Assembly: GCF_000407485.1 (NCBI RefSeq)
Contig: NZ_ASWD01000002.1
Span: 868,001-932,000 of the forward strand
Direction: 5' to 3'
Length of the DNA: 64,000 nt
Source of the DNA: Enterococcus pallens ATCC BAA-351
GTDB taxonomy: Bacteria; Bacillota; Bacilli; Lactobacillales; Enterococcaceae
Shown here: positions 1 through 64,000 of the stretch, in pieces
Position numbering within the stretch: position 1 is the stretch's first letter
How the letters are laid out: the number at the start of each line of letters is the position of its first letter
Made by a program: the position numbers and the translations under genes
Notes under the pieces: generated by a model
What the model was told of the DNA's origin: nothing
Database searches by the model: none
What the model saw: only the letters and a program-made list of their open reading frames with translations

Positions 1-105
1 TATTGTCATCAGTTTTTAAGAAGCAATCTCTTAATTTTATAAACTTCCTTTTCTATGATGCTACGGGCTAACTACCTCAATATTTCCTAAAAAATAGGCA
101 TATAT

Positions 106-147
106 AAAAACATCTAGTTAGTTCCACAACGGGAGGCTACTAGATGT
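106..147 (-). terminator. possible rho-independent terminator
   Basis: Inverted repeat ACATCTAGT / ACTAGATGT, followed on the minus strand by TTTTTAT. It lies beyond the ftsX terminator and may be a back-up terminator. The first 100 bases of the window show no gene I can support. Confidence 0.5.
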
Positions 148-159
148 CTCTTAAAGAAT

Positions 160-201
160 GCAAAAAAACCGGAAGCATCTGTGGTAAAGATGCTTCCGGT
201 T
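160..201 (-). terminator. rho-independent terminator after ftsX
   Basis: A 13-bp stem (ACCGGAAGCATCT / AGATGCTTCCGGT) with a short loop is followed on the minus strand by a run of seven T. It lies directly after the ftsX stop. Confidence 0.9.
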
Positions 202-207
202 CAATTT

Positions 208-1095
208 CTATTTCGGATATTTAATACTGCTGCGGACTGCCAGACTAGCGCTCATTCCGCCGATAATGATAGCCAACAAAATGTTAGCACCAATAATACA
301 TGGGACTAAAGTCGAGAAGTCCAACCAATTGTAACCTGCTGGTATACGTACCCAGTTTGTTACAAAACGACGATACCCGCTCAAGGCTACTGCTCCAGCG
401 ACTAGTCCGCCTAAGCCCGTTAACAATACACTTTGCAGGAAGAATGGTCGATAGACATAGCCTCTAGTCGCTCCTAACAAGGTGCGAGTACGGATCTCTT
501 CTTCGCGTGTTTTGATACTCATCAGTAAGGTAGCAAATAGAATTATCCCTGTCACTAGTAAAGTGACGCCTAAAATAATGAAGCCTGTAACCTGTACCCC
601 ACGTAAGCCAGACAGTAAACTGTCGGCAGCTTCATCGCCGTAGGTTGCCTGGAATACATCTGGCAGCTGACGAATCTGGCGCAGCGTTGCTTGAATCTGT
701 GAGTTGTCAGCAACCTCTACCGTTAGCTGGTCATACAGCGGATTGGTGTCACCCTCTAACATTTCAAAGGCCTCGCCATAGTGTTCCACCATTTGCTTCA
801 TGCCTTCATCCTTGGAAATAAAGGTAACCTTGGAAATATTTCCCAAGCTGTTGATTCCCTGTTCTAAGGCTTGAATCCGTGGCTGATCGGCTGTTGAGTC
901 AATAAATACTTGAATTTGAATATTCTCCTTGGCCTGCTGTGAAAAATGATTGATATTCAGCAGCAAAACCACCAATAAACTAAAGAAGAGTAAAGAAATG
1001 GCGGCAACTAGCCAGCTGATGATCGAAAGAAATCGATGCCGCGAAATGTTCTGCCAGCTTTCTTTCCAAACTTTTTTTATGCGGTAACGAAACAT
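208..1095 (-). CDS. ftsX: FtsX-like cell-division permease (no adjacent ftsE)
   Basis: 295 residues, the usual FtsX length. A basic N-terminus (FRYRIKKVWKESWQNISRHR) precedes one membrane segment at about residues 22-46. An extracellular domain follows to about 165 with the family's stretch on predicted effects of residue pairs (VFID...TFISKDEG). Three more membrane segments follow at about 168-193, 218-240 and 262-285. FtsX normally pairs with the ATPase FtsE to control peptidoglycan hydrolases at the septum. The ribosome site AAGGAGGGAAAGG supports the ATG at 1095. No ftsE lies upstream: the next gene is a P-type ATPase 265 bp away with its own terminator in between. It is therefore either a second FtsX paralogue or an ftsX separated from ftsE. 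Family assignment is firm; the partner is unknown. Confidence 0.85.
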   Translation of the reverse strand: MFRYRIKKVWKESWQNISRHRFLSIISWLVAAISLLFFSLLVVLLLNINHFSQQAKENIQIQVFIDSTADQPRIQALEQGINSLGNISKVTFISKDEGMKQMVEHYGEAFEMLEGDTNPLYDQLTVEVADNSQIQATLRQIRQLPDVFQATYGDEAADSLLSGLRGVQVTGFIILGVTLLVTGIILFATLLMSIKTREEEIRTRTLLGATRGYVYRPFFLQSVLLTGLGGLVAGAVALSGYRRFVTNWVRIPAGYNWLDFSTLVPCIIGANILLAIIIGGMSASLAVRSSIKYPK

Positions 1096-1315
1096 CCTTT
1101 CCCTCCTTTAACATCCTTGCTGGTATTCCATAAAAGTCACTTCTAAATGTATAAATGTTACCCGTTTATTAAGCGAAAATAGCAGTCGGTGGATATATCC
1201 TTCCTGCTTTATCCTTAAAAATTTTACTTGTTCACATTTTTACTAAGATCTTGTTAAATTATTATCTTATGAATTCTTCATCATTGTCAACCTTTTTTCA
1301 GTATTTGCCTGCACG

Positions 1316-1354
1316 AAAAAAGACGACAAGAAATGGCTTAGATTTCTCGTCGTC
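1316..1354 (-). terminator. rho-independent terminator after the P-type ATPase
   Basis: Stem GACGACAAGAAAT / ATTTCTCGTCGTC with one G-T pair, followed on the minus strand by TTTTTTC. It separates the ATPase gene from ftsX, so the two are not one operon. Confidence 0.9.
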
Positions 1355-1360
1355 GCAGGT

Positions 1361-4003
1361 TTAAATTTCTTCTGGATCAATTTCTGGTGCTTTGTGGAAC
1401 TTGATTAGTTCATTGATGATGATTGGTACAAAGGATAAGATAATCGCAATCATCCAATGAGTCAAACCAATTGGTACTAGGTTAAATAGACCTTGAGTAA
1501 CTGGTACTAAAGCAATCACTGTGGTTATAGTAATAGCTAGTAAAGCCATGCGAGCCAACGATTTATTCGTTAACAGGTTCACCTGGAAGATCGATTTGCT
1601 GCTGCGTACATTAAAGACGTGCAGGATCGATGAGTAAGCCAAGACTAAGAAGGCAACAGTTTGGCCCACTTCAAGACTTGGAGCGATCCAATGGCTGACT
1701 TCGTTAACAAATGCACCTACATAAAAACCAATTAATGTAACAATCGTGAAGATCGTTGCGTTCAGTGCAATTTTCTGCCACAAGCCGCGGGCAAAGATAC
1801 CTTCATCGTGAGGAATTGGTTTTTCATCCATGATTCCTTTTTCAGCTGGTTCGCGACCAAGAGCAAAGCCTGGAAGTCCATCAGCTACCACATTTACATA
1901 CAGTAATTGAACAGCAGTAAATGGTGCTCCCCACCCTAATAACAGGGCAATCAATACGATAAATATCTCTGAGATATTACAGCTTAACAGGAAGTTGATC
2001 GCTTTACGGATGTTTTGGTAGACAGAACGTCCACGAGCAACCGCATCAACAATCGTCGCAAAGTTATCATCGGTTAATACCATGTCAGCAGCACCTTTGG
2101 CTACATCAGTACCGGTGATCCCCATGGCTGCTCCAACATTACTTGCCTTCAGAGCTGGGGCATCATTTACTCCATCACCTGTCATTGCGACAACTGCTCC
2201 GCTTCGTTGCCAAGCTTTTACGATTCGGATTTTATCTTCAGGGGTTACACGGGCATAAACAGAGAGTTTACTGACTTGTTCATCTAGTTCTTCGTCGGTC
2301 ATTTTCTTCAGTTGTGCTCCAGAAATAGCCTCTTGGCGCGAAGCCATAATTCCTAACTCTTTGGCAATCGCACCAGCAGTTACTACATGGTCCCCTGTAA
2401 TCATGACCGTTTTAATTCCAGCTTTTTTAGCACGGGCAATTGCTGGTTTTGATTCTGGGCGTGGTGGGTCAATCATCCCAATTAAGCCCATTAAGTGTAG
2501 ATCTTTTTCTAAAGCTTCTGAAGTAATTTCTTTTGGTTCTTCGTCATGGATGGCATAGCCCACTGCAATAACGCGCAAGGCTTTTTTACCAAAACGGTCG
2601 TTTACAACAGCGGCCTGATCGACATCGCCATAATGGAACTTAGGCAATAGCACATCAAAGGCACCTTTAGTAATCGACATATATTTCTTACCGCGCTTGT
2701 GCACGGTTGTCATCATTTTACGATCAGAATCAAAAGGAATTTCACCAATTCGGGGATATTTTTCTTCTAATTCAGCTTTCGTATGATAATTTTCTTCCAC
2801 TGCGCGGACAATCGCCGCTTCGGTTGGGTTTCCTTTAATGATTAACTCGTTGTCTTCTTTTTCTACGATGACATCACTATTAAGAGCAGCAATACTGAGT
2901 ACTTCCATCGCTTCATCTGTCATACCTTCTTCCGTATCCACCACGGAATCGCCACGAGTCCAAACTCGACGGACGCGCATTCTATTTTGGGTAAGAGTTC
3001 CGGTCTTGTCTGACAAAATGACATTCGCCGAACCCAATGTTTCAACTGCGGGTAATTTGCGGATGATGGCATTTTTCTTCGCCATTTTTTGTACACCGTA
3101 GGCAAGGGTTAATGTTACGATAACCGTTAGTGTCTCTGGGACAGCGGCAACGGCTAAAGAGACTGAGGTGATGAACATTTCTAACACAGGTTCTCCCTGT
3201 AGTTCACCAATAACAAATACTAAGGCTGCAGCAGCTAACGCGATGATACTAATGCGTTTGCCAAGCTGATTTAAACGTTGTTGTAGTGGTGTTTTTTGTT
3301 CGTGATCCTGATTCAGCAGATCAGCAATTTTACCCATTTCAGTCTGCATACCAGTAGCAGTAATCACTGCTTTCCCGCGACCATTTACGACGGTGGATCC
3401 TTTATAGATCATATTCAACCGATCGCCTAATGAATCGTCTTCTTGTGCTTCATAAGCTGAATCCTTCATTACCGGTTCACTTTCACCAGTTAGTCCGGAT
3501 TCTTCTACTCGTAATTGTGAATCTTCAATGAGTCGGGCGTCTGCGGTGATCAGCGCGCCAGATTCTAACAGAACAACATCACCGGGAACGAGTTCTTCCG
3601 CGTCAATTTCTTCAACTTTTCCATCACGCATTACTCGCGAGGTTTGTTTGTTCATGTCTTGCAGGGCCGATAGTGCTTTTTCGGCATTTCCTTCTTGGAC
3701 TATCGATAAAACGGCATTAATCACAACAATAGCAATAATCAAGAAACTCTCGAAATAATCTCCATGGTCGGTAGCAATTGCAGTGTATAAAGAAATGACT
3801 GCTGCTACAAGTAAAATAATGGTTGTAAAGTCTGATAGGCTGCGGAAAAACTTCTTAGCAACCGATTCTTTCTTGGCTTCCTCGAACTTATTTTTCCCGT
3901 TATTTTTAAGTCTATCATCAACTTCATTAGATGTTAAACCGTTATCGAAATCCGTGTTAAATTCCTTCTTAATTTCTTCAATCGTCTTCTTGTATGGTTC
4001 CAT
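1361..4003 (-). CDS. Cation-translocating P-type ATPase, Ca2+ type
   Basis: 880 residues, a typical P2-type ATPase and the same size class as bacterial Ca2+ pumps such as listerial LMCA1. Visible parts in order: cation ATPase N-domain; actuator loop TGESEP (about 173); phosphorylation motif DKTGTLTQN (about 331); MITGDH (about 540); hinge TGDGVNDAPALK (about 615); and six C-terminal membrane segments. Ion-binding residues known from SERCA are retained: Glu in the M4 motif VPET, Asn and Glu in M5 CNISEI, and Asn/Asp in M6 VNVVADGLP. The usual M4 PEGL reads PETL here. It should export Ca2+ (or possibly Mn2+) at ATP cost. A strong ribosome site (GAAGGAGGAATAGG) precedes ATG 4003. It is a single-gene unit with its own terminator. 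Confidence 0.9.
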   Translation of the reverse strand: MEPYKKTIEEIKKEFNTDFDNGLTSNEVDDRLKNNGKNKFEEAKKESVAKKFFRSLSDFTTIILLVAAVISLYTAIATDHGDYFESFLIIAIVVINAVLSIVQEGNAEKALSALQDMNKQTSRVMRDGKVEEIDAEELVPGDVVLLESGALITADARLIEDSQLRVEESGLTGESEPVMKDSAYEAQEDDSLGDRLNMIYKGSTVVNGRGKAVITATGMQTEMGKIADLLNQDHEQKTPLQQRLNQLGKRISIIALAAAALVFVIGELQGEPVLEMFITSVSLAVAAVPETLTVIVTLTLAYGVQKMAKKNAIIRKLPAVETLGSANVILSDKTGTLTQNRMRVRRVWTRGDSVVDTEEGMTDEAMEVLSIAALNSDVIVEKEDNELIIKGNPTEAAIVRAVEENYHTKAELEEKYPRIGEIPFDSDRKMMTTVHKRGKKYMSITKGAFDVLLPKFHYGDVDQAAVVNDRFGKKALRVIAVGYAIHDEEPKEITSEALEKDLHLMGLIGMIDPPRPESKPAIARAKKAGIKTVMITGDHVVTAGAIAKELGIMASRQEAISGAQLKKMTDEELDEQVSKLSVYARVTPEDKIRIVKAWQRSGAVVAMTGDGVNDAPALKASNVGAAMGITGTDVAKGAADMVLTDDNFATIVDAVARGRSVYQNIRKAINFLLSCNISEIFIVLIALLLGWGAPFTAVQLLYVNVVADGLPGFALGREPAEKGIMDEKPIPHDEGIFARGLWQKIALNATIFTIVTLIGFYVGAFVNEVSHWIAPSLEVGQTVAFLVLAYSSILHVFNVRSSKSIFQVNLLTNKSLARMALLAITITTVIALVPVTQGLFNLVPIGLTHWMIAIILSFVPIIINELIKFHKAPEIDPEEI

Positions 4004-4133
4004 CCTATTCCTCCTTCATGTTATAAAAAACCACTCTCTTTACTTACTATAACATAGTATTACTTGACAATTCAAAGGATTCAACTCGAAAATTGGTCAT
4101 AAAGTAACAAAACCTAAAGATTAAATAATCAGA

Positions 4134-4171
4134 TGTAAACGCTTCCCAAAAGTGTTAATCTGTGCTATTAT
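4134..4171 (+). promoter_or_regulatory. extended -10 promoter with cre-like element
   Basis: TG-C-TATTAT at 4163-4171 is an extended -10 box. The upstream TGTAAACGCTT resembles half of a CcpA cre site. About 15 bases downstream is a good Shine-Dalgarno sequence (AAGGAGG, 4184-4190), but only an 18-codon TTG-initiated frame follows. The transcript would run to the terminator near 4556. Confidence 0.45.
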
Positions 4172-4525
4172 ATAGATACAAGGAAGGAGGACATTTGTTA
4201 TTCGAAGAATTTCTCGATAGTTTTGAGTGTAGAAGAAAAAGTAAACAATAAAGTTGTTCGTAATACCAGATTCACCAAATAAGCAACACGATATGTGTAG
4301 AGTATTTTCTTATAAATAGTGAATGCGTATCAGTCGTTGAGTAAAGAATCAAAATTAAGTAAAAAAGATACGTAAGAATTGAACATTGGTAAAACTGAAT
4401 AGTGTGAAAAAAAGTAATATAAGCAAGATTTATGTTTATGATCTAGAAATTCGTGTAAATACTTTACATGTATAAGAAGTAAAGAAGTAAGCAAATTCGA
4501 ATAACAAATCCTTCCGCAGCAACAC

Positions 4526-4557
4526 AAAGCCAGGCTTATCGAGAGCCTGGCTTTTTT
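4526..4557 (+). terminator. rho-independent terminator, plus strand
   Basis: Perfect 11-bp stem AAAGCCAGGCT / AGCCTGGCTTT with loop TATCGAG, then TTTTTT. No annotated plus-strand gene ends nearby, so it may terminate a small RNA started at about 4178. Confidence 0.85.
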
Positions 4558-4614
4558 GTGTGGTTTGTGATGCGATGAGGGATAGCGATTTGAAGCGGTT
4601 CTGAGAAGAGCCAC

Positions 4615-4801
4615 TCGTTCCTTCTGTAACCAAGTAGCTAATTTCATTCAATTTATATCTATCATAAACGCAAGCATAAGCTCCGCATGCACTGCTACTT
4701 TTTTTCAAACCTCGATACGTGGTCCAACGCATTCTATGCTTCTCTTTTGTGTCTAAGAGTATTCGCTCAATCGATTCCTTTTTGCAAATGATTTTATTCA
4801 A
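4615..4801 (-). pseudogene. C-terminal remnant of an IS1182-family transposase
   Basis: The minus-strand reading KESIERILLDTKEKHRMRWT...RGLKK matches the conserved C-terminal block of IS1182-type transposases (ESIERxFxDxKEKHxMRWTxxRGLKK). After LKK the match moves to another frame: VAVHAELMLAFMI, a stop, then MKLATWLQK, which corresponds to the family's VxMQAMLxFAxMNLKKLA ending. At least one frameshift and one in-frame stop are therefore present, and the N-terminal four fifths are missing. No terminal repeats were found. It is a dead fossil of an insertion. Confidence 0.75.
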
Positions 4802-5158
4802 AGCTGTTAAGTGAAAGTGCTCCGCTTCGTTTATTGGAGTTCTCTATGCAGATCTTATAAATACAGATAAGTGCTTTAGTGCTTATATTAAGATTTCCAA
4901 AAGTTAATAACAGTCGTTACTAATAAAAACTTCCACTATTAGTTCCGATGAAGTATAGTAACCACTACTACGAAGCTACCTAACGATTATGCAGACAATC
5001 TTACAACTAGATAAAAGCCGCTCATCGCAAAGCGAAGAGCAGCTCACATAATCATTAAATATTTTATTGTCTTATTGACAAATTACCTACCAAAATCCAG
5101 TTATCTAGTATCAAACTTTATGCTTCAAACTTTTGTCTTACTCGTTCAAACTGTTTAT

Positions 5159-6205
5159 TTACGGGTTTAAAATAACCTTACCATATAATTCTTTTCTTTC
5201 TAATAACTTATCCATCATTTCTGGACCAGCTGATAATGGTTTTCGATGAGTAATGATGTTTTCGGTATTAATTTTGCCATTTGCAAAAAATGTTACGCTG
5301 GTGTCCCATTCCTTACCAGGAAATGGTGCAGATACATTGCTCCAAGAACCGATAACTCTAAGCTCGCTTCTAAGAATTTTTTCAAAGTAATATCTTTTAA
5401 TTTTTACATCACCATATGGAATCCCTAAGAATAAAACTTCTCCCCCTTTCGTTGCATAAGCGTAGACCTGAGAGGCTGTAGTTGGATTTCCTGCTGCTTC
5501 AATTACTAAATTGGCTTTTAGATTTTTTGTTTCTTCTTCCACCCTTTTTTCAACATCTTCATTGAGAGAATTCACAATAACATCCGCACCTGACAACTTG
5601 CTTAATGCCAACTTCTCATCATCAATGTCTACCGCAATAACTTTACTGGCACCATAAATTTTTGCCCATTGAATTGCTAATAAACCAATTGATCCTCCTG
5701 CTCCGACTACCACTACCGAATCACCTGGTTGCAATTTTGTTTGGAATAAACCATGCAAAACAACTGTAGAGGGTTCAATTAAAGCTGCGGAATCAAAAGA
5801 AATGGCATCATCAATTTTGACAAAATTCTCAGATGGTAAACATATATATTCTGCAAAACATCCTGGTTGTTTTGCACCGATTGCATTGTTATGAGCGCTG
5901 CGATTATACTCTCCTTTTCGATAATAATAATCTACTCCATCAAAGACGACCGGGCAACCTGCTACACGATCACCAATTTTTAAATCACTCACTTGATTGC
6001 CTACTTCTACAACTTCTCCTGAAAATTCGTGTCCCCAAACCATTCCTTCAATATAAGGCCCTAATAGGCGATATCTAGAAATATCTGAACCACAAATACC
6101 TGCTGCCTTAACTTTGACAATTACATCATTAGGAGTTTGAAGTGTTGGTTTTTCCGCCTCTTCATATCTTAAATCCTGCACACCATACAATTTTAATGCT
6201 TTCAC
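5159..6205 (-). CDS. Zinc-type alcohol/polyol dehydrogenase of the galactitol-class PTS operon
   Basis: 348 residues, MDR superfamily, like sorbitol or galactitol-1-phosphate dehydrogenases. Catalytic zinc ligands are visible in GICGSD and GHEFSGE. The Rossmann motif is GAGGSIGLLAIQ (about 168), followed by an acidic residue (VDID) that predicts NAD rather than NADP. The structural-zinc loop that normally carries four Cys is replaced by a Tyr/Asn-rich stretch with only isolated Cys. The start is GTG 6205, behind GGGGGG at proper distance and 1 bp after the stop of the epimerase gene, so the genes are coupled. It is the last gene of the operon and probably oxidises the phosphorylated polyol to a ketose phosphate. 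The exact substrate is unknown. Confidence 0.82.
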   Translation of the reverse strand: MKALKLYGVQDLRYEEAEKPTLQTPNDVIVKVKAAGICGSDISRYRLLGPYIEGMVWGHEFSGEVVEVGNQVSDLKIGDRVAGCPVVFDGVDYYYRKGEYNRSAHNNAIGAKQPGCFAEYICLPSENFVKIDDAISFDSAALIEPSTVVLHGLFQTKLQPGDSVVVVGAGGSIGLLAIQWAKIYGASKVIAVDIDDEKLALSKLSGADVIVNSLNEDVEKRVEEETKNLKANLVIEAAGNPTTASQVYAYATKGGEVLFLGIPYGDVKIKRYYFEKILRSELRVIGSWSNVSAPFPGKEWDTSVTFFANGKINTENIITHRKPLSAGPEMMDKLLERKELYGKVILNP

Positions 6206-6206
6206 A

Positions 6207-6854
6207 TTACTTCCCCCCTGCTAAACTTTGTAATGCATTAATATTTTTTTCTTTATCCCCACTAAATAAATTACTACCTACTACAAATAAATCTGCACCT
6301 TTTTCGGCAGCTTTTTGAATTCGCTCTACATTCATACGACCGTCAATTTCAATTAAAATGTTTCGTTCACCAATCAACGCTTTTGTTTGCTCAATTTTTT
6401 GATAAATCGTCGGAATAAAATCCTGATGCCAAAATCCAGGATTAATCGACATCAATAAAATAAAATCAAGATCGTCTAAAAGATAGGTTAAAACTTCCGG
6501 TAAAGTAGCTGGACTAAGAGCAACACCGACTTTGATGTTTTTAGCTTTGATTAACCTAATTATTTCATGGGGATGAGGCGTTGCTTCATAATGAAACGAA
6601 ATCATATCCACCCCAGCATCCGCCAGTAAATCAATTAATTTTTCAGGATGTTGCACCATCATATGCACGTCAATTTTCATTGCTGTATTTTTTTTAATCT
6701 CCCGTAATTGATCGGGACCGAATGAAATGTTTGGCACAAAATTCCCATCCATCATATCAATATGAATAGTTTTAATGCCTTGACTTTCCATAAATGCTAG
6801 CTCAGATTGTAAATTTAATATGTCAGAATTAAATAATGATGGTAATATTTCCAT
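6207..6854 (-). CDS. Ribulose-phosphate / allulose-6-phosphate 3-epimerase-like protein
   Basis: 215 residues, a complete TIM barrel of the ribulose-phosphate 3-epimerase family. Metal and acid/base residues are present in HIDMMDGNFVPN (His/Asp, about 31-42), DVHMMV (about 69) and EIDGR (about 170). Phosphate is held by INPGF and VGSNLFSG. Sequence and context fit an accessory epimerase such as AlsE (D-allulose-6-phosphate to fructose-6-phosphate) as well as a pentulose-phosphate epimerase, and I cannot separate the two. AGGAGTGG supports ATG 6854. The gene lies between the EIIC gene (18 bp) and the dehydrogenase gene (1 bp). Confidence 0.82.
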   Translation of the reverse strand: MEILPSLFNSDILNLQSELAFMESQGIKTIHIDMMDGNFVPNISFGPDQLREIKKNTAMKIDVHMMVQHPEKLIDLLADAGVDMISFHYEATPHPHEIIRLIKAKNIKVGVALSPATLPEVLTYLLDDLDFILLMSINPGFWHQDFIPTIYQKIEQTKALIGERNILIEIDGRMNVERIQKAAEKGADLFVVGSNLFSGDKEKNINALQSLAGGK

Positions 6855-6872
6855 TTCTATACCACTCCTTTT

Positions 6873-8126
6873 TTAAAATAATGTACTTATCCAATAGATC
6901 ATCACACCCCAAATTGGTGCACCGACTGAAACATCCGTGCCTAATCCAGAAATTTCAAAACCAGCTGCTCGCAACATTTCCGTTGCTCCAGGTGCAACAT
7001 AAGCACAGGTATACATTGAGATAATACAAAAAATTAGCGTCGATAAGATCGATCTGAAAAGATTCCCTTTACTTGCTAAAGTACAAACTACTGCGAAGTA
7101 ACAAACAGAAGTTAACATTCCAACTGGGAAAAACTGAACATTTGGCAAGACTAGTGCTGCTAAGATAACTAGTGGAATCGTAATAACTGTTGTCGTAATA
7201 ACTGTTGGATCACCCATCCCAAGAGCTACATCCATACCAATCGATAAATTTTCGTTGTCGCCCATTCTTTTTTTCATAAATTTGTTAGCTGCTTTTCCAA
7301 CAGGTGCTAGTCCACCCATCATTACCCCCACCATTTTAGGCATTAACAACATAACACCGGCCACACCGATACCCATTGAAATAATTTCAGAAACATCTTG
7401 TTTCGTTAATACACCTAACAAAACCCCTACAATTAGTCCAATAACCATTGGATCACCAAAAATCCCGATTCGTTTATGAATTTTCTCCATACTTAAATCA
7501 ATCTTGTTGACTACTGGAATAAAGTCAATAATTCGATTTACTAACCAAGCTACTGGAAAAGTCCAAGCTATTAAGTTAACCGTCGTACAAGTCGTCTCTT
7601 CTAATTTAAAATACTCTTGCCACAAGGGTGCCAGTCTATCCCCTGCAAATAATGCAATAACTGACATTAAAATAGTTACTAAGAATCCAGCGATTACGCT
7701 GTTAAATAAAACATAAGTTAAAAATCCGGGAATTAAAAAATGCATATAGTTCCAGATATCAATATTCATTGTTTTGACAATTTTAAAGCGAATTAACAGT
7801 AGATTTAATAAGAGTCCAACTGGAATCGCAAGAGCAGCAAAAGGAGCCATCCAAGAAGCAGCGCCAACCGCGGCCCAGCCAATATCAATAATGGTATATC
7901 CAGTTCCCAATTCTTGGTAGTAGTCCACCGCCGGCTGTAAAGTAGAGGTTAAAAGATCAACGATCAACCCTAAACCTAAAAATCCTAAACCAACTGTTAA
8001 ACCAGCGATAAGTGCATTTTTAGCTTTCATTCTGAAAAATATACCAAGAAAAAAGATAATGATTGGCAAAATAGCTTTAGCACCTAAATTTAAAACTAAT
8101 TGAACTGCATTGGATAACGTTTCCAT
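6873..8126 (-). CDS. PTS galactitol-class EIIC permease
   Basis: 417 residues and very hydrophobic, with about ten or more membrane segments. It resembles GatC-type EIIC, including the conserved GDPTVITTTVITIP stretch and the loop VGVMMGGLAPVGKAANKFMKKR. It forms the sugar channel that works with the EIIB at 8774 and EIIA at 9069. ATG 8126 follows GGGTGAAGTAA and abuts the stop of the hexulose-phosphate synthase gene, so translation is probably coupled. The transported compound is unknown; the class handles galactitol and related polyols or pentoses. Confidence 0.88.
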   Translation of the reverse strand: METLSNAVQLVLNLGAKAILPIIIFFLGIFFRMKAKNALIAGLTVGLGFLGLGLIVDLLTSTLQPAVDYYQELGTGYTIIDIGWAAVGAASWMAPFAALAIPVGLLLNLLLIRFKIVKTMNIDIWNYMHFLIPGFLTYVLFNSVIAGFLVTILMSVIALFAGDRLAPLWQEYFKLEETTCTTVNLIAWTFPVAWLVNRIIDFIPVVNKIDLSMEKIHKRIGIFGDPMVIGLIVGVLLGVLTKQDVSEIISMGIGVAGVMLLMPKMVGVMMGGLAPVGKAANKFMKKRMGDNENLSIGMDVALGMGDPTVITTTVITIPLVILAALVLPNVQFFPVGMLTSVCYFAVVCTLASKGNLFRSILSTLIFCIISMYTCAYVAPGATEMLRAAGFEISGLGTDVSVGAPIWGVMIYWISTLF

Positions 8127-8762
8127 TTACTTCACCCCGTTTATTTTTCTAAAAATCCCTTCAGCAACTTCTCTTGGTTGAGCATCATTTAAAATACCAC
8201 TTCCCACAATTACAATATCTGGTGATTCTTTTATATAACTATCAATGGTTGATAAATTGATACCACCTGCAACGGCAATCTGACATTTCTTCACATGTTT
8301 CTTCATTTCGATTAAATCTTCTAACGGTGTTCGTCCTTGTTTTTGCAGATCCGCTCCGGTATGAACCGCAATAATATCCACACCTAAGGCCTCAATTTCA
8401 GGAATCCTTTTTTCCAAATTTCCAACACAGATCATGTCAACTAAAACTTTTTTCCCATATTTTTTAGCAACTTCCACACATCCCCGAATAGTTGAGTCAT
8501 CAGTTAGACCTAATACGGTAACATAGTCAGCCTTTGCTTCAAATACCAACTCAGATTCATAAGCACCCGCATCCATAATTTTGGCATCACATAATACCTC
8601 TTTATGAGGATATTTTTCTTTTATTCTTCTGACTGCTTCTCTCCCAGCATCAATCATAAAAGGAGTCCCGACTTCAATGATATCGATAAAGGGAACAATT
8701 TCATCTAGAATATTCAGTGTCTCTGATAAAGATAATTCGTCAATCGCCAACTGGATTTTCAT
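8127..8762 (-). CDS. 3-hexulose-6-phosphate synthase-like enzyme (OMP decarboxylase superfamily)
   Basis: 211 residues. The sequence follows 3-hexulose-6-phosphate synthase (HxlA) closely: start LAIDELSLSE, DIIEVGTPFM, the catalytic D-x-K-x-x-D motif as CDAKIMDAGAYE (about 61), ILVDMI-like VLVDMICVGNLE, VHTGADLQ, and the phosphate-binding VAGGIN...VIVGSGI. HPS joins formaldehyde and ribulose-5-phosphate or cleaves hexulose-6-phosphate in reverse. Its sister KGPDC decarboxylates 3-keto-gulonate-6-phosphate, but MDAGAYE favours HPS. Its place between EIIB and EIIC is unusual and suggests cleavage of an imported sugar phosphate rather than methylotrophy. ATG 8762 follows AGGAGGAAAACT. Confidence 0.8.
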   Translation of the reverse strand: MKIQLAIDELSLSETLNILDEIVPFIDIIEVGTPFMIDAGREAVRRIKEKYPHKEVLCDAKIMDAGAYESELVFEAKADYVTVLGLTDDSTIRGCVEVAKKYGKKVLVDMICVGNLEKRIPEIEALGVDIIAVHTGADLQKQGRTPLEDLIEMKKHVKKCQIAVAGGINLSTIDSYIKESPDIVIVGSGILNDAQPREVAEGIFRKINGVK

Positions 8763-8773
8763 AGTTTTCCTCC

Positions 8774-9076
8774 TTATTTTTCAGCCGAAATATTGGACAA
8801 CAGCTCTTTTAATTCTTCTTTGATTTCATCTTCCTTAATGCCAGTTATTAATCCAGTAATATTCTTATGGGGCTTTAAAATTTCTCCTGAGTAATTATTG
8901 GTCGTAAATACCACATCCACTTGATTCAAATACCCTTCAATCTCAGTCATGCTGCTTTTTTGAATATGAAAAGGAATATTTAAGGCTTCGCACAATTCGC
9001 TTATTTCGTCTGCTGCCATTGTTGAAGTAGCAATTCCGCTTCCGCATGCAATTAAAATTTCGACTTTTTTATTCAT
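8774..9076 (-). CDS. PTS galactitol-class EIIB
   Basis: 100 residues. The phosphocysteine lies in the N-terminal loop EILIACGSGIATSTMA (Cys about residue 11), the hallmark of GatB/lactose-type EIIB. It takes phosphate from the EIIA encoded at 9069 and passes it to sugar in the EIIC. It overlaps the EIIA gene by 8 bp, which implies coupled translation. Confidence 0.9.
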   Translation of the reverse strand: MNKKVEILIACGSGIATSTMAADEISELCEALNIPFHIQKSSMTEIEGYLNQVDVVFTTNNYSGEILKPHKNITGLITGIKEDEIKEELKELLSNISAEK

Positions 9077-9551
9077 AGACTTTTTCCTCCAATTCGATTT
9101 CTATTTTTAATAACTCACTAATTTCTTTTACTGATTGACTATTTTCCGCTCGATGAATTAATTGCTCACTTTTGATAACCTTCATGATTTTTTTTAGAAT
9201 TTTCAAATGATTATTAGCATCTTGTAATCCCAAAAAGAAAAGATATTTTACTGGAATTTCATTGTCAGGTTTATCCATTTGATTCATTTGGATATAATTT
9301 GACAAAATTACAATAGCAATAAAATCTTTTTTAACATACTGACTATCACAATGAGGAATACCAACATTATAATTTTCAAGTACTAAACCAGTAGGAAATT
9401 TTTCCTCTCTGCTTATAATTTCTTCTTGATACCCCTCATTGACATACCCCTTTTCATATAGCTGCTGAGACATGAAGCTAAATAGGGCCTCTCGACTAGT
9501 GAAATCTTGCTGAATCCAGACTAATTGTTCACTTGTAATTGCTTTTTTCAT
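9069..9551 (-). CDS. PTS EIIA, fructose/galactitol type
   Basis: 160 residues from the ATG at 9551 (MKKAITSEQ). This start has GGAGG seven bases upstream. An upstream in-frame start at 9596 would lie inside the sigma-54 promoter and has no ribosome site, so I reject it. The type-2 EIIA fold shows the phosphohistidine in VGIPHCDS (about residue 67). It receives phosphate from HPr and feeds EIIB. As first gene of the operon it should also deliver regulatory phosphate to the activator encoded just upstream. Confidence 0.88.
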   Translation of the reverse strand: MKKAITSEQLVWIQQDFTSREALFSFMSQQLYEKGYVNEGYQEEIISREEKFPTGLVLENYNVGIPHCDSQYVKKDFIAIVILSNYIQMNQMDKPDNEIPVKYLFFLGLQDANNHLKILKKIMKVIKSEQLIHRAENSQSVKEISELLKIEIELEEKVYE

Positions 9552-9579
9552 GTACTTTCCTCCTTCACACATTACATAA

Positions 9580-9596
9580 AGCAAAAACCGTGCCAA
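9580..9596 (-). promoter_or_regulatory. sigma-54 (RpoN) -24/-12 promoter of the galactitol-class PTS operon
   Basis: On the minus strand: TTGGCACG, GTTT, TTGCT. This matches the consensus TGGCACG-N4-TTGCW with GG and GC separated by the canonical 10 bases. It lies 29 bases upstream of the EIIA start codon and directly after an activator gene that has a GAFTGA loop. Confidence 0.9.
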
Positions 9597-9605
9597 GGCA
9601 CGGTT
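9583..9605 (-). terminator. palindrome after the activator gene, overlapping the sigma-54 promoter
   Basis: AACCGTGCC-AA-GGCACGGTT is a perfect 9-bp inverted repeat. On the minus strand it is followed by TTTTTG, so it can act as a rho-independent terminator for the activator gene, although the central loop is short. Its downstream arm is the -24 element, and the activator's TAA lies within the upstream arm. Confidence 0.6.
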
Positions 9606-12450
9606 AGATTTGTGTTTTAGTTAGTAAATCATAAATTTGATTTGGTTGTGTCGTATCTCGAAGCTTATTCAAAAAAGCTTTTGACGACACTAATCGATAT
9701 AACTGCTTAATATAAATATCACTATCTTTATTCAAAGCCAATAGAATAACAAACTCAACTTCTCGGTCATTTTCCCACATTATTGGCGTGGTCAATTTTG
9801 TGATGTAAGCGGTTGGTTTTGTGACGAATTCAGAATCTCCATGAGGGATACCAATCCCGCCTTTTAAAAAAGTTGAATTCATTGTTTCTCTTTTATAGAC
9901 ACTCAGTAAAAAATGATCATCGACATAGCCTTTAATGTTAAGCGCCGTTACCATTTCATCAATCAGCTGATTTTTATTTTTATATTGTTGACAAATTTCA
10001 ATTTGATCTTCTTTAATAAATTCGGAAAGGATATTTTTCCTAATTTCAATGTTGATTGAATCCAAGTAACAGACTAAAGCATTGGGAGATTGTGTTAGTA
10101 GATCATTGGCAAAAAAGAATTTTGCATTAGGAAATTTTGGATTCATGGTTCCTACAATGGCAATAATTTCAAACTGTTCTTGGATTTTTGACAGCTCTAT
10201 TAAAATATCGTTCTCTGAAAAAAAACCAGCTGCTAATATATCTATATCAAATCCTTTATTAGCTAAACTTTCATCTAAGAATTCCTTTATCTCCAAGGCT
10301 GCTCCCTGACCAGTCAAACAAACTGTGACTATAACTTTTTGCTTTTGAGTTATTTTAGGAGTTATTAAGGAAATGCCTTTTTCACTGAGTATCTCGTCGT
10401 ATAGCCCCTCCAAAGTAGTATTGGGCAATAACGATTTTCGAACTGATTCTAATACCATTAAGGTGTCCACCCGATCAATCAGCTTAATCGGCGTTGTTAT
10501 CTGTTCACCGATGATTTCTTCTACCCGAATCAACGAGCCCATATCAGCTAAGATAAGGACCCCTTTTCCACAATCTACCTTTTTTATCTGCTCAATAATC
10601 TGATCCAAAATCATCTCAAAAGAATCATTCAAACTCATTTCAATACCCACTGCATGAGAAGTATTTAAGATAGAATTAGCTACATCTACCATACCTTTAG
10701 CAACATGACCATGACTCAAGACTAATACTCCCACAGATTGCTGACTTTTATTCATTTCTTGGGTAAAATTTTGAAGATATAATGAAATATATGAGTTTTC
10801 GTCTTCAGGCAAGGCAATCCCAAAATGCTGATTGATTTTATCCCGAATTTGATCGGCAAACTCTAAGTAAATAGGATTTTTTATTGAATTAATCGATATA
10901 TGATTGATTTCCTCTTCCTGATTCAGTTGACGATTCACCCGTGATTTTAAATGGAGTGCCAATGGAATCACTACTTGTGAATCAATCGTCGGTAATCTTT
11001 TTTGTACCATTTGAATACATCTGTCAGTTATATCAAGAATATCTTTTCCAATAACACTTTCCACTATGTTTTGATGTAGGTTATCTTTTTGAATTTTTGA
11101 GATAAAACGGCTGAATTTTTCATCGATCTCTTGATTGATAATTTGACTGATTTCTTCTTTGGAATTTCCTTGAAGAATTAGTTTATGATAATTTTCTTCT
11201 ATATAGTCATAAATAGAATAAAGAGATAAATTACCTTTTTCACTAGTCTTCTCCTGATTTTCATCAATTACTAAATCGTTTATAGCACTCTCAAAAAAAT
11301 CGGTTGGCTTAAACGACTGATTTACCATAGGCAATGCCAAATTATGATTATCAATATGGACGACTGCTTGATTATCAATACTTGCTTTTAAAAATGCCCG
11401 GGCGCAAGTTGCCTGAATATCAGATTTCAATTGTCCAACATTTCCCGGACAATCATAGGTAAGCAGATTTTTAATCACTTCTTTTTTTATATGAATAGGT
11501 TTTCCAATTCGTTGACTTTCTGCTTCAAAAAACTTCTTCAATAGGATAAATTTTTCATCTAGCGGTCTTTCAGAAAATTTCGGTAGCATTATACTAATTG
11601 GAATCCGTCTTCTAAAAGTTAGCAACAAAGAATTCTCAGGTTCTTCTGTAGTTGCCGCAATTATTAATACATTGGCTTTTCGAGTTAACTCCGTTTCTCC
11701 TAATCTCCGATACATTTTCTTATCAAACAAGGTAAACAAAATTTCTTGTCCTTCAGGTGGTAAACGATGGACTTCGTCTAAAAAAAGAATACCTCCATTA
11801 CTAATTTCAACTAATCCTTTTCTACTTTCATTTGCTCCAGTAAACGCACCTTTTGTATGACCAAATAGCTGAGAAAGTAAAAACTGTGGGTTTTCAGCAT
11901 AGTCCGCACAGTTGAATACATGATAAGGACTTGATTTAGAAAAGATCTGTTTCTCTTTTCCAAATTCATACATTTTTTGTGCTAAGAAACTCTTTCCAGT
12001 ACCAGAAGGCCCTAATATCAGAGTATGAAGCCCGAAAGGTGGATACAAAACAGCCGCTTTTGCTTGATTAATTACATTTCTTAAACTTCCCTGAGCACCG
12101 ATAATTTCTGCCATTGTATCTTTTGGTGCATGACTAGTAAGTTCTGTCGAAAGTGATTCCTCTATAGCGTTACGAATGCTTTTAATTGTTGTACGGCTTG
12201 CTTCAATTCCCACCTCATTGACTAATGAAGTCAGTTTGCGGTCGGATAATTGTGGATCTGTTTTAAGCAATTTAGCGATCTGTTCTTCAATCGTTTTCCG
12301 CTTTCGTAAACGAGAATCGGGTATCTCATGTTTAAGACGGATTTTTGTTACCGTATCCCTAGCAGTATTTAGCTTTAATGCGATTTGTTCATCAGTCAAA
12401 GGATGATTTATATCCTCTGCTTTTATAATATCTAGAATGTCATCTATCAT
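9604..12450 (-). CDS. LevR-like sigma-54-dependent PTS regulator with a C-terminal EIIA domain
   Basis: 948 residues from ATG 12450 (AAAGGG eight bases upstream); GTG 12459 is the alternative. Domains in order: two N-terminal HTH-like segments (about 1-95); AAA+ sigma-54 interaction domain with Walker A GPSGTGKS (about 150), the RpoN-contact loop GAFTGAN (about 207) and Walker B GGILFLDEVH (about 225); one PRD with a candidate His in PLALHLKSR (about 500); mannose-type EIIA (LSHGHVAKG, about 585); an EIIB-like domain with Cys in TVCLTGQG (about 710); and a type-2 EIIA with GIPHGDS (about 870). Classical LevR ends in a second PRD. Phosphorylation by HPr and the EIIs should set its activity. 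It sits directly upstream of the operon it should control. Confidence 0.9.
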   Translation of the reverse strand: MIDDILDIIKAEDINHPLTDEQIALKLNTARDTVTKIRLKHEIPDSRLRKRKTIEEQIAKLLKTDPQLSDRKLTSLVNEVGIEASRTTIKSIRNAIEESLSTELTSHAPKDTMAEIIGAQGSLRNVINQAKAAVLYPPFGLHTLILGPSGTGKSFLAQKMYEFGKEKQIFSKSSPYHVFNCADYAENPQFLLSQLFGHTKGAFTGANESRKGLVEISNGGILFLDEVHRLPPEGQEILFTLFDKKMYRRLGETELTRKANVLIIAATTEEPENSLLLTFRRRIPISIMLPKFSERPLDEKFILLKKFFEAESQRIGKPIHIKKEVIKNLLTYDCPGNVGQLKSDIQATCARAFLKASIDNQAVVHIDNHNLALPMVNQSFKPTDFFESAINDLVIDENQEKTSEKGNLSLYSIYDYIEENYHKLILQGNSKEEISQIINQEIDEKFSRFISKIQKDNLHQNIVESVIGKDILDITDRCIQMVQKRLPTIDSQVVIPLALHLKSRVNRQLNQEEEINHISINSIKNPIYLEFADQIRDKINQHFGIALPEDENSYISLYLQNFTQEMNKSQQSVGVLVLSHGHVAKGMVDVANSILNTSHAVGIEMSLNDSFEMILDQIIEQIKKVDCGKGVLILADMGSLIRVEEIIGEQITTPIKLIDRVDTLMVLESVRKSLLPNTTLEGLYDEILSEKGISLITPKITQKQKVIVTVCLTGQGAALEIKEFLDESLANKGFDIDILAAGFFSENDILIELSKIQEQFEIIAIVGTMNPKFPNAKFFFANDLLTQSPNALVCYLDSINIEIRKNILSEFIKEDQIEICQQYKNKNQLIDEMVTALNIKGYVDDHFLLSVYKRETMNSTFLKGGIGIPHGDSEFVTKPTAYITKLTTPIMWENDREVEFVILLALNKDSDIYIKQLYRLVSSKAFLNKLRDTTQPNQIYDLLTKTQI

Positions 12451-12459
12451 ATATTCCAC

Positions 12460-12947
12460 CCTTTAATTGATTTATTTCCTTCTTATCAAGACTTCAAACA
12501 CTCTAATAATATATCATCCCTACTAGATCAGTTTTTTTTAATATGACTCTTCTTCAACAGCTCAAGCATTCTATTATTGTATCTATTCTACTTTAGGTCG
12601 GTCAAACATTGATTCACTTATTTTGATTAAATTGGTATTTGTTCAATGAGATAAACGATTAATGAAATCAGGACACTTATAGACTATCGTTGATTCTCAG
12701 GCTTAGGATTCACGAACTCGGTTTTGTATTTCTCAACTTTTAGTAAGGATTATTATGTTCGATGTTTTGCTCAAACGACACTTTTAAGAAATCTCTTTCT
12801 ATATTTTGAAACAAGCTGTCAAAGTCGGTTTCATAGCGGATGGGGATCATTTATAAGGATGCTACGCATATCAAACAAATATAGATTTACAAAGCGCTAA
12901 GAAATTCATCTAAAGAGTATGTTCTAGTAGTTTTCTTAATTAATTTA
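12460..12947. other. intergenic interval, no gene supported
   Basis: AT-rich. The minus strand has a short frame of about 36 codons near 12740-12850 (beginning MIPIRYETDFD) without a good ribosome site, and I do not recognise it. The promoter of the activator gene should lie near 12470-12620 but no clear box stands out. Confidence 0.4.
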
Positions 12948-13382
12948 CTATTTTCGAGATTTATTTGAATGAAGAATATCATTTGCTTTATCTGCAATAG
13001 CTTCTGTTAAAAGAACTGAAAAATTCATGCCTGCTCGTTTTCCTAAAGTATCTGCCCATTTAGGAATAGTCAACGTTTTCTTAACCAGTTCAGTATCTTT
13101 TAAATACTTTGCAACGTTCACTCGAATGAATGTAGTAAAGGAATCATTCTCAACTTTTATTTCATTAATTGGTGTTGGTTTTGGTAAAGGATCTTCATGC
13201 TCAATATAATCAGCTAAGACTATTCCAAGTACCTCTTCTGCCATTGCAATCCCATACGAAATGTCCTCTTCATTGATTCCTGTATATGCGCCTTGAATAT
13301 CAGGGAATGTAATAAAATATCCGCCACCTTCTTCTGGTTGAAATACAGCTGGATAAGTTTTAGCTAAAGGTTCACTCAACAC
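12948..13382 (-). CDS. hicB: HicB-family antitoxin
   Basis: 144 residues. The N-terminal half is the partial RNase-H-like HicB fold (YPAVFQPEEGGGYFITFPDIQGAYT). The C-terminal half (about 90-135) is a DNA-binding tail with RVNVAKYLKDTELVKKTLTI and KRAGMNFSVLLTEAI, typical of the larger HicB proteins. HicB neutralises the RNase HicA and represses the hicAB promoter. The partner gene just upstream is broken, so this is an orphan antitoxin. The start context (GGACTGAGTGAAGTG) is modest; a start a few codons further in is possible. Confidence 0.85.
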   Translation of the reverse strand: MLSEPLAKTYPAVFQPEEGGGYFITFPDIQGAYTGINEEDISYGIAMAEEVLGIVLADYIEHEDPLPKPTPINEIKVENDSFTTFIRVNVAKYLKDTELVKKTLTIPKWADTLGKRAGMNFSVLLTEAIADKANDILHSNKSRK

Positions 13383-13416
13383 TTCACTCAGTCCTTTCTT
13401 TTAATTAGACACAGGA

Positions 13417-13574
13417 TTATTTCAATCCCGCGTCCTTCAAAATTTGTTGCTCAAGTCTTCGGTTGATATCTTAATTGCCCTCCTTATAAATATAATGATG
13501 AGAACCCTCTTACATACGCTCAATCCAACCATTTTTTTCAATAACTTCAGGATCTGTTTTCCTGCAAGTAGCAT
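13417..13574 (-). pseudogene. hicA: decayed hicA toxin gene
   Basis: Across three frames the minus strand spells a HicA protein: M-L-L-A-GKQILKLLKK, then NGWIERM-stop-EGSHHYIYKEGN-stop, then RLEQQILKDAGLK-stop. The catalytic GSHHY histidine motif is still legible. At least two frameshifts and two in-frame stops are present. The order hicA-hicB and the 34-bp spacing to hicB are normal for the module. Confidence 0.75.
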
Positions 13575-13743
13575 GTGCACTATAGCTCTTTACGATTTTA
13601 TCTTAGTACGTATCAATACGTGTGTAAAGGTTATCATTATTCTTCAGTGGCTTTTTAATCGATCTTGCTACTTCCTGTCTCTCATATTATTCAAACAGAC
13701 TTTTTAATTTTTCTTTCAGGCGCCAGACTTTGCGCAATAAAAA

Positions 13744-13766
13744 AAGCCAACAACATTTTGCTGGCT
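13744..13766 (-). terminator. duplicated aldolase terminator
   Basis: Stem AGCCA...TGGCT followed on the minus strand by a T run; it corresponds to the terminator at 31637-31666. Confidence 0.6.
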
Positions 13767-13779
13767 TGTTGATTGAAAA

Positions 13780-13973
13780 TCAATCATTCAACTCTTTGAT
13801 TTTTTCAATAGTTTTCTTTTGGACAGAATTTTTTGCACTGGTTAAGACCGCAATTAGATTCGCTTCTTGATGATTTTCATCGTAAGCATGACCAATACTT
13901 TGAATATAGCTCTGCCGCAATTCGCTGACTACATTGATTTGTAGTCTTTCATTTTCTGCAGCTGCTCGGAAGC
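13780..13973 (-). pseudogene. 3' fragment of a class II fructose-bisphosphate aldolase gene
   Basis: The C-terminal residues (SELRQSYIQSIGHAYDENHQ ... KELND) are nearly identical to the intact aldolase at 31680-32513. Upstream of NVVSEL a 10-bp deletion relative to that copy puts the gene out of frame, and the remaining 220 codons are absent. It is a truncated duplicate and not a functional enzyme. The short open frame that continues to 14007 is a chance extension into foreign sequence. Confidence 0.85.
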
Positions 13974-14237
13974 AAACTCTGACCGGATCGTCTTTCTTTT
14001 TTCCCAATTGGAAATGGTCTTTTTGAGAAAAATATTTTTCTTCAGCTAGTCTTATGTCAGCTTATATTTGATTTACTTGCTGATAGCTGTCTAACTGCTT
14101 TCTATTTATTTTCACCTATTAAAAAGTTTTTATCCCTTAACGATTTACCCTTCTACTCCATATCATCTTTATTCAATTAAGATTTTGGTTGTGTATATTG
14201 ATACCTTGCTATAATGATAGAAAGGAGCTGATGACAC

Positions 14238-14402
14238 ATGGAAAATACTGAACAGGCGATGTCAGCTCGTACGAATCGCCATGAATTTGAACTAGCAAAA
14301 AAGAAACTCTTTTCCTAACTTGAAAAAGGTGCAAAAGTTAGGCGGGAGCAAAACTCCATTACGCTTAAACATCTTAAGGAATAAATGAGTGTAAAATTAT
14401 AA
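14238..14402 (+). pseudogene. broken antitoxin gene (left copy)
   Basis: Same start and upstream region as the 54-residue protein at 38586, but codon 27 is TAA (14316-14318) and a second stop follows near the end (AAGGAATAA). Only 26 residues could be made. Confidence 0.85.
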
Positions 14403-14690
14403 GTTGTATCTATCATCTCAAATCAGTAATGATTTGAGCGATAGTATCGGCTATATGCACGACAACGGACATATAGTGCTACAATAAACCCCATTTCCAA
14501 TCGAATCTATACAACAATCAGCAGCCTCAATAACACACCTCTAGTAGGTGCATCGCTACAAACAAAAGTACAGATCATACAGCCTATCGGGTTATTATTG
14601 TGAAGTCATATAGAATCTTTTATAAATTGATTAAAGACACAATATACGTTGACCGAATTCTTTCTGAAAAAAAGATTATCAAAAAAATGA
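14389..14690 (+). pseudogene. broken ParE/RelE-type toxin gene (left copy)
   Basis: Corresponds to the toxin reading at 38737-39050. The GTG start is followed at once by TAA and several further stops and shifts are present. The conserved ending (DTIYVDRILSEK) can still be read before homology stops at about 14690. Confidence 0.75.
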
Positions 14691-14696
14691 TTGCCT

Positions 14697-14857
14697 AAAG
14701 TTTGTAATGAATTGCAGTAGTTTGGCGGATAATCCATGATCACTTCTGATTCCTCTGACTTTTCATCAATCAACTGTTAACAACCTAGCTGCATTTCTTT
14801 TGGTACCTGTTCATTTACTCTTCTCGTGATGCAGCAATTTTCTCGCGTATCAAACAC
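14697..14857 (-). pseudogene. remnant of a DUF960-family gene
   Basis: Behind GGAGGAATAAGTA a GTG start opens the frame VFDTRENCCITRRVNEQVPKE, then MQLGC, stop, QLIDEKSEE and MDYPPNY. This resembles the start of DUF960 proteins (MFDT...Y.TRGV...VP.ELQ..LW.LIDE...DYLQ). There is an in-frame stop, and the gene ends where the toxin-antitoxin repeat begins. Function of DUF960 is unknown. The match is by eye only. Confidence 0.5.
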
Positions 14858-14875
14858 TACTTATTCCTCCTTAAA

Positions 14876-14912
14876 CATAAAAAACAACCCAACCATCATT
14901 ACGATGATTGGG
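14876..14912 (-). terminator. rho-independent terminator of the 15-18 kb operon
   Basis: Stem CCCAACCATCAT / ATGATTGGG with one bulge, followed on the minus strand by a T-rich tract. It lies 80 bp after the stop of the PPC-domain gene. Confidence 0.7.
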
Positions 14913-14991
14913 CCTCATGATAATAATATATATAGATTAGAATCTTGACGGAGATTTCCAAAGCTTTTTATTGAACACCTATCAAGTAGTC

Positions 14992-15429
14992 TTATTCTTT
15001 TACATCTAAATGTTCTGGACCCCAATCAGTTGGAACACGAACCAACTCTATATTTTTGTGTTCATAAATAACCACTTCACCGACATAACATACTGCACAG
15101 CCATCTTCTAAATGACCTGCAAAGGTCTCTTTCCCTTGTGAGATGACCATGTGGATATGCGGCTCGCCATCAGCGATAACCCCTGTCATTGAAGCTAGCT
15201 CTAATGGTGCATCTTTCCATTCTGGGAAAATATTTCCTGCTGGAAACTCGCCTGTTGTTGTCACCATATGCATCTTAGCATCTGAAAAAGTCCCATAACC
15301 ACACATTAAAGTTGCATTTTTGATGTCTAGATCTTTGATGGTTTGCTTGATTGACTCAAGCATTAGCTCTCCTTTATCTAGCCTAAGAATAATTACTCGT
15401 CCACCGATTTCACCTGTAAATTGTTTCAT
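14992..15429 (-). CDS. PPC (DUF296)-domain protein
   Basis: 145 residues, almost all one PPC/DUF296 domain, the fold also attached to plant AT-hook proteins but free-standing in bacteria. Conserved features are an N-terminal GEIGGRVIILRLDKGE, ATLMCGYGTFSDA, the His pair in EPHIHMVIS (about 98) that can bind a metal, and GHLEDGCAVCYVGEV near the end. Bacterial members form trimers; their role is unknown. It is the last gene of an operon with an aldolase, a 2-hydroxyacid dehydrogenase and a HAD phosphatase (22 bp after the aldolase), so a part in handling the same sugar-derived metabolite is plausible. Confidence 0.82.
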   Translation of the reverse strand: MKQFTGEIGGRVIILRLDKGELMLESIKQTIKDLDIKNATLMCGYGTFSDAKMHMVTTTGEFPAGNIFPEWKDAPLELASMTGVIADGEPHIHMVISQGKETFAGHLEDGCAVCYVGEVVIYEHKNIELVRVPTDWGPEHLDVKE

Positions 15430-15451
15430 TTTCTATTCCTCCATTTTCTAA

Positions 15452-16273
15452 TTAAACTTTACCAGCTGATCCAAACATTACCATGTAGCGTTTCAGTTCT
15501 TCTTTGTATGCTTCATAGAAGAATGGCAGCGTATCATGTGGGGCATGAACTGTACTATTTAAAACGGCATCGCGGCCTTTTTGCATCACATCTGTTCCAA
15601 TATTTACTTTACAAATACCTTCACGACAAGCGCGAGCTAAGTTTTCGTCTCCAGAACCTGAACCACCATGTAAAACTAATGGGATATCGACTGCTTCAGT
15701 TAATTCATGCAATAAATCAAAATCAATATACGGAGTTCCTTTGTAAGCACCATGAATGGTTCCGATAGCTACTGCCAAACAATCTACGCCTGTTTGTTTT
15801 ACATACTCTTTTGCTTCTGATGGGACAGTCAAAGCGCGTTGATCCTCATCATCCTTATCACTATAGCCAACATGTCCTAATTCACCTTCAACGGTAACAC
15901 CGCAAGCATGGGCCACTTTGACAATTTCAGCTACCTGAGCCACATTATCCTCAAAAGGCAATGTTGAACGGTCTGCCATAACGGATGTAAAACCGGCTTG
16001 GATGGCACACATTGCATGGTCATAACAGGCTCCATGGTCCTGATTTAATGCAACTGGAACAGTAGCTTCTAAAGCAAGGTCACGACACATCCGAGCAAAG
16101 AACTTGATATCTGGATGGGCCCGATAGTTTAAATTGATGATAACTGGCGAACGTGTTTCCTCAGCGGCATCGATGGACGCTCGCAAAGTAATCTCATCTT
16201 TATTACTTGGCGCGCATACAGCATACTTCCCTTTTTGTGCTTCTTTCAATAATTCTCCCATTGTGACTAACAT
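15452..16273 (-). CDS. Class II ketose-bisphosphate aldolase family protein
   Basis: 273 residues, FbaA/GatY/KbaY family TIM barrel. Zinc ligands are visible in LNQDHGACY (about 82), GTIHGAYK (about 173) and LHGGSG (about 204); phosphate is bound by KVNIGTD (about 225). It cleaves a ketose (bis)phosphate into DHAP (or a relative) and an aldehyde. It is distinct from the aldolase at 31680: the glycine/serine-rich loops and C-terminus differ. ATG 16273 follows TAGGAGGAAATAAAT. The neighbours suggest a dedicated catabolic step, but the substrate cannot be read from the sequence. Confidence 0.88.
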   Translation of the reverse strand: MLVTMGELLKEAQKGKYAVCAPSNKDEITLRASIDAAEETRSPVIINLNYRAHPDIKFFARMCRDLALEATVPVALNQDHGACYDHAMCAIQAGFTSVMADRSTLPFEDNVAQVAEIVKVAHACGVTVEGELGHVGYSDKDDEDQRALTVPSEAKEYVKQTGVDCLAVAIGTIHGAYKGTPYIDFDLLHELTEAVDIPLVLHGGSGSGDENLARACREGICKVNIGTDVMQKGRDAVLNSTVHAPHDTLPFFYEAYKEELKRYMVMFGSAGKV

Positions 16274-16316
16274 ATTTATTTCCTCCTATTTCATATTTTT
16301 AAACTGTTCGGTGTTC

Positions 16317-17390
16317 TTAAACTTGCACTTTCTTATTTATCCCGAATAATTTTCCACCATGCGATTTGTAGGCATCTGTGGATTCTACACCCGGTGTGCA
16401 GTTGTTTTGAATCTCAGTACCATCTAGAAATTTCACTAGATTACTCAACCCGATTTCATATTGGTGATCGATTCTCTCTCTACTGAAACCAGCAGTGTGA
16501 TTAGTAAGTATCAGTTTTTCAGCAGGAATATCATAATAACTATCGGTCAATGGCAAACCTTCACCATCAAAAACATCCACTGCCGCCATGCGAATCTTAT
16601 TGTTCTTCAATGCATCTTTTAGAGCATCTGCATTAACTAATGCTGCACGACCAGTATTGACAAATGCTGCCGTTGGTTTCATCAAATCAAACTGTTCGAA
16701 ATCAATCAGATTATGGTTTTCTGGCGTAACACGAGCAAGTACGCTGATATAATCACTTCGAGACATCAATTCATTCAGTTCGACTAATTCAATGCCTTCT
16801 TTTGCCATCGCCTCTTCATTTTGGAATGGATCATATGCAATAACATCCATCTTAAACGCTTGAGCAAATTTTGCGACTTGCCGTCCGTTTCTGCCCAATC
16901 CAACAATCCCTAACGTTTTCCCGTAAAGCTCCGTTGATTTTTCAGTGACGATATTCCGCAGTGATTGCTGATTTGCCTTTGTCCAGCCATCACGTCGCAT
17001 AGTAGAAGTCAACTCGAATACAGGTCTAGCCATATTCATGATCAAGTTAAAGGTAAATTCGGCAACAGAAACAGTACATCTTCCGGCACTGTTTAAAACA
17101 GGAATACCCAGTTCTTTACACGCCTTTAAATCCGTCCCTTCTTCTGGACCATCACGTACAGAAAGAATAAGCTTCAAATCTGGACTATTTTCTAATACGC
17201 GCTTTGTGACTGTGTCGTAGGCATTAAAAAAGATGTCGCAGCCTTTTAACTGCTCAATCAATTCATCTTCGTCAAAATAATCATTCGCTCGATTATGCAC
17301 GTTGAATCCTGCCCTTTTTACTTCGACAACTTCTTGAAAACGTTTGTCCCATTCTGGACTATAATCCGCTGTCCATAACATCTTTGGCAT
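16317..17390 (-). CDS. D-isomer-specific 2-hydroxyacid dehydrogenase
   Basis: 357 residues from ATG 17390, which has GGGGG seven bases upstream; an upstream alternative at 17462 lacks a ribosome site. NAD-binding motif GLGRNGRQVAKFAQ (about 158) with an acidic residue two strands later (AYDP). Catalytic Arg is in LARVTPENH and catalytic His in TNHTAGFS (about 303). It reduces a 2-keto acid to a D-2-hydroxy acid or the reverse (lactate, phosphoglycerate or hydroxypyruvate type). It lies between the HAD phosphatase and the aldolase genes and is probably co-transcribed with both. Confidence 0.87.
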   Translation of the reverse strand: MPKMLWTADYSPEWDKRFQEVVEVKRAGFNVHNRANDYFDEDELIEQLKGCDIFFNAYDTVTKRVLENSPDLKLILSVRDGPEEGTDLKACKELGIPVLNSAGRCTVSVAEFTFNLIMNMARPVFELTSTMRRDGWTKANQQSLRNIVTEKSTELYGKTLGIVGLGRNGRQVAKFAQAFKMDVIAYDPFQNEEAMAKEGIELVELNELMSRSDYISVLARVTPENHNLIDFEQFDLMKPTAAFVNTGRAALVNADALKDALKNNKIRMAAVDVFDGEGLPLTDSYYDIPAEKLILTNHTAGFSRERIDHQYEIGLSNLVKFLDGTEIQNNCTPGVESTDAYKSHGGKLFGINKKVQV

Positions 17391-17501
17391 CTTGATTCCC
17401 CCTCTTCTTCTCCTAAAGCTTACAAAATAGTTCTTTCGTTCACAATGAGTTGAAAGGATCAAGCATGCTTGTCACCAAGTTAGCAATTTGTTGCCACATT
17501 T

Positions 17502-18329
17502 CTATAGAACAAACTGCTCAATAGCCCTTGCTACGCCCTCTTGATCATTGGTGTAGGTAATTGTATCTGCCACTTCTTTTACTTCTTTCATTGCATTATC
17601 CATCGCAACTCCTAGTCCCACTTCACGAAGCATTTCAAGATCATTAACTCCATCGCCAAAGGCCATAACTTCTTGACGTTCTATTCCTAGAAGTTTCGCT
17701 AATTCGATCAGTGATGACCCTTTATTGACCTGTTTCTGATTAATCTCCATGTTCCGTTCATTCCCATAAGTCAGAGCTAACCCGGTTCCACTCATTTTAT
17801 TGAATGCTTCTTTGCGCTCCCTACTATCAAGAAAAACACAGTTGATTTTGTCGAAACCATCCTTAGTTTCTCTTAGCATATCTTCTAGCCGATCAACGGT
17901 CTTCCTAGTTTCTCTAACATATTTTTCCATGTGGGGATTAGTCGTATATTTTTCTATCTTTTTCATCTGATCTGTTTGAATGTATCCCACACCATGAAAA
18001 ACAATTTCTCTTAACGCATCATAGGAATTCAAAATTGTCAGAGCCCTTTTCACATCCTCTGCCAATAGAAGTTTTTCCAACACCAATTGATCTTCCTTCA
18101 AGTCAAAAACCCGGGCACCATTTGAAACAAGTACATAACGGATTTCTGGAATCAAGCGAATTTCTTTTGGTATACCTGTCAAAGGTCTGCCAGTCGCAAC
18201 CACGACAGTTATACCTTTATCGATAGTCTGTTCCAGCACTTTACGGGTATAATCCGTTATTTTATTCTCTAGATTTAGCAATGTACCATCCAAATCTAAA
18301 CCGATCATTTTGATTTGTTGCTTTTCCAT
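17502..18329 (-). CDS. Cof-type HAD-family phosphatase
   Basis: 275 residues, HAD class IIB. Motif I is GLDLDGTLLN (nucleophile Asp about 11), motif II VVATGRPLTG (about 45), motif III Lys in NKGSSL (about 200) and motif IV FGDGVNDLEML (about 223), with the Cof cap domain between. These enzymes dephosphorylate sugar phosphates and other small phosphates. ATG 18329 follows GGAGGGATAGAA. It is the first gene of the minus-strand operon that continues with the 2-hydroxyacid dehydrogenase, and is divergent from the YajC-like/regulator pair. Confidence 0.87.
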   Translation of the reverse strand: MEKQQIKMIGLDLDGTLLNLENKITDYTRKVLEQTIDKGITVVVATGRPLTGIPKEIRLIPEIRYVLVSNGARVFDLKEDQLVLEKLLLAEDVKRALTILNSYDALREIVFHGVGYIQTDQMKKIEKYTTNPHMEKYVRETRKTVDRLEDMLRETKDGFDKINCVFLDSRERKEAFNKMSGTGLALTYGNERNMEINQKQVNKGSSLIELAKLLGIERQEVMAFGDGVNDLEMLREVGLGVAMDNAMKEVKEVADTITYTNDQEGVARAIEQFVL

Positions 18330-18499
18330 TTCTATCCCTCCTATTTCGATCTTCTTCTCTTATCTTAAATTAAAGGGCACGTATATATTGACAATTGTCT
18401 TGTTCATCATCACTGTCACCAACATATCATTTTGATGTCAAATATTATGTTGTCAACCTTTTCATAGGGTTCAGCTTATTGGTCAAATTGCTATGAAGC

Positions 18500-18527
18500 T
18501 TGGAATTTGATAGAATCAAAGTATAGA
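18500..18527 (+). promoter_or_regulatory. sigma-A-type promoter of the yajC-like/regulator operon
   Basis: TTGGAA, 16-base spacer, TATAGA, about 40 bases before the first start codon. The divergent region upstream (18360-18460) contains several TGTCA/TGACA half-sites, for example TTGACAATTGTC, which may be operator sequence. Confidence 0.55.
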
Positions 18528-18564
18528 AGGATTGAAGTTATTTATTCTTAAGCGAGGGGGAAAC

Positions 18565-18846
18565 ATGATGCTTTTAGATTTTATTCGAGAAAACTGGTGG
18601 CTTTTATTCCTGGGAATCCTTTTGGGTTCATTTAGTATTTTTTCGCGTCGAAATCGTAATACAAACAAAACGTATAATGGAAAACTAACCGATGTCAGTT
18701 CAGACATCGCTATTGGTTCAAATGTAACTCTAGACAGTGGTATACATGGTATAGTTCGTAAAATCCAGGAAAATACCTATATGGTTGAAATTGCAAATAA
18801 TGTTATTATTGAAGTTGAAAAATATGGAATTGTATTTGTCCGTTAG
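18565..18846 (+). CDS. small YajC-like membrane protein
   Basis: 93 residues from ATG 18565, preceded by GAGGGGGAAAC; an upstream start at 18532 has no ribosome site. One membrane segment (about 5-25, WWLLFLGILLGSF) is followed by a basic stretch (RRNRNTNK) and a small beta-rich domain with GSNVTLDSGIHGIVRKIQEN and IIEVEKYGI. This layout matches YajC, the SecDF accessory factor (membrane anchor, then a GDxVxTxxGxxGxV-type domain). A second YajC inside a sugar island is unexpected. Its stop overlaps the ribosome site of the regulator gene, so the two are co-translated. Confidence 0.65.
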   Translation: MMLLDFIRENWWLLFLGILLGSFSIFSRRNRNTNKTYNGKLTDVSSDIAIGSNVTLDSGIHGIVRKIQENTYMVEIANNVIIEVEKYGIVFVR

Positions 18847-18857
18847 GAGTGATGAAA

Positions 18858-20348
18858 ATGTTTCATTCTCGATTCAACTACTTGATGTCCACCATAGCCT
18901 TCAAAAATAAAGATCTTGCGGATGCCTTATACATCGACCGCTCTCTGGTCTCTCGTTGGCGGACTGGAAAAAGAGAACCGACTACAGATGTTGTAAAACA
19001 AATTTCTTCCGCGATCATCTCATTGTGTGAGGATACAAATACCAAGCTGCTTCTATGCCGAACTTTGGAGCTGCAGTATAGTGATCATCTATTCAATGAC
19101 ACTCGTATGCTTCAATTAACCCTATCGAAATGGTTATCAGACGATATCGAGAACGATTCATCTGTTCAATTTAATTGGGATACAGACGGCAGCGAGCGAT
19201 TATTGCAGCCAACTCAGGTCAGTTTATACTCTGGTGATGACGGCTATCGAAGTTGTGTAAAGTCTTTATTAGAAATGGCTTTAGCCACCGGAAAGCCCTT
19301 CACACTGTATTTCTTTGGCAATGACAGCCTTGAATGGTTGATAAGACAGAAGAAATTTTTTAATCTTTTTAGTCAAGTTATCAATCAGGCCAAGCAGATC
19401 GGAATGAGAGTCCGTTTAATATTTCACATCTCAAATGATTCAAAAAAGATGGGGAATTATATAAGCCTCTGGTCACTCGTCCAATCAATCCCCAATACTG
19501 AGCTTTATGGGCTTTATGGCTTAGCTAATCGCGAAACCAATCGGCGTTTATTCAGTCATGTATCCTTCGCTATCCCAGAAATAGGAGCGGTAACTGGCTG
19601 GTCAGTGATGAATTCTCCCCATCAGTACGTCACTTTAATTACCGATCAAAAAGAAACGCGTTATGTTATTGATGATTTTGAAATTCTTTTTTCTAGATGT
19701 ATCCAAATAACGAAAAATTGGGAGAACTACGACCATGAGCGGCTCTTCAATTTAATTGCCAACGATGACTATCTCGACAGTTCCAAAGAGTATATTTCCC
19801 ATAGCCATGCACTTCCTCTGGCGACTCTTCCGACAGAGATCCTGCAGGACATGCTGGAAAGGGCCGGTTTTAGTTCAGAAAATATTTCCCGCTATGTTGA
19901 ACTTCATCTTAAATACAAGCATTGGTTCGAAAAATATATTGATCAAGGTAGTATGGAGTATTTCTTTATAGAAGATGAAATGTCTGGGGAAGTTATCATG
20001 CCACATTCCGATAAATTTTTTGGGAAGACATTGACTTACAAGCAGAATCAATACTTTGAGCACATCATTTCTACGCTAGAATACTCACAAAAATTTGAGA
20101 ACTTCCATTTCTATCCAATCGATGAACCGCTCTACCCAGTCGATACTCACATTGCTTATGGTGCTTATCTTATTAGCTTTAGTGAATCAGAAGGCGATCA
20201 GATTACTATCTGTACACACCAGCACTTTGCTAATTGTGTCTTTATGTATATCAACGAAGCTGCTGCTCAGTTATCAGAAAAACTTTTCTTGCCTAGTTAT
20301 CCATTTCAGCATTATATGGAAAAATATCCACAGATTGAAAATCTATAG
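18858..20348 (+). CDS. uncharacterised HTH regulator with a large unknown domain
   Basis: 496 residues if started at ATG 18858, eight bases after GGAG; ATG 18852 and GTG 18849 are too close to it. An N-terminal XRE/Cro-type HTH is visible (KDLADALYIDRSLVSRWRTG, residues about 18-37). The remaining 430 residues match no family I recognise. They are soluble, have no membrane segments, and include an aromatic C-terminus (QHFANCVFMYINEAA, SYPFQHYMEKYP). Probably a one-component regulator whose long domain senses a ligand or partner, perhaps the YajC-like protein encoded with it. Candidates for control are the divergent HAD operon and the PTS units that carry TGACA-type motifs. Confidence 0.6.
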   Translation: MFHSRFNYLMSTIAFKNKDLADALYIDRSLVSRWRTGKREPTTDVVKQISSAIISLCEDTNTKLLLCRTLELQYSDHLFNDTRMLQLTLSKWLSDDIENDSSVQFNWDTDGSERLLQPTQVSLYSGDDGYRSCVKSLLEMALATGKPFTLYFFGNDSLEWLIRQKKFFNLFSQVINQAKQIGMRVRLIFHISNDSKKMGNYISLWSLVQSIPNTELYGLYGLANRETNRRLFSHVSFAIPEIGAVTGWSVMNSPHQYVTLITDQKETRYVIDDFEILFSRCIQITKNWENYDHERLFNLIANDDYLDSSKEYISHSHALPLATLPTEILQDMLERAGFSSENISRYVELHLKYKHWFEKYIDQGSMEYFFIEDEMSGEVIMPHSDKFFGKTLTYKQNQYFEHIISTLEYSQKFENFHFYPIDEPLYPVDTHIAYGAYLISFSESEGDQITICTHQHFANCVFMYINEAAAQLSEKLFLPSYPFQHYMEKYPQIENL

Positions 20349-20356
20349 ATAATAAA

Positions 20357-20400
20357 GGACGCTACAACAGTAAAATACTACTGCTGTAACGCCCTTTTTC
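20357..20400 (+). terminator. bidirectional terminator between the regulator and the oxidoreductase
   Basis: 16-bp imperfect stem GGACGCTACAACAGTA / TACTGCTGTAACGCCC followed by TTTTT. It separates convergent genes. Confidence 0.85.
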
Positions 20401-20401
20401 C

Positions 20402-21496
20402 TTATGGCTCCATCGCTTTTGGTCGCTCACAACGCGAGGTTATCGGAACAAAGGTTTGTTTATCTCTTCCTTGAATTAAGCTATCCAATACTTCCAATAC
20501 ATGATAGGCTAATTCTGCGGAAACTCTAGGTTTAGTATTCCTTCGAATCGCTTCTGCCATATCCGCCGGACCAATCCCACGACTATTATTTTCAAAAGGA
20601 AATTGAAAATTGATGATCTCTTTCTCTATTTCTCTGGTAGCTTGATTTTTTGTTTTTATTAGCGTAATCTCACTGCCAAATTTATCTGGATTCCCAAAGT
20701 GAAGAATGCCTTTGGTTCCATACACAATAAACTCCGCTTGGTCTTTGACAATGCTATTCGCATTCAAATGGAAGGTTCCCGTCAATCCGCTCTCAAATCG
20801 TAATATAGCTGAGACACGACTTTCATTGTCACAGATAAACTCTTGGCCATAGTCTGGACTTTTGACATTACTGTTGATATGTCTAGGAATCGGATTGTCC
20901 GTGAATGCTGCTGTAGTAGCAACTGACCCAAATAAACTAGCTAAGGCTGTCATATAATACACGCCATAGTCATAGCAGACCCCACAGCCAGGTGCACGCA
21001 GAAACGGATAATAGCTCAGCATATGGTCATTCTCCCGATTGGCAGAAACTACAAAAGACGTAACTTGCCCGATTTCTCCTTCATCTATTAGTTTCCGCGC
21101 TGTTTGTAAAGAAGCACCTAAAAACGTATCAGGTGCAGATCCCAAAAGCAAACCTTTTTGTTGAGCTAACAATAAAAGTTCTTGTGCAGTTCCAGGACTA
21201 TTCGTCAATGTTTTTTCAGTGTAAACGTGCTTTCCTGCTTCCAATGCCTGCTTAATAAGTTCATAGTGGAATTGCACTGGGGTTAAATTAACGATCAACT
21301 CGATTTCAGGATCAGCAAAAATGTCCTCAACTTCTTCAGCACGTATCCCATACTGCTTCGCTTTTTCCTGTGCACCAGAAGCAGCTCCAATCGCAACTAC
21401 TTCAATAGCAGGAAATTTTTGAATCATATTTGTTAAATAAATATCACTGATCATTCCCGCACCAATGACTGCTGTTTTTACAGGTTCGTTTTCCAT
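20402..21496 (-). CDS. Gfo/Idh/MocA-family oxidoreductase
   Basis: 364 residues. N-terminal Rossmann domain with GAGMISDIY (about 12) and the family's EKT(P)-type motif in YTEKTLTNS (about 92). The C-terminal alpha/beta domain carries DYGVYYM (about 175), in which the usual catalytic His of DxGxH is Tyr. Such enzymes oxidise or reduce a sugar, inositol or biliverdin-like ring with NAD(P). ATG 21496 follows GAGGAAATC. It is a single gene after the PTS operon, separated from it by a terminator and a long inverted repeat. Confidence 0.85.
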   Translation of the reverse strand: MENEPVKTAVIGAGMISDIYLTNMIQKFPAIEVVAIGAASGAQEKAKQYGIRAEEVEDIFADPEIELIVNLTPVQFHYELIKQALEAGKHVYTEKTLTNSPGTAQELLLLAQQKGLLLGSAPDTFLGASLQTARKLIDEGEIGQVTSFVVSANRENDHMLSYYPFLRAPGCGVCYDYGVYYMTALASLFGSVATTAAFTDNPIPRHINSNVKSPDYGQEFICDNESRVSAILRFESGLTGTFHLNANSIVKDQAEFIVYGTKGILHFGNPDKFGSEITLIKTKNQATREIEKEIINFQFPFENNSRGIGPADMAEAIRRNTKPRVSAELAYHVLEVLDSLIQGRDKQTFVPITSRCERPKAMEP

Positions 21497-21516
21497 GATT
21501 TCCTCCTTAAAAGTAG

Positions 21517-21617
21517 AACGAACTCGCTCACTTTTTGAGCAATAAGACTAAAATTTTGAGCTGCAGCTTCCCAGACTGATCAAAATTTTCGCTTATTATC
21601 GAGAAAGCTAGTTCGTG
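21517..21617. repeat. long imperfect inverted repeat
   Basis: Arms ACGAACTCGCT...GAGCAATAAG...TAAAATTTTGA and TCAAAATTTTCGCTTATTATC...AGCTAGTTCGT pair over about 40 positions with small bulges, around a loop of about 18 bases. It lies 20 bp upstream of the oxidoreductase start and after the EIID terminator. It may be a processed RNA structure, a mobile REP-like element or a leader. Confidence 0.65.
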
Positions 21618-21634
21618 CAGCCAGATAATAAAAG

Positions 21635-21665
21635 ACAAAAGAACATCCTGAAGATGTTCTTTTGT
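21635..21665 (-). terminator. rho-independent terminator of the mannose-class PTS operon
   Basis: Perfect 13-bp stem ACAAAAGAACATC / GATGTTCTTTTGT with a 5-base loop, directly after the EIID stop; TTTTATT follows on the minus strand. Confidence 0.88.
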
Positions 21666-21670
21666 GAGAA

Positions 21671-22537
21671 TTAATGCCCCATAATTTTGAATACCGATAG
21701 AATAATACCTAAGACCATTGTCCCAATCGTTAAATGACTGATCTTGACTTTTTTCTTCAATAACCAGTAATAGATAAAGACGGCACCGATGGTTAAAATA
21801 CCAGGAATCGCACTATCGATCATTTCTTGAATATTGATTTCCTTGTACTTGTTCTGGAAGACCAACGATGTAGTAATAGATACGAATTTAGAAGACATTC
21901 CACCCATGATAAACATAGCCATGATCCCGGCAGCGTCAGCAACCTTTTGCATAATACCGTTTTGTAAAAGCTTCAATACAAACTCGTTACCTAGTCTATA
22001 GCCTCTTGGATAACCAAGTAAAGCAATTAGACATGGTGCTAAGCTCATCCCAGCCATCATCATGAAAGCACCAAAGACGCTTCCTTCTAAACAATAGGGC
22101 AAGGTAATAGCGATCGCGATTTGTCGAAGCGTCGATCCATTGATCGCATCTCCCAACCCCGATAGTGGTCCCATCATACTGGCCCGTGTAGCAACGATCA
22201 AGTCCCCATCAATCTCAGCACCATTTGCTTTTTGTTCTTCCATACCAATGATAATAGCAAAAACGATTGTCGAAAAACTCTGTTCACATAAGTAATAGTT
22301 TCGTGTCCGCATCAACCCAGCACGAATTTGTTCATCTGCATCTGGACGTCCTTCATACAAATAACGGAAAATTGGTGCAATCGCGTTGGTAAATGAATTA
22401 ACATACCCGCGGTCAAAGGATTGACTACAATGATGGAAGAAAGCAAATTTGAAAAAACATTTCCATAGTAAAGATTTAGGTACTTTCCGTGGTTCTTGTG
22501 AACTCGTCATATTAGCTAAATTGTTTGCATTTTCCAT
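21671..22537 (-). CDS. PTS mannose-class EIID
   Basis: 288 residues. The N-terminal half holds the EIID signature (FHHCSQSFDRGYVNSF..., MMGPLSGLGDAINGSTLRQI), followed by hydrophobic segments in the second half and a final membrane anchor. EIID forms the membrane complex with EIIC. It is separated by 2 bp from the EIIC gene and is the last gene of the operon, followed by a strong terminator. Confidence 0.93.
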   Translation of the reverse strand: MENANNLANMTSSQEPRKVPKSLLWKCFFKFAFFHHCSQSFDRGYVNSFTNAIAPIFRYLYEGRPDADEQIRAGLMRTRNYYLCEQSFSTIVFAIIIGMEEQKANGAEIDGDLIVATRASMMGPLSGLGDAINGSTLRQIAIAITLPYCLEGSVFGAFMMMAGMSLAPCLIALLGYPRGYRLGNEFVLKLLQNGIMQKVADAAGIMAMFIMGGMSSKFVSITTSLVFQNKYKEINIQEMIDSAIPGILTIGAVFIYYWLLKKKVKISHLTIGTMVLGIILSVFKIMGH

Positions 22538-22539
22538 AA

Positions 22540-23301
22540 TTATGCCTGCCCCCTATTCTTAAAGAAATCCGGATCGCCCCATAATACAGATAGGAAGGCT
22601 AAGAATGCACCAAACACTGCCATCCCAATAATTGGTATGTCACCGAATCGCATGATGTAGAAACCAATAATGAAGAATGGAATCTGTAATGGTCGCCCTA
22701 AGATCGTAATAAACATCGCAAACCCCATCGCCGGAATAATCGCACCCATGTTAGAGAATCCGATTAACAGCCATTGCGGTAAATTATCCATCAGCCAGTT
22801 CACAGCATCGGTACCGACATAAAGAATTAAGAAAATAATCGGAGTCGATAATAGAATTCTAGTCAGGATGGGAAATAATGTACTCCCTCGACTGATCTTT
22901 CCATATTGTAGTTTTTCACAGGCTCGGTCAACATATGGTCCCCAAGCTGAGGTATTCAACGTTTTCCAGATGGTATCGATGGCAACTCCTAAAGCACCAA
23001 ATGCTGCTGCTAATGCCAAGGCTTGCTTGTCATCCATACCGGTTGAAATAGATATTGGAATCGCAATAATACTTGCAAAGAATTGGTCAACCGGCATTGT
23101 TCCCCCGTAGTGAACTACGCCTAAATACATGACTTGGATCATCGCTCCAATCATGACTGCCTTTGCAGGATCTCCCATGATGATACCGATGAAAAGTCCG
23201 ATAACTGCTGGCATTCCCGATGGTCCCATGATCAACATGATCGGGTGTGCGGAAAAGAATCCGTAGTAAAGTGCTAATAGAAATGCTGTAACTAACGCCA
23301 T
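22540..23301 (-). CDS. PTS mannose-class EIIC
   Basis: 253 residues, about seven or eight membrane segments. Family hallmarks are GPSGMPAVIGLFIGIIMGDP (residues about 26-45), MIGAMIQVMYLGV and the DQFFASIIAIPISI stretch. It provides the transport pore with EIID. ATG 23301 follows AAGGAGCGATTCACT. The sugar is unknown; the linked ribokinase and LacAB/RpiB-like proteins suggest a ketose or aldose rather than plain mannose. Confidence 0.93.
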   Translation of the reverse strand: MALVTAFLLALYYGFFSAHPIMLIMGPSGMPAVIGLFIGIIMGDPAKAVMIGAMIQVMYLGVVHYGGTMPVDQFFASIIAIPISISTGMDDKQALALAAAFGALGVAIDTIWKTLNTSAWGPYVDRACEKLQYGKISRGSTLFPILTRILLSTPIIFLILYVGTDAVNWLMDNLPQWLLIGFSNMGAIIPAMGFAMFITILGRPLQIPFFIIGFYIMRFGDIPIIGMAVFGAFLAFLSVLWGDPDFFKNRGQA

Positions 23302-23322
23302 AGTGAATCGCTCCTTAATATT

Positions 23323-23811
23323 CTATAATTTGGTAATCTGCAGGGCCTTTTCAAGTGTCGTCTTCGGTAAACTTGGCATCGCTTGGAAATAGATTTCAAC
23401 ACCTTCATCATTCATACTGCGTAAATAATCCGCTTCCTTCTCGCTGATATAACAAGACGCATTCACTTGGACCGCTCCTACTTCACCAGGTATATTAGCT
23501 AATGCAATAAAATCGAATTTTAACCCTGCTTGCAAAGTATCATAAGCATCCTTGATATTTCCCCACAGCAGCATCATATTTTCCGTCTGATAAACCCCAG
23601 AGTTCCAGGCCTCCACAGCATCTTCGATTCCTAGAATATCTACTGTATAACCAATTGCGACAGATTTATAAAGCGTTGACATAAATGGATCTTTTGCATT
23701 GATATCACTGATCATCAAGACTTTTGTGATATTGTATTCCTTAATCAAACGTGCATTTACCTGTCCGTGAATGTATCGATTATCGACACGAGATAATTTA
23801 ATGTTACTCAT
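23323..23811 (-). CDS. PTS mannose-class EIIB
   Basis: 162 residues from ATG 23811, which has AGGAGG six bases upstream; the longer frame to 23826 lacks one. The phosphohistidine lies in the family motif DNRYIHGQVNARL (His about residue 13). It takes phosphate from EIIA and passes it to sugar at EIIC/EIID. A 120-bp gap with an operator-like motif separates it from the EIIA gene, so a separate promoter is possible. Confidence 0.92.
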   Translation of the reverse strand: MSNIKLSRVDNRYIHGQVNARLIKEYNITKVLMISDINAKDPFMSTLYKSVAIGYTVDILGIEDAVEAWNSGVYQTENMMLLWGNIKDAYDTLQAGLKFDFIALANIPGEVGAVQVNASCYISEKEADYLRSMNDEGVEIYFQAMPSLPKTTLEKALQITKL

Positions 23812-23895
23812 AATAATCCTCCTCAACTTTTATTACGTTTCTTCTTTAGTCAAATTATATATCATAAAGCGGCTCTTTTATTAATTTGCGAAGCA

Positions 23896-23925
23896 ATGAC
23901 AACGCTGTCATTCATTTGTCATTTC
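23896..23925 (-). promoter_or_regulatory. operator or cre-like motif shared with 31139-31168
   Basis: ATGACAACGCTGTCAT, then TCATTTGTCATTTC: a TGACA/TGTCA dyad around ACGC plus a third TGTCA half-site. The core TGACAGCGTTGTCA on the minus strand fits a CcpA cre site with about one mismatch. The same block, with few changes, lies upstream of the dehydratase gene. Confidence 0.55.
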
Positions 23926-23946
23926 AATGATATCGTTCTAAATTTT

Positions 23947-24381
23947 CTACCCTTGCGACATGGTATGAAGCATTCGTAAATCAGCGTTCATATTTTTTAT
24001 GCCTTCTGCTGCTGCCTCTGCCATCTGGTCCGCATACACATCTGCATTACGTTCACCGCTCATACGTAGCTCCATTGCTCGGAACACCATTGGAAAGTTC
24101 ACTCCGGCGACGGCACATAGTTCCCAATCACGGCTGACTTTCATCACAGTGTTGTAGGGTGTTCCACCGATGATATCTAAGCAGATCACAATATCTCCTT
24201 CGTATTTTTTTACAATATCCGCCATTTCTTTTTCATATTTTTCAACATTCATTCCTTCAAGCAAGGGTAAAACCTCAATATCATTGATTTCCCCCATAAT
24301 CATTTTGGATGAGTCGATCAGTCCCTGACAAAGCGGTCCATGAGTCGCAATTAAAATCGCTGGTTCTTTTTTGAATTCCAT
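23947..24381 (-). CDS. PTS mannose-class EIIA
   Basis: 144 residues. The phosphohistidine is in ATHGPLCQG (His about residue 14), and the family's DIIGGTPYNTV stretch follows at about 75. It receives phosphate from HPr and donates it to the EIIB at 23323. It is encoded as a separate protein, 20 bp after the RbsD-like gene. Confidence 0.92.
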   Translation of the reverse strand: MEFKKEPAILIATHGPLCQGLIDSSKMIMGEINDIEVLPLLEGMNVEKYEKEMADIVKKYEGDIVICLDIIGGTPYNTVMKVSRDWELCAVAGVNFPMVFRAMELRMSGERNADVYADQMAEAAAEGIKNMNADLRMLHTMSQG

Positions 24382-24401
24382 TTCTATCTTCCCCTTACTG
24401 T

Positions 24402-24815
24402 TTAACGCACGCCGACAGTCAATAGTATGTTGCCAAATACTCTAGTTTCAGCACTTCCGATGACTAAGCGAACTTCTTTTTCAACCGCTTTTTGGTAAAA
24501 CTCAAATCGCCCAAGTTTTTCATTCTCGATATCAATCAAAATCTCCGAAAATTCAGTGAATAGGGCAGGTAGTTCTTCATGGTCACCTGGATCCATCAAT
24601 TCATATTTTTCAACATTCACAACACTCGTCAGTGCTTTTAGAACCTCAATGACACTAGGAATATTTTCGCTAAGCGCCAAATCAATCAGACGAGCTGCTT
24701 CATGTTTCTTTTCGTATTTTGGATAATTCCCGTCAGTAATCAAGATTTTATCTCCATGGCCGCATTTTGCGACCTCGAAGAGAATCTCTGGATGAATCAA
24801 ACTTCCCTTCAGCAT
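24402..24815 (-). CDS. RbsD/FucU-family sugar mutarotase
   Basis: 137 residues, a full-length RbsD/FucU fold. Conserved parts are LIHPEILFEVAKCGHGDKILITDGNYP with the catalytic His in GHGD (about residue 20), and LMDPGDHEE, with TRVFGNILLTVGV at the end. These proteins interconvert sugar anomers before phosphorylation or isomerisation. Its presence in the operon points to a cyclic pentose, deoxyhexose or similar sugar. AAGGGAAGGAGAATGAA supports ATG 24815. Confidence 0.87.
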   Translation of the reverse strand: MLKGSLIHPEILFEVAKCGHGDKILITDGNYPKYEKKHEAARLIDLALSENIPSVIEVLKALTSVVNVEKYELMDPGDHEELPALFTEFSEILIDIENEKLGRFEFYQKAVEKEVRLVIGSAETRVFGNILLTVGVR

Positions 24816-24842
24816 TTCATTCTCCTTCCCTTATGTGAAAAA

Positions 24843-25301
24843 TTAGCAACTTGCTTTTTGTTCTTCCCCGAAATCTTTAATTTGATTCAAGCAACTTAGA
24901 TTATTTTGAAAATATTCTTCCTCCAACCAAATTGCTGCTAAGTTCTTCAACTCTTCCCTGGATGAATTCCAAGTTCCTAAGCATAGGACATTCGTATTGG
25001 TATCTACCCGAGATAATTTTGCGGTATAAGGGTTATGGCAAAGCGCTGAACGAACTCCGTTAAATTTATTTGCTGCAATATTCATTTCTTGACCTGTAGT
25101 ACTAATTAGAATCCCACGCTCATATTCTCCGGATTGAACAGCTTTACAAACTGCTTCAAGAGCCTCTGTGTAATGAGCCGCTCCGTCAATTGCTTCATCA
25201 ATTAGGTATTTTCCGCTCGCGTTCAATGATTCAATCAAATCATTTTTCTCCTTAATACAACTAGGATCACAACCTAAAATTACTTTTATTTTTTTATTCA
25301 T
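24843..25301 (-). CDS. RpiB/LacA/LacB-family isomerase subunit, lacking the catalytic Cys
   Basis: 152 residues. It keeps the RpiB framework NIAANKFNGVRSALCHNPYTAKLSRVDTN-type region with His (CHN) and Arg (LSR) that bind substrate phosphate and ring. The loop that should read C-G-T/S-G-x-G is STTGQEM here, so the catalytic Cys is gone. The neighbour at 25321 shows the opposite pattern. In LacA/LacB (galactose-6-phosphate isomerase) two such subunits build one shared active site, so these two probably do the same. The pair is separated by 19 bp. The substrate is not determined. Confidence 0.8.
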   Translation of the reverse strand: MNKKIKVILGCDPSCIKEKNDLIESLNASGKYLIDEAIDGAAHYTEALEAVCKAVQSGEYERGILISTTGQEMNIAANKFNGVRSALCHNPYTAKLSRVDTNTNVLCLGTWNSSREELKNLAAIWLEEEYFQNNLSCLNQIKDFGEEQKASC

Positions 25302-25320
25302 TTATGGACACCTCCTGTAA

Positions 25321-25776
25321 TTAAAATTGTTGTTCGATCATTTCAATACATTTCATACCTTTTTCGTCGCGGTTATTGTATCCAACCATCAACCAAGTTT
25401 CGATCATTTTCGCGCATTTTTCATCTGATTCCATTGTCCAGGCCCCTGTACAAAGAACATTAGCATTATTATCGATCACAGAGAGAGCAGCTGGTAAAAT
25501 ATCATAAGCTAACGCTGCTCTTACTCCGTGAAACTTGTTCGCAGCGATGCATACGCCGATTCCCGATCCGCAGAATAAAATTCCTCTTTGATATTCTCCA
25601 CTCTGGATTCCCTCAGAAACGATCTTAGCTGAACTGGTGAACTCACCGATCGCTTCTTTTTCAGCTCCAGCATCAGTGATCTCATATCCATGATCTTTTA
25701 GTATTGCGATCGTTCCTTTGATCATTTGACTAATTGCCTGATCATAAGCAATGATAATTTTCATTTTTGATCCCAT
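25321..25776 (-). CDS. RpiB/LacA/LacB-family isomerase subunit with catalytic Cys
   Basis: 151 residues from ATG 25776 (GAAGGAG nine bases upstream); a longer frame to 25794 is unlikely. The catalytic Cys and anion loop are present as LFCGSGIGVCIAANK (about 67), but the region that normally has His and Arg (CH..., SR/TR) reads AYDILPAALSVIDN, so these are lost. It therefore complements the subunit at 24843. It probably converts an aldose-6-phosphate to a ketose-6-phosphate as a heteromer, feeding the ribokinase-like enzyme upstream in the operon. Confidence 0.8.
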   Translation of the reverse strand: MGSKMKIIIAYDQAISQMIKGTIAILKDHGYEITDAGAEKEAIGEFTSSAKIVSEGIQSGEYQRGILFCGSGIGVCIAANKFHGVRAALAYDILPAALSVIDNNANVLCTGAWTMESDEKCAKMIETWLMVGYNNRDEKGMKCIEMIEQQF

Positions 25777-25806
25777 TTGATTTGGCTCCTTCATTCAATT
25801 TTTAAG

Positions 25807-26724
25807 CTATTTTAGACCGAGTTGTTTCTCAACCTCAGAAAAAGTCGGCAAGGATGGTTGTGCTCCTAATCTTGATACTGTAACTGCTGATGTTGCCACG
25901 GCCCACTCCAAAGCGGCTTCGATTGGATAATCGATTGATAGACCGAAAGCCAGACCACCAATAAAGGAATCACCTGCGGCTGTTGTATCTTCCACCTGCA
26001 CTTTATGGGCATTTTTAAAGAAGGAATTCGTGTTGTCTTGAAAAAGAATGCCACGTTCACCTAGAGTAATAATTACTTTCTCAAACCCTTTATTCCGTAA
26101 TTCCGCTGCAGCTTTTTGTGCATCCTGATCTGTTTTGATTGCTATTCCTGTCAGTAATTCTGCCTCGGTTTCATTAGGAATGATCAAATTGATCATGTCA
26201 TTGTATTTTTCATCAATCTTTTGTGCTGGGGCTGGATTGAAGATCACAAATTTATTGTGTTTACGCGCCAATTCAATCGAGCGATAAACAACTGGTAACG
26301 GAACTTCCAACTGTAAAATAATAATGTCATTTGCCGCGATCAATGCCTCGCAGGAGTCAATTTCTTCAACGGTCAGCTCCATATTGGCCCCAGGAACAAC
26401 AATGATTCGATTGTTTCCCTCTGCATCTAAAGTGATACTGCCTACTCCTGTCGCCTTTTTGGGATCACGAAAGACATTTTTACTATCAATCCCATCATTT
26501 TCTAACGCTTCTATGTGTTCTTGACCAAAAGCGTCGTCTCCGACTTTACCAATCATATCGACTTTTCCACCAAGTCTTGCTGCGGTCACCGCTTGATTTG
26601 CACCTTTACCGCCAGTGAATTGGTTAAAAGAATTCCCTATAAAGGTCTCTCCATTTTTTGGTAAACGATCCGCTTGAACAACCAAGTCCGTCATAAAACT
26701 GCCGATAACCAGGATCTTTTTCAT
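25807..26724 (-). CDS. rbsK: Ribokinase (PfkB family)
   Basis: 305 residues. PfkB signature 1 is visible as NQFTGGKGANQAVTAARLGG (about 37-56) and signature 2 with the catalytic Asp as DTTAAGDSFIGGL (Asp about 254). Length and the sequence IGSFMTDLVVQADRLPKNGET are typical of RbsK. It phosphorylates ribose, or here perhaps a related sugar or ketose phosphate, using ATP. AAAGGAGGCTTTCAA precedes ATG 26724. It lies 15 bp after the SIS gene and 30 bp before the isomerase pair. Confidence 0.88.
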   Translation of the reverse strand: MKKILVIGSFMTDLVVQADRLPKNGETFIGNSFNQFTGGKGANQAVTAARLGGKVDMIGKVGDDAFGQEHIEALENDGIDSKNVFRDPKKATGVGSITLDAEGNNRIIVVPGANMELTVEEIDSCEALIAANDIIILQLEVPLPVVYRSIELARKHNKFVIFNPAPAQKIDEKYNDMINLIIPNETEAELLTGIAIKTDQDAQKAAAELRNKGFEKVIITLGERGILFQDNTNSFFKNAHKVQVEDTTAAGDSFIGGLAFGLSIDYPIEAALEWAVATSAVTVSRLGAQPSLPTFSEVEKQLGLK

Positions 26725-26739
26725 TTGAAAGCCTCCTTT

Positions 26740-27330
26740 CTATTTGCTGCTTTTAATACCTAAACTTCCTCCGGGGTGAAATAAAGCAAAATCGGATTTC
26801 CCGAATTTCTTCACATGAGATAGCGTCAAGGCAATCGCATCTCCCACAACTAAGGTCGCTGTTGAGCTGTTCGTTGGTGCCAAGTCTAGTGGATCGGCTT
26901 CTTTTTCAACAAATAAATTAAGGTTGATATCACTTGCTTTTGAAATTGTTGATTCAGGATTACTGGTAATCGAAATAATTTTTGCGCCAATTGCCCGAAT
27001 TGGTGTGATCGTAGCAATTACTTCCCCGGTTTCTCCACTATTTGAAATCATCACAACAATATCCTTTGCCTCGATCATTCCTAGATCGCCATGTAGTGCT
27101 TCTGTCGCATGGACAAAGAATGCTGTTGTGCCTGTACTAGCAAAAGTTGCAGCTAGTTTTTTTCCGATAATGCCAGATTTTCCAACACCTAAGAATACTA
27201 CTTTGCCTTTGCAATTTAGAATGGCTTCCACCGCTTGGTTGTACGTTTGTTCATCAATGTTGTTATAAACCTCATCAATACATTCCTTCTCGACATTAAT
27301 ATAGGTACGAATTTTTTCTGTATAGTTCAT
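26740..27330 (-). CDS. SIS-domain sugar-phosphate isomerase (KdsD/GutQ type without CBS domains)
   Basis: 196 residues, one SIS domain. The sequence GVGKSGIIGKKLAATFASTGTTAFFVHATEALHGDLGMI and the ending HPGGSLG are the signatures of arabinose-5-phosphate isomerases (KdsD, KpsF, GutQ). Those enzymes have about 320 residues with two CBS domains; here the protein stops after the SIS domain. Catalysis resides in the SIS domain, so activity is plausible. It is the first gene of the transcription unit that runs through the ribokinase to the EIID gene. 6-phospho-3-hexuloisomerase is the main alternative. Confidence 0.82.
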   Translation of the reverse strand: MNYTEKIRTYINVEKECIDEVYNNIDEQTYNQAVEAILNCKGKVVFLGVGKSGIIGKKLAATFASTGTTAFFVHATEALHGDLGMIEAKDIVVMISNSGETGEVIATITPIRAIGAKIISITSNPESTISKASDINLNLFVEKEADPLDLAPTNSSTATLVVGDAIALTLSHVKKFGKSDFALFHPGGSLGIKSSK

Positions 27331-27391
27331 ATGCTCCCCTTCTTCACCTCATTGAAAACTCTTACATTCCATTTTAAGATAAAACTATTTC

Positions 27392-27434
27392 TTAAAAAGA
27401 GAATCAACTAGACAGATTGCTCTATTTGATTCTC
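27392..27434 (-). terminator. rho-independent terminator after the NAL-type aldolase gene
   Basis: Perfect stem GAGAATCAA / TTGATTCTC followed on the minus strand by TTTTTAAG. It splits the minus-strand genes into two units: 31070-27450 and 27330-21671. Confidence 0.8.
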
Positions 27435-27449
27435 TTTCAGACTGATCAA

Positions 27450-28328
27450 TTATAGTAACCCGTTTTCAATCGCCACTTTCTTTAGCTTCGCTTTTTCCTC
27501 ATCAGTCAAAGGTAGAAACGGTTTACGACATTCACCGCAATCAATGCCCTGCAGCTTCAAGATTTCTTTCACGCCTTTAAAGACACCGACTTCGCAAAGG
27601 ACAGAAACAACATTATTGACTTCATTTTGAATCTTCAAAGCCTCTTGCAGCTTACCCGCCGCAAACAGTTGATTCAGCTGAACAAATTTACCAGCCATAA
27701 TGTTATAGGTACTTCCAATTCCAGCACTAACGCCGACTGATAAAGCACTTAGATAAATCTCATCATGTCCGATAAAAATACTTTTCTCCGGAAACTGTTC
27801 AACGAGCTGCTGCAATTGGAATAAATCATAGCTAGTATGCTTCAAACCAATAATTTTTTCGTTAGACAACAAACGAGTTAAATCATCCATGCTGAATTTC
27901 ACCGCTGACATCGCTGGAATGTTATACACGATTACCGGAACAGAAACAGCATCGGCCAAGTCATTATAAAACTGAACATATTCATCCATATTGAATGAAA
28001 AGTAGAATGGCGGCACAGAAGAGATAGCTGATACATTCAACTCTTCTGCGTGTTTTGCCAACTCAATACTGTGCTTCGTTGAAAACATTCCAACATTTAC
28101 GATGACTTCTGCTCTTTTTCCAACAATTTCCATCACCGCTTCTACCAGATATTCTCTTTCTGCCATTGAAAGCATGTACGATTCTCCGGTACTACCTGTA
28201 AGATAGAAGCCCTCTACACCTTCATCAAGATTCTTTTGAATAAGTTTTTCCAATGAGGAATAGCTGATATTTCCTTTATTATCGTAAGGAGTGACTAAAG
28301 CTGTAAAAATCCCATTAAACTTTTTCAT
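27450..28328 (-). CDS. Dihydrodipicolinate synthase / N-acetylneuraminate lyase family aldolase
   Basis: 292 residues, DapA superfamily TIM barrel. The Schiff-base Lys is in IIGLKHTSYD (about 163), the catalytic Tyr in VIVYNIPAMS (about 137) and the keto-acid-binding loop is TGSTGES (about 45). FIGHDEIYLSALSVGVSAGIGSTYNIM strongly resembles N-acetylneuraminate lyases and related 2-keto-3-deoxy sugar-acid aldolases rather than true DapA. It should split a 2-keto-3-deoxy acid to pyruvate and an aldehyde. It follows the aldehyde dehydrogenase gene by 18 bp and ends the unit before a terminator. The exact sugar acid is unknown. Confidence 0.85.
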   Translation of the reverse strand: MKKFNGIFTALVTPYDNKGNISYSSLEKLIQKNLDEGVEGFYLTGSTGESYMLSMAEREYLVEAVMEIVGKRAEVIVNVGMFSTKHSIELAKHAEELNVSAISSVPPFYFSFNMDEYVQFYNDLADAVSVPVIVYNIPAMSAVKFSMDDLTRLLSNEKIIGLKHTSYDLFQLQQLVEQFPEKSIFIGHDEIYLSALSVGVSAGIGSTYNIMAGKFVQLNQLFAAGKLQEALKIQNEVNNVVSVLCEVGVFKGVKEILKLQGIDCGECRKPFLPLTDEEKAKLKKVAIENGLL

Positions 28329-28346
28329 CGCTAGACTCCTATCTAG

Positions 28347-29804
28347 TTATTTGCTGTCGTTGTATTTTTTCATCGCATAACGGAAGATGATTGATTTTTC
28401 TTGGGTTACTTCTTCAAGGACAGAAGACATACACTCACGGCTATTACCGCTCATTTTCTTACCGCCGCCAAATGGTAATTCCTGCGCTCGGAAACCACCT
28501 GAACCATTGATTGCGACCATTCCCGTTTTGAGTGATCCGGCAACCTTCATAGCATCTTGGAAATCATTTGTAATCACACCCGAACTCAAACCAAAGCTAG
28601 ATGCTTCCGCAATTTCTATTGCTTCGTCTAGGGTTTCAAATTCGATGATCGGATATACAGGACCGAAAACTTCCATATCTCTAGCGATATCCATGTCGAC
28701 TGTTACATTATCTAAAACAGTTGGTTCATAGAAAGCCCCATCACGAGTGCCGCCATAGATTAATTTGGCTCCTTGTTCGATCGTTTTTTCTACTTGTTTC
28801 TGTACATCAATCGCTGCTTTTTCGCTAATCAAAGTGCCATAATTTGTTTCAAGGTCTAACAGGTCTCCTGTTTTGATCGTCTTCAACCGTTCCTCAATCA
28901 ATCTGTTAACAAACTCTTCTTTGATTGATTTATGAACAATGAAACGCTTCGCCCCTGAACAAGCTTGACCAGCATTTCTCGTTTTATCGCCGGCTTCATT
29001 GACCGCTAAGTCCATATCACAATCCGCACAAATGATTAACGGATCATTTCCACCTAGTTCAAATTTATAGTCCGTTAAGTTTTCAGCTGCACTTTTCGCG
29101 ATGGAGATACCTGCTGAAACGCCGCCAGTCAAGTTCACTTGAGCCAATAAAGGATTTCCGCAGATCCAGCCGCCAACTGTTGATCCACCGCCCGTAACAC
29201 ATTGAACAGCTTCTGGTGTCACCCCTGCTTCAACCAATAAGCCCATTAGCTTCATAACACATAATGGATTAGAAGATGCTGGTTTTACTACAATTGAGTT
29301 TCCTGCCATCAACGCGGGACCAGCCTTGAACGCCCATAATGCCGCTGGGAAGTTGAAAGGAATGATACAAGCAATTACTCCGAGTGGTTCATGGACTGTT
29401 ACTTGTAAATCATCGTCATAACCGCCTTCGATTCCCATTGGCATCGTTTTGCCATATTGATGCTTAACGATTTCGATTGAGCTTTCAAAGGTCATGTAAA
29501 CTGAATCAATTTCACCGTAAGAATCGAAAATTGGTTTCCCAGTTTCCAGGGTTAGTGTTTTGGCTAAGTCATCACGATTTTCTTTGATTAGCTCTAAGTA
29601 CTTACGCATAATTGCAGCACGTTCGCGAATAATTATTTTATTCCAATTTTTTTGTCCTTCAACTGCACTTTCAATCGCAAAATCAACATCTTCTTTCGTA
29701 GCCATAGGTACAGTATCCAAAAATTTTCCATCATACGGATTAGTTACATCTTGTGTCTCTTTGTTACTTGAATCGACCCATTGTCCATTGATCAACATTT
29801 TCAT
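28347..29804 (-). CDS. NAD(P)-dependent aldehyde dehydrogenase
   Basis: 485 residues from ATG 29804, which has AGGAGG close upstream; a 12-residue longer frame has none. ALDH landmarks: IIPFNFPAALWAFKAGPALMAGN (about 150), active-site Glu in FELGGNDP (about 254), nucleophile Cys in AGQACSGAKRF (about 288) and EVFGPVYPIIEF (about 384). It probably oxidises the aldehyde released by the adjacent aldolase (lactaldehyde, glycolaldehyde or glyceraldehyde type). Alternatively it oxidises a 2-oxoglutarate semialdehyde if the DapA-type protein is a dehydratase. Confidence 0.88.
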   Translation of the reverse strand: MKMLINGQWVDSSNKETQDVTNPYDGKFLDTVPMATKEDVDFAIESAVEGQKNWNKIIIRERAAIMRKYLELIKENRDDLAKTLTLETGKPIFDSYGEIDSVYMTFESSIEIVKHQYGKTMPMGIEGGYDDDLQVTVHEPLGVIACIIPFNFPAALWAFKAGPALMAGNSIVVKPASSNPLCVMKLMGLLVEAGVTPEAVQCVTGGGSTVGGWICGNPLLAQVNLTGGVSAGISIAKSAAENLTDYKFELGGNDPLIICADCDMDLAVNEAGDKTRNAGQACSGAKRFIVHKSIKEEFVNRLIEERLKTIKTGDLLDLETNYGTLISEKAAIDVQKQVEKTIEQGAKLIYGGTRDGAFYEPTVLDNVTVDMDIARDMEVFGPVYPIIEFETLDEAIEIAEASSFGLSSGVITNDFQDAMKVAGSLKTGMVAINGSGGFRAQELPFGGGKKMSGNSRECMSSVLEEVTQEKSIIFRYAMKKYNDSK

Positions 29805-29969
29805 AATTACTTTCCTCCTAGTTCGTTTTATGATATTCATTTTTCAAAAAGTGAAAAATGAGTTTGATGCTCACCACGTATATCATTCAACTAAACGCAG
29901 ACTTTTTCGAATGATGACTTTTTTTTTGATCATTAGCCGAAAAGAACTGCGAAAAGTGGAACTGACAGC

Positions 29970-31070
29970 CTATTTCAGTAGTGTTATATTGTCTTCGTTT
30001 AATTCCATTCCCAAACCAGGTCCATCTGGAATGGTTAAGATACCATTTTTTGGTTCTGGCGGATTTTTGTACACCATTTTGGTCACGTCTTCAAAAAGGA
30101 ATAACCGTTCTAAGAACACTGCATTTGGAGCCGCACTTGCTAAGTGCATATGGACGTGTTCCATCGCATGTGGCGCAAAAGCGATATTAAAGCTTTGAGA
30201 TAAACCAATAATCTTTAACGTCTCGGTGTATCCGCCACAACGACAAGCATCAACTTGTAAGTAGTCTACAGCTTCAGCCAAAAGTAAATCTCTCGCGCCG
30301 TATTTTGTATATTCATGTTCCCCAGTTCCTAGTGGAATGTCTGTACCCTGCTTGAATTTGTGTAAGCCGGGGATATCATCCGCAAAAACAGGTTCCTCAA
30401 ACAACATGATGTCATATTGACGAATGTCATTTGCCAGCTTTACTGCATCTCCGGCATAGAAAGCATTATTCGCATCAACCATAAATTCAATATCTGGTCC
30501 AATTGCCTCTCGAACTTTACGACATCTTCGAACATCTGCTTTAAGATCTTTCCCGCCGTTGTATCCTACCTTTAACTTGATGGCTGTGTATCCACGAGAA
30601 ACCATTTCCAACGCTTCTGCAACTAATGCGTCGTCATCATGAGATGTCCAGCCTCCGCTAGCATAAATCGGAATTTCTGTTTTGGTTCCGCCCAATAATT
30701 TGTATAGCGGCATATCCAGAATTTTTCCTTTTAAATCCCATAATGCGATATCCAGTGCACTCAAAGCACAGAAAGCCAATCCTTTCCGACCAACACCTCT
30801 TGGATAATGGAAAAGCTCTTCCCAGATATCTTCTGTCTCAAATGGTGTTCTACCAATAATTTTCGGTGCATAGTATCTTTCAATCAAATCTTTGATCGAT
30901 TCGCCGCCTACTTCATGATAGGTGACACCGATCCCAACTAATCCTTGATCAGTTGCTACCTGGACCACACACATGCCGACTGTTTCGACTGTTCGAGTCG
31001 CATCTTGAAAACCATAATCAATTGGAGCTGCAACTAAATCTACTTTGACTTTTTTTATAACCTGATTCAT
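29970..31070 (-). CDS. Enolase-superfamily sugar-acid dehydratase (mandelate racemase group)
   Basis: 366 residues from ATG 31070 (AAAGGATGGGCGAGC upstream); the GTG at 31112 has no ribosome site. Catalytic KxK is in AIKLKVGYN (about 165), metal ligands in FMVDANNAF, FEEPV and GEHEYT, and the His/Asp dyad in LQVDACRCGG and FAPHAME. The GEHEYT metal motif and His-rich end resemble rhamnonate/fuconate-type dehydratases. It should dehydrate a sugar acid to a 2-keto-3-deoxy acid for the aldolase at 27450. It is the first gene of the unit. The 165-bp gap to the aldehyde dehydrogenase gene has no clear terminator. Confidence 0.86.
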   Translation of the reverse strand: MNQVIKKVKVDLVAAPIDYGFQDATRTVETVGMCVVQVATDQGLVGIGVTYHEVGGESIKDLIERYYAPKIIGRTPFETEDIWEELFHYPRGVGRKGLAFCALSALDIALWDLKGKILDMPLYKLLGGTKTEIPIYASGGWTSHDDDALVAEALEMVSRGYTAIKLKVGYNGGKDLKADVRRCRKVREAIGPDIEFMVDANNAFYAGDAVKLANDIRQYDIMLFEEPVFADDIPGLHKFKQGTDIPLGTGEHEYTKYGARDLLLAEAVDYLQVDACRCGGYTETLKIIGLSQSFNIAFAPHAMEHVHMHLASAAPNAVFLERLFLFEDVTKMVYKNPPEPKNGILTIPDGPGLGMELNEDNITLLK

Positions 31071-31138
31071 GCTCGCCCATCCTTTCTTTAACCCGATTAT
31101 ATGAACCAGCACTGATTAAATCTACAAGTTGGAAGAGC

Positions 31139-31168
31139 TTGACAACGCTGTCATCAGTTTGTCATTTC
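31139..31168 (-). promoter_or_regulatory. operator or cre-like motif upstream of the sugar-acid unit
   Basis: TTGACAACGCTGTCATCAGTTTGTCATTTC, almost the same as 23896-23925. On the minus strand TTGTCA in this block could be a -35 box, so a protein bound here would block the promoter. Confidence 0.55.
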
Positions 31169-31636
31169 GTTGATTTTTAGAAAAGAACAGATGTGTCTTA
31201 TTTTTCATTAATTAGAAAGAACAGAAAATAAAATAACGAACTCTTCGATATGATAGGTGCTTCAGTCATTGATACAAAAAAAGACTGTGATATAAGTCTC
31301 TAAAAAAATACCAGTGAAAATGACGATAACTGCCAATTTCACTGGTATTTACGAGGTAGAGTAACAATAATAAAATATTGCGAGCCCCTCATGTTGTTCT
31401 CCTGTAAAAAAACTGTGAAGTAACTTCCAACATGAAATTAGTGGTTACTCACACAGTTCATATAATATTCTTTTTTCTGGGATACGAATAGTCCGATAAT
31501 TTTGAATAAGTAACTAGTAGTCCATATTAGTTTTTAATGTTCTTCATCAGCTTTTTAATCGATCTTGCTACTTCCTGTCTCTCATATTATTCAAACAGAC
31601 TTGTTGATTTTTCTTTCAGGCGCCAGACTTTGCGCA
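31169..31636. other. intergenic interval with two hairpins
   Basis: No gene. It holds a perfect 13-bp hairpin at 31307-31349 (AATACCAGTGAAA / TTTCACTGGTATT, minus-strand T run) and a second hairpin at 31405-31456 (ACTGTG-GTAAC / GTTAC-CACAGT, minus-strand T run). Both could end transcripts from the aldolase side. From about 31540 the sequence matches the left copy at 13640. Confidence 0.6.
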
Positions 31637-31890
31637 CTAAAAAAAGCCAACAACAGTTTGCTGGCTCATTGATTGAAAATCAATCATTCAACTCTTTGAT
31701 TTTTTCAATCGTTTTCTTTTGGACAGAATTTTTTGCACTGGTTAAAACCGCGATTAAATTCGCTTCTTGATGATTTTCATCGTAAGCATGACCGATACTT
31801 TGAATATAACTCTGCCGCAACTCGCTGGCTACATTGATTTTCACTACATTGTAGTCTTTCATTTTCTGAAGCTGCTCGGAAGCGATCCCT
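31540..31890. repeat. aldolase gene end and flank, parent of the left copy at 13640-13973
   Basis: About 350 bp that recur at 13640-13973 in the same orientation with about 90 percent identity. This copy is part of an intact gene and so is probably the source. Confidence 0.8.
31637..31666 (-). terminator. terminator of the glucitol-class PTS operon
   Basis: AGCCA...TGGCT stem with a T run on the minus strand, 14 bp after the aldolase stop. Confidence 0.7.
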
Positions 31891-32513
31891 GAGCCACCAT
31901 GGATAACCAGTGGGACAGGAGATTCTTTTTCGATCTCTGCTAATAAATCAAAATCAATACAAGGCTCTTCATCCATTCCATGTACATTTCCTACTGAAAC
32001 TGCTAGTAGATCACAGCCTGTTCGCTCAACAAACTCCTTCACCTGCTTTGGATCAGTCTTGCAATCCGCTTCATTGACATGATCGTCTTCTTTTCCTTTG
32101 ATCGCGCCTAATTCCGCCTCAACAGGAACACCATAGGCTTTCGCAAAATCTACTGCTTCTTTGGTATAGCGAATATTCTCTTCAAAATCAAACTCAGCTC
32201 CGTCAATCATTACAGAAGTAAACCCTGCTCGAACCGCCGCTTTGAAGTCTTCCATCTTTTTACCATGATCTAAATGCAAAGCTACTGGTGTATCCATTTG
32301 CTTAGCTTTGCGCTCTACCATTTCCACAATTCCCTCGTAACCTGCTAACTCAATATTTGAAGGAGCGATTTGGATAAAGCTTGGAATTTTTGTTTCTTCA
32401 ATGGCATCTAAAATCCCAACGGTCGTTTCCAAATTGGTTGTATTAAAAGCGCCGCCCATTACCTGTTGTTCTTGAATAAAATTTACTAATAACTTGCCGT
32501 TAACTAATGGCAT
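31680..32513 (-). CDS. Class II fructose-bisphosphate aldolase family protein
   Basis: 277 residues. Zinc ligands and active residues are in ALHLDHGKK (about 82), VGNVHGMDEEP (about 175) and IHGGSGI (about 205), with the phosphate loop KINVASELRQ (about 225). It should cleave a ketose bisphosphate, probably the product of the FGGY kinase encoded upstream, to DHAP and an aldose phosphate. It is the last gene of the glucitol-class PTS operon. Its 3' end is duplicated at 13780. ATG 32513 follows AAGGAGAGTGAACAAAA. Confidence 0.88.
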   Translation of the reverse strand: MPLVNGKLLVNFIQEQQVMGGAFNTTNLETTVGILDAIEETKIPSFIQIAPSNIELAGYEGIVEMVERKAKQMDTPVALHLDHGKKMEDFKAAVRAGFTSVMIDGAEFDFEENIRYTKEAVDFAKAYGVPVEAELGAIKGKEDDHVNEADCKTDPKQVKEFVERTGCDLLAVSVGNVHGMDEEPCIDFDLLAEIEKESPVPLVIHGGSGIASEQLQKMKDYNVVKINVASELRQSYIQSIGHAYDENHQEANLIAVLTSAKNSVQKKTIEKIKELND

Positions 32514-32533
32514 TTTTGTTCACTCTCCTTACG

Positions 32534-33208
32534 TTATCTTAACGCTCCTAGTAAATCCGTCAGCAGCTCATTTTTATTTTCTGACAATGCCAACGTACTG
32601 GAAATCCCTGTCCCTTGAGCACCCAATCTGAGTAAGCGTCGAACATCTTTACCACAAGTAATCCCTGCACCCTCCATGATCAAGATTTCAGAGTTCACTG
32701 CCCGCACTGCCGCAATCGTCTCAGCAATGTAGGATTCATCACTCACTGTTCCAGTACCTACTAAACAATCCGGTTCACATAAGATGATATCAGGATCTAA
32801 AGTAGCAATTGCTGCTGATTCCTCTGGTGTATCCGCACAGGCGATGGTAATAATTCCTAATTCCTTTGCTCGCTTGATTGTTGTACTCAATTCTTTAATC
32901 GTTAATGGATGTTCCATATGATTCAAGAAAGTTGCCTCAACGCCATTTGCCTTTAAAGACTCTAAGGGGGTTCTCCCCATTCCTCTCCCCAATCCATTAG
33001 CATCTGCCGTTTGTGCCGTCACAATCACATGTTCAGTATTTTGCACGATGTTCACCAGTTCAGCCGCTGGTGCTACAAAAAAGATAGAAGATTCATGTTT
33101 TTCGGCTAACTCGTCTGTCATTTTTGCTAATTCTATTAGTTCGTTACCTACTAAGTAAGATTTAGGGCTAACTGTAAAAAAGGGAGGAGTTATTTGTTCA
33201 CGCTTCAT
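32534..33208 (-). CDS. Triosephosphate isomerase, archaeal-type short form
   Basis: 224 residues, close to archaeal TIM length rather than the 250 of bacterial TpiA. The catalytic Lys is in SPKSYLVG (about 14), His in TFLNHMEHP (about 95) and Glu in ILCEPDCLVGTG (about 140), with the phosphate loop EGAGI. It overlaps the kinase gene by 11 bp. It is probably a dedicated isomerase for DHAP, L-glyceraldehyde-3-phosphate or a tetrulose phosphate made in this pathway, while the housekeeping TpiA lies elsewhere. Confidence 0.82.
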   Translation of the reverse strand: MKREQITPPFFTVSPKSYLVGNELIELAKMTDELAEKHESSIFFVAPAAELVNIVQNTEHVIVTAQTADANGLGRGMGRTPLESLKANGVEATFLNHMEHPLTIKELSTTIKRAKELGIITIACADTPEESAAIATLDPDIILCEPDCLVGTGTVSDESYIAETIAAVRAVNSEILIMEGAGITCGKDVRRLLRLGAQGTGISSTLALSENKNELLTDLLGALR

Positions 33209-34661
33209 ATCTTTCTCTCCTTTCCTTTTTGATCAAAGCATCCGAAAAACTGATGAATGCTCGATAGTTTTTTTGGTATTTTTTTACTAGCATCTCTTCT
33301 GGTATCGTTTCACGCAGCTCATTTTCCAAATCGGGAAATTCCTTGAATAAATTATAGTATGCCAGCATTGCTGCACCACAGCTTGCTTCACGTGCAGTTT
33401 GATTAACAGTGACTGTCGTATTAAAAACATTAGCGAAAATTTGCGGCCAAATGTTACTTTTCGCACCGCCGCCAATCAACAAGATATCCCGTTTTAGTTC
33501 TGGCTGCATTTGTTGCATCAAGCGTTTCATCGCAAAAGCGACCCCTTCATAAACTGCCAATGAAAAGTTTGTTTGATTATGATTCAAGGTAATTCCATAA
33601 AAGGCTCCACAAAGATCAGATTCTTTGAAAAGTGTTTTATCACCATTCAAATAAGGAAAGAAAAGCACTTGATTCTCACCCAATTGTTGCTCCAATTGAT
33701 CTTCAAATTGTGTAACATCCTGCTGAATGATTTTTTTGGACCACCAATCAATTACTTTTGCCCCACTCTGCAATGCTCCTTGAGTGATTACACGTTGATC
33801 GTTTACTGAAATTTTAGCAAGGATGTTTTTTCCGGTATTCAACCATTGACCTTTTTGATTCGTCAAAATCACCACGCCTGATGTCCCCAGCGAAATAATT
33901 GGCTGATTCTGATTTTGGTTGGCAATAGCAGAAGCCACATTGTCTCCTGTTCCGATTACTACAGGGATAGCTGCTTCTGCCTCAATTCCTAACAACGATA
34001 AATCTAGATTCCCTGCAAAATCAGACGCAAACTTCACTTCCGGAAAAATTTCTAAGGGAAGCTGAAAGGTATTGATTACTTCAGATGACCATTGTTCTGA
34101 AACGACATCATAGAGACTGCTAGTAGAAGCATCACAATAGTCAGTCGCTAATTCGCCCGTTAAAACATACCGCACATAATCCTTAGCAATCAGCAACTTG
34201 CCTAATTTCTGATAGTTTTCGGGTTCATACGTCTTTAGCCAAATCAAGTTGGCAAGCGGACTCCCAGTCGATAAGATAGAAAAGATATTTTCTGTTTGTT
34301 TCACCCTCGGCAGCTTCATTTTGATCTCTTCTACAATGTCTACCGTTCGTTTATCATTCCACATGATCGCTGGGCGAAATGGTTGATTCGCCTGATCTAA
34401 GAAAACGGTCGTATGCATTTGCCCGGTAAGTCCGATGCCCTTCACTTGTTGATAAGGAATGCTTTCAAAAATCTGCGACAACTGTTCTAGAACCTGAGTT
34501 GACCAGATCGTTGGATCGACCTCTGTCCAGCCAGCCATAGTCGAAACATATTCATAACTGCTGCTGTACTCCTCAACTAACGTAAAATCATCGCTATAGA
34601 CTGCTGTCTTTATTGAGGATGTTCCGATATCAATGCCGATAAAGTAATTCTCCTTCGTCAT
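33198..34661 (-). CDS. FGGY-family carbohydrate kinase (xylulokinase-like)
   Basis: 487 residues from ATG 34661, nine bases after GGAG. FGGY fold with the N-terminal phosphate motif GIDIGTSSIKTAVY, GLTGQMHTTVFLD (about 80) and AIMWNDKRT as in xylulokinases, catalytic Asp in VIGTGDNVASA (about 237) and the ATP loop LIGGGAKSNIW (about 398). In this operon the substrate is already phosphorylated by the PTS, so it may form a bisphosphate. Alternatively the PTS supplies regulation and the kinase handles a free sugar. The start overlaps the gutM stop region. Confidence 0.85.
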   Translation of the reverse strand: MTKENYFIGIDIGTSSIKTAVYSDDFTLVEEYSSSYEYVSTMAGWTEVDPTIWSTQVLEQLSQIFESIPYQQVKGIGLTGQMHTTVFLDQANQPFRPAIMWNDKRTVDIVEEIKMKLPRVKQTENIFSILSTGSPLANLIWLKTYEPENYQKLGKLLIAKDYVRYVLTGELATDYCDASTSSLYDVVSEQWSSEVINTFQLPLEIFPEVKFASDFAGNLDLSLLGIEAEAAIPVVIGTGDNVASAIANQNQNQPIISLGTSGVVILTNQKGQWLNTGKNILAKISVNDQRVITQGALQSGAKVIDWWSKKIIQQDVTQFEDQLEQQLGENQVLFFPYLNGDKTLFKESDLCGAFYGITLNHNQTNFSLAVYEGVAFAMKRLMQQMQPELKRDILLIGGGAKSNIWPQIFANVFNTTVTVNQTAREASCGAAMLAYYNLFKEFPDLENELRETIPEEMLVKKYQKNYRAFISFSDALIKKERRERYEA

Positions 34662-34666
34662 TGCTA

Positions 34667-35035
34667 TCAACTCCGTTGTTCTTGGATTTTATTTACTGAC
34701 AGCTTTACTGCATCATAAAATTTATCGCCATTCAGTTCCGTTAAAACCGTATTTACCCCACAGCCGACTAACTCAGATTTTTGCTTAAATTTGGAAAAAG
34801 TCGTCCAGCCATACAGGTATTGACACTCAGTAATCGTTCCTTCAAAATCGCTCACAGTTATGATCATGACCTTGCGAAAAAAATTGACCTTACTGACACC
34901 CGTTCCTAAATAGCCGGAAAAACTTTGCTTCAATTCACTCAGCTTTCGATTGACCTTTTTCCAGTGAAAGTAAGAAGATATCGTGCCTAATATCCAAATC
35001 AGCATAATCAAAAGTAATACTTTCAAATCTCCCAT
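34667..35035 (-). CDS. gutM: GutM-like glucitol operon activator
   Basis: 122 residues. An N-terminal membrane segment (VLLLIMLIWILGTISSYFHW) is followed by a soluble domain (GYLGTGVSKVNFFRKVMIITVSDFEGTITECQYLYGWTTF) typical of GutM. GutM was named an activator of the E. coli gut operon; in Firmicutes it always travels with glucitol-class PTS genes and its mechanism is unclear. AGGAG eight bases upstream supports ATG 35035. Confidence 0.82.
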   Translation of the reverse strand: MGDLKVLLLIMLIWILGTISSYFHWKKVNRKLSELKQSFSGYLGTGVSKVNFFRKVMIITVSDFEGTITECQYLYGWTTFSKFKQKSELVGCGVNTVLTELNGDKFYDAVKLSVNKIQEQRS

Positions 35036-35053
35036 GATCTTTACTCCTATCTT

Positions 35054-36061
35054 CTACAGTCCGAATGAGGCAAAGTACGCAATAATGATTGCCAAAGGTC
35101 CTGTTAATAGTTTTCCGATTAAAAAGGCCGGTACGCCATTTTCGATCGTTTCTGGTTTTGCTTCCATTAATGTCAAACCAACTGGGGCAAAATCTGAGCC
35201 AACCTGACAGTTCACTGCATATAAAGCTGGTAACGCATAATGGGCCGGAATTGTCCCACTTGCAATTTGGTTCCCAATCAACAGACTGATTACCGAAGCA
35301 ATAATCGCTCCTGGACAAATCAGCGGCGAAAGGAATGGAATACTACAGAACAGTCCGATTGCGATCAATCCCCAAATACTTCCTGCTAATGGTGACAATA
35401 AATTCGCAATAACATCTGCAAAACCTGTATAGTTAATAATCCCAATTAACACTGATACGAACAGCATGAAAGGAATAATGTTTCGTACCAACGTATCAAC
35501 TGTATCGCGAGCTGCCTGATAAATGACATTGATGACATTTCCTACTCCTACACCGACTTTGTTAATTGCATCCATCATGCCATTGCTTTTCGTCTTGTTG
35601 GATTCATATTTTTCCCGAGCTTCTTTGGTAATGCTTTTCTTTGGTCCTTGGACAGCTGTTTCTTTTACTGTTGAAGAAATCGGTGCTTCATCGCCTTCAG
35701 CAAGAGCAATACTGTCCGGCACTACACCTGAAACAAAGATATCTTCCGTAATATATTTTGCTAACGGGCCAGATGGTGAGCCTAATTTCACATTGACTGT
35801 TGGAATTCCTAGTTTCGGGTAAGTCCCACACCGAGCGATCCCTGCACAATCGATTACCGCACAGAAAGCTTCCCCCGTATCGATTGGATTGGTAAACTGA
35901 TCAATCACTGTTGCACCAGATAATTCTGCAATTCGTTCAGCAACTGGATGAACACCGCCTGTTGTGACACTAATGACGTATTTCTTTTCATCTGTTGGTT
36001 TTACTACTAGTGGGCCACCCCAGCCACCATTTCCATGAGAAATCTTAATTGAGTTATACAT
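35054..36061 (-). CDS. PTS glucitol/sorbitol-class EIIB (GutE-like)
   Basis: 335 residues. The N-terminal EIIB part has ISHGNGGWGGPLVV and the phosphocysteine region DCAGIARCGTYPKLGIPTVNV (about 75-92). A linker and several C-terminal membrane segments (VNVIYQAARDTVDTLVRNIIPFMLF onward) follow. This is the GutE architecture, in which EIIB is fused to part of the membrane domain. Ends in an Asn/Gly-rich membrane region. It works with the EIIC at 36091 and EIIA at 36805. Confidence 0.9.
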   Translation of the reverse strand: MYNSIKISHGNGGWGGPLVVKPTDEKKYVISVTTGGVHPVAERIAELSGATVIDQFTNPIDTGEAFCAVIDCAGIARCGTYPKLGIPTVNVKLGSPSGPLAKYITEDIFVSGVVPDSIALAEGDEAPISSTVKETAVQGPKKSITKEAREKYESNKTKSNGMMDAINKVGVGVGNVINVIYQAARDTVDTLVRNIIPFMLFVSVLIGIINYTGFADVIANLLSPLAGSIWGLIAIGLFCSIPFLSPLICPGAIIASVISLLIGNQIASGTIPAHYALPALYAVNCQVGSDFAPVGLTLMEAKPETIENGVPAFLIGKLLTGPLAIIIAYFASFGL

Positions 36062-36090
36062 ATCACTTCGTCCCTTTCTTTTTCATTTTC

Positions 36091-36624
36091 CTATGTTTCA
36101 GAAACTTCAGCAGATCTTCTAGCAGCAAAACGTTTTGCTAATTGTTCGGTGACAATTCCTCTGATCAAGCAAATTACAAAACCTGTTAATAGGAAACGAA
36201 TCGCCAAATCACTCTGATTACCAACTGTTGCAAACCCGCCAGAAACACCTAACCAAACGAATAATTCTGAGGAATTAGCATGTGGAAACAATCCCGTAAT
36301 CGGATGGAGCATTGAAACCGTCGAATCATAAAATCCTGCTTTATATTCTTCTTCTAAGAAAGTTCCAAAGGTATAACACATTGGATTGGTCAAAAAGAAA
36401 CAAGCCATGAATGGAATGATTGTGTATCTCAAAATCGTAAATCGCGTCATCTTTTTCATGAAACCAAAGACTCGATCTTCCCCGATAAATTGTATAAGAG
36501 CATTAACAAAAAGAATCAGGCAGGCGATCAGCGGGATCATTCCTCCAACAAACGAAGTGAATTGATCGGCGCCAGCTTGGAACAAACCAGTAAAATGTTC
36601 AGCAATACTTACTAAGAAATCCAT
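36091..36624 (-). CDS. PTS glucitol/sorbitol-class EIIC (GutA-like)
   Basis: 177 residues, membrane protein of the small GutA type. Conserved parts are AEHFTGLFQAGADQFTSFVGGMIPLIACL near the N-terminus and FFLTNPMCYTFG with PHANSSELFVWLG in the middle. First gene of the minus-strand operon, behind a strong promoter. The substrate class is hexitols and some ketohexoses such as tagatose. Confidence 0.9.
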   Translation of the reverse strand: MDFLVSIAEHFTGLFQAGADQFTSFVGGMIPLIACLILFVNALIQFIGEDRVFGFMKKMTRFTILRYTIIPFMACFFLTNPMCYTFGTFLEEEYKAGFYDSTVSMLHPITGLFPHANSSELFVWLGVSGGFATVGNQSDLAIRFLLTGFVICLIRGIVTEQLAKRFAARRSAEVSET

Positions 36625-36709
36625 ACGAAAACTCCCTTTCTTTAATTAAGATCAAAAAACCAACGAAACGAACAAATCCTCCCCTACTTGTGATAAATGC
36701 TAAAATTTG

Positions 36710-36769
36710 TTACTATACATATATAAACGTCTATAATGGTATAGTAATAGGAACGCTTTCATTTGTCAA
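36710..36769 (-). promoter_or_regulatory. promoter, cre half-site and operator palindrome of the glucitol-class operon
   Basis: On the minus strand: TTGACA (36764-36769), 17-base spacer, TACTAT (36741-36746). The spacer contains ATGAAAGCGTT, a cre-like half-site. A palindrome TTACTATAC / GTATAGTAA (about 36710-36718 and 36739-36747) overlaps the -10 box and is a likely operator. A plus-strand -10 TATAAT (36732-36737) for the divergent EIIA gene lies inside it. Confidence 0.7.
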
Positions 36770-36804
36770 TAGGATTTACCAAAATATTTCAAGGAGGAAG
36801 TAGA

Positions 36805-37164
36805 ATGAACATTTTTGAAACTCAAGTAATTGCGATTGGTGAGGATGCAGAGGATTTCAAACAGGAGGATATGCTATTGCTCTTTGGAGAAGATGCTCCG
36901 CCTGAGCTAAGTGATTTTTGTTATAAGATTCTGATCAAGCCAATCCAGCAAACCATCACCCCGGGAATGAAGGTTTGGTTTAATAAGAATGCCTACAAGA
37001 TTACCGCTGTCGGTGAAGTCGCTGAAGAAAACTTGCGGAACCTTGGGCATATCACGATCAATTTTAATGGTGCGATAAGTTGTGACATGCCTGGTACCAT
37101 TTATGTTGAACATAAAGACTTACCTGATCTAAAGGTTGGCGATACAATCTCAATTAGAATGTAG
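36805..37164 (+). CDS. PTS glucitol/sorbitol-class EIIA (GutB-like)
   Basis: 119 residues from ATG 36805, preceded by AAGGAGGAAGTAG; the longer frame from 36763 overlaps the divergent promoter and is rejected. The GutB family is recognised by length and by KILIKPIQQTITPGMKVWFN, the region ENLRNLGHITINFNGA (candidate phosphohistidine in GHIT, about 81) and the ending GDTISI. It is transcribed divergently from EIIC/EIIB, with the GntR gene downstream. Confidence 0.88.
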   Translation: MNIFETQVIAIGEDAEDFKQEDMLLLFGEDAPPELSDFCYKILIKPIQQTITPGMKVWFNKNAYKITAVGEVAEENLRNLGHITINFNGAISCDMPGTIYVEHKDLPDLKVGDTISIRM

Positions 37165-37319
37165 CTTTTTGTATTCTTAATTGTTCGCCCTTATCGACAA
37201 AAGAAATAACTATTGTCATTTAGTTCTATATTTAAGAGAATTATCCCTACATATCACAGGTGAAATTGGATATAATGAGAGCAAGAGCTTTTCGACTAAG
37301 AGTTAGGAGAATTGATTTT

Positions 37320-38054
37320 ATGGAAATCGATAAAAATTCATTAATACCAATTTACGAACAAGTGATGGACTATATTAAAAAGAAAATAGAAAAAGGCGAA
37401 TGGAAAAAAGGGGATAAAATATCTACCGAGAAAGATCTCATGGAGCTTTTTGATGTGAGTCGTGGAACGATTAAGAAAGCGATTGCTTTACTAGTAGAAG
37501 AAAAAGTATTGACGCAGAAACAAGGAAAAGGAACCTTTGTCATTGATGAGAATATCAGCTTTCCTTTTGCTGAAGGATTGATTTCCTTTTCTGAATCAAT
37601 GAAAAATCAAGGTCTTGAGTTTGATACAAAATTGATTAACTTAGAAAAGCGACAGGCCGATGAAAAAATCGCGCGCATGTTAAAAATCAATATAGGCGAT
37701 GACTATTTATTTATTGAACGGACGCGGACGGTTCATGATGAAGTGGTGATGTTTATCCAAAATAATATCAACATTCAATTAGCACCAGATATCGATACTG
37801 CAGATTACGCTCATGAAAGTCTGTTTAACATCGTTGAAAGTTATAGCAAACACAAGGTAGCTTATAGTGAGACTTCTTTTGCCGCTGTCCCTTCAACTAA
37901 AACGATTTCGGAGCTTCTTCAAGTTGAAGAAAACTCTCCGTTGCTTTATCAAGAACAGCTTGTTCATTTAGATGATGATTCAATCATTGAATTAGGACGC
38001 GTTTGGTTGAAATCAAACAAATTCTACGTAGGAAGTATTTTGCAACGAACTTAA
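37320..38054 (+). CDS. GntR-family regulator with UTRA domain
   Basis: 244 residues from ATG 37320 (TAGGAG about ten bases upstream). N-terminal winged helix (LIPIYEQVMDYIKKKIEKGEWKKGDKISTEKDLMELFDVSRGTIKKAI... region, residues 8-75) and a C-terminal UTRA effector domain (IERTRTVHDE, ENSPLLYQEQL, LGRVWLKS). Such regulators repress sugar operons and are released by a sugar phosphate. A TATAAT box lies at 37271. The palindrome in the 36624-36805 intergenic region is its likely operator. Confidence 0.88.
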   Translation: MEIDKNSLIPIYEQVMDYIKKKIEKGEWKKGDKISTEKDLMELFDVSRGTIKKAIALLVEEKVLTQKQGKGTFVIDENISFPFAEGLISFSESMKNQGLEFDTKLINLEKRQADEKIARMLKINIGDDYLFIERTRTVHDEVVMFIQNNINIQLAPDIDTADYAHESLFNIVESYSKHKVAYSETSFAAVPSTKTISELLQVEENSPLLYQEQLVHLDDDSIIELGRVWLKSNKFYVGSILQRT

Positions 38055-38066
38055 TATTTTACCCTT

Positions 38067-38125
38067 AACTGTGTAAGCAACCATTGATTCCGAATAGGTG
38101 GCTGCTTCACAGTTTTTCTTTTTCT
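38067..38125 (+). terminator. terminator after the GntR gene
   Basis: Stem AACTGTG...AGCAACC / GGT-GGCT-CACAGTT followed by TTTCTTTTTC. Confidence 0.8.
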
Positions 38126-38213
38126 AAGTGAAACTAAATGAGCTTTGCTCATATTGAACAATTGTTTAATTTTTCTTCGCGTTTCGTAAAATCATGTATG
38201 CTATGAATGTCGT

Positions 38214-38274
38214 TGAGAATGCCCTGCCAATTTTCAGAAAGGCAATAAAAAAGGGGCATTCTTCAATGAGAATG
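38214..38274. other. two overlapping hairpins
   Basis: GAATGCCC...GGGGCATTC and GCATTC/GAGAATGC share an arm. They could act as a further terminator, or as an alternative RNA fold. The rest of 38126-38585 shows no gene. Confidence 0.45.
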
Positions 38275-38585
38275 CGCTCCTTAAGCTACTATATTTGCGT
38301 AAAAAAAGAAATGTATAACTATTGGATTAGTAGCCATATATCGTCTTTCCTATTTCCCAATTGAAAATGGTCTTTTTGAGACAGGGATTTTTTCTCCAGC
38401 TGGTCCTATGTCAGCTTATATTTGATTTATCGTAGTTGTCTAACTGCTTTTTAGTTATCTTCACCTATTTAAAAGACTTTTATCTTTAGTTATTTCCCCT
38501 CTACTCCATATCATCTTTATTCAATTAAGATTTTGATTGTGTATGTTGAAACCGTGCTATAATGATAGAAAGGAGCTGGTGACAC

Positions 38586-38750
38586 ATGGAAAATACTGAA
38601 CAGGCGATGTCAGCTCGTACGAATCGCCGTGAATTTGACCTAGCAAAAAAGAAACTCTTTTCCGAACTTGAAAAAGGTGCACAAGTTAGGCGGGAGCAAG
38701 GCTCCATTACGCTTAAACAGCTTAAGGAACAAATGAGTGCAAAATTATAA
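38586..38750 (+). CDS. small antitoxin of a ParE/RelE-type module
   Basis: 54 residues, an intact frame too short for most gene finders. ATG 38586 follows AGAAAGGAGCTGGTGACAC and a TATAAT box at about 38559. The protein is highly charged (REFDLAKKKLFSELEKGAQ, then GSITLKQLKEQM), as expected of a small antitoxin. Its end overlaps the start of a frame that reads as a ParE/RelE-family toxin, which is the normal order in such modules. I do not recognise a named antitoxin family. Because the toxin is frameshifted, this antitoxin may now be an orphan. Confidence 0.65.
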   Translation: MENTEQAMSARTNRREFDLAKKKLFSELEKGAQVRREQGSITLKQLKEQMSAKL

Positions 38751-39050
38751 GTTGTATTTATCATCTCGAATCAGTAATGATTTGAGCGATAGTATCGACT
38801 ATATGCACGACAACGAACATACAGTGCTACGATAAAAACCCTTCTCAATCGAATCTATGCAACAATCAGCAGCCTCACGAACACACCTCTGATAGGTACA
38901 TCACTACAAACAAGAGTACATGATCATACAGCCTATCGGTTTATTATTGTGGAATCATATATAATCTTTTATAAATTGATTAAAGACACAATATACGTTG
39001 ACCGAATTCTTTCTGAAAAACAAGATTATCTAAAAATTTTAGGATTCTGA
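38737..39050 (+). pseudogene. ParE/RelE-family toxin gene with one frameshift
   Basis: A GTG start at 38737, inside the antitoxin gene, gives QNYKLYLSSRISNDLSDSID, then YMHDNEHTV. A shift near 38824-38840 is needed to continue as ATIKTLLNRIYATISSL, YRFIIVESYIIFYK and DTIYVDRILSEKQDYLKIL to TGA 39050. The joined reading is a complete RelE/ParE toxin of about 104 residues, with the YRFIIV...IFY and VDRIL strands typical of the fold. The length of 314 bp is one base short of a whole number of codons, so a single-base deletion explains it. Confidence 0.78.
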
Positions 39051-39092
39051 TGTACGTTTTAGTAACTCAGATTTATTGCATCACCAAATAAT

Positions 39093-39134
39093 ACCGGATT
39101 AAGGAGTCGCTTCCTTGATCCGGTGTTTTATTTT
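39093..39134 (+). terminator. terminator after the toxin-antitoxin module
   Basis: 12-bp stem ACCGGATTAAGG / CCTTGATCCGGT followed by GTTTTATTTT. Confidence 0.88.
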
Positions 39135-39234
39135 AAGAATTTATACTTCATTCTTCAATAAACAAGCATTAGGACGGAATATTTTTCCATTTAGAAGGAC
39201 GTTGCTATAATGAGTGCAGAAAGAAGGCTGAAAG

Positions 39235-40566
39235 ATGAAAAACTATAAAAACGTGATTATCGGCTTTGGCAAGGGCGGTAAAACACTGGCTAAAAGCTTG
39301 GCGGTGCATGGTGAAGAAGTTCTAATGATCGAAGCCTCTGATCAAATGTATGGCGGAACTTGTATCAATATTGGATGCATTCCTTCAAAGTCTTTGATTG
39401 TTAACAGCGAAAGAAATTTGCCTTTTACAGAAGCAGTGGCGCATCGCGGCGAGCTGACAGCCAAGCTGCGGAATAAAAATTATCATATGGTTGCTGATCA
39501 GCCGACTGGCGAGGTCTGGACTGGCACAGCTTCATTTTTGTCTGACCATGAGCTGGCTGTGGAATTGACAGATGGTACTTATCAGGAAATTCAGGGTGAA
39601 CGAATCTTCATTAATACTGGTTCGACACCAGTTCTTCCGGACATTCCTGGTCTTGCGCTGAGTTCACGGATTGTGACTTCTAAAGAAGCGATGGAATTGC
39701 CTGAGTTGCCTAAACGCTTGATTATTATTGGGGCAGGCTATATTGGATTAGAGTTTGCTTCGATGTTTGCCAACTATGGCAGCCAAGTAACCGTCTTGGA
39801 TCCTCACACTGAGTTTATGTTTAAGGAAGACCCGGATATTGCTGAGATGATCTTTCAAGATTTAACTAGAAAGGGCATTGAATTTGAACTAGGTGCAACC
39901 ATTAAGCACGTGACTGAAACCAGTGACGGTGTTCAGGTAGCTTTTGAAAAGGATGTTGAGCACATTATCACAGGCGATGCGATTTTGGTAGCAACTGGCC
40001 GCAAGCCAAATACGAAAAGTCTCCATTTAGAAAATACCGGAATTGAAATCACTGAACGAGGTGCAGTCAAGGTCAATGATAAGCTACAAACTACGGTTGA
40101 CAATGTTTGGGCCATTGGCGATGTGAACGGCGGTCCACAATTTACCTATGTATCATTGGATGATTATCGTATCATTAAGGATCAATTGTTAGGAAAGGGC
40201 GACCGGTCTACCTCTGATCGCAAATTCGTGCCTTATACGGTGTTCCTGACCCCGCCGTTATCGCGAGTTGGATTAAGCGAAAAAGAAATCAAAGCTGCTG
40301 GCTATGACTATAAAACCTTCAGCTTTGCGACAGCTGGGGTACCCAAAGCACAGGTCCTAGAAGATCCAACTGGTCTCTTCAAAGTAATGGTGGATACTAA
40401 AACGGATAAAATCTTAGGTGCAGTGATCTACAGCGAGGAATCCCATGAAGTGATTAACCTGATTGCTTTAGCGATGAAGGCTGACCTGCCTTATCAGCTA
40501 TTAAGAGATCAAATTTATACTCATCCAACTATGTCAGAAGCGTTGAACGATGTGTTGAGCGATTAG
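39235..40566 (+). CDS. Pyridine nucleotide-disulfide oxidoreductase (RclA/mercuric-reductase-like)
   Basis: 443 residues. FAD motif GFGKGGKTLAKSL (about 10), redox pair CINIGC in GGTCINIGCIPSK (about 42-47), NAD motif GAGYIGLEFASMFANYG (about 163), FAD motif GDVNGG (about 300) and a C-terminal dimerisation domain with HPTMSEAL (His/Glu pair). The short hypohalous-acid-type RclA proteins share this form. Likely role is oxidant or metal stress defence using NAD(P)H. The gene is monocistronic, with a terminator directly behind it. Confidence 0.85.
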   Translation: MKNYKNVIIGFGKGGKTLAKSLAVHGEEVLMIEASDQMYGGTCINIGCIPSKSLIVNSERNLPFTEAVAHRGELTAKLRNKNYHMVADQPTGEVWTGTASFLSDHELAVELTDGTYQEIQGERIFINTGSTPVLPDIPGLALSSRIVTSKEAMELPELPKRLIIIGAGYIGLEFASMFANYGSQVTVLDPHTEFMFKEDPDIAEMIFQDLTRKGIEFELGATIKHVTETSDGVQVAFEKDVEHIITGDAILVATGRKPNTKSLHLENTGIEITERGAVKVNDKLQTTVDNVWAIGDVNGGPQFTYVSLDDYRIIKDQLLGKGDRSTSDRKFVPYTVFLTPPLSRVGLSEKEIKAAGYDYKTFSFATAGVPKAQVLEDPTGLFKVMVDTKTDKILGAVIYSEESHEVINLIALAMKADLPYQLLRDQIYTHPTMSEALNDVLSD

Positions 40567-40569
40567 TCA

Positions 40570-40606
40570 AAGAAGGCCTGAGGGAATTGTCCTCAAGCCT
40601 TCTTTT
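40570..40606. terminator. bidirectional terminator
   Basis: AAGAAGGCCTGAGG / CCTCAAGCCTTCTT with T runs on both sides, between convergent genes. Confidence 0.88.
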
Positions 40607-40629
40607 TCATTTGATTTTATTTTGCTGAA

Positions 40630-41388
40630 CTACAACGTGTTGCCACCATCTACACTAATTACCGCACCGGTCATGTAGCTAGAATTTTCAGAAGCCATCA
40701 GTGACACCATACCAACAATTTCGCTGGTATCCCCCATTTTGGCCGGACCTAACAGCGCAACAGATGGTTTTGGCTGTTGATACTGATGCTCCTGCATGTA
40801 TTGCCCAACCTCCATTGTCATTGGAGTAATGAAGCCTCCTGGGCACAGACAATTTACTCGCACATCGTAACGCGCGTATTCCATTGCGGCAACTTTACTC
40901 ATACCAACTACACCATGCTTAGTGGCAGAGTATACGCCAAAGCCGGTTTCTGGGCGAATCCCTGAGGAAGAACCAGTATTCAAGATGTGACCGTAGCCTT
41001 GTTTTTTCATTACTTTCAAGGCATGTTTCATACCGAAGAAGCAGGCCTTAAAGTTGGAATGCAGCACATAATCCATGTCTTCTTCTGTCAACTCATCAAA
41101 GTCTCTTGGCATATGCAAAACGCCTTGATTGTTAAAGAAGAAATCAATTTTTCCATATTTGTCCATAGTAAATTTCATCAGCTTTTCTACTTCGGCTTCT
41201 TTACCCATATCAGTTAAAACGAAGTCGACATCTTTATGCACATCTTTACATAGACCCAGAGTAGTCTTCCCTTCTGCTTCATTCCAGTCTGCCAATACTA
41301 AAGCAAATCCATCCTCTGCTAAACGAACCGCACTCGCCCGTCCGATTCCAGTAGCAGCCCCACTAACAATTGCAATTTTTCTTTCCAT
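40630..41388 (-). CDS. Short-chain dehydrogenase/reductase
   Basis: 252 residues, classical SDR. Cofactor motif GAATGIGRAS (about 9), NNQG (about 86), catalytic Ser in NTGSSSG (about 138) and the YSATKHG motif (Tyr about 151, Lys 155), with the C-terminal ISVDGGNTL. An Asp after strand 2 (LADWNEAEG) predicts NAD. It is encoded 21 bp after the OYE-type reductase and probably acts on the same substrate class (hydroxysteroid, enoate or small ketone). Confidence 0.87.
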   Translation of the reverse strand: MERKIAIVSGAATGIGRASAVRLAEDGFALVLADWNEAEGKTTLGLCKDVHKDVDFVLTDMGKEAEVEKLMKFTMDKYGKIDFFFNNQGVLHMPRDFDELTEEDMDYVLHSNFKACFFGMKHALKVMKKQGYGHILNTGSSSGIRPETGFGVYSATKHGVVGMSKVAAMEYARYDVRVNCLCPGGFITPMTMEVGQYMQEHQYQQPKPSVALLGPAKMGDTSEIVGMVSLMASENSSYMTGAVISVDGGNTL

Positions 41389-41409
41389 GCTTTATTCTCC
41401 CTTCTAATA

Positions 41410-43338
41410 TTAAATACTTCTCGCTAATTCTGCGGCTTCTGCTGTTGCATCGATTGCCCGACGCGGCTGCAGCGCATCGCCGATTACATAATAATCCAGC
41501 CCTTGTGTTTCGCAATAGTCGGCAATGGCTTCGAAGGCGCGACTTCGAGAACCAATGGCCAAGACAACATGATCACTTGGCAAACGTTCTTCTTTGCCCT
41601 CCTTCATTACAAGGACACCGTCATCAGAAATACTTAAGCACGTAGTCTCGGTCATGGTTACAACGTTATCTGCATATAAATGTTCCATCACAGTGATTTT
41701 TCTAGTTGAGCCTAGATCTTTGGCAATCGTGTCGGTCATCTCAATCACGGTAACCTCACCACCAGTTTCTGCCAAAGTTTCAGCTACCTCTAGACCGACT
41801 AAGCCACCACCGATAACCACCGTTTTACCTGCCAAATGTGGTTTGTTTTGTAAAATGTCTACAAAGTTATGCACGTTCTGCCCTTCAATTCCCGGAATCG
41901 CTGGTATAAGTGGCTGTGCACCAATAGCATTGATGACTACATCTGGTTTCAGTTCAGCTAACAGATCAGGTGTGACGGGCGTATTCAACCGTACTTCTAC
42001 CCCCGCTCGTTGCATTTGTTCGCCCTTCAATTCAGCGGCATCCTTCATTTCCTGCTTGCGAGGTGCCATGCCAGCCAATAGGAATTGTCCGCCTAAACGA
42101 TCGGATGCTTCCGCCAAAATGACATCAAATCCGCGTTCCTTCAACGTCATTGCAGCTTCCATTCCAGCCATTCCTCCACCAGCAACCACAATTTTCTTCA
42201 TTTCATCAGCTGGTTTCAACCGGTATTCTCGTTCTTTCCCCACCGCTGGATTTCTCAAGCAAGTAATGTGAGGGATATCCGCTCGTTCACAGGCATCATA
42301 GCAGCCTTGGTTACAGCCAACACAGTAAACAATGTCTTCTAGCTTGCCTGCTTCGGCCTTATTCAAGAAATCTGGATCAGATAGCTGGGCACGGCCGATC
42401 CCAATCAAATCTACTTTTCCAGCCGCCAGAATTTCTTCAGCTAATTCCGGTCGATTCACCCGACCGACTCCCATGGTGATTATGCCAGTTTCTGCTTTTA
42501 TGCGCGCCGCATTTTCAATGTTGAAGCCGAAGGGAATATCAATTGGCGGCACTTCGTATTTCAAGCCGCTGGAGATGATATTGCCGCGAGAAACATCCGC
42601 AACATCTACACCACGTTCCTTGGCCCACTTAATAAACTGGATGACTTCCTCAATGGTTAGTCCATTTTCCAGATAGTCATCATGGGCGTCAATCCGCATA
42701 AACAAAGGCATCGTGTCTGGCAGCGCAGAACGAACTGCCTCAATTACAGCCAACGGGAAGCGTGCACGATTTTCTAGACTGCCGCCGTATTCATCGGTTC
42801 GGCGATTGATTCCTCCAGATAGGAAGGAATGCAAAATATAATTGTGACCTAAATGGATTTCTACACAATCAAAATCTGCCTCTACTGCACGGCGAGCTGC
42901 TTGCCGATAGCACTCAATCAGCTCAGCAATCAATTCTTTACTGGCACCCGGAATCGTGTATTCGGGTGATACCGGCATGTCACTGGCAACAATCACCTGA
43001 GAAGTCGGGTCCGCGGCAACTGCGATACTGCCTTGCCAAAGCTGAACGCCGGCTTTTCCGCCGTACTCGTGGATTGCGGCTGTTAATTCCTGCATTCCGG
43101 GAATGAAACGATCTTCTGCTAACGACAGATAGTGACTAGGAATGGAGCCTGCATGAACCCCAGTTACCTCAACCATGTTCAAGGCGGATCCGCCTTTTAC
43201 CCGTTCTACATGAAAATCAATCAATTGCTGTGTTACTTGGTTGTCCTTCGGGAACTTAGTACCCATTGCTGGCATAATGGCACGATTCTTCAAAGTCAGT
43301 TGGCGAATAGTGACCGGTAAAAAAAGTGTCGGAAACAT
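41410..43338 (-). CDS. OYE-type NADH:flavin oxidoreductase / 2,4-dienoyl-CoA reductase-like enzyme
   Basis: 642 residues from ATG 43338 behind GGAGGAGG; a frame 11 residues longer lacks a site. The N-terminal FMN barrel (about 1-330) has MGVGRVNRPE and LIGIGRAQLSDP. A 4Fe-4S cluster motif is CVGCNQGC...CLRNP (about 342-365). FAD/NAD domains carry VAGGGMAGMEAAM (about 385) and VIGGGLVGLEVAETL (about 495). This is the layout of FadH, enoate reductases and BaiCD. It should reduce an activated C=C bond with NADH. It forms an operon with the SDR and is divergent from the double-AraC regulator. Confidence 0.88.
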   Translation of the reverse strand: MFPTLFLPVTIRQLTLKNRAIMPAMGTKFPKDNQVTQQLIDFHVERVKGGSALNMVEVTGVHAGSIPSHYLSLAEDRFIPGMQELTAAIHEYGGKAGVQLWQGSIAVAADPTSQVIVASDMPVSPEYTIPGASKELIAELIECYRQAARRAVEADFDCVEIHLGHNYILHSFLSGGINRRTDEYGGSLENRARFPLAVIEAVRSALPDTMPLFMRIDAHDDYLENGLTIEEVIQFIKWAKERGVDVADVSRGNIISSGLKYEVPPIDIPFGFNIENAARIKAETGIITMGVGRVNRPELAEEILAAGKVDLIGIGRAQLSDPDFLNKAEAGKLEDIVYCVGCNQGCYDACERADIPHITCLRNPAVGKEREYRLKPADEMKKIVVAGGGMAGMEAAMTLKERGFDVILAEASDRLGGQFLLAGMAPRKQEMKDAAELKGEQMQRAGVEVRLNTPVTPDLLAELKPDVVINAIGAQPLIPAIPGIEGQNVHNFVDILQNKPHLAGKTVVIGGGLVGLEVAETLAETGGEVTVIEMTDTIAKDLGSTRKITVMEHLYADNVVTMTETTCLSISDDGVLVMKEGKEERLPSDHVVLAIGSRSRAFEAIADYCETQGLDYYVIGDALQPRRAIDATAEAAELARSI

Positions 43339-43495
43339 AATATATCCTCCTCCTTGTGAATGATTCAACAATATTTTCTCACACCTTTTGAAACCATTCT
43401 GGACAAAAGGATCACATCTATTCTCATTTTATTAGCCATTAACTAAAAAAACGCTATCATTTATGGTATTCTGAACTTGAGAGGAGGAATTCCTT

Positions 43496-44704
43496 GTGGG
43501 AGATTACGAAAATATTCACACTTATTCCTTAGCGGAGTATCACCAGCAATCCTTTGAACCTGTTGCTTTTGAAGCTGAACAGAAAAAGCTGATCCGTTCT
43601 GAGGAATTGCATGCCCATGATTGTATTGAACTGATTTATATTATGAGTGGTCAAGGGAGCTTGCATGTCAATGGTCGACAATATGATTTTGAACCAGGAG
43701 CATTAATTCGGCTTTTTCCCTTTCACATTCATGCTTTAGAAAATAAGGCCGTGACAGTTGAGTATATCTATTGCCGATTTCCACTTTCGGTTTTGATGTA
43801 TGTAGATGTTGATTTGTCAAAGCGTTACAGCAGCTATTACATTCTCGAGAATTTACCCCCAGTAGTGACTATCCCTCTCACTAACCAGATGAAGGTACAG
43901 CAATCTTTTATCGAAATTTTGGAGGAAAAAGAACAGGCGGATATTTACTGTGACAATTTAATAATTGCCGAATTAACGAAGCTTTCTTTGTATTTTGAGC
44001 GAGCCTCTCAGCAGGCGGAAAAAATCCCGCAGGAACAAACAGCTATTTGGCAAGCTTTGCAATACATGCATTTGTACTTCAATCAAGAACTGAGTGCTAA
44101 AACAGTGGCCGAAAAATTCCAGCTCTCGGTAACCCAGTTGAACCATCAGCTTTATCAAAAAACCGGAACAAACTTTATGGGCAATTTGCATGAGATTCGC
44201 ATTCGCAATGCCTGTGCCATGATGCCGTTTACTGAATTGTCGATTGCCTATATTCAACGCTATGTTGGTTACAAATCGCCGGCCACCTTTTATCGAGTGT
44301 TTAAGAAGCTAAAGGGAACGACACCTGAGGCCTATCGGAAGAGCAATTTACCACAGGAAACAACTATTCACGAGAAAGCTGATACGGTCTGGAAAATCAT
44401 CCTGTTTGTCGCAGAGCATTTCAAAGAGAGTATTAGTCTGGATGATGTAGCAAAGCGCCTTTTCTTGAGCCCTCACACAATTAAGCAAACGCTGCAAGAT
44501 GATCTGTCTATCAACTTTTCTGACTTGCTTTTAACCATTCGCATGGCTTATGCATCCTCCTTGATTAAAGCTACCAAATTGGAAATCGCCTATATTGCGG
44601 CTTACGTGGGCTATGATTCTTTACGGAGCTTTAATCGGCACTTCAAAGAGTATCTAGGTGTGACACCGCGGGAATATCGATTAGAAGGAAAAGAAAAAAC
44701 GTAG
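43496..44704 (+). CDS. AraC-family regulator with two DNA-binding domains
   Basis: 402 residues from GTG 43496, with AGGAGG eight bases upstream. An N-terminal cupin sensor (HAHDCIELIYIMSGQGSLHVNG, about 40-62) is followed by a complete AraC-type HTH pair at about 190-285 (ending YVGYKSPATFYRVFKKLKGTTPEAYR) and a second at about 298-395 (LDDVAKRLFLSPHTIKQTL ... YVGYDSLRSFNRHFKEYLGVTPREYR). Single copies are the rule. The divergent reductase/SDR operon 157 bp away is the probable target. Confidence 0.87.
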   Translation: MGDYENIHTYSLAEYHQQSFEPVAFEAEQKKLIRSEELHAHDCIELIYIMSGQGSLHVNGRQYDFEPGALIRLFPFHIHALENKAVTVEYIYCRFPLSVLMYVDVDLSKRYSSYYILENLPPVVTIPLTNQMKVQQSFIEILEEKEQADIYCDNLIIAELTKLSLYFERASQQAEKIPQEQTAIWQALQYMHLYFNQELSAKTVAEKFQLSVTQLNHQLYQKTGTNFMGNLHEIRIRNACAMMPFTELSIAYIQRYVGYKSPATFYRVFKKLKGTTPEAYRKSNLPQETTIHEKADTVWKIILFVAEHFKESISLDDVAKRLFLSPHTIKQTLQDDLSINFSDLLLTIRMAYASSLIKATKLEIAYIAAYVGYDSLRSFNRHFKEYLGVTPREYRLEGKEKT

Positions 44705-44730
44705 AGCAGCTCCTCTGCTCTACGCTTTTA
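44699..44730 (+). terminator. terminator after the AraC-type gene
   Basis: Perfect 10-bp stem CGTAGAGCAG / CTGCTCTACG followed by CTTTT. Confidence 0.88.
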
Positions 44731-44759
44731 AGTTGTGGGTTTCAGATTTCTATCACTCA

Positions 44760-45713
44760 TTAATAGGTAAAAGAGCTAACCTGACCGACCTCTTCAAATC
44801 CCGACATTCGGCCCTCGCCTTCAAAGATCTGTTTACCTTGTTCCATTAAAGTGATATTAATGGTCGTATTCGCATTTTCACGGATAATCCGGTTCATTTC
44901 ACCTTGGCTTGGTGCCATTAACGCGTGGCCCACACGACTATCAACAGCTATTCTTAATACTAAATCTTTTTGTTTAAGGGTTATTATCAGCTGCTCATTT
45001 TCTCGGGTAATGGATTGAACCTTTCCCCCATGATAAGTGGCAATTCGGTATTCTTTTCCAGCAATTACTAACACACAGATTAAGCCCAAAAACTCGAAGC
45101 CGATAAACGGAATATCTGCCAAGGAAAAGAAAAACTGAACATCTCTCTTCGAAAATTTATTCGATTGTACCCAAATATAGGCCTTAGGAAATGACGTTCC
45201 CCAATCCTTCTCGATATAGCCTGTTCCTCCAGAAAAATCAATCACCTGCCCATTCCAAGTAAGACTGCCCTGTAAAGAATGCTCCATACTTAAAATGCCA
45301 TGATAGCATTCCATAAAGCTTAAATAAGAAAAAGGACCCATGATGCTTGGTGCAAATTTACTCCGTTGAATTGGTGCAAATGGCCCGTAAGTAATTTGTC
45401 CTGAGATAGCTAGCTTCTCTTTCTCATCCTGAATGTCTAATGAGATTCCTTCTTCTCCAAACACATTGTTGCCAATGCGCACATGAAAATGATCCTTTTC
45501 TGCAAAAAAATCATCCTCAGCAAAATGAATCATATGAGAGCTGTCGTCATGAATAATTTGAATAAAAGGGTGCTTACTTCCATCCTGCTCAATCGAAATC
45601 CCTGGAATAAAAGCATAGGCCTGTTGCTCTATTTGATGTTTCAAATACCAGCCTTCAAAGAAAGTATGCTGCTTTGTTTCTCCGTGATAAGCAATATCGG
45701 TTGTTATTGACAT
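44760..45713 (-). CDS. Tocopherol cyclase-like protein
   Basis: 317 residues. The N-terminal FFEGWYLKHQIEQQAYAFIPGIS and the central GPFSYLSFMECYHGILSMEHSLQGSLTW and GGTGYIEKDWGTSFPKAYIWVQSN are hallmarks of the tocopherol cyclase family (TTC1 fold). In plants the enzyme closes the chroman ring of vitamin E; bacterial homologues in Firmicutes have no known function and no prenylquinone pathway is seen here. No signal peptide is apparent. Single gene, ATG 45713. I infer binding of a hydrophobic or lipid ligand, nothing more. Confidence 0.8.
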   Translation of the reverse strand: MSITTDIAYHGETKQHTFFEGWYLKHQIEQQAYAFIPGISIEQDGSKHPFIQIIHDDSSHMIHFAEDDFFAEKDHFHVRIGNNVFGEEGISLDIQDEKEKLAISGQITYGPFAPIQRSKFAPSIMGPFSYLSFMECYHGILSMEHSLQGSLTWNGQVIDFSGGTGYIEKDWGTSFPKAYIWVQSNKFSKRDVQFFFSLADIPFIGFEFLGLICVLVIAGKEYRIATYHGGKVQSITRENEQLIITLKQKDLVLRIAVDSRVGHALMAPSQGEMNRIIRENANTTINITLMEQGKQIFEGEGRMSGFEEVGQVSSFTY

Positions 45714-45856
45714 TTTTTCGCCGCCCTTTCAACGAAACGTTTTCATTTATATTCATTATACTGAACTGCTGAAAAAGTAGCGAAGAATGAGCATCGGGGA
45801 GAAGTCTTTCGTTTATGCCCTGACTTATTTCAAACCTATTAACTTCCACTCATCGA

Positions 45857-46237
45857 TCATCCATCCAATTCATTGGCTTCATACTTTAATACTCGTTCCT
45901 CGTACCCCTCAATTTTTTTATCTAACCGAGCTAACACATTTTGCATATCGCTGATTCGCAAGGCTAAATCTTCTCGCTGGTCCAAAAGTAGTTCCTTTCG
46001 GGCAGGTATCGTCTCAGCACCTTGTTGAAAAAGTGTTACGTACTCAATTAATGTTTCCACCGAAATCCCTGCACTTCGCATTGATTTGATATAGAAAACC
46101 CAATTTTCATCATATTCTGAATAATCTCGATACCCATTCTTCATCCGATTTACTTTCGGCAGCAAACCGATTCGCTCGTAATATCTCAACGTATCTATAG
46201 AAAGATCATATTTTTGACTGACTTCTTTGATATTCAT
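45857..46237 (-). CDS. MerR-family regulator
   Basis: 126 residues. N-terminal winged HTH (NIKEVSQKYDLSIDTLRYYERIGLLPKVNRMKNGYR region, residues 2-40), followed by the coiled-coil helix (about 75-118) without metal-binding Cys, so a small-molecule or redox sensor of the TipA/YhdM type rather than a metal regulator. It is divergent from an aldo-keto reductase gene, and both promoters carry the same dyad in a 19-bp spacer, so it should control itself and the reductase. Confidence 0.88.
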   Translation of the reverse strand: MNIKEVSQKYDLSIDTLRYYERIGLLPKVNRMKNGYRDYSEYDENWVFYIKSMRSAGISVETLIEYVTLFQQGAETIPARKELLLDQREDLALRISDMQNVLARLDKKIEGYEERVLKYEANELDG

Positions 46238-46268
46238 GCTAGTTCTCCTTCACTTATTTTGTATTACT

Positions 46269-46299
46269 AGTATAAACTATGGAGTGAACTCCTAGGCAA
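46269..46299 (-). promoter_or_regulatory. MerR-type promoter of the regulator gene
   Basis: Minus strand: TTGCCT, 19-base spacer containing GGAGTTCACTCC, TATACT. The long spacer with a dyad is the classic MerR arrangement. Confidence 0.75.
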
Positions 46300-46392
46300 G
46301 CAATGAATCAGTATTCTTTTGATTGATTTGTATTCGCTCGGCGAAAAAGCAGAAGATAAGGAAACCACCGTAGAGAAAATTTGACAAATGTC

Positions 46393-46423
46393 TTGCGCTT
46401 GAGTTAACTCCATAGTTTAAGAT
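46393..46423 (+). promoter_or_regulatory. MerR-type promoter of the aldo-keto reductase gene
   Basis: TTGCGC, 19-base spacer containing GAGTTAACTC, TAAGAT. The spacer shares GAGTTNACTCCATAGTT with the regulator's own promoter. Confidence 0.8.
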
Positions 46424-46460
46424 AAGTCCTATACTAACTATCGAATGGAGCGAAGCAGAT

Positions 46461-47426
46461 ATGAAAATGAGACGATTAGGTAAAACAGCTATTGAGATTT
46501 CTGCAATTGGTTTAGGAACAATGGGAATGGACCACGCCTATGGTCCTCAAGCCGATCGTAGCGAAATGATTAAACTTTTGCGTAAAGCCGTTGAACTTGG
46601 CTGTAATTTTTTTGATACAGCCGTAGTTTATGGAGAAGCCAATGAAGAATTGTTAGGCGAAGCCTTTGAACCCCTTCGCGAGCAGGTCGTGTTAGCAACA
46701 AAATTTGGTATCATAGGACAAGAAATCGTAGATGGAGAGCCACAAAATATTTTAAACAGTCAGCCTAAGTCAATCCGAGAACAATTAGAAGGATCACTGA
46801 AACGCCTAAGAACAGATGCTATTGATCTGTACTATCAACATCGGGTAGATCCAAACGTTGAGCCGGAAATTGTAGCAGCAACGATGAAAGAATTGATTGC
46901 AGAAGGAAAGATAAAAGCATGGGGAGTATCAAACGCGCCAATTAATTATATTAAAAGAGCACATGCTGTTTGTCCAGTTTCAGCCGTTGAAAATCAATAT
47001 TCTATGGTGTGGAGAGAACCTGAAAAAGAACTATTCGATTTGTGCGAAGCCTATGGCATCTCTTTTGTGGCTTATAGTCCGCTGGGAAATGGTTTTCTAA
47101 GTGGAAAAATCTCAAAAGACACCAAGTTTCCTGAAGGAGATTTCAGAAATTTCATGGGTCGTTTCAAACCTGAAGTGATTGACCATAATAAAGCACTCCT
47201 AGATATTATCGCAGATGTTGCTGCACGTAAAAACGCTACATCCGCACAAATCGTCTTCGCTTGGGAGCTAGCTCAAAAACCGTTCATTATTCCAATCCCT
47301 GGTACAACAAAGCTCCATCGTCTCAAAGAAAATCTTGGTAGTGCAGATATCATTCTTACTCAGACTGAGCTGAATGAACTTAACGAAGCACTCGCTAAGC
47401 TTGAGGTTGACGAAACTCATTTTTAA
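46461..47426 (+). CDS. Aldo/keto reductase
   Basis: 321 residues, AKR TIM barrel. The catalytic tetrad is seen as Asp in FFDTAVVYGEAN (Asp/Tyr, about 52-57), Lys in VLATKFG (about 82) and His in YYQHRVDP (about 121). NADPH binding is by IPIPGTTKLHRLKENL (about 278). The sequence resembles general stress and YhdN/IolS-type reductases. It reduces aldehydes or ketones with NADPH, and its MerR-type promoter implies induction by a chemical stress. ATG 46461 follows GAATGGAGCGAAGCAGAT. Confidence 0.9.
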   Translation: MKMRRLGKTAIEISAIGLGTMGMDHAYGPQADRSEMIKLLRKAVELGCNFFDTAVVYGEANEELLGEAFEPLREQVVLATKFGIIGQEIVDGEPQNILNSQPKSIREQLEGSLKRLRTDAIDLYYQHRVDPNVEPEIVAATMKELIAEGKIKAWGVSNAPINYIKRAHAVCPVSAVENQYSMVWREPEKELFDLCEAYGISFVAYSPLGNGFLSGKISKDTKFPEGDFRNFMGRFKPEVIDHNKALLDIIADVAARKNATSAQIVFAWELAQKPFIIPIPGTTKLHRLKENLGSADIILTQTELNELNEALAKLEVDETHF

Positions 47427-47829
47427 TACTTGATGAGAAGCCTATTCCAACAGCAGAATTCTATGTATAAGAAAGGTAAGCCTGGAGGCAGATTTTAATC
47501 ATCTCCATTTAATTTTTCGCTATCTGTGGTAATTGACTATTACCTATCTTTCTTCCCTAAAGATTAATAAATCCATCTACACATAATGGTCCTAGTCTTT
47601 GAATTTGAAGATTTCATAATAGCTTCTAACGAATGATTAGATATTTTGAATAATCCTGATTTTTCAAAATGTCACAACAGCACAGCTACTTTTTTGGTAA
47701 TTTATTCAGGTCATTTAGTACAACACTAAAAAAACAGCTTACAACAACTTTCCCAATAGTAGCTGTTAGAAAGGGTATTGTAAGCTGATAAAGTAGTAGT
47801 ATCCGTTCTTATACTTCCTATAGCCGAAC
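47427..47829. other. intergenic interval with a terminator, no gene
   Basis: AT-rich. A hairpin at 47735-47787 (GCTTACAA-CTTTC / GAAAG-TTGTAAGC, minus-strand T run after it) probably ends the queA transcript. No clear terminator is seen for the aldo-keto reductase, and no supported ORF. Confidence 0.6.
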
Positions 47830-48861
47830 CTACTTCACGAACATGGCATCGCCAAAGCTAAAGAAACGATAGCGTTCGTCAATGGCATGCTGATAAGCGG
47901 CCAAGGTATTTTCTCTTCCAGCAAAGGCACTTACCAGCATCACTAAGGTTGATTTTGGCAAATGGAAATTGGTGGAGAAGGCTTGGACTACTTTAAATTC
48001 ATACCCAGGAGTAATGAAGATATCCGTCCAGCCGCTGTCAGCCTTAATTTCACCGTTGAATTTGGTTCCGATTGTTTCCAAGGTACGAATCGAGGTAGTT
48101 CCTACGGCTACGATTTTGCCGCCATTTTCACGTACTGCGTTTAATTGATCAGCCGCTTCTTGAGTCAGGCGATAAAACTCGCTGTGCATTTCGTGTTCAG
48201 CAATATTGTCCACACTGACTGGTCGGAAGGTGCCTAACCCGACATGCAGAGTTAAATAAACCAGTTTTATCCCTTTTGCTTCAATTGCCTGCAGCAGCTC
48301 TGGTGTAAAATGCAAACCTGCTGTTGGGGCAGCTGCTGAACCATTTTCTTTGGCATAAACCGTTTGGTAACGATCTGGATCTTCCAGGCGCTCCTTGATG
48401 TATGGAGGCAGAGGCATTTCGCCTAATGATTCCAGGTTTTCTAGAAAAATCCCTTCATATTGAAACTCCACAATTCGTCCGCCATGCTCCAGCTCTTCTT
48501 TTACTTCCGCCCGCAAGCGGCCATCACCAAAGACGATTTTTGTGCCAACTTTGGCCCGGCGAGCGGGTTTAATCAAGGTTTCCCACTGGTCTCCTTGAGT
48601 ATTATTCAATAAAAGAACTTCCAAATGTCCGCCGGTTTCTGGCTTTTCACCATATAAACGGGCTGGTAAGACACGCGTGTCGTTCATTACTAGGGCATCT
48701 CCTGGTGCTAATTCATCAATAATGTCATGGAAATGCTTATCCTCTACCTCTCCTGTTTGGCGATCCAAGATCAGCAGGCGGGAGCTGTCTCGCTTAGACA
48801 GTGGGGTTTGAGCGATCAGTTCCTCAGGCAAATCAAAATCAAAATCTTCTGTAGTTAACAT
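47830..48861 (-). CDS. queA: S-adenosylmethionine:tRNA ribosyltransferase-isomerase QueA
   Basis: 343 residues, full length. Conserved stretches are [16 protein letters not shown] at the start, [62 protein letters not shown] and [10 protein letters not shown], with the ending [11 protein letters not shown]. QueA transfers the ribosyl part of SAM to 7-aminomethyl-7-deazaguanine in tRNA, giving epoxyqueuosine. GGAAGAAAAAT precedes ATG 48861. In Firmicutes it often sits beside tgt or ruvB; here it stands alone between unrelated genes. Confidence 0.95.
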
Positions 48862-49083
48862 ATTTTTCTTCCTTTTTTCTATTAAAGTATTCGTGACCGT
48901 CTCTATCCTAGCAACGGTATTTCCTCGGCTATTCTAACACGCATGGACTGGAATGGAAAGCAGACTCCTTTGAATCCTATTAAATGTGCGTTATACTTAC
49001 TTTTAGTAAAAGTAATACCGATGAAGATTTTCGATAGCTAAATAGCATTCATTATAAATTTACCATTAAAGGAGCAAACCATT

Positions 49084-49971
49084 ATGACCTACTATCATCA
49101 TGTTTCACTATTGACGCGACACAAGGAAGAAAATGTTGCCTTTTATACCCACTTACTCGGCCTGCGATTTGTCAAAAATACAGTCAATCAAGACAATCAT
49201 CGCATGCTTCATTATTATTATGGAGACTATCAAGGTGCTCCTGGCTCAGTTATTACCTTCTTTGTCGTTCCTAAACTAGGCCATCGCTACGATAATGACC
49301 ATTATTTAGCAGAAGTGGAGTGGAATTTACCGGCAGGAAGCTTGTCATACTGGAAAGAGCGGCTAGAAAAGCAGCAGGTTCCCTTCACGCAGCAGCAAAA
49401 TCAGCTGCTCTTTAATGATCCAGATGGTGTAGCCCTCATTTTTACGGAAACAGATCAGCCGCCGTTAAATGAAAATCATCGAGTGGCTAATGAGGTACCG
49501 GCGGACAAGCAGCTGTTGGGCTTGCGCTCCATCCATTTCCATGTGCCTGAACCGGCAAAGACTAGCGAATTCTTCAGAAAACTACTGGACTGGCAGACAG
49601 AAGATGGTGTGATCCCTTTAAGCTCTCAGGAATTCGTAAAAATTTCTGCCTCAGATACCACCGATACTAGCCGCATGGGACGTGGCAGCATCGACCATGT
49701 CGCCTTTGCATTAAAGGATGAGGACACCTTAACAGCTCTTTACAAGAAAGCGCAAGAGCAGCAATGGCAGATTGAGAAAATTGTTTCTCGCGGCTACTTT
49801 AAGAGTCTTTATATTCGTGAACCAGGCGGCATTCGAGTTGAGTTTGCGACAATGGGGCCGGGCTTCACCATCGACGAAGATTTGGCTCATTTAGGAGAGT
49901 CTTTTGCCCTGCCGCCCTTCTTAGAAAATCAACGAAATGAGATCGAAAAGCAGCTTTATCCCGAAAATTAG
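49084..49971 (+). CDS. VOC-family ring-cleaving dioxygenase (MhqO-like)
   Basis: 295 residues with two vicinal-oxygen-chelate modules: YYHHVSLLTRHKEENVAFYTHLLGLRFVK at the N-terminus and LRSIHFHVPEPAKTSEFFRKLL at about 145, with metal ligands His in HHVSL, His in IDHVAFAL (about 205) and Glu in RVEFATMGPGF. Firmicute homologues (MhqA, MhqE, MhqO) are induced by quinones and catechols. AAAGGAGCAAACCATT precedes ATG 49084. Monocistronic, with a terminator after it. Confidence 0.87.
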   Translation: MTYYHHVSLLTRHKEENVAFYTHLLGLRFVKNTVNQDNHRMLHYYYGDYQGAPGSVITFFVVPKLGHRYDNDHYLAEVEWNLPAGSLSYWKERLEKQQVPFTQQQNQLLFNDPDGVALIFTETDQPPLNENHRVANEVPADKQLLGLRSIHFHVPEPAKTSEFFRKLLDWQTEDGVIPLSSQEFVKISASDTTDTSRMGRGSIDHVAFALKDEDTLTALYKKAQEQQWQIEKIVSRGYFKSLYIREPGGIRVEFATMGPGFTIDEDLAHLGESFALPPFLENQRNEIEKQLYPEN

Positions 49972-49980
49972 TCAAAAATC

Positions 49981-50020
49981 TTCAATCCTTCCATTCGTTG
50001 CGGAGGATTGTTTTTTTATT
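49981..50020 (+). terminator. terminator after the VOC dioxygenase gene
   Basis: CAATCCTTCC / GGAGGATTG stem followed by TTTTTTTATTTT. Confidence 0.85.
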
Positions 50021-50237
50021 TTTTTGACTCTTTTTGCTTTTCTGCCAAGCTATACAGTGCTTATTATAAGCTTCCTTAATAATTAAAATCACATCTATTA
50101 GTTATTTTATAATCTTATAAAATGCCTGTAATACGCCATTTTAGACCTGATAAAAGCTTTCAGATTTGTCTTTTTCTCATATTTATAGCATACTAGAAGT
50201 ATCAGAAATGATTGAAAGGATATAAAGGTGGAAAAAA

Positions 50238-51416
50238 ATGATTGAATTTGATAACGTTTCAAAAATATACCCAGGCAACAAAATGGCCGTCGAAAATGTC
50301 AACCTTTCCTTCAATAAGGGTGAGTTTATTTGTTTAATTGGTACTAGCGGGAGCGGGAAAACCACGACGATGCGGATGATTAATCGGATGATTGATCCCA
50401 CCGAAGGAACCATCAAAATTGATGGTGAGGACATTCAGCAAATTAACCCTGTCGAGCTGCGCCGTCAAATTGGTTATGTCATTCAAAACATCGGTTTAAT
50501 GCCCCATATGACAATCCGTGAAAATATTACCCTCGTACAAAAATTATTAAAAGTCGATCAAGACAAACGTGATAAGACAGCTGAACGAATGATTGATTTA
50601 GTCGAGCTGCCTAGAGATATGCTGGACCGTTACCCGCATGAGCTGTCTGGTGGACAGCAGCAGCGGATCGGGGTTGTTCGTGCCTTAGCTGCCGATCAAG
50701 ACATTATTCTGATGGATGAACCCTTCGGTGCCTTAGACCCTATTACCCGTGATTCCTTGCAGGATCTAGTAAAGGATCTTCAGGAACGTTTAGGGAAAAC
50801 CATCGTATTTGTTACCCATGATATGGATGAAGCCCTGAAATTAGCCAGTCGAATCGCTATTATGGATGGTGGTCATGTTATTCAGTTTGATACACCAGAA
50901 AATATTCTACGTGCCCCTGCCAATGATTTCGTTGAAGAGCTTTTAGGTGAGGATCGTCTGCTGCAGGCCAAATCAGATACGACAACAGTTGGCGAAATTA
51001 TGATGCACACCGCTGTTTCAATTACTCCTGAAAAGAGCCTGCAAAGTGCCGTTCGTCTAATGCGGGAAAAACGGGTGGATACCTTACTGATTGTCGATGA
51101 AGACAACACCTTAAAGGGCTTCGTGGATGTTGAAACCATCGAAAAGGAACGTCGTCGCAGTGCAGCAACTAGTGTAGGCGATATTATCAACACAAAAGTA
51201 TTTTATGTAAAAGAGTCTGCTTTGCTGCGTGACAGTTTGCAGCGTATTCTAAAACGCGGCGTTAAATACGTCCCAGTAGTGGATGATCATAAGCATCTAG
51301 TTGGTATCTTGACTCGTGTTTCCTTGGTGGATATTGTCTATGATGCATTATGGGGCGAGGAAGATGCTGTCATCAGTGCTGCTGGACCGATTACCGCTAC
51401 GAATGAGGAGGCGTAA
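50238..51416 (+). CDS. opuCA: Glycine betaine/carnitine/choline ABC transporter ATPase with CBS domains
   Basis: 392 residues. Walker [10 protein letters not shown] (about 35), signature [15 protein letters not shown] (about 138), Walker [12 protein letters not shown] (about 158), then two C-terminal CBS domains ([22 protein letters not shown] from about 255, [18 protein letters not shown] at about 340). This is the OpuCA/OpuBA/ProV form, in which the CBS pair senses ionic strength or c-di-AMP. It is the first gene of a four-gene osmoprotectant uptake operon; spacing to the next gene is 2 bp. Confidence 0.92.
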
Positions 51417-51418
51417 GC

Positions 51419-52054
51419 ATGCAACAATTCATTAATGAATACGGCGGACAAATCCTGACTAAGAGTGCCGAGCATATTTATATTTCTGCTTTTGCACTTG
51501 GCTTAGGTATTTTGTTTGCGGTACCTTTAGGAATTTTATTGACCCGCTTGCCTAAGGTTGCCAATATAGTTATCGGAATTGCCAGTGTTTTGCAAACCGT
51601 CCCTTCACTAGCATTGTTGGCTTTAATGATCCCCTTTTTCGGGGTCGGAAAACTGCCTGCGATCATTGCACTGTTTATCTATTCTTTGTTGCCGATTTTG
51701 CGTAATACTTATATTGGTATGAAAAATGTTGACAGCAATTACCGAGATGTCGCCAAAGGGATGGGCATGACCAACATGCAATCAATTATTTCAGTTGAAC
51801 TGCCAATTGCTATGCCTACTATTATGGCTGGGATTCGTCTGGCTGCTGTATACGTAGTGGCTTGGGCAACCTTGGCTTCTTATATTGGTGCTGGTGGATT
51901 AGGTGATTTGATCTTTAGCGGATTGAACAACTTCCAACCGCCATTGATTTTTGCCGGAACAATTCCTGTTATCATTATCGCTTTATTGTCAGACTTCTTG
52001 TTGGGCGTATTGGAAGACAAAATGACCCCAGCTGCACTACGGAAGGAGGAGTAG
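51419..52054 (+). CDS. opuCB: Osmoprotectant ABC transporter permease
   Basis: 211 residues, about five or six membrane segments. The permease EAA loop is visible ([33 protein letters not shown], about 103-135), along with [18 protein letters not shown]. The family is OpuCB/OpuBB. Forms the membrane dimer with the permease at 52978. Confidence 0.92.
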
Positions 52055-52057
52055 TCT

Positions 52058-52972
52058 GTGAAGAAAGCAAAATTACTTATGTTAGGACTCGCGCTACTTT
52101 TTCTAAGCAGCTGTTCATTCCCTGGGTTATCCTCTAATGATAACGAGGACACTGTCGGAATTACTGGCGGAGTGACCTCGGAGGCTCAGATTTTAGGTGG
52201 TATCGTGTCCGAAATGATCGAACATTATACCGACTTGAATACTACAGTCATTAACAACTTAGCGACTACAACCATTAATCATCAAGCAATGATGAACAAT
52301 AATGCGTCGATCTCAGCAGCTCGTTATACTGGTACAGATGTCACCACTACTTTGGGACTGCCAGCTGAAAAAGACCCGGAAAAAGCTTTCGATCTAGTCA
52401 GCAATGAGTTCGAGAAACGCTACCAGCAAACCTGGTTCCCTTCTTACGGCTTTGATAATACCTATGTTTTCTTAGTTCGCAAGGATACCGCTGAAAAGTA
52501 TAACTTGAAAAAGGTTAGTGACTTGAAAAACGTTGCCGGCGAACTAACAGCTGGAGTTGATACCGCTTGGATTACTCGTGAAGGCGATGGCTATGATGGC
52601 TTCAAGCAGGCCTATGGTTTTGAATTCTCATCGATTCTGCCAATGCAGATTGGTTTGGTTTATGATGCAGTAGATGCTGGAAGAATGGATATTGTGCTGG
52701 GCTACTCTACCGATGGCCGGATTGCCAGTTATGACTTAGTGATGCTGGAAGACGACTTGAATTTCTTCCCACCCTACGACGCAGCTGCTGTCGCAACTGA
52801 TGAAGTTCTAAGAAAAAATCCAAAAATTCGTGAAGCCTTAGATAAATTGGCCGGAACGATTGATACCGAACAAATGCAGAAATTAAACTATCGTGCCGAT
52901 AACGACTTGGTGGAACCATCTGTAGTAGCCAAGGAGTTCTTAGAAGAGCACAATTACTTTGAAGGGAAGTGA
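52058..52972 (+). CDS. opuCC: Osmoprotectant ABC transporter substrate-binding lipoprotein
   Basis: 304 residues from GTG 52058, with AAGGAGG eight bases upstream. A lipoprotein signal peptide with lipobox LSSC gives Cys at about 21. The mature part is an OpuAC/ProX-type domain (VGITGGVTSEAQILGGIVSEMIEHY, WFPSYGFDNTYVF, LGYSTDGRIASYDLV, PPYDAAAV). It binds quaternary amines such as betaine, carnitine or choline outside the membrane and hands them to OpuCB/CD. It overlaps the region of the next start. Confidence 0.92.
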   Translation: MKKAKLLMLGLALLFLSSCSFPGLSSNDNEDTVGITGGVTSEAQILGGIVSEMIEHYTDLNTTVINNLATTTINHQAMMNNNASISAARYTGTDVTTTLGLPAEKDPEKAFDLVSNEFEKRYQQTWFPSYGFDNTYVFLVRKDTAEKYNLKKVSDLKNVAGELTAGVDTAWITREGDGYDGFKQAYGFEFSSILPMQIGLVYDAVDAGRMDIVLGYSTDGRIASYDLVMLEDDLNFFPPYDAAAVATDEVLRKNPKIREALDKLAGTIDTEQMQKLNYRADNDLVEPSVVAKEFLEEHNYFEGK

Positions 52973-52977
52973 GCGCA

Positions 52978-53640
52978 ATGGAAAACATGAACACGTTTCA
53001 ACAATTCTTTGAATATTTTCAAGTGAATGGCGGCTATGTCTTCTCACAATTCTATCGCCACTTCTTGATTTCAATTTATGGGGTACTTTTTGCTGCTTTG
53101 GTAGGCATCCCGGTAGGTATCTTCATTTCTAAACATTACAAATTAGCCAACTGGGTGATCCGGATTGCAAACATCATTCAAACCATCCCTTCATTGGCGA
53201 TGATTTCGATTTTGATGTTGGGCTTAGGACTAGGAGCAAACGTGGTTATTCTAACCGTGTTTCTTTACTCCCTTTTGCCAATCATCAAAAATACCTATAC
53301 CGGAATGCGCCAGGTCGATCGGAATGCCTTGGACGTGGGGAAAGGCATGGGGATGACTTCTTTCCAACGCTTATACATGATTGAATTACCTTTATCGGTC
53401 TCAGTCATTATGGCAGGGATTCGGAATGCCTTGGTTGTTGCCATTGGTATTACAGCCATTGGTGCCTTCGTGGGAGCAGGCGGCTTAGGAGATATCATTA
53501 TACGTGGGACAAATGCCACGGATGGTACTGCGATTATTTTAGCCGGTGCACTGCCGACAGCCTTAATGGCAATTATTACTGACTGGCTGTTAGGCTTAGT
53601 GGAACGCCGTTTAGATCCAGCAACTAAAACAAGCAAATAG
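52978..53640 (+). CDS. opuCD: Osmoprotectant ABC transporter permease
   Basis: 220 residues from ATG 52978; a GTG at 52969 would overlap the preceding stop and is less well placed. Paralogous to the permease at 51419 with IIQTIPSLAMISILMLGLG and the EAA loop NALDVGKGMGMTSFQRLYMIELPLSVSVIMAGI. Ends the operon before a strong terminator. Confidence 0.9.
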   Translation: MENMNTFQQFFEYFQVNGGYVFSQFYRHFLISIYGVLFAALVGIPVGIFISKHYKLANWVIRIANIIQTIPSLAMISILMLGLGLGANVVILTVFLYSLLPIIKNTYTGMRQVDRNALDVGKGMGMTSFQRLYMIELPLSVSVIMAGIRNALVVAIGITAIGAFVGAGGLGDIIIRGTNATDGTAIILAGALPTALMAIITDWLLGLVERRLDPATKTSK

Positions 53641-53642
53641 CA

Positions 53643-53687
53643 AAAAAGCTAGAAACAGTGGTACACACACCGTTTCTAGCTTTTTTT
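53643..53687. terminator. bidirectional terminator
   Basis: AAAAAGCTAGAAACAGTG / CACCGTTTCTAGCTTTTT with T runs on both strands, between opuCD and the convergent kimA-like gene. Confidence 0.92.
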
Positions 53688-55510
53688 TATTTCTTCAAAT
53701 GATAGTTATAGGTACTGATAATAATATCATCCCGATAGGACAATCGTAAACGCAAGCGCAAAGCCGTTTGGTTATGCAGGGAAAGCTTCCACGCTTTGTT
53801 CGGTACGAACTCTGGAATTAATACCGTCGTTGTATAGTTGTATTTCTTGGATTTCTTACTTACCCGATCAACATAACGAGTAACAGGATTAATAATTGAA
53901 CGATACGGTGAATGTACCACGGAGAAACGAATATCAGGAAACTTCTCTTTAAATTCCTTTTGAATTTCCTTTTCCTTTTCCGAATTTTCATCTAAGGACA
54001 CATGCATCGCAAGGATATAATCACCAATTGAACGCGCATAATTAATCGCTCCAATATTTACTTGAGTGACATTTCCCACCAATACAATGACCGTATTGCC
54101 ATCGTATTCATGCAGCTCGACATCCTCAGCCAAACGCAATTGTTCCGCCACATTTTGATAATGTTTATGAATCTTGTAGAAAATATAAATCAAAATCGGC
54201 ATGATAATGAAGAATGGCCAAATATCATTCAAGCGATAAACAAACAGAATAACCACAATAGAGAAGGAAATCAGTGCGCCGATAATATTAGCGATTGATT
54301 TTCTTAACCATGAACCACCTTCACTGTACCATTTCTTCACCATTCCCGTTTGCGAGAGAGTGAAAGGAATAAATACACCTACTGAATACAAAGGGATTAA
54401 GCGTTCCGTTGAGCCTTGGAAAATCAGCAGCAATACAATTGAACCTAATGCCAACGTGATAATCCCATTCGAATAGCCTAAGCGGTCCCCGCGATCTTGG
54501 TAGCGGTGAGGAAGATATTTATCTTTCGCCAAGTTGTAAGCCAGAACTGGAAAAGCTGAGAAGCCAGTGTTAGCCGCAACCGCTAAGATCAACGCAGTCG
54601 CAAACTGCATAATGTAGTACATAATCCCTTTACCGAAAACCGATTCGCCTACTTGAGACAACACCGTTACTTGTTCAGATGGCACGATTCCATACCAATA
54701 GTTTAAAAAAGTAATCCCGGTAAAGAAGAAAGCCAGAATAATTCCCATCATGGCTAAGGTTCCAGCAGCATTCTTTGCTCGCGGTTTCTTAAAGAACGGT
54801 ACTGCATTACTGATGGCTTCAACCCCAGTCAGTGAGGAAGAACCTGATGAGAAGGCCCGCAGCAGCAGGGCGATACTAATCCCTGGTACAAATGATCCCG
54901 GCTGAGCAGTTGCATTCATAGGCGCCATTCCGGTTACAATTTTGAATAATCCAACCACAATTAAAATAGTCATAATAGCAATAAACGAATAAACCGGAAG
55001 CATCAAAAAGCCAGCGGACTCTCTAAGTCCCCGTAAATTCATCAGCATTAACAGCAATACAATTATTATAGCAATCAATACTCGATGACTATACAAAGCC
55101 GGTATGGCTGACGCAATGGCTTCTGCTCCAGCAGAAACCGATACTGCTACCGTCAGCATATAATCCACTAGCAGTGAACCACCTGAAATTAAGCCGGCAC
55201 TTTTCCCTAGGTTCTCACTGCTGACAACATACGCCCCTCCGCCATGAGGATACGCATGAATGATTTGTCGATAAGAAAGAATCAACGAGGTCAACAAGAC
55301 CAGTACTACTGCTGCTATTGGCAACGAATACCAAATCGCTGCAGCAGACAACGTTACTAACACAACTACGATCTGTTCCGTACCATACGCCACTGATGAC
55401 AGTGCATCGGAGGAAAGCATCGCTAAAGCTGCAAATCGGGTTAAGCTTTGATCATCATTTTCAGAGGATTTCAAAGGCTTACCTACCAGCAGCCGTTTCA
55501 AATAATTCAC
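53687..55510 (-). CDS. kimA: KimA-type potassium importer (APC superfamily)
   Basis: 607 residues from GTG 55510 (AAGGAG nine bases upstream), the same length as B. subtilis KimA. The TTG at 55519 sits directly on the ribosome site and is unlikely. The N-terminal ALAMLSSDALSSVAYGTEQ and YPHGGGAYVVSSENLG are diagnostic of the KUP/KimA branch. About twelve membrane segments (45-445) are followed by a cytosolic domain (about 450-607, TVIVLVGNVTQVNIGAINYARSIGDYILAMHV) that binds c-di-AMP in known homologues. It imports K+ and works with the adjacent osmolyte system in turgor control. Confidence 0.87.
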   Translation of the reverse strand: MNYLKRLLVGKPLKSSENDDQSLTRFAALAMLSSDALSSVAYGTEQIVVVLVTLSAAAIWYSLPIAAVVLVLLTSLILSYRQIIHAYPHGGGAYVVSSENLGKSAGLISGGSLLVDYMLTVAVSVSAGAEAIASAIPALYSHRVLIAIIIVLLLMLMNLRGLRESAGFLMLPVYSFIAIMTILIVVGLFKIVTGMAPMNATAQPGSFVPGISIALLLRAFSSGSSSLTGVEAISNAVPFFKKPRAKNAAGTLAMMGIILAFFFTGITFLNYWYGIVPSEQVTVLSQVGESVFGKGIMYYIMQFATALILAVAANTGFSAFPVLAYNLAKDKYLPHRYQDRGDRLGYSNGIITLALGSIVLLLIFQGSTERLIPLYSVGVFIPFTLSQTGMVKKWYSEGGSWLRKSIANIIGALISFSIVVILFVYRLNDIWPFFIIMPILIYIFYKIHKHYQNVAEQLRLAEDVELHEYDGNTVIVLVGNVTQVNIGAINYARSIGDYILAMHVSLDENSEKEKEIQKEFKEKFPDIRFSVVHSPYRSIINPVTRYVDRVSKKSKKYNYTTTVLIPEFVPNKAWKLSLHNQTALRLRLRLSYRDDIIISTYNYHLKK

Positions 55511-55898
55511 TTTGTTCAACTCCTTATTTTTAACGAATCGCTTCGGTTTTTCGCACCATTTAAGCTTCTCTTCTTAGTTTAGCTGCTTTTTTTAGACTTT
55601 CCCATTATCCTGCCTAGCAGCTTGGTAGATTTAGCGAGAAGCTGAGCAAGGCAAATTAGCCGTCTTCATCTGCTAAATAACTACAAGCAATCGCCATACT
55701 ACTCGCCTTTTTAATAAAAGTCAATATTAGTTTTGATTAAATTATGCTAAAAGACAGCTAAGCAAAAAGCTGCTGCCTCCGCTTTTGGCTTTCCCACTTT
55801 CTTGCTCATATTCTCAAAAGCTTTGCTTGTTACCAGAGTATTGTGACTTCCCTTCTAACCGGTTACCCAAACATAAAATAGCTTCTTAAGCATGCAAC
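55511..55898. other. kimA leader and upstream region
   Basis: A promoter and a 5' leader of about 180 bases. I looked for the c-di-AMP (ydaO) riboswitch core and could not find it. No ORF is supported. Confidence 0.5.
55696..55724 (-). promoter_or_regulatory. sigma-A-type promoter of kimA
   Basis: Minus strand TTGACT, 17-base spacer, TAGTAT, about 185 bases before the GTG start. Confidence 0.65.
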
Positions 55899-55937
55899 AA
55901 AAAAACAGACAATCAACAATAAGATGACTGTCTGCTT
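55898..55937 (-). terminator. terminator after the YhgE/Pip gene
   Basis: CAGACAATC / GACTGTCTG stem (one mismatch) followed by a minus-strand run of seven T. Confidence 0.8.
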
Positions 55938-55941
55938 TCGC

Positions 55942-58677
55942 TTAATGGAAGATTTTACTTTCATGGGAAATCTTGGTCAACTTCGCCATTTTTGGTTGAA
56001 GAATTGGATACGCCCACGTACCGACGACTCCAAATAAAATAACGATAAATATCATAATTAGTATATCCATTTTGGCATTAGGCCAGTAGATACCACCAGC
56101 ACTTTCCCGCAACAGATTGACTGCATGGGTAAACGGCAGCCAAGGATTTACTGCTTGGAAAAACTTGCCGGATACTTGAATTGGATAGTTTCCGCCGCCA
56201 CCAGAGATGGACAGCACCAGTATGATGATGGCAATTCCCTTACCCACTGTTCCAAACAGGGCGACTAGGACATACACCATCATAGTAAAGGCAATGACTA
56301 TCAACAGAGCAAACAGCACACTCCAGACAGGGTTCTTCACGTAGACACCTAACAGGAAGTAATTTCCCAAGGTAACTACCAAGGCTTGAGCAATCCCCAT
56401 CGTCATATAAGTCAACATACGAGCACTGAACTGTTCACGTTTCGTATATTTGCCGCGATCCTTTTTATCCAAATAGAAATCCGTAGTTGTTACACTAGAG
56501 AATAGAACGGCTCCTACCCATAAACAAAGTGCGGTATAAAATGGGGTACTAGCTGAACCATTGTTGGCAATTGGATACATCGTGTTGGTTTGCAGATCAA
56601 CTGGTTCAGCAAAGAAATTACTTTCCTTCTGTGCATCCAGCTTCAACAGCTTGATTACTTCGCCAAAATCAATCGTTTGATCCCCTTGATTGATTGCAGC
56701 AGCAGCCTTTTGAATTCCGCCGCGAATCGATGGCCAATCATTTTGAATCAAATCCGTCGCCATATTCAGTGCAGATTCGACTTCAGGCATTTTTTCATTG
56801 GCTATATTTAAGCCTTGATTAATGTCATTTTTGACCCCTGGCCAATCATTTTGCATGAAATTCGCTGCCTGATTTAACCGTTGTTCAACTACAGGCAATT
56901 CATTGTTATACAAGCTAGCACCTGTGTTGATGCCATTTACAATGGTATCCATATGTCCATTTAACAAGACATTGGCATCATGCACCTCTTGCCCAATCGC
57001 TGGCATTTGTTGCTGATACTTTTCCAAAATTGGAATTGCATTGGCAACTGTCTTTTGGGTATTGTTCAAAAGAGACGCAAAATCAATTTGTTGCGCTTGA
57101 TTCAATACTCCTTGCGCAGTCGTGATGGTGCCGATTACTTTGTCTAGGACATCTGTAATGGTTTTAGAAGCTTGATTTACATCAATCTGAGCAACTAGAT
57201 TAGCAATATTTTTTGAAACAGTTCGAATTTGATCTAGATAAGCTATTGCTTCGGCAGGTGAGCCATTTTGAACTAGATTGTTCAAATTCCCTAGTCGATT
57301 GCTCAAATCTCCTAAACTATTTTTTACGTTTCCTAATTGACTAACCATCGTTGCTAAAGCTTGGCTAGCATCTGGCAAATTATTATTGTCAGCATATTCT
57401 TTTAACTGATTCAAAAAACCGACTAGATTATCAATTGCACTTTGCTGGGTCGCAATATTTGTCTGGAAGTCTTGAATCAAGGATGCTATGTGCTGCTTCT
57501 CAGCAGGTGTCAATTGTTCCTTGTTCAATAGCTCTTGAATGTTGGCTAATAAAGAATCCGTAGCCGTTGCTACTTCGCCAATTGAGCTCAAGGTTGCGCT
57601 GGCACTGCTAGCAATACTTGGCACCGCACTCTTTAACTGCTCTGCTCCGTTTTTTGTAGTAGTAGCTAGGTCATCGGCCTGGTTGCCTAATTTTTGTACA
57701 TCCGGCAGAATTTGCTGAACCTGTTGAATAATTTGCAACCCTTGTTTTGCTTCATTGATGCCATCAGTTAAGGTTTGTTGGATTGAAGCAAAATCTGAAT
57801 CCACTGTTGCTAGCTGTTGGCCAGCTTGTTGAATTTCTGGAATTTTTTGCTGTAGCGTTAGAATGACACTAGCCTGCTGTTTTAGTTCCGGAAATTTCTG
57901 ATTCAAGGTGACTATTTTTTGTCCTAAATCATCAATCTGTGGCAAATAGCCTTGTATTTGATTGGCTTGCGCCAGCTTTTGCTTTAGCTCTGGCAGCTTG
58001 CCTTGAACCGCTACGATTTCTTGAGTATATTGATCAATTTCGTCCAAATTATCATTGGTCTTAAGGATGAGATCCTTGACTTTGTTTATGCTGACAAGAT
58101 TTTCGTCAATGTTGTAGCCGATCTCATTGAAGACTGACAGTAACGTTGAGCTGGCTGTTTTGATGAATTCATCTGTGATTTCTTGTTGAATCGAGCTGGC
58201 TCCCTTATCTGTAATCTTTGGCGCAATGGCATTGATCTTTTGATTCAAATAATACTCGATCTTGGGTTTCTTAATATCTCCCGAGGTAAAGCTTAGTAAA
58301 TCCGCTGAAAAGTCTTTTGGTAAATAAATGCCGGCATAGTATTTACCTGATTTTACTCCTTCAACGACTTGCTCCTTAGAATCTACAAACCGCCAGCCTA
58401 ATTGTTTGTTTTTATGCAGATTATCGATTACCTGATCGCCAATCTCGATGTCCTTTCCCTGAAAAGAGGAACCAGCATCGGCGCTGTAGACAGCAATTGG
58501 CAGCTCGCCTGTATTAGAATACGGATCCCACAACGCCTTGATATTAAACCAGGCATACAGCGATGGAATAATCATCAAAGCGATCATCAGTAAGACCGCG
58601 ATTGGATTTTTGGCAATTCGTTTCCAATCGAGGGCGTATAGTTGAATTGTATGTTTAATTGATTGGAATGGTTTCAT
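55942..58677 (-). CDS. YhgE/Pip-family membrane protein
   Basis: 911 residues. One membrane segment at about 22-45 ([20 protein letters not shown]), then the YhgE/Pip N-terminal domain ([24 protein letters not shown]). A very long coiled-coil region (about 195-690) rich in Gln, Ala and Leu with repeats such as [19 protein letters not shown] follows, then five or six membrane segments at 725-900 (ABC-2-type end). Relatives include phage infection protein Pip and the ESX/T7SS-linked YueB. Probably a surface-spanning protein and possible phage receptor. ATG 58677 follows GGGTGAAATCAA. Monocistronic. Confidence 0.88.
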
Positions 58678-58835
58678 TTGATTTCACCCACTAGTTTTAT
58701 TTTTCGACTGACTTACTTTAGCATGGAAATTTGCCTGATTTCAATCATCTAAACTGCGTGAAATCAACTTTTACGACATATATGACAATCTGTCATAATT
58801 GTATCCCTTTCCAAAAATTAAATCTAAAGAAAAGC

Positions 58836-59159
58836 TTAATGTCCGAGATTTTTAGCCGCTAGAAATTTATCCAGCAAGGCTTCTGCTTGCGCCTCAATTT
58901 GCTCCTGATCTCCATCCTTTACTGACAAACGAGTGGTTGGTGTTGTCTCTAAATCCATCAAACGGCTGGGGACAGCTTGTCCGTCTACTACTTCAATCGT
59001 AATTTCTGGATGAATCAGCGTCTCCCCGCAAAGTCCTGGCACAAGATACGCCATTTGATACCCTTCCTCCACCATTCTTACCCGATAGTAGCCATCCTCA
59101 ATAAATTCTTTTTCCGCAGAATAATTCGCTAAGACTGTTTCCCATTTTTTTTGATCCAT
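58836..59159 (-). CDS. small protein of unknown function
   Basis: 107 residues, acidic, no membrane segment or signal. I do not recognise the family. Visible traits are a Tyr-rich N-terminal half (SAEKEFIEDGYYRVRMVEEGYQMAYLV), a middle beta-rich part and an Ala/Glu-rich C-terminal helix (DQEQIEAQAEALLDKFLAAKN). It starts 3 bp after the quinone-reductase-like gene, so both are likely co-transcribed. A role beside that enzyme is possible but unsupported. Confidence 0.7.
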   Translation of the reverse strand: MDQKKWETVLANYSAEKEFIEDGYYRVRMVEEGYQMAYLVPGLCGETLIHPEITIEVVDGQAVPSRLMDLETTPTTRLSVKDGDQEQIEAQAEALLDKFLAAKNLGH

Positions 59160-59162
59160 TTT

Positions 59163-60104
59163 TTATGCTTCCTCTCTCTCCACCACGAATTTACCAGCTA
59201 TCGGATGACCCTCAAGCGCTTCATGAGCGGCAATAACACTTTCCAAGGTAAAGGGATATCTTTTGGCAATGGTAATATACAAGTCTGCTTCTTCATAAAG
59301 CTGATTAAAAGCTTCTAAGGCTTCTAAATCTGGATAATCCTTTGATGGGGCAAAGTGAAGATAGTTTCCAGGCTTTGACTGATCCTGCGGCAAATCATTC
59401 AATACTACATAATTTCCGCCAGGTTTCATGGCTTTTAAGCCTGATTCCGCTGTTCGACTGCCTTTTGTCGCATCAATTACCGTATCAGCTTGCTCTTTAA
59501 ACAGCTCGCCAACATCCTCTTCATCATAGGCAGCAAACTCATCTGCACCAAATTTACGCACCATTTCTTCATTTTTCTTAGAGGCTGTAGCAAAAACTTT
59601 TTTCCCCTGATATTTCAACAGACGAACCAATAATGAGCCGACTGCCCCAGAAGCACCTTGAACTAAAATCGTGTCGCCAATTTCATCCCCTAGTAAATGG
59701 GTGACCACATTATAGGCAGTCAACCAAGGAGTAACTGCTCCAGCCGCTTCTGCCCAGCTGATTGAAGGTGACTTCTTAGCCGCCTTTTTACCAGGGACAA
59801 CAATTTCTTCTCCATAGGTTCCGCCAACAGCATGGACAATAACTCTATCACCAACAACTAGATGATCCACCTGTGCGCCCACCTCTGTTACAATTCCCGC
59901 TCCATCATTGCCTAAAACATAAGGAAACTTCAATGTCCGAAAGCTGCTCATGTTGCCTTGACGCAGCGAAACATCATAAGGGTTCACGCCAAAGGCCACA
60001 ATTCTCACCCGAACATGGGTATCGTCCACTTCTCTTGGCTGAGCGTCTATTTCCTGCAAGACTTCTCTGGCAGGTCCGTAATCTTTCATCGCAAAGCGTT
60101 TCAT
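59163..60104 (-). CDS. MDR-family NADP-dependent oxidoreductase (quinone oxidoreductase-like)
   Basis: 313 residues from ATG 60104; the start at 60113 touches the AAGG site and is less likely. MDR without zinc ligands. N-terminal GroES-like domain (DVSLRQGNMSSFRTLKFPYVLGNDGAGIVTEVG), nucleotide motif VQGASGAVGSLLVRLLKYQG (about 147) and a basic residue after strand 2 (TASKKNEE) that predicts NADPH. Likely reduces quinones or enals. It is followed by the small protein at 58836 and separated from the ABC exporter by a terminator. Confidence 0.85.
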   Translation of the reverse strand: MKRFAMKDYGPAREVLQEIDAQPREVDDTHVRVRIVAFGVNPYDVSLRQGNMSSFRTLKFPYVLGNDGAGIVTEVGAQVDHLVVGDRVIVHAVGGTYGEEIVVPGKKAAKKSPSISWAEAAGAVTPWLTAYNVVTHLLGDEIGDTILVQGASGAVGSLLVRLLKYQGKKVFATASKKNEEMVRKFGADEFAAYDEEDVGELFKEQADTVIDATKGSRTAESGLKAMKPGGNYVVLNDLPQDQSKPGNYLHFAPSKDYPDLEALEAFNQLYEEADLYITIAKRYPFTLESVIAAHEALEGHPIAGKFVVEREEA

Positions 60105-60122
60105 TTTCCTCATCCTTTCTAC

Positions 60123-60161
60123 CTAAAAAAAAGCGGCTAGGTTTACACGAAACCTAGCCGC
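60123..60161 (-). terminator. terminator after the ABC exporter genes
   Basis: Perfect 12-bp stem GCGGCTAGGTTT / AAACCTAGCCGC with a minus-strand T run. Confidence 0.92.
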
Positions 60162-60212
60162 ATACCTATATTAACAATAATACAAAATGGATAACTTGGA
60201 AACTATCTAGCT

Positions 60213-62096
60213 CTAATCCAGCTCAACCTTGCCAGTATATAATTGGTAATACATTCCATGCTCAGCCAGCAAGCTGTCATGGTCTCCACGTTCGATGATG
60301 CGACCGTGGTCCATTACCATAATGACATCGGAATTTTGAATAGTTGACAGGCGGTGAGCGATGACAAAGACTGTTCTGCCTTCCATCAACCGATCCATCC
60401 CCGTTTGCACAATACTTTCAGTCCGAGTATCAATACTAGAAGTTGCCTCATCCATAATCATTACCGGCGGATCAGCGATTGCTGCTCGGGCAATCGCCAG
60501 CAGCTGACGTTGTCCTTGTGACAGCCCTTCGCCATCACCAGTAATTACCGTTTCGTATTTTTCCGGCAAATGCTGGATAAACATATCTGCATTGGACAAT
60601 TTTGCCGCTTGATACACTTCTTCATCCGTCGCATCTAAACGTCCATAACGGATATTCTCTTTAATCGTACCAGTAAACAAATGCGTATCCTGCAAGACAA
60701 TTCCCAGTGAATGCCGCAAAGAGTTTTTCTTAATTTTCTTCACGTTAATGCCATCATAACGGATTTTTCCTTCTTGAATATCATAGAAACGATTAATCAG
60801 GTTGGTAATGGTTGTTTTACCAGCACCTGTTGCTCCTACAAAGGCCACCTTCTGCCCAGGCTCTGCATAGAGATTAATATCGTGCAGCACCATATTTTTG
60901 GCATCATAACCGAAGTTCACGTCTTCAAAACGTACATCACCGGTTAAACGTGTGTAAGTAGTCGTTCCATCTTCATGAGGGTGCTTCCAGGCCCACAATC
61001 CAGTTCGTTGATTTGTCTCAATTAGCTGACCATTTTCTTCTTTTACATTGACCAGTGTTACATAACCATCGTCCACCTCTGGCTCTTCATCCAATAATTG
61101 GAAAATCCGGTCAGCACCAGCTAAGGCCATAATAACAAAGTTAATTTGTTGGGAAATTTGGCTGATGGGGCCATTTAAGGAACGGCTCAGCTGCAGGAAG
61201 GAGGCAATCATCCCTACCGTTAAAGCCGAAACGCCATAGACTGCAAACAAACCGCCAACAATGGCTACTAAAACATATTGAATGTTTAACAGGTTCATCA
61301 TAATCGGCATCAGCATATTGGCTGTTCCATTGGCTTTGGCTGCACTTTGACGCAGCTTCTCATTAATCTCATCAAACTCTTCAATCGCTTTTCGTTCGTG
61401 ATTAAAGACCTTAACAACCTTTTGACCATGCATCATTTCTTCGACATAGCCGTTCACTTTCCCCAGATCCCGTTGCTGACTGCCAAAATAGCGTCCGCTT
61501 CGTTTCGAAATAAAACGCAGCATCACAAACATCAAGGAGACTGAGAACATAACAAACAATGTTAACGGCACACTGATTGAAAACATCGCGATAAACACCG
61601 AAATAAAGGTCACCAAAGCCATCAGCAGGTTAGGAATACTTTGGGAAATCATTTGACGCAGGGTATCGGTATCATTGGTGAAATGACTCATGATATCCCC
61701 GTCAGAATTCGCATCAAAGTAACGCAGCGGCAGACTTTCCATATGGGTAAACATGCTGTCGCGAATCGTTTTCTGAGTACCTTCTGACACCTTAACCATG
61801 ACTAAATTGTAGAAAAGCGTCCCCGCAATACCTACTAAATAAATCATCGCCATCATAATAATTGCCCGCAGCAATCCACTAAAATCTGGATTGGCTTGCC
61901 CTAGCATCGGCGTGATATAATCATCAATTACTACTTGCAGGAATAATGACCCTCGTACATTGGCAAAGGCACTAACCAAAATAGCGATAAAAACGACAAC
62001 AAGCTGAAACTTGTATTTTCTCATCATAATACTCAACAAACGCTTTAACGTCCTGCCTGGACTGGATTTAGCAAATTTTCGATTATTCGGAATCAT
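60213..62096 (-). CDS. ABC exporter half-transporter, catalytic partner (EfrD/LmrD-like)
   Basis: 627 residues from ATG 62096 (the longer frame runs back inside the previous gene). Six membrane segments (about 30-330), then the nucleotide-binding domain: Walker A GATGAGKTT, signature GLSQGQRQLLAIARA (non-canonical Gln), Walker B VMIMDEATSSID with the catalytic Glu, and H-loop IAHRLS. It overlaps its partner gene by 14 bp. The pair forms a heterodimeric type IV exporter with one degenerate ATP site, like LmrCD, BmrCD or enterococcal Efr systems. Substrate likely drugs or lipids. Confidence 0.9.
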   Translation of the reverse strand: MIPNNRKFAKSSPGRTLKRLLSIMMRKYKFQLVVVFIAILVSAFANVRGSLFLQVVIDDYITPMLGQANPDFSGLLRAIIMMAMIYLVGIAGTLFYNLVMVKVSEGTQKTIRDSMFTHMESLPLRYFDANSDGDIMSHFTNDTDTLRQMISQSIPNLLMALVTFISVFIAMFSISVPLTLFVMFSVSLMFVMLRFISKRSGRYFGSQQRDLGKVNGYVEEMMHGQKVVKVFNHERKAIEEFDEINEKLRQSAAKANGTANMLMPIMMNLLNIQYVLVAIVGGLFAVYGVSALTVGMIASFLQLSRSLNGPISQISQQINFVIMALAGADRIFQLLDEEPEVDDGYVTLVNVKEENGQLIETNQRTGLWAWKHPHEDGTTTYTRLTGDVRFEDVNFGYDAKNMVLHDINLYAEPGQKVAFVGATGAGKTTITNLINRFYDIQEGKIRYDGINVKKIKKNSLRHSLGIVLQDTHLFTGTIKENIRYGRLDATDEEVYQAAKLSNADMFIQHLPEKYETVITGDGEGLSQGQRQLLAIARAAIADPPVMIMDEATSSIDTRTESIVQTGMDRLMEGRTVFVIAHRLSTIQNSDVIMVMDHGRIIERGDHDSLLAEHGMYYQLYTGKVELD

Positions 62097-63825
62097 GGTC
62101 ACCAAATCCTTTCTGTTGAGAATTAAAGACTTCTTGATAAATCTGGTTATTGGCCAACAACTCCTCGTGCGTTCCAACACCGTTTATCTTGCCGTCATCT
62201 AAAACGATGATCCGATCCGCATCTTGAATCGAGCTAACCCGTTGGGAAATGATAAAGGTTGTGGTTCCTGGAATTGCTTGATTTAAACCATCACGAATTG
62301 CCCGATCAGTTTTTGTATCTACCGCACTAGTTGAATCATCCAAAATTAAAATCTTAGGTTTCTTCAATAATGCGCGGGCAATTGTCAACCGCTGTTTCTG
62401 TCCGCCAGAAACGTTATTCCCGCCTTGAGAGATCATAGTTTCGTACTTATCAGGAAACTCCTGGATAAACGGATCAGCCTGCGCAATTTTTGCGGCTGCC
62501 TGAATTTCTTCTTCCGCCGCCTGTTCATTGCCCCAGCGCAGGTTTTCGTTAATCGTTCCACTGAATAGAACATTGTTTTGCAGAACCATTCCGACTTGAT
62601 CCCGTAATGCTTCTAGGTCATAATCACGAACATCGTGTCCGCCAACCTCCACTCGTCCATGGGTTACATCGTAAAGCCTCGGAATCAGCTGAACCAAGCT
62701 GGATTTCGAGCTTCCGGTTCCTCCAACAATCCCTACCACTTCCCCGGAAGGAATGGATAGATCAATATTTTCCAAAACCAGCTTTTCCATATCGTCTTGA
62801 TAGCTGAAGCACACATCTTTAAATACAACTGAACCATCCGGTACTTCGGTCAATGCGACTTCATTGTTTTTCAAGTCGCTTTCTTCATCAATCACTGCAA
62901 TAACCCGCTCAGCAGAGGTCCGGGCAATCATCAATTGAACAAAGGTCATAGACATCATCATTAAGCTCATTAGAATTTGCATAGTGTAGTTAAACATACT
63001 AACCAGCTCACCCGTTGTTAAAGAGCTTTGTTCAACAATCAATTCGGCACCTAGCCAAGAAATCAGCAGCATACAGGTATAAATAGCAATTTGCATTACC
63101 GGCATATTAAAAGCAACAATTCGTTGTGCTTTGGCAAAGTTGTTGTAAACCGCTTGAGAAACCTCGCCAAATTTTTCCTCTTCATGTTCTTCACGAATAT
63201 ATGATTTTACTACCCGAATCCCTTGAAGATTTTCTTGAACAACGTTGTTCAACCGGTCATAAGTGCGAAACACCTTCATAAAAATCGGATAAGCAAAATG
63301 AATAATCAAGCCTAAACCGATGCCCAATAAAGGAACAATAATCAAATAAATCATGGATAAACTACGGTTGATATGAAAGGCCATTATTAAAGAAAAAATC
63401 AAAATCAAGGGAGAACGAACGAGGATACGAATAATCATTTGGTATGCGTTCTGGATATTGGTTACATCCGTCGTCATACGCGTAATCAAACTAGAGCTGG
63501 AGAAACGGTCAATGTTGGAAAAGGAAAAGCCTTGAACCTTTTCAAACAAACGGTGCCGCAAATTCTTCGCAAACCCAGCGGAAGCAATTGCAGCCGTGCG
63601 CCCTCCCAGCGTTCCCATAAACAGTGCAAAAATAGCACACAGGAACAGCAGACCGCCATAGCGTAAAATCGTTGACTGATCACTTTTTTGAATTCCTTGG
63701 TCAATTAAACTTGCCATAATCAATGGCATGATAACATCCATCAATACTTCCCCCATTGTAAATAAAGGGGTCAACAAACTATCTTTCTTATATTCGCCGA
63801 CATTTGCCAGCAGCTTTTTCAGCAT
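62083..63825 (-). CDS. ABC exporter half-transporter, partner with degenerate site (EfrC/LmrC-like)
   Basis: 580 residues from ATG 63825 (AAAGGACGTGAATGT upstream); a 23-residue longer frame lacks a site. Six membrane segments (about 10-300), then Walker A GGTGSSKSS, signature NVSGGQKQRLTIARAL and Walker B ILILDDSTSAVD, in which the catalytic Glu is Asp; the H-loop reads ISQR, lacking His. The degenerate ATP site is therefore built from this Walker motif and the GLSQGQ signature of the partner. Probably co-transcribed with a MarR gene upstream and with its partner. Confidence 0.9.
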   Translation of the reverse strand: MLKKLLANVGEYKKDSLLTPLFTMGEVLMDVIMPLIMASLIDQGIQKSDQSTILRYGGLLFLCAIFALFMGTLGGRTAAIASAGFAKNLRHRLFEKVQGFSFSNIDRFSSSSLITRMTTDVTNIQNAYQMIIRILVRSPLILIFSLIMAFHINRSLSMIYLIIVPLLGIGLGLIIHFAYPIFMKVFRTYDRLNNVVQENLQGIRVVKSYIREEHEEEKFGEVSQAVYNNFAKAQRIVAFNMPVMQIAIYTCMLLISWLGAELIVEQSSLTTGELVSMFNYTMQILMSLMMMSMTFVQLMIARTSAERVIAVIDEESDLKNNEVALTEVPDGSVVFKDVCFSYQDDMEKLVLENIDLSIPSGEVVGIVGGTGSSKSSLVQLIPRLYDVTHGRVEVGGHDVRDYDLEALRDQVGMVLQNNVLFSGTINENLRWGNEQAAEEEIQAAAKIAQADPFIQEFPDKYETMISQGGNNVSGGQKQRLTIARALLKKPKILILDDSTSAVDTKTDRAIRDGLNQAIPGTTTFIISQRVSSIQDADRIIVLDDGKINGVGTHEELLANNQIYQEVFNSQQKGFGDHDSE

Positions 63826-63903
63826 ACATTCACGTCCTTTCACTTCATTACCAGTATAAAAGTTTCTGGCAGGTATTCCTAATAATAGACTCACTTACTC
63901 AAA

Positions 63904-63931
63904 AGAAAAAGAGAGGCACGCCTCCCTTTTT
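63904..63931 (-). terminator. possible terminator after the partial upstream gene
   Basis: AAAAAGAGAGGC / GCCTCCCTTTTT dyad with T on the minus strand. The loop is very small and the strength is uncertain, so read-through into the exporter genes is possible. Confidence 0.5.
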
Positions 63932-63943
63932 CTTTCTCGATTA

Positions 63944-64000
63944 TTAACGAATCTGTTTAATCACTGAATTAACAATAGAAAAATCGACCTCGGTTAAAAA
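63944..64000 (-). CDS. C-terminal end of a probable MarR-family regulator (partial)
   Basis: The minus strand is open from the window edge to TAA 63944-63946 and reads LTEVDFSIVNSVIKQIR at the end. The short helix resembles the C-terminal ends of MarR regulators (LT.EE...V...I), which commonly precede exporter operons. Only 18 residues are visible, so the family is a guess from context. Confidence 0.45.
   Translation of the reverse strand, partial: FLTEVDFSIVNSVIKQIR

Follow-up and report, generated by a model that had tools for sequence, protein, structure and literature searches.

According to the main text of the closest study, Enterococcus faecalis has the RpoN-dependent PTS operons mpt, mpo, mph, lpo, lpt, and xpo, three of which fall in an rpoN mutant (PMC8262876). 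These operons share with the locus described here the promoter consensus TTGGCACNNNNNTTGCT and, lpt excepted, an activator gene directly upstream (PMC8262876). Unlike our locus, they do not encode PTSs of the galactitol type, and the word "terminator" is absent from the main text (PMC8262876). The Bacillus operons of the LevR/CelR type also combine a PRD-containing sigma-54 activator, a PTS operon, and a -24/-12 promoter; by word count, their main texts are without "terminator", "hairpin", or "palindrome" (PMC10864463, PMC3162934). In the sol locus of Clostridium saccharoperbutylacetonicum, according to the available text, a terminator and a promoter region overlap, and a promoter overlaps both a stop codon and a terminator (PMC9402939). 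However, that arrangement involves -35/-10 promoters in place of sigma-54 ones, together with an antisense RNA, and the same text describes no covarying family (PMC9402939). No description of a sigma-54 promoter inside a terminator was found in the literature searched, which was largely open-access; the available texts of PMC8262876, PMC3162934, PMC7724050, PMC2941500, PMC10864463, PMC9402939, and PMC6424431 contain none.

The window analyzed here is the whole stretch of 64,000 nucleotides from Enterococcus pallens, in which the gene of a sigma-54 activator is followed on the minus strand by a PTS operon. The features are collected in Table 1.

Table 1. Features of the activator–operon junction and its surroundings (positions within the window).
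Feature	Position	Strand	Basis or remark
LevR-type sigma-54 activator gene	9604..12459	-	Reading frame, Pfam
Activator stop codon TAA	9606-9604	-	Read from sequence
Hairpin, proposed terminator of the activator mRNA	9586..9605	-	Folding, terminator scan
5' arm AACCGTGCC	9605-9597	-	Perfect partner of GGCACGGTT
TT separating the arms	9596-9595	-	Read from sequence
3' arm GGCACGGTT	9594-9586	-	Perfect partner of AACCGTGCC
-24 element TTGGCAC of the sigma-54 promoter	9596-9590	-	GGCAC lies within the hairpin 3' arm
Spacer GGTTT	9589-9585	-	GG and first two Ts paired in the stem; last T in the U-tract
-12 element TTGCT	9584-9580	-	TT lies within the U-tract; tail after the stem is TTTGCTTT
EIIA gene, first of the PTS operon	9069..9551	-	ATG 9551-9549 behind GGAGG; PTS_EIIA_2 2.2e-33
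EIIB gene	8774..9076	-	PTS_IIB 5.9e-12; best NCBIfam galactitol IIB, under cut-off
3-hexulose-6-phosphate synthase family gene	8127..8762	-	TIGR03128, 272.8 bits, cut-off 200
EIIC gene, galactitol type	6873..8126	-	EIIC-GAT 2.3e-64
Ribulose-phosphate 3-epimerase family gene	6207..6854	-	Pfam, NCBIfam
Zinc-dependent dehydrogenase gene	5159..6205	-	Best NCBIfam galactitol-1-phosphate dehydrogenase, under cut-off

The activator showed Pfam matches to Sigma54_activat (2.8e-39), PTS_EIIA_2 at the C-terminus (1.8e-31), EIIA-man (4.3e-10), and PRD (5.5e-10), that is, a sigma-54 interaction domain (AAA+) together with PRD and PTS domains. The initial annotation had called it LevR-like, which holds for these domains. 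However, Pfam revealed no second, C-terminal PRD in this protein, and the single PRD stretch spans residues 482–564. The activator is LevR-type in layout but not LevR, because its C-terminus is EIIA_2 in place of the second PRD, unlike the activators of the related loci L068, L259, L260, and L262 discussed below. Residues 676–813, between EIIA-man and EIIA_2, gave no Pfam match, and residues 6–54, at the N-terminus, align with the end of the model for the sigma-54 DNA-binding domain. In the operon (5159–9551), the presence of synthase and epimerase family genes beside a galactitol-1-phosphate-dehydrogenase-like gene is unusual for a galactitol-type PTS.

Read from the activator end, the minus strand runs ATC, TAA, CCGTGCC, TTGGCAC, GGTTT, TTGCT, and TTATG, followed by GGAGG and the EIIA ATG. 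The promoter, TTGGCAC-N5-TTGCT, begins 7 nt past the activator stop codon. Its sequence, TTGGCACGGTTTTTGCT (9596–9580), is an exact sigma-54 match, with the fixed spacing and 0 mismatches to the consensus; it had earlier been described as near-perfect, and the intergenic gap had been given as 53 bases where the actual count is 52. A longer EIIA frame from 9596 was discarded as a mechanical start call that would start within the promoter. The genome encodes RpoN away from the window (Sigma54_DBD, 203.6 bits, G000:C7). The pattern TTGGCACN5TTGCTT occurs at 19 sites in this genome as compared to 0 for the reversed pattern, and the looser TGGCACN5TTGC at 28 as compared to 3. We infer that RpoN uses the focal promoter. 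A vegetative promoter in the activator–EIIA gap was also considered and rejected, as 0 of 3 minus-strand matches fall within 9551–9606. The search for upstream activating sequences returned only inverted repeats at 9661–9680 and 9874–9881, within the activator gene, which are AT-rich and make poor candidates. It is worth noting that 17 of the 19 sites lie on contig minus strands (binomial p 0.0007), for which co-orientation with replication would be a likely reason; the GC skew of the window is -0.107.

The same bases also form a hairpin. As RNA, the palindrome folds into 8 pairs (5 G-C) with a CUUG loop and an energy of -11.9 kcal/mol (z = -3.5); 0 of 200 shuffles folded as well. The 3' arm includes GGCAC of the -24 element, as the initial annotation had stated for the downstream arm. 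Its perfect 9-bp palindrome with a T run stands as far as the arms are concerned, but the RNA stem has 8 pairs and the U-tract is short. The U-tract is made up of the T-rich spacer and the TT of the -12 element, and is broken by GC. It is short because two of the five Ts pair within the stem. The upstream arm had been thought to hold the activator stop codon; it holds AA only, and not the full TAA. The terminator scan called a terminator-like hairpin at this site and also on the plus strand of the same palindrome, and the site has the G+C-rich hairpin followed by a T-rich stretch that is one mark of an intrinsic terminator. The presence of a sigma-54 promoter and a terminator-like hairpin on the same bases, between the activator gene and the PTS operon, was thus confirmed.

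We consider it probable that this DNA has a dual use, with the activator's intrinsic terminator sharing bases with the sigma-54 promoter of the operon and thereby insulating the operon. In RNA read from upstream, the element would end the mRNA of the LevR-type activator as its intrinsic terminator. In double-stranded DNA, the same element would be the -24/-12 promoter, at which the activator would drive RpoN polymerase to transcribe the PTS operon. Sigma-54 transcripts start approximately 12 nt after the -12 element. As this start is expected downstream of the hairpin, the hairpin should be present only in RNA coming from upstream, i.e., from the activator gene. The hairpin is expected to terminate transcription, and the shared terminator would keep vegetative transcription out of an operon that is meant to follow its activator; this insulation would be what is selected. 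As the initial annotation proposed, polymerases may compete for the shared site and the operon may depend wholly on RpoN. With no more than 8 pairs and a broken U-tract, the focal hairpin may be a weak terminator.

A chance pairing of the upstream flank with a real promoter would also produce such a hairpin. When the promoter was kept and the upstream 60 nt were dinucleotide-shuffled, however, 3 of 3000 sequences reached the energy of the focal hairpin. Among 170 other upstream flanks placed before the focal promoter, one matched this energy, and it belongs to a locus (L089) where hairpin and promoter are themselves fused. Within 9000–10200 of the window, the terminator scan marked no further hairpin followed by a T-tail. 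Across 150 promoters (the census described below), 3 hairpins of this narrow type were found against a shuffled mean of 0.37, and at least 3 occurred in 0.5% of 200 shuffle rounds. This rate (0.37 per 150) predicts approximately 0.05 such hairpins for the 19 promoters of the focal genome. This expectation is in line with a chance origin, and because of it the focal overlap taken by itself is only suggestive of more than chance. Chance would likewise agree with the failure to find an ortholog of the locus. The protein search of 105 family genomes, which we take to be Enterococcaceae, returned no close relative of the activator; the best identity was 36–40%, and the full-length matches had 35–36%. 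Scanning genome contigs yielded three distant matches (26–29%), and a 1.3-kb DNA query had no plasmid match. The comparison therefore rests on other loci of the same architecture. The focal spacer, GGTTT, is of the type found in the fused elements of these loci. Once they are included, the case for an overlap beyond chance is convincing, and we regard a chance pairing as highly improbable.

For this comparison, sigma-54 sites were collected from the 105 family genomes, where TTGGCACN5TTGCTT gave 316 matches (summed by hand) as compared to 5 for the reversed control. The census comprised 150 of these sites, 19 from the focal genome and 131 others, which were the first listed and not a random draw. 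A terminator-like hairpin was required to have -6 kcal/mol or better and to end no more than 120 nt upstream of the promoter and no more than 12 nt inside it. Such a hairpin was present at 84 of the 150 promoters. In 70 cases it was separate, with the stem end 37–94 nt upstream of the -24 element, and in one case this distance was 19 nt. At ten promoters the hairpin abutted, with the stem end 3–7 nt before the -24 element and the T-tail running into TTGG. The abutting layout was seen at L030, L141, L157, L169, L181, L190, and L217, and also at L139, L160, L258, and L150. Only three hairpins overlapped the promoter in this first scan, namely those of the focal locus, L163, and L176. The separate terminators likewise place a hairpin between gene and promoter, presumably with the same insulating role, although the promoter lies outside the hairpin DNA, unlike in the fused element. 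The initial interpretation is thus supported in part, and the shielding of the operon from read-through fits these 70 separate and 10 abutting hairpins. The overlap is not needed for insulation, however, because promoters with separate hairpins are insulated as well, if that is what those hairpins do.

A looser minimum-energy test flagged 21 of the 150 sites, with a shuffled mean of 12.06 (largest 20). This test barely parts signal from chance, and it was not relied upon. Seven of its flags (L024, L145, L173, L185, L186, L188, and L204) were rejected as fused elements, as their stop codons are 62 or 146 nt away. At another census site, L246, the upstream sequence comprised only 57 nt, up to the contig end. 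A cluster of 15 loci (L024, L145, L173, L186, L188, L204, and others) has the stop codon mostly 62–63 nt and a terminator-like hairpin mostly 52–59 nt before the promoter. Between hairpin and promoter, these loci carry a similar CTTATCA..GCAGC-like stretch, which may hold a shared element.

The occurrence of fused elements followed the distance between the upstream stop codon and the promoter. This distance was evaluated at the 140 census sites with a same-strand upstream open frame of at least 60 codons. The stop was no more than 30 nt away at 22 sites, of which 18 were fused and one more was abutting. There were no fused elements at the 8 sites with the stop 31–45 nt away, where seven hairpins abut by the scan and one (L150) by eye, or at the 110 sites with longer distances. 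The contrast (18/22 vs 0/118) corresponds to a Fisher p of 3e-19, although the fused sites amount to only three independent cases (cluster A described below, L163, and the focal locus), because 16 of the 18 belong to one orthologous cluster. L089, which is outside the census, breaks the rule, being fused with its upstream stop 101 nt away. When the stop codon is 7–26 nt from the promoter, a separate terminator would hardly fit, and the two signals would have to share DNA.

The upstream proteins were clustered by single linkage at 45% identity over 100 residues. Cluster A contains 28 loci; in all of them the stop codon is 24–26 nt from the promoter and, upon folding, the hairpin 3' arm takes in GGC or more of the -24 element. 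The end of the activator is a PRD, alone or together with EIIA-man (checked for L068, L260, and L262), and the gene after the promoter is EIIA-man (checked for L068 and L260). Two types can be told apart. In type A1 (13 loci), the 3' arm consists of the -24 element and spacer bases, and the U-tract of the remaining spacer Ts and the TT of the -12 element, which is the same layout as in the focal element. In type A2 (15 loci), the -24 element, the spacer, and the -12 element are all in the 3' arm, with energies of -20 to -32 kcal/mol. The first census scan missed type A2 because it allowed stems only 12 nt into the promoter. Sixteen cluster A loci come from the census: L176 and 15 of type A2 (L020, L140, L179, L191, L202, L209, L218, L224, L227, L234, L237, L245, L247, L251, and L254). 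All 16 fold with the -24 element in the hairpin, and in 15 of them the 3' arm consists of the complete -24/-12 promoter. The other 12 came via hairpin patterns, and therefore provide no independent evidence of hairpin presence.

Fused elements were also found outside cluster A. L163 and L277 represent a distinct locus, where the promoter follows the stop codon at 11 nt; L259 belongs to the L163 locus and has an EIIA-man gene downstream. L089, from another family, has arms identical to the focal ones, with the end of a PRD/EIIA-man activator upstream and a lactose/cellobiose-type EIIB gene downstream. L287–L290 (A2-type) and L293 (from another family) show the cluster A spacing behind a 497-codon frame, and their proteins were outside the clustering.

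These loci bear on a further reading, namely that the hairpin is a non-terminating 3'-end stabilizer or processing element in a read-through RNA of activator and operon, and that the overlap with the promoter merely saves space. The GC interruption of the focal U-tract would suit such an element. However, the spacer ends in TTT in 16 of 17 A1-type elements as compared to 4 of 147 other promoters (A2 counted among the others), and a stabilizer has no need of this T enrichment. Terminator-like hairpins with T-tails, moreover, also occur at longer distances in this family (included in the 84 of 150 above). We consider the stabilizer fairly unlikely.

Pattern scans extended the search beyond the family. 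The first composite pattern gave 25 matches in 395 genomes of the order as compared to 13 for the reversed pattern, and hence mostly reflects chance. We read 22 of the 25 matches, leaving out L084, L085, and L088 near contig ends, and kept only the focal locus, L068, and L089. A class-wide pattern matched in 62 of 398 genomes; 30 loci were read, and these were mostly coding or ordinary terminators. Two of the class-wide matches, L100 and L104, were unconvincing as fused elements. L108, from another family of the class, carries at 1501–1527 a GTGCCA/TGGCAC palindrome on a sigma-54-like promoter before a gene identified by eye as AcoA-like; it was rejected as a fused element, with the upstream stop 160 nt before the hairpin. 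The second hairpin pattern gave 30 matches in 27 of the 105 family genomes as compared to 3 reversed, and 16 were kept. Fourteen were dropped by eye for a coding look or the lack of promoter context (L261, L070, L071, L266, L072, L278, L268, L269, L270, L073, L276, L074, L075, and L280). The A2 pattern was found in 13 of the 395 genomes of the order and in 0 for the reversed control. Ten of these belong to the family, one is G111 (L293), and the remaining two matches are without the context (L291 and L292). In the class, it matched 7 of 398 genomes, four of them outside the order.

Because the focal activator has no close relative in the 105 family genomes, covariation was examined in alignments of the related loci. 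The A1-type alignment contained 17 sequences, 16 of them distinct (13 A1, L259, L277, the focal element, and L089), whose rows had been selected by their GTGCC/GGCAC core; the variable outer pairs played no part in this choice. In this alignment, 98.1% of the cells were paired (91.1% when shuffled), 8 cells were changed on both sides (1.9 when shuffled), and the covariation score was 0.224 as compared to 0.092 for shuffled and at most 0.072 for slid alignments. The A2 alignment of 20 sequences (18 distinct) yielded 98.2% paired cells as compared to 89.5%, 28 cells changed on both sides as compared to 7.8, and a score of 0.285 as compared to 0.103 for shuffled and at most 0.040 for slid alignments. 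The double changes of A2 are at spacer positions 1–4, which the sigma-54 consensus leaves free. Two of the five covariation measures were weaker. For the pairs changed on both sides, the observed value was reached in 32 of 500 shuffles for A1-type and A2 each; for further pair types, it was reached in 1 of 500 (A1-type) and 95 of 500 (A2). These shuffles overstate the significance, because the members of the alignments are related. Own flanks gave the 20 A2-type loci an average of -26.2 kcal/mol as compared to -20.2 for swapped flanks. The overlap of promoter and terminator looks selected, because it recurs at other loci and covaries there.

The arm changes also bear on the reading of the palindrome as a DNA operator, whose arms would bind a dimeric repressor, or the activator itself, controlling the access of RpoN polymerase. 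The palindrome is near-perfect and lies on the promoter, a common place for operators. However, the arms change in compensating pairs between orthologs while their sequence is not kept, and the gap in the GTGCC-GGCAC core of the A1-type set is 2, 7, 8, or 9 nt. The compensating changes and the variable gap point to a hairpin and argue against a sequence-specific operator. In addition, the main text on the E. faecalis operons places sigma-54 activator sites usually ~80–150 nt upstream (PMC8262876). An operator at this position is, in our view, very unlikely.

A perfect A2 palindrome would make a second sigma-54 promoter, aimed back into the activator gene. All 15 census A2 loci had a broken mirror -24 element in an otherwise paired stem, and the mirror TTGC was kept in 12 of 15. 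In type A1, the mirror -24 was intact in 13 of 13 loci and the mirror TTGC was present in none. In A2, selection may have kept the hairpin but forbidden the backward promoter, or the pattern may reflect shared descent within one locus. L293 is the exception, having a complete and perfect mirror sigma-54 promoter.

From the geometry of the dual-use element, it follows that polymerases would collide at the shared site. This raises the idea of a feedback switch, in which promoter occupancy by RpoN polymerase would tune the supply of its own activator. A closed RpoN complex on the -24/-12 promoter would block an incoming polymerase before the stop codon and the hairpin are copied, resulting in a truncated activator mRNA; from an empty promoter, a complete activator mRNA would result. 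We regard such a switch as unlikely.

Stop signals in RNA and promoters in DNA are usually kept apart in annotation, while in the reading favored here one stretch would serve both. At the related loci, both roles would be kept through compensating pair changes at spacer bases that sigma-54 ignores. The element would thus be a natural system for studying how one piece of DNA accommodates a closed sigma-54 complex, an arriving polymerase, and a terminator. Changes in the promoter would often alter termination and vice versa, which matters for mutants of such sugar-uptake operons.
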